Below, in pieces: positions 1 to 13,002 of a stretch of 13,002 nucleotides of DNA (the first letter of the stretch is position 1; the number at the start of each line of letters is the position of its first letter). The position numbers and the translations under genes were made by a program. The stretch comes from Vulcanimicrobiota bacterium (GTDB lineage: Bacteria > Vulcanimicrobiota > Vulcanimicrobiia > Vulcanimicrobiales > Vulcanimicrobiaceae). The stretch spans positions 1 to 13,002 of the forward strand of contig JABCZE010000014.1 of assembly GCA_013289785.1 (NCBI GenBank), written 5' to 3'. The notes under the pieces are model-generated. The model was not told the origin of the DNA, searched no databases, and saw only the letters and a program-made list of their open reading frames with translations.

Positions 1-1002
1 TTCTTGTGGCTCAACCGGCAGCGGCTTGCGCGCCAGCACCGGTCCTCGGTCGGTTGCGGGCGTCACGCGATGGACCGTCGCCCCGGCCCACCGGCTTCCG
101 GCGGCCAGCGCGTCGCGGACGGCACGCGGACCACGAAACGCCGGAATGCGCGTACCGTCGGGGAGCCCGACGTCGTCGCGGCCGGGATCCAGCGGCAGAA
201 ACGCCGGATGGAGGTTGAGCATTTCGGGGAATGCCGCTACGAAGGCATCCGAAAGCAGATGCATCCAGCCGAGCAGCAGCACGAGTTCGGGCGCTTCGCA
301 GCGCACCACTTCGAGCAGTCGCTCGTCATACAATGCGCGCGTCTCTTCGTTGCGACGCCACGCCACCACGCGCGCCGGAACGCCGGCGGCGCGCGCTCGT
401 TCCATCGCACGCGCGTGCGAATCGTTGCTCACGAGTGCCACGATCTCTATCGGAAGGCTGCCAGTGCTCGAGGCATCTGCGACCGCTTGAAAGTTGCTTC
501 CGTTCCCCGACGCCATGACGAGCGTGCGCGGCCGCGGCGCGAGCAGCACCGCGCGATCGAACTCTTCTGCGACGACCGCGCCCACGGTATCGGCATAGTA
601 TCGGACCAACCCGTCGCCGCTCACCGCGGGAATCAAGGCGCGAGCATAGCCCCGTTCGCGCAACGCTTGGAGCGCGCGGCGCAAAATGAAGACGCCGAGC
701 CCGGTCTTACGCTCTTCCCTCACGACGCCAAAGGGCCCGAAGAGCCCGACGTCGCGCTCGCGTGCCAGTCCATTGAGCCAGCGAAACTTTAAGCCGCGCG
801 CATCGAGCGTCGCAAAGCCGATCGGCGCGTCGTCGCAGCGCGCGACGACATTCACGCCCGCTGCCGCCTCGGAGCTCCACGTGCCGCTAAAGGTTTGGTC
901 GATCCACGCCAGCGTGCGATCGCCGGCAACTTCGGTGGCTAGTGCCGATGAGTCCGGGGGCAATGCGGAGAGGTCGACGACGAGATTGCAGAGCGTCGCC
1001 AC
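1..1002 (-). CDS. purN: GNAT-like domain fused to phosphoribosylglycinamide formyltransferase (PurN), C-terminus cut by window edge
   Basis: The C-terminal half is PurN, which transfers formyl from 10-formyl-THF to glycinamide ribotide (third step of IMP synthesis, cytosolic). Visible PurN marks are the phosphate loop GNGSN at residues 166-170, the catalytic pair Asn263/His265 in NLHP, and Asp318 in VTPATDRGPV, matching E. coli N106/H108/D144. The His-Asp distance is 17 residues longer than in E. coli because of an insert around residues 270-290 (DDVGLPDGTRIPAFRG). Residues 1 to about 155 are not PurN. They look like a GNAT acetyltransferase fold, with an acetyl-CoA loop RKTGLG (R98-G103, pattern R-x-x-G-x-G), a following helix, and a late YYADTVGA segment. 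I read the whole frame and found no stop between the halves. The start is GTG at 1002, one base after the purM stop, so translation is probably coupled. 334 residues are visible. The PurN half is certain; the GNAT assignment is by motif and fold pattern only. Confidence 0.88.
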   Translation of the reverse strand, partial: MATLCNLVVDLSALPPDSSALATEVAGDRTLAWIDQTFSGTWSSEAAAGVNVVARCDDAPIGFATLDARGLKFRWLNGLARERDVGLFGPFGVVREERKTGLGVFILRRALQALRERGYARALIPAVSGDGLVRYYADTVGAVVAEEFDRAVLLAPRPRTLVMASGNGSNFQAVADASSTGSLPIEIVALVSNDSHARAMERARAAGVPARVVAWRRNEETRALYDERLLEVVRCEAPELVLLLGWMHLLSDAFVAAFPEMLNLHPAFLPLDPGRDDVGLPDGTRIPAFRGPRAVRDALAAGSRWAGATVHRVTPATDRGPVLARKPLPVEPQE

Positions 1003-1003
1003 G

Positions 1004-2071
1004 TCAGGGATGGACGACGACGCGCGGTTCCTCGCCGATGCGCGATTCGATCCAACCGACGACCTTTGCACCGGGAACCGCGCCAACCGCCGCCGCGGCA
1101 TCGGTGACCGGCACGATCAGCGTGAAGCCAACGCCCATATTAAAGATACGGTATCGCTCTTCGCCCAAGTCTCCACGCCGGACGAGTTCTTGCAGAATCG
1201 CGGGCACCTGCCAGCGTTGCTGCTCGAAGACGGCCTTGACGTTCTCCGGCAGTGTGCGCGGGAGATTCTCCAGCAAACCGCCGCCCGTGATGTGCGCCAT
1301 CGCCTTGACGCGCGCGACCCGTTGGATGGCGCGAACGGATTGATAGTACGACGGATGTTCGGCGAGCAACGCATCGGCATACGTCCCGCCGTCAAACGGA
1401 AGGTTCCCTTCGTCGCGCGAGATCAGCGAACGGGCGAGCGAATAGCCGTTGGTATGCAAGCCCACCGCGGGCAACCCGATAATCGCGTCGCCCGGCTCGA
1501 CGCCGCCCAGCCGCTCGAGGGCTGCGATCTCCACCATGCCCACGATGGTTCCCGCAAGATCGAAATGCGCGGGCTGATAGAGCCCCGGCATCTCGGCGGT
1601 TTCTCCGCCGAGCAACGCGCACTCGTGAAGACGGCAGGCGTGCGCGCAACCGCGCACGATTTCGGCCGCGACGGCGGGATCGAGTTTGCCTACCGCGAGG
1701 TAATCCAAAAAGAAGAGGGGCGATGCGTTGCAGACGAGGATGTCGTTGACGCAGTGATTGACCAGGTCGGCGCCGACCGTCGCGTACCGTCCAAGCTCGG
1801 CTGCAATCAGCACCTTCGTGCCGACGCCGTCGGTCGAGGCCACGAGCGCGCGGCTGGGGTCGCCCGGCATGCGAAAAAGCCCTGCAAAGCCGCCAATCGC
1901 GTCGAGTTGGCCGGCGTGACGCCATTGCCCCAGCACCGCACCGTAACGCGCGACGGCTTCATTTCCGGCGCTAACGTCGACGCCGGCTCGCGCGTAGCTG
2001 TCCGAACCGCTTTTTTCCTCCGTACGAGGATTCTCCCAGCTTTCTGCCATAGGCTGGCAGTAGTTCACCAT
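1004..2071 (-). CDS. purM: Phosphoribosylformylglycinamidine cyclo-ligase (AIR synthetase)
   Basis: PurM uses ATP to close FGAM into aminoimidazole ribotide, step 5 of purine synthesis. The protein is 355 residues, close to the usual 345. It shows the family start SYARAGVD (25-32), the nucleotide-binding STDGVGTK (79-86), GGETAEMPG (145-153) and AHITGGGLLENLPR. The ATG at 2071 has a modest GGTGGA 8 bases upstream. A second ATG at 2050 (MAESWENP) is equally compatible with the family because conservation begins only near residue 25, but it has no visible Shine-Dalgarno. It is followed after one base by the GNAT-PurN gene. It is divergent from pepA with only 14 bases between start codons, so any purM promoter must lie inside the pepA coding region or be shared. 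No promoter is convincing. Confidence 0.96.
   Translation of the reverse strand: MVNYCQPMAESWENPRTEEKSGSDSYARAGVDVSAGNEAVARYGAVLGQWRHAGQLDAIGGFAGLFRMPGDPSRALVASTDGVGTKVLIAAELGRYATVGADLVNHCVNDILVCNASPLFFLDYLAVGKLDPAVAAEIVRGCAHACRLHECALLGGETAEMPGLYQPAHFDLAGTIVGMVEIAALERLGGVEPGDAIIGLPAVGLHTNGYSLARSLISRDEGNLPFDGGTYADALLAEHPSYYQSVRAIQRVARVKAMAHITGGGLLENLPRTLPENVKAVFEQQRWQVPAILQELVRRGDLGEERYRIFNMGVGFTLIVPVTDAAAAVGAVPGAKVVGWIESRIGEEPRVVVHP
2044..2060. repeat. Short perfect inverted repeat at the purM/pepA divergent start
   Basis: CTGCCA at 2044-2049 and TGGCAG at 2055-2060 are perfect complements around a 5-base spacer (TAGGC). The palindrome covers the alternative purM start codon (2048-2050) and sits 26-42 bases ahead of the pepA start. 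That placement suits an operator or a small hairpin at the start of purM mRNA. A 6-base arm can occur by chance in GC-rich DNA, so the regulatory reading is only a possibility. Confidence 0.25.
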
Positions 2072-2072
2072 C

Positions 2073-2079
2073 GGAAAGG
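2073..2079 (+). promoter_or_regulatory. Ribosome binding site of pepA
   Basis: GGAAAGG lies 6 bases before the ATG at 2086 and fixes the pepA start. It lies within the 14-base gap between the divergent purM and pepA start codons, so the leader of one gene overlaps the start region of the other. Confidence 0.7.
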
Positions 2080-2085
2080 TCCACC

Positions 2086-3627
2086 ATGCAAGTTCGTCTT
2101 ACTCACGATGCGCCCAGCCACGTGCATACAGGAGCGCTCGTCGTCCCCTTTTTCTCAGATACCGCGCTCGAATCCACGGCCAAAGAGATTGATGACAAAC
2201 TCGGGGGCGTAATCGCCGGCGCGCTGGCCGCCAAAGAAATCCAAGGGCGCCTCGGTGAGAACGTCCTCATCTATGCGAAGGGCGAGCCGTATCAGCGCGT
2301 TCTCGCGGTTTCGCTGGGCGAGCGCGCGCGCTTCGAGCCCCACTTTCTCGCGCGCTATGCGGGCAGTGCCGTGCGCTATCTGGGTCGCCGCAATATCGAG
2401 CAGATCGCGATCGTGCTGCCGTTACAGGCGCAAGGCCAGGAGGCTGCGTGCGCTTCATTTATTAGCGAGGGCGCCATTACCGGCATCTTCGAGACGACTC
2501 TGTACCAGGAGAAGCCTGACCGTCGCAATGCTATGACTGAGGTTGCCATCATCGACGGCGGCCTCAACCAAGCCGAACTCGAGCGCGGGATCGCGCGCGG
2601 AACCGCACTCGGCAATGCGGTAAACCTGGCGCGTAGGCTGGCAATTACGCCGGCCAACTTGATGACGCCGACCCGCCTGGCCGAAGAGGCGACAAAAGTT
2701 GCCGAACAAAACGGGCTCGAGATCGACGTGCTCGACGAAGCGCGCGCGAGCCGCGAGGGCATGGGATCCTTTCTCTCGGTCGCGCGGGGCAGTGCGCAGC
2801 CGCCGAAGTTCATCGTGATGCGCTACAACGGCGATCCGTCGAGCAAAGAGCTGCTGGCGCTCGTCGGAAAGGGAATCACGTTCGACACGGGCGGCATCTC
2901 GATCAAACCCGCCGAGCGGATGGAGGACATGAAATACGACATGTCCGGCGGCGCCGGCGTGATCGCGGCGATGTCCGCGATCGCAAAACTGAAACCCAAA
3001 CTCAATGTCGTTGCCATCGTTCCGGCAACGGAGAACATGCCGGGAGGCAAGGCGACCAAACCCGGCGATATCGTGACGGCGATGAACGGCAAGACGATCG
3101 AGGTCATCAACACCGATGCCGAGGGCCGGCTAGTCCTGGCCGACGGAATCTGCTATGCAAATAAACTCGGCGCGACCAAAATCGTCGACGCCGCAACGCT
3201 GACCGGCGCGTGCGTCATCGCGCTGGGCCATGCTTCGTCGGCCGCCATAACGAACGACGACGCTTTCGTCGCCCAGTTCTTAGCTGCGGCCAAGCCCACC
3301 GGCGAGCGCTACTGGCAAATGCCCTACTACGAGGATTACACAAGCGCGATGAAGAGCGACATCGCGGACTTGAAGAACACCGGCGGCCGTCCCGCCGGCA
3401 CGCTGACCGCCGCCGCCTTCCTGCGCGAGTTTGCGGACAAGACGCCGTGGCTGCATCTCGACATCGCGGGAACGGCCTATCTCGAAAACGAGTCGCCCTG
3501 GCAGGCGAAGGGCCCGACGGGAACGCCCGTGCGCGCCTTTCTCTCGCTGGTCGAATCGCTCGCCGGCCAGCCTCTGATGGGCGGCGTCTCCGGCAACGGT
3601 GCGAGGTCAGCCGAGCTGAAGGTGTGA
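2086..3627 (+). CDS. pepA: Leucyl aminopeptidase, M17 family
   Basis: A two-metal cytosolic aminopeptidase that removes N-terminal residues from peptides, usually as a hexamer. The protein is 513 residues. The active-site set can be placed exactly: Lys262, Asp267, Lys274, Asp285, Asp344, Glu346 and Arg348, in the segments LVGKGITFDTGG, MKYDMSGG and NTDAEGRL. The spacing equals that of E. coli PepA (K270, D275, K282, D293, D352, E354, R356), so it should be active. The N-terminal third is the variable macro-like domain of the family. The start is supported by GGAAAGG upstream. The stop overlaps the panB start (GTGA). In E. coli, PepA also binds DNA; nothing in the sequence tells whether that holds here. 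Confidence 0.97.
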   Translation: MQVRLTHDAPSHVHTGALVVPFFSDTALESTAKEIDDKLGGVIAGALAAKEIQGRLGENVLIYAKGEPYQRVLAVSLGERARFEPHFLARYAGSAVRYLGRRNIEQIAIVLPLQAQGQEAACASFISEGAITGIFETTLYQEKPDRRNAMTEVAIIDGGLNQAELERGIARGTALGNAVNLARRLAITPANLMTPTRLAEEATKVAEQNGLEIDVLDEARASREGMGSFLSVARGSAQPPKFIVMRYNGDPSSKELLALVGKGITFDTGGISIKPAERMEDMKYDMSGGAGVIAAMSAIAKLKPKLNVVAIVPATENMPGGKATKPGDIVTAMNGKTIEVINTDAEGRLVLADGICYANKLGATKIVDAATLTGACVIALGHASSAAITNDDAFVAQFLAAAKPTGERYWQMPYYEDYTSAMKSDIADLKNTGGRPAGTLTAAAFLREFADKTPWLHLDIAGTAYLENESPWQAKGPTGTPVRAFLSLVESLAGQPLMGGVSGNGARSAELKV

Positions 3628-4439
3628 AAGGCAGCGAGAGCGCGCGTCCTTACGAGCCGGAGAAGAATCCGGCGATACGCCGTTTGACGGCGGGCGTCAT
3701 CAAACGCCGAAAAGGTAAAGCGCTTTTCCCGATCGCAACCGCGTACGACGCTCCATTTGGGCAGTTCGTCGAACGCGCCGGAATCGACGTGATCTTAGTC
3801 GGCGACAGCGTCGGCAACGTCGTCTTGGGTTTCGACGAAACGACGCCGGTCACGCTCGAAAGCATCATTTATCACACGCAGGCCGTCGTGCGTGGAACGA
3901 CTCGCGCGCATATCATGGCCGACATGCCGTTCGGGTCCTATCAAGTAAGCAACGAAGATGCGTTGCGTTCGGCGATTCGGCTCATCAAAGAGGGCGGCGG
4001 GTGCTCGGTGAAACTCGAGGGCGGGCGCGATCAAACCGACCGTATCCGCGCGATCACCGGCGCCGGGATTCCGGTCGTCGGCCATATCGGCGTCACCCCG
4101 CAAACGGCAGGGCTCGGCCCGGGATTCAAAATGCGGACGCACCGCGACCGGTTGATCGACGATGCACGCGCGGTCGAGGCGGCCGGCGCCTACGCGATCG
4201 TTCTCGAGGTCGTGGATTACGAGATCTCTCGCGAAATTACCGAGATGTTATCGATTCCGACGATCGGCATCGGCTCGGGCCCGCACTGCGATTCGCAAGT
4301 ACTCGTACTACACGATATCCTTGGGATGTATCCGCACTCGCCGAGTTTCGCCAAACGCTACGCGGAGATCGGGCAACTGGCGACGCAGGCGCTGGAGGCC
4401 TACGCCGAAGAGGTTCGCGACCGCACTTTCCCCCGCTGA
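3624..4439 (+). CDS. panB: 3-methyl-2-oxobutanoate hydroxymethyltransferase (ketopantoate synthase)
   Basis: PanB adds a hydroxymethyl group from 5,10-methylene-THF to 2-oxoisovalerate, the first committed step to pantothenate and CoA. With the GTG at 3624 the protein has 271 residues, normal for the family. The Mg ligands Asp61 (LVGDSVG), Asp100 (MADMPFG) and Glu132 (VKLEGG) and the catalytic Glu195 (IVLEVVD) are present, as is IGIGSGP. The frame stays open upstream into pepA, but that part is antisense-like composition with no homology, and GTG 3624 overlaps the pepA stop by 4 bases in the usual coupled arrangement. The Shine-Dalgarno is poor (AAGG lies too close), so the pair probably depends on coupling. 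No panC or panD is in view. Confidence 0.95.
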   Translation: MKGSESARPYEPEKNPAIRRLTAGVIKRRKGKALFPIATAYDAPFGQFVERAGIDVILVGDSVGNVVLGFDETTPVTLESIIYHTQAVVRGTTRAHIMADMPFGSYQVSNEDALRSAIRLIKEGGGCSVKLEGGRDQTDRIRAITGAGIPVVGHIGVTPQTAGLGPGFKMRTHRDRLIDDARAVEAAGAYAIVLEVVDYEISREITEMLSIPTIGIGSGPHCDSQVLVLHDILGMYPHSPSFAKRYAEIGQLATQALEAYAEEVRDRTFPR

Positions 4440-4525
4440 AGAATTTCGACAATGCCGGCCAGTTGGCACTCTGGGGCGTTACGGTCGCGGCATGCTGGAA
4501 ACCAACGATTGGTCCGACCCTTTGG
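4440..4525. other. Convergent intergenic gap between panB and the XRE regulator
   Basis: 86 bases lie between two converging stop codons. The only structure is a weak hairpin, ACCAA-CGA-TTGGT at 4501-4513, with no run of T beyond a few bases. It does not resemble a strong intrinsic terminator on either strand. No coding region or RNA gene is evident. Confidence 0.5.
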
Positions 4526-5056
4526 TTATCGCGTTGCGCGCTTTCGAACGCGTCCTTCTTGCGTCCGACGAAGGCCCTCGAGCGCGTCGAGCCGCCGCCG
4601 AATTGCCCGCAGTTCCTCGACGAGCGCGAGGCCCCCGGCAGCTAGATGACCCGCCTGCGCCGGCGACGGTGATTCCGTTGCGTCCTCGACGTCGCTAGCC
4701 GGCTCCTCACGCACGCGGGCACCGGCGCGCTCGAGCGCAGCGGTGATAAAGCTCTGCGCGCGGGCGCGCGCGGCTTCGCCGGATTTACGCCCGAGCGGGC
4801 GGACGTCCACGAACATCGCTGACTTGTTGGCTTCGACGAAGAGTCGCGCTTCTTCGCGTTCGAGACCGTAGAGCGTCTCTGCGGTCGTCCCGAGCGCCCG
4901 CGCAAGACGAACGACGATGCTGATTGAGGGATTGAGCCGCTGATCAGCCTCGATCTTAAAAAGCGTGGGGTGATTGACCTCGGCGCGGCGAGCCAGCTCG
5001 TTCTGGGACCATCCCAAAGCACGGCGCCGCGCGGCGATTCTTTTTCCCAGCGTCAC
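4526..5056 (-). CDS. Cro/CI (XRE) family helix-turn-helix transcriptional regulator
   Basis: Residues 3 to about 65 form a standard five-helix HTH_3 domain, with LGKRIAARRRALGWSQNELA, the recognition region EVNHPTLFKIEADQ, and ISIVVRLARALG ending in TAETLYG. Residues 66-176 have no recognised effector domain. They are Ala/Arg/Glu-rich with a likely C-terminal helix or coiled coil (VEELRAIRRRLDALE) and a basic tail. The start must be GTG at 5056 or later, because the preceding in-frame codon is TGA. An ATG four bases upstream (5060) is in another frame. It follows purF by 63 bases on the same strand and has its own extended -10. Its target is unknown. Self-regulation or control of the neighbouring purF, purM or pepA genes is conceivable from position only. 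Confidence 0.9.
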   Translation of the reverse strand: MTLGKRIAARRRALGWSQNELARRAEVNHPTLFKIEADQRLNPSISIVVRLARALGTTAETLYGLEREEARLFVEANKSAMFVDVRPLGRKSGEAARARAQSFITAALERAGARVREEPASDVEDATESPSPAQAGHLAAGGLALVEELRAIRRRLDALEGLRRTQEGRVRKRATR

Positions 5057-5064
5057 TCATCTGG

Positions 5065-5073
5065 ACTGTAGCA
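5065..5073 (-). promoter_or_regulatory. Extended -10 promoter element for the XRE regulator gene
   Basis: Read on the minus strand, TGC-TACAGT is a TGn extended -10 (four of six matches to TATAAT) ending exactly 8 bases before the GTG start at 5056. The predicted start of transcription is 0-2 bases before the start codon, and there is no Shine-Dalgarno, so the mRNA would be leaderless or nearly so. No good -35 is visible at 16-18 bases. The spacing is identical to that upstream of purF, which raises confidence. Confidence 0.45.
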
Positions 5074-5087
5074 CCGCGCAGCCGCGG
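5074..5087 (-). other. Small GC hairpin between purF and the XRE gene
   Basis: CCGCG (5074-5078) and CGCGG (5083-5087) form a perfect 5-base stem with a 4-base loop, immediately upstream of the XRE -10 element. There is no T tract, so it is not a classical terminator. It occupies the spacer region of the proposed promoter and could be incidental. Confidence 0.2.
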
Positions 5088-5119
5088 CCCTTGAACCGAT
5101 TGGTCTTGGCGAATGGCTG

Positions 5120-6493
5120 CTAGACGGGAGAAGCCAACGCCTGATGACCGGCGGGAACGTTGGGATATTCGCCGACGAAACAGCCGAGGCACATTTCGCT
5201 GCGCTTCCTTCCGACCGAGGCGATCAAGCCAGCTAAACTCAGATAGCCTAAGGAGTCTGCCCCGGTCTTGGCGCGGATCTCTTCGACCGTGTAGTTGGCA
5301 GCGATCAGTTCGCCGTAGGTTGCCATGTCGACGCCGAGATAGCACGGATGTTTGATCGGCGGCGAGGTGATGCGCAGATGCACTTCTCGCGCACCGGCCT
5401 CGCGCAGGAGCGCGACGATCCGGGGCGTCGTCGTGCCGCGCACGATCGAGTCGTCCACCACAATGACGCGCTGATCGCGCAGATTCTCGACGAGCGGATT
5501 GAACTTGAGGTGCACGCCGCGGGCGCGCATGTTCTGGTCGGGGCTGATGAACGTCCGCCCGATGTAGCGGTTCTTGATCAGGCCCTCGATATAGGGTAGC
5601 CCGCTCTCGGCGGCATACCCGATGCCGCCCGCGACCGCGGAGTCGGGCACCGCCATCACGACATCGGCGTCGACGGGATGCTCCTTGGCCAACTGACGCC
5701 CCATCGCATAGCGCGCCATGTAGACCGAGCGGCCATTGAGCTGCGAATCGGGACGCGCGAAGTAAATATACTCAAACGTGCACAGCGCCGGCTCCGCGGT
5801 CTCGACCGGCGTGAGGTGCGATTCCAAGCCTTGCGCGCTGATGCGCACGATCTCGCCGCGCTCGATTTCGCGCACGTACTGCGCGCCGATCGTGCCCAGC
5901 GCGCACGACTCCGACGCGACGACGTAGCCGCCGCCGTCGCTTAGCTTGCCAAGGCAAAGCGGCCGCACGCCCCAAGGATCGCGAAACGCGTAGAGCTCGT
6001 CTTGCGTGCAGAGCACCGTCGAGTACGCGCCGCGAGCCCGGGCGATGACCGCCTCGATCCGTTGGAGCATCGTGCCTTTGGACTCGACGATCAGTTTGGC
6101 CATTACTTCGGAATCCGACGTCGCCTGCAGCACCGTCGTCGGCGACAGCGTTTCGCGAAGCTCGTCGGTATTGGTGAGGTTTCCGTTATGGGCGAATGCG
6201 AAGTCGCCCAGCTCGCTTCGCTCGAGCAGCGGCTGTGCGTTCACGACGATCGAGGAACCACTCGTCGAATAACGCGTGTGGCCGATCGCAATGTAACCGC
6301 TGAGGTCGCTTAAGATGTCTTCGTCGAAGATGGCGCCGAGCAGCCCCATCTCCTTGTGCGAGCGAATCGAGCCGCCGTCGGCTGCAGCGATGCCCGCGGA
6401 CTCTTGCCCGCGATGTTGCAGCGCATATAGCGCGAAAAACGCGAGCCGCGCGGCATCGCGCCCGGGTGCGAAGACCCCCGTTATCCCGCACAT
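5120..6493 (-). CDS. purF: Amidophosphoribosyltransferase, [4Fe-4S] type, no propeptide
   Basis: The first committed enzyme of purine synthesis: PRPP plus glutamine gives phosphoribosylamine. The protein is 457 residues. The N-terminal Ntn glutaminase starts with nucleophile Cys2 (MCGITGVFAPG) and has LQHRGQES. The C-terminal phosphoribosyltransferase domain has the PRPP loop VIVVDDSIVRGTT (343-355). Cys238, Cys384, Cys435 and Cys438 match the four cluster ligands of the B. subtilis enzyme (C236, C382, C437, C440), so an oxygen-sensitive [4Fe-4S] cluster is expected. The B. subtilis enzyme has an 11-residue propeptide. Here an in-frame TAA lies at 6505-6503, three codons before the ATG with no start between, so Cys2 must be exposed by Met removal alone. 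It has its own near-perfect -10 and sits 22 bases after the BI-1 gene. Confidence 0.97.
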   Translation of the reverse strand: MCGITGVFAPGRDAARLAFFALYALQHRGQESAGIAAADGGSIRSHKEMGLLGAIFDEDILSDLSGYIAIGHTRYSTSGSSIVVNAQPLLERSELGDFAFAHNGNLTNTDELRETLSPTTVLQATSDSEVMAKLIVESKGTMLQRIEAVIARARGAYSTVLCTQDELYAFRDPWGVRPLCLGKLSDGGGYVVASESCALGTIGAQYVREIERGEIVRISAQGLESHLTPVETAEPALCTFEYIYFARPDSQLNGRSVYMARYAMGRQLAKEHPVDADVVMAVPDSAVAGGIGYAAESGLPYIEGLIKNRYIGRTFISPDQNMRARGVHLKFNPLVENLRDQRVIVVDDSIVRGTTTPRIVALLREAGAREVHLRITSPPIKHPCYLGVDMATYGELIAANYTVEEIRAKTGADSLGYLSLAGLIASVGRKRSEMCLGCFVGEYPNVPAGHQALASPV

Positions 6494-6501
6494 CTCACAC
6501 C

Positions 6502-6510
6502 ATTATACCA
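6502..6510 (-). promoter_or_regulatory. Extended consensus -10 promoter of purF
   Basis: On the minus strand TGG-TATAAT is a perfect -10 hexamer with a TGn extension, in the 22-base gap between the BI-1 gene and purF. It ends 8 bases before the purF ATG at 6493. With the usual 6-7 base distance, transcription would start at the A at 6495 or the A of the start codon itself. There is no Shine-Dalgarno (GGTG is weak and close), so purF mRNA is predicted to be leaderless or to have a 2-base leader. No clear -35 is present, as is common for extended -10 promoters. Confidence 0.6.
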
Positions 6511-6515
6511 GGCTG

Positions 6516-7187
6516 CTAGTCCGACGAGCGCCTCCCACCGAAAATCTGAAGCAAGGCAAGGAAGATGTTGATCGCGTCGAGGTAGATGCTCGTCGCCATG
6601 AGGACGGGCGTCAAGCCGTCTCCGCCGGCGCGCAGCCGCGCGAAATCGATCAGAACGAGGCCGGAGAAAATGACGAGCGTCAGCCACGCATAGGTCTCCG
6701 GATGGATGAACTTCACGAAGATCGAAACGACGCCGAGCACGATCAGTCCCAGCAGCGCAATCATGAAGATGCCTTGGAAGCGCCGTAGATCCAGCCCGGT
6801 CGCATAAACGATGGCGGCAAGCGCGAACATCCCCAGGCCCGTGGTTAGGGCGGCGTTGACCACGACGTCGGGGCCAAAGGCGCGGACGTACTGGCCGATG
6901 ACCGGCGCGATGCCGACGCCTTCGCAGAACGTGAAGGCATAAAAGAGCAAGAGCGACAGCGGTTCGTTGCGGCGGACGGCATTGATGGAGATGAGCAGAA
7001 CGAAGCCGACGATCATCGCGACGAGGCCGACGCCGGGCGCGAGGTCTTGGAAGAGCCACGCCGCAAGCGCCGTTATGCATAAGCCCAGCGCGGTGATTCC
7101 GAGAACTTGCGCCAGCAGCGACCGCGCGGGAACCGCCGGCGCGAGCGGTTGCCCAAACTGGTTTTGCGGTTGAATGCCAAAAGCCAT
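6516..7187 (-). CDS. Bax inhibitor-1 / YccA-YbhL family membrane protein
   Basis: An inner-membrane protein of 223 residues with about seven hydrophobic segments, roughly at 27-46, 51-70, 76-97, 108-129, 138-158, 164-183 and 192-216, and a short hydrophilic N-terminus. The family includes E. coli YccA and YbhL and the pH-gated calcium leak protein YetJ of B. subtilis. Asp181 (VLIDFARL) and Asp204 (IYLDAINIF) lie 23 residues apart, close to the two-aspartate pH sensor described for YetJ. The start is ATG 7187, preceded by GAGGG four bases upstream, 11 bases after the purD stop. The frame continues far upstream but only as a shadow of purD. It probably ends the guaA-purD transcript. A link to purine synthesis is not evident. 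Confidence 0.9.
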   Translation of the reverse strand: MAFGIQPQNQFGQPLAPAVPARSLLAQVLGITALGLCITALAAWLFQDLAPGVGLVAMIVGFVLLISINAVRRNEPLSLLLFYAFTFCEGVGIAPVIGQYVRAFGPDVVVNAALTTGLGMFALAAIVYATGLDLRRFQGIFMIALLGLIVLGVVSIFVKFIHPETYAWLTLVIFSGLVLIDFARLRAGGDGLTPVLMATSIYLDAINIFLALLQIFGGRRSSD

Positions 7188-7198
7188 GACGCCCTCTA

Positions 7199-8488
7199 CT
7201 ATCCTCTTTCCGACTGCCAGGTTGCAGGCGCGGCGATATCCGTGCGGTAGGTCAAGGCGGCGCTCCCCAGGCGGCCGGCGAGCCCCTTGACGCTCTCGTA
7301 GGCTCGCGAGCGGGCTTCGTCGAGGGTCTCGCCCAGCGCGGTAACGGTAAGAACGCGTCCGCCTCCGCTGCTGACGGTTCCGTCGGCCAGCGTTGAGGCT
7401 CCCCAGAATGCCTGACAACCCTGCGGAAGCGAAACGTCGGAATCGAGACCCCGCAGCGGGGTGCTGCTGCGCGGGTAATCGCTGGTCGCGAGTACGACGC
7501 CGACGCACCGTTGCGGCGAGACCGTCGCGAGCGAAAGGTCCATCGCACCCTGCGCCGCGGAGTGCAGCAGCATCGCAAAATCTCCGCCGATGCGCGGTAC
7601 GAGCACTTGCGTTTCGGGATCTCCAAAACGCGCGTTGAACTCGATGACGTGTGGCCCGGCGGCATTCCACATCAGCCCGCAGTACAACACGCCGACGTAC
7701 TCTTCACCCTCTGCAAGAAGTCCCCGCAGCAACGGCGCGAGGATGCGTTCGCGCACCGCATCGTCGAGATCGTCGGGAAAACCGTTCGGCGGCGAGTAGG
7801 CACCCATGCCCCCGGTATTTGGACCGCTATCGCCGTCGCCGGCACGTTTATAATCGCAGGCAGCCGCGAACGGCACGATCGCGCGTCCGTCGCAGATTGC
7901 AAAGACGCTCACTTCGCGGCCGCGGATCGGCTCCTCGAGCAGCAGGTCGAGGCCGCCTCCTGGAATCCGGCTGCCTTCGTACCAATCGCTGACGACGGCG
8001 CGCGCCACATCCGGGCCCGGCGCAATGACGACGCCCTTACCCGCGGCAAGTCCATCGGCTTTAACGACGACGCCGCCTTTCCACTGCGACAGCGCGCTGC
8101 GAGCTGCGTCAAGTGAATGGATGACGATGGCTTTTGCTGTCGGAATGCCGTGACGTTCCATGAAGCGTTTGGCGAAGATCTTGCTTGACTCCAAACGTCC
8201 GGCGGAACGGTTGGGGCCGAAGACGGTAATCCCGGCCTCCCGAAGCCGATCGCCAACGCCGGCGGCAATCGCCGTCTCCGGGCCGAGGACGACCAGGTCG
8301 ATGTCTTCGCGAAGGGCACGATCCGCTAATCCCTTGCCGTCGGTTGCCGAAATCTCCCAGTTTGCTCCACGCGAGCCCGTGCCCGCATTTCCCGGCGCGG
8401 CAAAAATCGCTTCACAGGAGGGCGATTGCGCGAGTCGCCAGGAGAGCGCATCTTCGCGCGCACCGTTACCAACAACGAGGATTCGCAC
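7199..8488 (-). CDS. purD: Phosphoribosylamine-glycine ligase (GAR synthetase)
   Basis: PurD joins glycine to the unstable product of PurF, using ATP (step 2). The protein is 429 residues, the normal length. It is an ATP-grasp enzyme with an N-terminal Rossmann-like domain (MRILVVGNGARE), LVVLGPE, the FGPNRSAGRLESSKIFAKRF region, KADGLAAGKGV, the signature GDSGPNTGGMGAYSP and the metal-binding EFNARFGDPETQ. The usual GGREHA near the N-terminus reads GAREDA here, so the family His is an Asp, an unusual variant. The start is GTG 8488, with GGGAG six bases upstream, three bases after the guaA stop. It is tightly coupled between guaA and the BI-1 gene. Confidence 0.97.
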   Translation of the reverse strand: MRILVVGNGAREDALSWRLAQSPSCEAIFAAPGNAGTGSRGANWEISATDGKGLADRALREDIDLVVLGPETAIAAGVGDRLREAGITVFGPNRSAGRLESSKIFAKRFMERHGIPTAKAIVIHSLDAARSALSQWKGGVVVKADGLAAGKGVVIAPGPDVARAVVSDWYEGSRIPGGGLDLLLEEPIRGREVSVFAICDGRAIVPFAAACDYKRAGDGDSGPNTGGMGAYSPPNGFPDDLDDAVRERILAPLLRGLLAEGEEYVGVLYCGLMWNAAGPHVIEFNARFGDPETQVLVPRIGGDFAMLLHSAAQGAMDLSLATVSPQRCVGVVLATSDYPRSSTPLRGLDSDVSLPQGCQAFWGASTLADGTVSSGGGRVLTVTALGETLDEARSRAYESVKGLAGRLGSAALTYRTDIAAPATWQSERG

Positions 8489-8491
8489 GTT

Positions 8492-10033
8492 CTACTCCCA
8501 CTCGACGGTGGCCGGCGGTTTCGTCGTAATATCGTAGGCCACGCGATTGACGCCGCGTACTTCATTGACGATCCGCGACGAAATTCGCTCCAAGAGCGCA
8601 TGCGGCAGACGCGCCCAGTCGGCGGTCATGCCGTCCTCGCTGGTGATCGCCCGAATCGCCACGAGATTTGCGTAGGTGCGTCCGTCGCCCATGACGCCGA
8701 CGCTCTTCACCGGCGTCAGCACGGCAAAATACTGCCACGGGTGCGGTTCGAGCGGCGCCGAGTCGATCTCTTCGCGAACGATCGCGTCGGCCTCGCGAAC
8801 GATCGCCAAACGCTCCTCGGTCACGTCGCCGATGATCCGTACCGCCAGACCGGGACCGGGAAACGGTTGGCGCGATACGATTGCATCGGGCAAGCCGAGC
8901 GCCGCACCGAGCACGCGCACTTCGTCTTTAAAAAGCGCGCGCAGTGGCTCGATCAGCGAAAGATTCATTTCATCGGGAAGCCCGCCAACGTTGTGGTGCG
9001 ACTTGATCTTTTGGCCGGCTTTGCTTTGCGGCGTCTTCGATTCGATGACGTCGGGATAGAGCGTGCCCTGCACGAGATATTTGACGCCTGGAATCTTCGC
9101 GGCCTCCTCGTCGAAGACGGCGATGAACTCGTGGCCGATCGCCAGCCGCTTGCGCTCGGGATCTTCGATGCCGGCCAGCTTGCCCAGAAATCGCTCGCGC
9201 GCGTCGACCGCGATTACGTTGAGATGCAGCACGTCTCGAAACGCTGCAACGACTTGTTGCGCTTCATTCATTCGCAGCAAACCGTGATCCACGAAGATGC
9301 ACGTGAGCTGTTCTCCGATCGCGCGCGCGACCAGCGTCGCGGCGACGGCAGAATCCACCCCGCCGGAGAGCGCGCAGATCGCTCTATCGCTGCCGACGCG
9401 TTCGCGGATTTCGCGCACCGCGCTATCGAGAAAGGACTCCATCTTCCAGTCGCGGCCCAGGCCGGCGATCGCGTGCAGAAAGTTGTCGAGAACGGTGCGC
9501 CCGTGTTCGGTGTGCACGACTTCGGGATGAAACTGCACGCCATAGATCTTCTTCTCCGGGTTGCCGATTGCGGCGACGTGGCAGCGCGCCGTCGCAGCCA
9601 GCGCACGATACCCATCCGGCAGCGCGACGACCGAATCGCCGTGCGACATCCACACCCGCGATTCTTCCGGGACGCCGTCAAAGAGCGGCGTTTCACGATC
9701 GGCGACCACGAGCGTGGCCGGACCGTACTCGGCGTGATCGAGCTGTACCAACTCCGCGCCGATGTCGCGAGCCAGAAGCTGCATGCCGTAACAGATGCCG
9801 AGAATCGGCACGCCGGCCTCCACGATCGCGGGATCCATCTTCGGCGCACCGTCTGCCAGCGTGCTTTCGGGGCCGCCGGAGAGAATCAGCGCCGCGGGAT
9901 CGCGCAACGAAAGGGCGCTCCAGGCAGCGTCGTATGGCACGATCTCGCAGTAGACGCCCAGCTCCCGTGTCCGGCGCGCAATCAACTGGCTGTATTGCGC
10001 GCCGAAATCCAGGATCAGAACGGTCGGCTGCAT
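8492..10033 (-). CDS. guaA: GMP synthase, glutamine-hydrolysing
   Basis: GuaA converts XMP to GMP with ATP and glutamine. The 513-residue single chain has a class I glutamine amidotransferase domain with triad Cys81 (GICYGMQLL), His169 and Glu171 (QFHPEV). The ATP-pyrophosphatase domain carries the P-loop SGGVDS (223-228) and VDHGLLR. The C-terminal dimerisation domain includes RQPFPGPGLAVRI and ends in YDITTKPPATVEWE, the typical family end. The start is ATG 10033, with an AGGGAGGG sequence just upstream. It follows tpx by 9 bases and is followed by purD after 3 bases. The other guanine-branch gene, guaB, is not in the window. Confidence 0.98.
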   Translation of the reverse strand: MQPTVLILDFGAQYSQLIARRTRELGVYCEIVPYDAAWSALSLRDPAALILSGGPESTLADGAPKMDPAIVEAGVPILGICYGMQLLARDIGAELVQLDHAEYGPATLVVADRETPLFDGVPEESRVWMSHGDSVVALPDGYRALAATARCHVAAIGNPEKKIYGVQFHPEVVHTEHGRTVLDNFLHAIAGLGRDWKMESFLDSAVREIRERVGSDRAICALSGGVDSAVAATLVARAIGEQLTCIFVDHGLLRMNEAQQVVAAFRDVLHLNVIAVDARERFLGKLAGIEDPERKRLAIGHEFIAVFDEEAAKIPGVKYLVQGTLYPDVIESKTPQSKAGQKIKSHHNVGGLPDEMNLSLIEPLRALFKDEVRVLGAALGLPDAIVSRQPFPGPGLAVRIIGDVTEERLAIVREADAIVREEIDSAPLEPHPWQYFAVLTPVKSVGVMGDGRTYANLVAIRAITSEDGMTADWARLPHALLERISSRIVNEVRGVNRVAYDITTKPPATVEWE

Positions 10034-10042
10034 CGCCCTCCC

Positions 10043-10585
10043 TTACGCAGCGGCGGCGGCAGCGGCGTGAAGGGCGGCATCATAATCGGGTTCGCTGGCA
10101 ACTTCGGGGACGATCTCGACGTACGAAATCGTGCGATCTTTTCCGATCACGACGATGGCTCGCGCCAAAAGGCCGAGCTCCGAGATCAGCAGGCCGTAGT
10201 TCGTGCCGAAGCTGTGGCTCCGGTAATCGGAGAGCATGTCGAGCTTCACGTCGCCTTCGGCCGTGCACCAGCGGGCCTGCGCAAACGGCAAATCCATGCT
10301 GACCACGGCGGCCTTCACCCCTTCGGGTAGCTCGCCCAGGCGATCGTTGAACTTCTTGGATTCGAGGGAGCAGACGCTCGTGTCGAGCGAAGGGACGACG
10401 ATCAATAACGCGGCGCGGTTACCTTCGTCGAGAAGCGTCTCCGGAGTGACGGTCGAGAGATCGCCGGAGGTCAAGGTAAAGCTGGGTGCCGGATCGCCGC
10501 GTCGCAGCGCCGGCCCGAGCAGCGTCATCGGTTGTCCTTTGAACGTCACCACGCCGGCACGCTCTTGAACGTTGTCAACGGTCAT
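10043..10585 (-). CDS. tpx: Thiol peroxidase (Tpx-type atypical 2-Cys peroxiredoxin)
   Basis: Reduces hydrogen and alkyl peroxides with electrons from thioredoxin. The protein is 180 residues, slightly longer than the usual 165-170. Peroxidatic Cys72 lies in PSLDTSVC (Thr69 is the family T-x-x-C threonine) and resolving Cys107 in LPFAQARWC, the hallmark Tpx spacing. The C-terminal EPDYDAAL is typical and is followed by an unusual run of seven alanines. The start ATG 10585 has a strong Shine-Dalgarno five bases upstream. A TTGACC at 10626-10621 could be a -35, but the matching -10 (TTTTCT, 18 bases on) is poor, so an independent promoter is uncertain. It lies 32 bases after purP. Confidence 0.96.
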   Translation of the reverse strand: MTVDNVQERAGVVTFKGQPMTLLGPALRRGDPAPSFTLTSGDLSTVTPETLLDEGNRAALLIVVPSLDTSVCSLESKKFNDRLGELPEGVKAAVVSMDLPFAQARWCTAEGDVKLDMLSDYRSHSFGTNYGLLISELGLLARAIVVIGKDRTISYVEIVPEVASEPDYDAALHAAAAAAA

Positions 10586-10590
10586 GTACT

Positions 10591-10596
10591 ACCTCC
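10591..10596 (-). promoter_or_regulatory. Ribosome binding site of tpx
   Basis: GGAGGT on the minus strand, five bases before the ATG at 10585. It is the clearest Shine-Dalgarno in the window and contrasts with the SD-less starts of purF and the XRE gene. Confidence 0.8.
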
Positions 10597-10617
10597 AGAA
10601 AAGCGAATCGAATGAAT

Positions 10618-11814
10618 TCAGGTCAACACGTCCGGGAGCCGTTTGGTGTCGCGGGCCATTACGACTTCCATCGCAATCCGTTCGCCGACTGAGACGTCGC
10701 GGCCCCAGCGGTAGGCCGAATACGGAGTAAATCGCGTCCCCGGCGAGCCCGGTATACGAAGCGACACGTCGTAGCAAACGAGTTCCTTTGGCGGACCGGC
10801 CGCCACGATACATTGCAGCGCGAACGGTCCGATGACGCCGGGCGGTTGCGCCTCACGCGCGGCGCGAACGAAGCGCTCGCCCATGTCAAACGCCGGCTCC
10901 AACATCGACTCCACGACCGTCGCCGCGATGTGACCCGCCTCTTCCAAGCGCATCGTGATTCCGCGAACCGCTTCGAACGCCGACGGCGGTACGTTGCGGA
11001 AGCCCTCCAAGTTGGTCTGCCGCCGCGTATCGGTGCCGCTCAACTCGAGCTCCACCAAAAGCGGCGAGTAGAAAAAGTTGAAGTTCACCGAGGGGCCCAG
11101 GGCATATTCCTCGATTCTCGCCGACGCAAGGCCCGCGGCGCTCAACGTCCCTTCGTCCATCAGGTGATCGGCCGTCGCGCGGTACTCCTCCGGCGACGAC
11201 GCGAGAAAGAAAGCGCGTTCAAACGAAACGCGCGCGTGTGGCGCCTTCACCATCACCAGGCAGTCGATCTCGTCGGGAGTCGCATACCGCCGCGGGTGCC
11301 GAATCCCCGCCGCTCGCATCAGCGAGTATTGGTCCGTCTCCACGGAGCCTGTCCTGAGCGCAGTAATGTCATCCTGAGCGGAGTCGAAGGACGAAGGGCG
11401 CTCTTCGGCTTTGAGCAGGGCGCGGTTTCCGAAGAACGGCACCAGCATCCGCCGCTCGATTTCCTCGTACTCGTACTTTTCGTGGAGGTAGACCTCGAAG
11501 GAGCGATTGGGAACGAAGATGACGTTCTCACGAAGCAGCCGTTGCTGCACCTCCTCGTCGAGGATATCAGAGAACGCTTGCAGTTCGAGCACGGCGTCGA
11601 CGCAGCCGCGGCCGACGGGCTGCTCGCGGCGAGCAAAATGCCGCAGGTAGGTCTGCTCGCGGCCCTTGGCGGTAACGACCAGGTTGCGCAGCGCCTGCGC
11701 GCGCGCGCCGTAGGCCACCTCGAGCGCCGAGTGGCTTCCGATCGAACAGAGCGTGAGGCGAGCAGGGTCGTACGCTGCGACAATCCTTCGACTCCGCTCA
11801 GGATGACATACCAC
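10618..11814 (-). CDS. purP: PurP-family formate-dependent AICAR ligase (FAICAR synthetase-like), carrying two repeat-derived segments
   Basis: PurP of archaea formylates AICAR with formate and ATP, replacing the folate-dependent PurH domain. Similarity to M. jannaschii PurP is clear throughout: SIGSH (24-28, His28 matching AICAR-binding His27), AKGREQTY, FFGNRALL, AGIRHPRRYATPDEID, IEEYALG, FFYSPL, PPGVIGPFALQ and a C-terminal GERIAMEV. The protein is 398 residues against 361. Much of the excess is residues about 140-158, encoded by a dispersed repeat. The N-terminus (CHPERSRRI, 3-11) is encoded by a second copy. The start is GTG 11814, 7 bases after cydB, with no Shine-Dalgarno; it puts the GSH motif one residue from its M. 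jannaschii position. The frame stays open to 11883 inside cydB. M. jannaschii has HGSF where this protein has NRSF, so it may be a PurP paralogue with another substrate. Confidence 0.8.
   Translation of the reverse strand: MVCHPERSRRIVAAYDPARLTLCSIGSHSALEVAYGARAQALRNLVVTAKGREQTYLRHFARREQPVGRGCVDAVLELQAFSDILDEEVQQRLLRENVIFVPNRSFEVYLHEKYEYEEIERRMLVPFFGNRALLKAEERPSSFDSAQDDITALRTGSVETDQYSLMRAAGIRHPRRYATPDEIDCLVMVKAPHARVSFERAFFLASSPEEYRATADHLMDEGTLSAAGLASARIEEYALGPSVNFNFFYSPLLVELELSGTDTRRQTNLEGFRNVPPSAFEAVRGITMRLEEAGHIAATVVESMLEPAFDMGERFVRAAREAQPPGVIGPFALQCIVAAGPPKELVCYDVSLRIPGSPGTRFTPYSAYRWGRDVSVGERIAMEVVMARDTKRLPDVLT
11352..11391 (+). repeat. Dispersed repeat, copy A, inserted in frame within purP
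   Basis: The core at 11366-11391 is 26 bases and matches copy B (11784-11809) exactly in inverted orientation. Next to it, TCCTGAGCGCAGT (11352-11364) and TCCTGAGCGGAGT (11372-11384) form a 20-base-period direct repeat with one mismatch. On the purP strand it is translated as SSFDSAQDD followed by ITALRTGS, a peptide signature of a repeat family scattered through many bacterial genomes. It adds residues absent from archaeal PurP, without breaking the frame. Confidence 0.85.
11784..11809 (-). repeat. Dispersed repeat, copy B, at the cydB/purP junction
   Basis: 26 bases identical to the copy A core, on the opposite strand. It begins 12 bases after the cydB stop and is translated in purP as CHPERSRRI, directly after the presumed GTG start. 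The ends of the element (TCCT and AGGA) can pair, but the hairpin is imperfect. Its position suggests it replaced the native 5' end of purP. Confidence 0.85.
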
Positions 11815-11821
11815 CGGCGCG

Positions 11822-12808
11822 TCATTCGACGCGAACCTTTCCGGCCATGCGCCGCCAGACGATGGGCGCGTAGACGGCGACACCGGCGATTCCGATCAGC
11901 GTCGCGGTCAGCGCGCAGGCCAGCGCGGCCTCGGAAGGGGCGGCCGCAAAGATCGAGATGCCGCTGCTGCGCGCGGGAAAGGCCGGCAGGAGGTATGGGA
12001 AGATCGTGCCGGCACACGCGGCGAGCAGCGTTGCGATAAAGCACGACGACATAACGAAGGCCGCACCGGCGCGTCCCGCCCGCGCGCTGCGCCACATCGC
12101 AGCCAACGCGATCAGCGAGAGCAGCGGCATCGCGAAGAGCCAGGGGGCTCGCAGCGGCGCATTCATCGAAACGGTCAGCGCCGTGACGGCGAGGTAGAGG
12201 ATCAAGACCAGCCACGAGCCGCGGGCGACGATGCGGAGCGCTCTGGCGGCAAGCTTCCCCTCAATCCGCATCGCCACAAATGCGGCGCCGTGCACGCACA
12301 GCGTCGCGAGCGCAAAGACTCCAACCAGCAGCGCGTAGGGATTGAGCAAGAACGCAAAGGTGCCTTGGAAGTATCCCGCCGCGTCGAGCGGCACGCCGCG
12401 CAGCAGATTCCCCAGTGCAATGCCGAAAACGAAGATCAAGAGCGCGCTCGAGAGACAGAACGCGGCGTCCCAAAACTGGTGCCAAACCTCCGACGGCAAG
12501 TGCCCGCGCAGCTCCAGCGCGATGCCGCGGAACATCAGCAGCCACAGCACGACGATGAAGGGGAGATAGAAGCCCGAAAACGAGGAGGCATAGGCCACCG
12601 GAAAGAGGGCGAAGAGCGCGGCTCCGGCGGCGATCAGCCAAACTTCATTGCCGTTCCAAAACGGCCCGATACCGGCCATCGTCGCGGCGCGTTCGCGATC
12701 CGAGCGCGCGATCAGCGGCGCGATTGCCGCAACGCCGAGATCGTAGCCGTCGAGCAGCACGTACATCGTCAGCATGAAGGCGATGGCGATAAAGCCGGCG
12801 ACGCTCAC
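11822..12808 (-). CDS. cydB: Cytochrome bd ubiquinol oxidase subunit II
   Basis: CydB is the membrane partner of CydA in the bd-type terminal oxidase, which oxidises quinol and reduces oxygen with high affinity without pumping protons. The protein is 328 residues with eight or nine hydrophobic spans. It shows the family start FIAIAFMLTMYVLLDGYDLG, the FWNGNEVWLIAAG segment, a hydrophobic FALFPVAYA, and a long helix bundle to the basic end WRRMAGKVRVE. The start is GTG 12808, which overlaps the cydA stop by 4 bases; GGAG lies about 10 bases upstream. The frame remains open to 12982, but that part is a shadow of cydA. It is followed after 7 bases by the purP start. Confidence 0.95.
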   Translation of the reverse strand: MSVAGFIAIAFMLTMYVLLDGYDLGVAAIAPLIARSDRERAATMAGIGPFWNGNEVWLIAAGAALFALFPVAYASSFSGFYLPFIVVLWLLMFRGIALELRGHLPSEVWHQFWDAAFCLSSALLIFVFGIALGNLLRGVPLDAAGYFQGTFAFLLNPYALLVGVFALATLCVHGAAFVAMRIEGKLAARALRIVARGSWLVLILYLAVTALTVSMNAPLRAPWLFAMPLLSLIALAAMWRSARAGRAGAAFVMSSCFIATLLAACAGTIFPYLLPAFPARSSGISIFAAAPSEAALACALTATLIGIAGVAVYAPIVWRRMAGKVRVE

Positions 12809-13002
12809 GCCGGCTCGCTCCACGACGGGCCTCGCCCGATCTCCCGCAGGACGAGATACAGAAAGAGGACGCCGAGCAAAAAGTACATTCCGGCAAACCC
12901 GATGAGTGTGAAGATCGTCTCCCCGCTGGAAACGGTCGGCGAGCCTCCGGCCGCCGTCTTCATCAAACCGTAAACGACCCACGGCTGGCGCCCGACCTCG
13001 GC
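12805..13002 (-). CDS. cydA: Cytochrome bd ubiquinol oxidase subunit I, C-terminal 65 residues
   Basis: Only the C-terminus is in the window; the rest lies beyond the right edge. The first visible residues AEVGRQPWVVYGLMKT are the conserved CydA motif (GRQPW) that precedes the last transmembrane helix. That helix follows as FTLIGFAGMYFLLGVLFLYLVL. The protein ends in GRGPSWSEPA and its TGA overlaps the cydB GTG. The length class of the quinol loop cannot be judged from this fragment. Confidence 0.93.
   Translation of the reverse strand, partial: AEVGRQPWVVYGLMKTAAGGSPTVSSGETIFTLIGFAGMYFLLGVLFLYLVLREIGRGPSWSEPA

What the first reader, a model, noticed from the sequence alone, without database searches (positions are those of the whole stretch)
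1..1002. GNAT-type domain fused to PurN
The frame is open from GTG 1002 to the window edge with no stop. Residues 1 to about 155 carry an acetyl-CoA-loop pattern (RKTGLG, 98-103) and a GNAT-like layout, and residues about 159 onward are an active-looking PurN. I know of no described role for an acetyltransferase domain on a GAR formyltransferase. It might bind acyl-CoA as a sensor, tether PurN to PurM or PurD, or modify a small molecule or protein. PurN also has a 17-residue extra loop between the catalytic His and Asp.
Basis: partly seen in the sequence, partly recalled or inferred. Interest (0 to 1): 0.75.

Follow-up and report, generated by a model that had tools for sequence, protein, structure and literature searches.

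The report
Acetyltransferase fused to purine enzyme PurN
In one family of uncultured bacteria a purine-making enzyme carries a second enzyme domain, of the acetyltransferase kind, at its front end; the two genes appear to have joined once and nearly all the family members examined keep the joined form, but what the extra domain acts on is not known.

Summary
The open frame from GTG 1002 to the contig edge encodes a GNAT domain (residues 1-155) joined without a break to GAR formyltransferase, PurN (159 on). It is no assembly artefact: of 85 loci examined from the same family (one per genome), 82 have both halves whole in one frame; two are cut by contig ends and one (G128) has purN without the GNAT. 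In the sister families purN stands alone, mostly right behind purM, and a GNAT of the same kind, found in 14 of 18 genomes, is a separate gene elsewhere. So the GNAT gene most likely moved between purM and purN once and fused. A confident AlphaFold model packs both domains. The nearest solved structures of the GNAT half are glucosamine N-acetyltransferases (GlmA), but the Asp and Trp of the sugar site are absent and the acceptor loop is longer in 82 of 82 fusions. Five active-site positions are kept in 74 of 82; about eight lineages lost one or more, while PurN's catalytic residues are kept in 85 of 85. Best reading: a working PurN plus an acetyl-CoA-dependent acetyltransferase with an unknown acceptor, dispensable in some lineages. 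The PurN loop is real but common elsewhere. The four paper searches made for the fusion listed no description of it.

The parts
538..1002 (-). GNAT domain, residues 1-155 of the fusion protein (GTG start at 1002, 1 nt behind the purM stop)
   Evidence: Pfam PF00583 above cut-off; AlphaFold model of this stretch alone pLDDT 93.9, pTM 0.89, canonical GNAT order of elements; nearest folds GlmA 5kf1/5kf2
694..711 (-). P-loop RKTGLG (residues 98-103), acetyl-CoA loop pattern (R/Q)xxGx(G/A)
   Evidence: sequence; over the 82 whole fusions Arg98 79 and Gly103 79, Gly101 only 47
868..879 (-). Trp42-x-x-Glu45, conserved motif shared with GlmA (Trp193, Glu196)
   Evidence: invariant in alignment A2; 77 of 82 fusions each; GlmA alignment
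595..597 (-). Tyr136, putative general acid, aligned with GlmA Tyr297
   Evidence: 77 of 82 fusions, 15 of 15 class/phylum stand-alone, 30 of 30 sampled wide family; GlmA alignment
601..621 (-). Remodelled beta5-alpha4 loop (residues 128-134), 2-3 residues longer than in stand-alone relatives
   Evidence: Ile124-Tyr136 span is 12-13 residues in 82 of 82 fusions, 10 in 45 of 45 stand-alone GNATs
529..537 (-). Short junction between the domains, residues 156-158
   Evidence: model of the 364-aa relative P0002 has no low-confidence segment here
1..528 (-). PurN (GAR formyltransferase) domain, residues 159-334, cut by the contig end
208..216 (-). Asn263 and His265 of PurN (NLHP)
   Evidence: 85 of 85 loci
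124..174 (-). 17-residue extra loop of PurN, about residues 277-293
   Evidence: gap in the alignments to 4ds3 and 1c3e; shared with unfused PurN
49..51 (-). Asp318 of PurN
   Evidence: 85 of 85 loci
1004..2071 (-). purM (AIR synthase), directly upstream on the same strand
   Evidence: PF00586 and PF02769; same order in most family loci

Best explanation
The gene encodes a two-domain enzyme. The C-terminal half is an ordinary GAR formyltransferase (PurN) that uses 10-formyltetrahydrofolate to formylate glycinamide ribonucleotide. The N-terminal half is a GNAT whose nearest solved relatives are glucosamine N-acetyltransferases. It arose when a stand-alone GNAT gene moved in frame between purM and purN in the ancestor of this family, so it is now made with the purine enzymes, one GNAT per PurN. 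In most members the GNAT is still an acetyl-CoA-dependent N-acetyltransferase, but its acceptor site was remodelled at or after the fusion, so it most likely acetylates another small amine (acceptor unknown; a phosphoribosyl-amine of the pathway such as GAR or phosphoribosylamine is a candidate) rather than glucosamine. Shown here: the fusion, its single branch, conservation, fold, changed loop. Inferred: activity of either half, acceptor, any link to purine flux.
Against: P-loop Gly101 is kept in only 47 of 82 fusions (but also in only 8 of 15 class/phylum stand-alone GNATs). Eight fusions in eight genera lost one or more of the five key residues, and one genome, G128, has purM followed directly by purN with no GNAT; parsimony needs 8 changes for these nine. 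So activity is dispensable in some lineages and is not needed for PurN. The residue at the Asp of the GlmA site (Asp287) is Pro, Ala, Gly or Thr here. No acceptor is identified.
Confidence: 0.5

Rival explanations
1. Acetyl-CoA sensor: the GNAT domain binds acetyl-CoA (or CoA) and changes PurN activity through the rigid domain contact, tying purine synthesis to carbon and energy state; catalysis is secondary or lost.
For: Confident two-domain packing (pTM 0.94); domain kept in frame in lineages that lost Tyr136 or Trp42/Glu45; remodelled loop in all 82 fusions.
Against: Catalytic Tyr, Trp and Glu are kept in most members, more than a binding-only role needs; the P-loop itself decays in L069 and L081; a genome without the domain keeps PurN.
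Confidence: 0.2
2. Structural or stabilising add-on, partly vestigial: the GNAT gene was captured by accident, now only folds with and stabilises PurN, and is slowly decaying.
For: 8 changes of state on the tree for loss of key residues or of the whole domain, strongly eroded copies L081 and L082, Gly101 absent in 35 of 82.
Against: dN/dS of the GNAT half similar to PurN in most of 14 pairs; five active-site positions kept in 74 of 82 although whole proteins have diverged to about 41-56% identity; clade-specific conserved positions such as Asp35.
Confidence: 0.2
3. Amino-sugar acetyltransferase unchanged from the ancestor (glucosamine or cell-wall fragments), fused to PurN only for expression.
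For: GlmA and the fungal GH3-GNAT are among the nearest solved folds and the two best profile matches; wide-family members lie next to beta-N-acetylhexosaminidase or GH3 genes in 4 of the 7 annotated plasmid regions read; in the class, a stand-alone GNAT lies near a D-Ala-D-Ala carboxypeptidase gene in L042 and L050, and next to a family-5 solute-binding protein gene in L049.
Against: No Asp or Trp at the GlmA Asp287-Trp288 columns in 82 of 82 fusions, in either register, and no Asp in the 30 wide-family GNATs either, though 8 of these have Trp; other class neighbours profiled were alpha-mannosidase, AstE-like, MFS and EPSP synthase genes; the loop is remodelled in the fusion.
Confidence: 0.08
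4. Assembly or annotation artefact joining two genes.
For: The gene lies at the end of a contig in a fragmented genome bin of 66% completeness.
Against: Same frame in 82 of 85 loci of separate genomes, several on contigs over 300 kb.
Confidence: 0.01

Closest known systems
GAR formyltransferase PurN (TIGR00639; PDB 3auf, 1cde, 3dcj)
   Different: Carries an N-terminal GNAT domain and a 17-residue loop; P0002 scores 149.1 bits, just under the TIGR00639 cut-off of 150.1
GlmA, glucosamine N-acetyltransferase of Clostridium acetobutylicum (PDB 5kf1, 5kf2, 5kga, 5kgh)
   Same: Its C-terminal half: best profile and fold match, FSGxWxxE motif, GPxGx...RxxGLG stretch, Tyr297 matched by Tyr136
   Different: GlmA has a second, N-terminal GNAT-like stretch (weak profile match) and Asp287-Trp288; the fused GNAT has other residues there and is one domain joined to PurN
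Fungal GH3-GNAT proteins RmNag (PDB 4zm6; PMC4680927, passages) and Ngs1 (PMC5063960, abstract and passages)
   Same: A GNAT fused to another enzyme domain; RmNag acetylates glucosamine; in Ngs1 the GH3 part acts as a sensor for the GNAT
   Different: Partner is a GH3 domain and the GNAT region is C-terminal; RmNag has the sugar-site Asp834 and Trp835
PurU, formyltetrahydrofolate deformylase
   Same: Formyl-transferase domain with an N-terminal accessory domain
   Different: Accessory domain is ACT (recalled), not GNAT; P0002 scores 72.3 bits against the PurU cut-off of 285.95
Bifunctional GNAT fusions such as ArgH(A) (recalled, not tested)
   Same: GNAT joined to a metabolic enzyme
   Different: There both halves serve one known pathway (recalled)

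Membership tests
GAR formyltransferase (PurN) | Formyl_trans_N profile and PurN fold | tested here: met
GAR formyltransferase (PurN) | Catalytic Asn, His, Asp | tested here: met
   85 of 85 loci
GAR formyltransferase (PurN) | TIGR00639 equivalog cut-off (150.1 bits) | tested here: inconclusive
   window protein is truncated (128.1); P0002 149.1; unfused class PurN L058 121.0 and L075 120.9 also below, L065 205.3 above
GAR formyltransferase (PurN) | GAR formylation activity | not testable with these tools
   needs purified protein or complementation
GNAT superfamily | GNAT profile above cut-off | tested here: met
   PF00583 23.2 bits, cut-off 20.7; 67 of the 96 rows of A1 match at E 1e-3, 13 of the 96 being rows without a GNAT
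GNAT superfamily | beta1-alpha1-alpha2-beta2-beta3-beta4-alpha3-beta5-alpha4-beta6 order | tested here: met
   model of residues 1-155
GNAT superfamily | (R/Q)xxGx(G/A) P-loop | tested here: met
   met in the window protein; central Gly in 47 of 82 fusions
GlmA-type glucosamine N-acetyltransferase | Nearest fold and profile | tested here: met
GlmA-type glucosamine N-acetyltransferase | Sugar-site Asp and Trp (GlmA Asp287-Trp288, RmNag Asp834-Trp835) | tested here: not met
   no Asp at column 125 or 126 and no Trp at 126 or 127 in 82 of 82 fusions (alignment)
GlmA-type glucosamine N-acetyltransferase | General-acid Tyr (GlmA Tyr297, RmNag Tyr842) | tested here: met
   Tyr136, 77 of 82 fusions
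GlmA-type glucosamine N-acetyltransferase | Glucosamine acetylation | not testable with these tools
   enzyme assay needed

The most novel reading that the evidence does not exclude
The fused GNAT acts on the purine pathway itself: it acetylates the free amine of GAR or phosphoribosylamine (or a lysine of PurN or PurM) from acetyl-CoA, in competition with formylation, giving acetyl-CoA-dependent control of de novo purine synthesis at the PurN step, a regulatory link that I know of in no other organism (recalled, not searched).
Probability: 0.15. Interest if true: 0.8.

Novelty: new variant of a known kind. Interest (0 to 1): 0.5.

Why it matters
PurN is a very common enzyme of central metabolism, and here, across a whole bacterial family, it is joined to an acetyltransferase with a remodelled acceptor loop. 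Fusions often tell which activities belong together, so the acceptor of this GNAT is a concrete, testable lead to a link between acetyl-CoA and purine synthesis, or to an unknown amine made beside it. The natural series of intact, decayed and deleted copies gives ready-made comparisons. If the GNAT proves to be only a packing domain, it is a clean example of enzyme capture and decay.

Tried and rejected
Assembly artefact: rejected. Loss of purN in family genomes without a hit: the ten f1 genomes listed without a match also have no purM match above its cut-off, and in none of the 13 f1 genomes tested was purT above its cut-off, so the locus is most simply missing from those bins; 11 further genomes without a match are not listed and may include f1.

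The PurN loop as part of the novelty: rejected. Unfused PurN of the class has it, and of the 120 best homologs of the unfused PurN of G056 a script counted 88 long, 28 short, 3 not scored (long by eye) and 1 without the NxHP motif; my first script for this was too strict and its counts are not used. Likewise the first motif script for the PurN Asp missed many; the alignment count replaces it.

Gene neighbourhoods. Stand-alone GNATs of the class: listed for 15 loci, output cut; eight neighbouring frames were profiled: two D-Ala-D-Ala carboxypeptidases, a GH125 mannosidase, an AstE-like protein, an MFS transporter, a family-5 solute-binding protein, an EPSP synthase, and one without a match; I noticed no purine genes by eye. 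Wide family on plasmids: 8 regions fetched, 1 without annotation; of the 7 annotated, 4 have a GH3 or beta-N-acetylhexosaminidase gene next to the GNAT, 1 has sugar ABC genes only (75), 1 ABC genes and an unannotated gap behind (76), 1 neither (Mesobacillus, 77). All but Mesobacillus are rhizobial relatives, so they are not independent.

A single stand-alone GNAT against PDB sequences found nothing at E 0.01; the profile was needed.

Papers. Searches for the fusion: one search listed 1 paper and one search listed 6, none about it by title or abstract start; two searches listed none. Searches around GlmA: none, 57 two, 62 two, 86 one, 87 three. I read passages of PMC5063960, PMC4974736 and PMC4680927. 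The GlmA papers themselves were not held; what I say of GlmA beyond PDB titles and alignments is recalled.

No coordinates of the models were available, so the domain interface and the clefts could not be examined. Trees used the quick method; those used about half of the fusions, that all 85 loci. Whether other phyla have the fusion was not tested.

Full report
What is there. The minus-strand frame from GTG 1002 to base 1 is open and runs off the contig. Residues 46-137 match Pfam GNAT (E 9.1e-5, above the cut-off) and 159-271 match Formyl_trans_N (E 1.8e-31). The closest database protein, P0002, is 95% identical over the stretch and 364 aa long. The start lies 1 nt behind the purM stop. A script that looked for the first start near the purM stop put it within -29 to +16 nt in 65 of 84 family loci (the 85 less G128); in the other 19, three had no purM on the stretch, in ten the script did not find the end of purM cleanly, and in six its start was later (counted by hand from its table).

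Spread. A search of 149 genomes of the phylum with P0002 found a match in 118; 89 of them, counted by hand, belong to the window's own family, f1. I examined 85 f1 loci; G009, G011, G012 and G075, whose matches are pieces, were left out. In 82 of 85 both halves are whole in one frame; L019 and L158 begin at a contig end inside the GNAT; L075 (G128) has a purN of usual length directly behind purM and no GNAT. Its PurN falls among those of its genus (8 rows, 97), so a deletion is the simplest reading, though it rests on one contig of 3562 bases. In the sister family f2 (4 genomes) and in f3 (14 genomes) the PurN match stands without a GNAT in 18 of 18, and a separate GNAT of the same kind was found in 14 of 18. 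purM is directly upstream of purN in 15 of the 17 f2/f3 loci where purM was on the stretch, and 1.6-2.1 kb away in two genomes of one genus. Outside the class, only PurN-like matches and one weak GNAT (G056) were seen. Whether other phyla have the same fusion was not tested: the protein search lists only the best 120 of 1123.

Origin. In a tree of 70 GNATs the 41 fused ones used are one side of a branch (SH-aLRT 96), within a larger branch (100) that also holds the 14 stand-alone GNATs of the class; the family's PurN is likewise one side of a branch (92, below the 95 mark). So the GNAT gene was most likely placed between purM and purN once, in the family's ancestor. Apart from pieces of the fusion (G001, whose two pieces overlap, G011, G118, G123) and weak formyltransferase matches, f1 genomes show no second match, so the stand-alone copy seems gone.

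State of the two halves. PurN's Asn263, His265 and Asp318 are kept in 85 of 85. In the GNAT half Trp42, Glu45, Arg/Gln98, Gly/Ala103 and Tyr136 are all kept in 74 of 82; the eight exceptions lie in eight genera, and with G128 the tree needs 8 changes. The middle Gly of the P-loop is kept in 47 of 82 fusions, 8 of 15 class/phylum stand-alone GNATs and 30 of 30 sampled wide-family GNATs; the wide-family sample was every fourth of 119 listed relatives. Nei-Gojobori dN/dS, for 14 of 15 chosen pairs, was 0.06-0.28 for the GNAT half in 13 and 0.44 in one with few silent changes; PurN 0.06-0.31. One of the pairs holds only part of the GNAT. Most copies are thus under selection as proteins.

Why the acceptor has probably changed. 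GlmA mutants D287N and Y297F were crystallised, the first with a ligand whose printed name begins N-acetylg. In the fungal enzyme Asp834 and Trp835 line the sugar pocket and Y842A lost transacetylation (PMC4680927, passages). In the printed alignment GlmA Asp287-Trp288 fall on columns 125-126 of the window protein; fitting the loop from the Tyr instead shifts this by one. In neither register does any of the 82 fusions have Asp or Trp there; of the 30 wide-family GNATs none has Asp and 8 have Trp at 126. The Ile124-Tyr136 span is 12-13 residues in 82 of 82 fusions and 10 in 45 of 45 stand-alone GNATs. Asp35 (81 of 82) and Ser43 (80 of 82) are fixed in fusions, against Arg in 10 of 15 and Ala in 8 of 15 class/phylum stand-alone GNATs, and Leu132 (75 of 82) lies in the inserted residues. 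These are regions that hold the acceptor in GNATs (recalled); without coordinates I cannot exclude that some face PurN instead.

Function. PurN is most likely an ordinary GAR formyltransferase. For the GNAT, activity on an unknown small amine fits the kept active-site residues best; sensor and structural roles fit the scattered losses. purT above its cut-off was not seen in the 13 f1 genomes tested (the window's own genome was not among them), so PurN is probably the only enzyme for its step there.

What is known. Automated annotation already gives such proteins either name, GNAT or formyltransferase, and in one case both (P0103), but the four paper searches made for the fusion (an open-access library only, listings seen) showed nothing that describes it. 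I therefore rate it a new variant of a known kind: a clade-specific fusion of two known domains with an acceptor still to be found.

Noticed in passing
window 10618-11883 (-); G000 C218 2370-2867: A protein with both PurP domains (DUF1246 + DUF1297; archaeal FAICAR synthetase, name recalled) near guaA and purD. 40 of 41 genomes searched (own + relatives) have DUF1297, most with two copies, although 40 of 41 also have a PurH match (only 2 above the cut-off; the exception is the window's own incomplete genome); of 14 control genomes only 3, all archaea, have DUF1297.
   Followed up: partly
window about 11200-11800 (-): The PurP-like frame contains stretches such as CHPERSRRI and SFDSAQDD that look like translated short dispersed repeats inside or beside the gene (by eye).
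   Followed up: no
L075 (G128): In one genome of the family purM is followed directly by purN; its first residues resemble the start and the junction of the fused form in its genus, as if the GNAT had dropped out in frame (by eye).
   Followed up: partly
L081 (G071), L082 (G072), L069 (G022): GNAT halves with several key residues gone, still in frame with an intact PurN.
   Followed up: partly
window 124-174 (-) and unfused PurN such as L058, L065, P0256: Long-loop PurN (extra residues between catalytic His and Asp) is widespread, Chloroflexota among them; of four such proteins scored, three fall just or well below the TIGR00639 cut-off.
   Followed up: partly
f1 genomes G015, G030, G082, G083, G084, G087, G088, G091, G116, G120: Neither the fusion nor purM above its cut-off was found, also in G030 (94% complete): a missing stretch of the bin or a real loss of purine synthesis.
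   Followed up: partly
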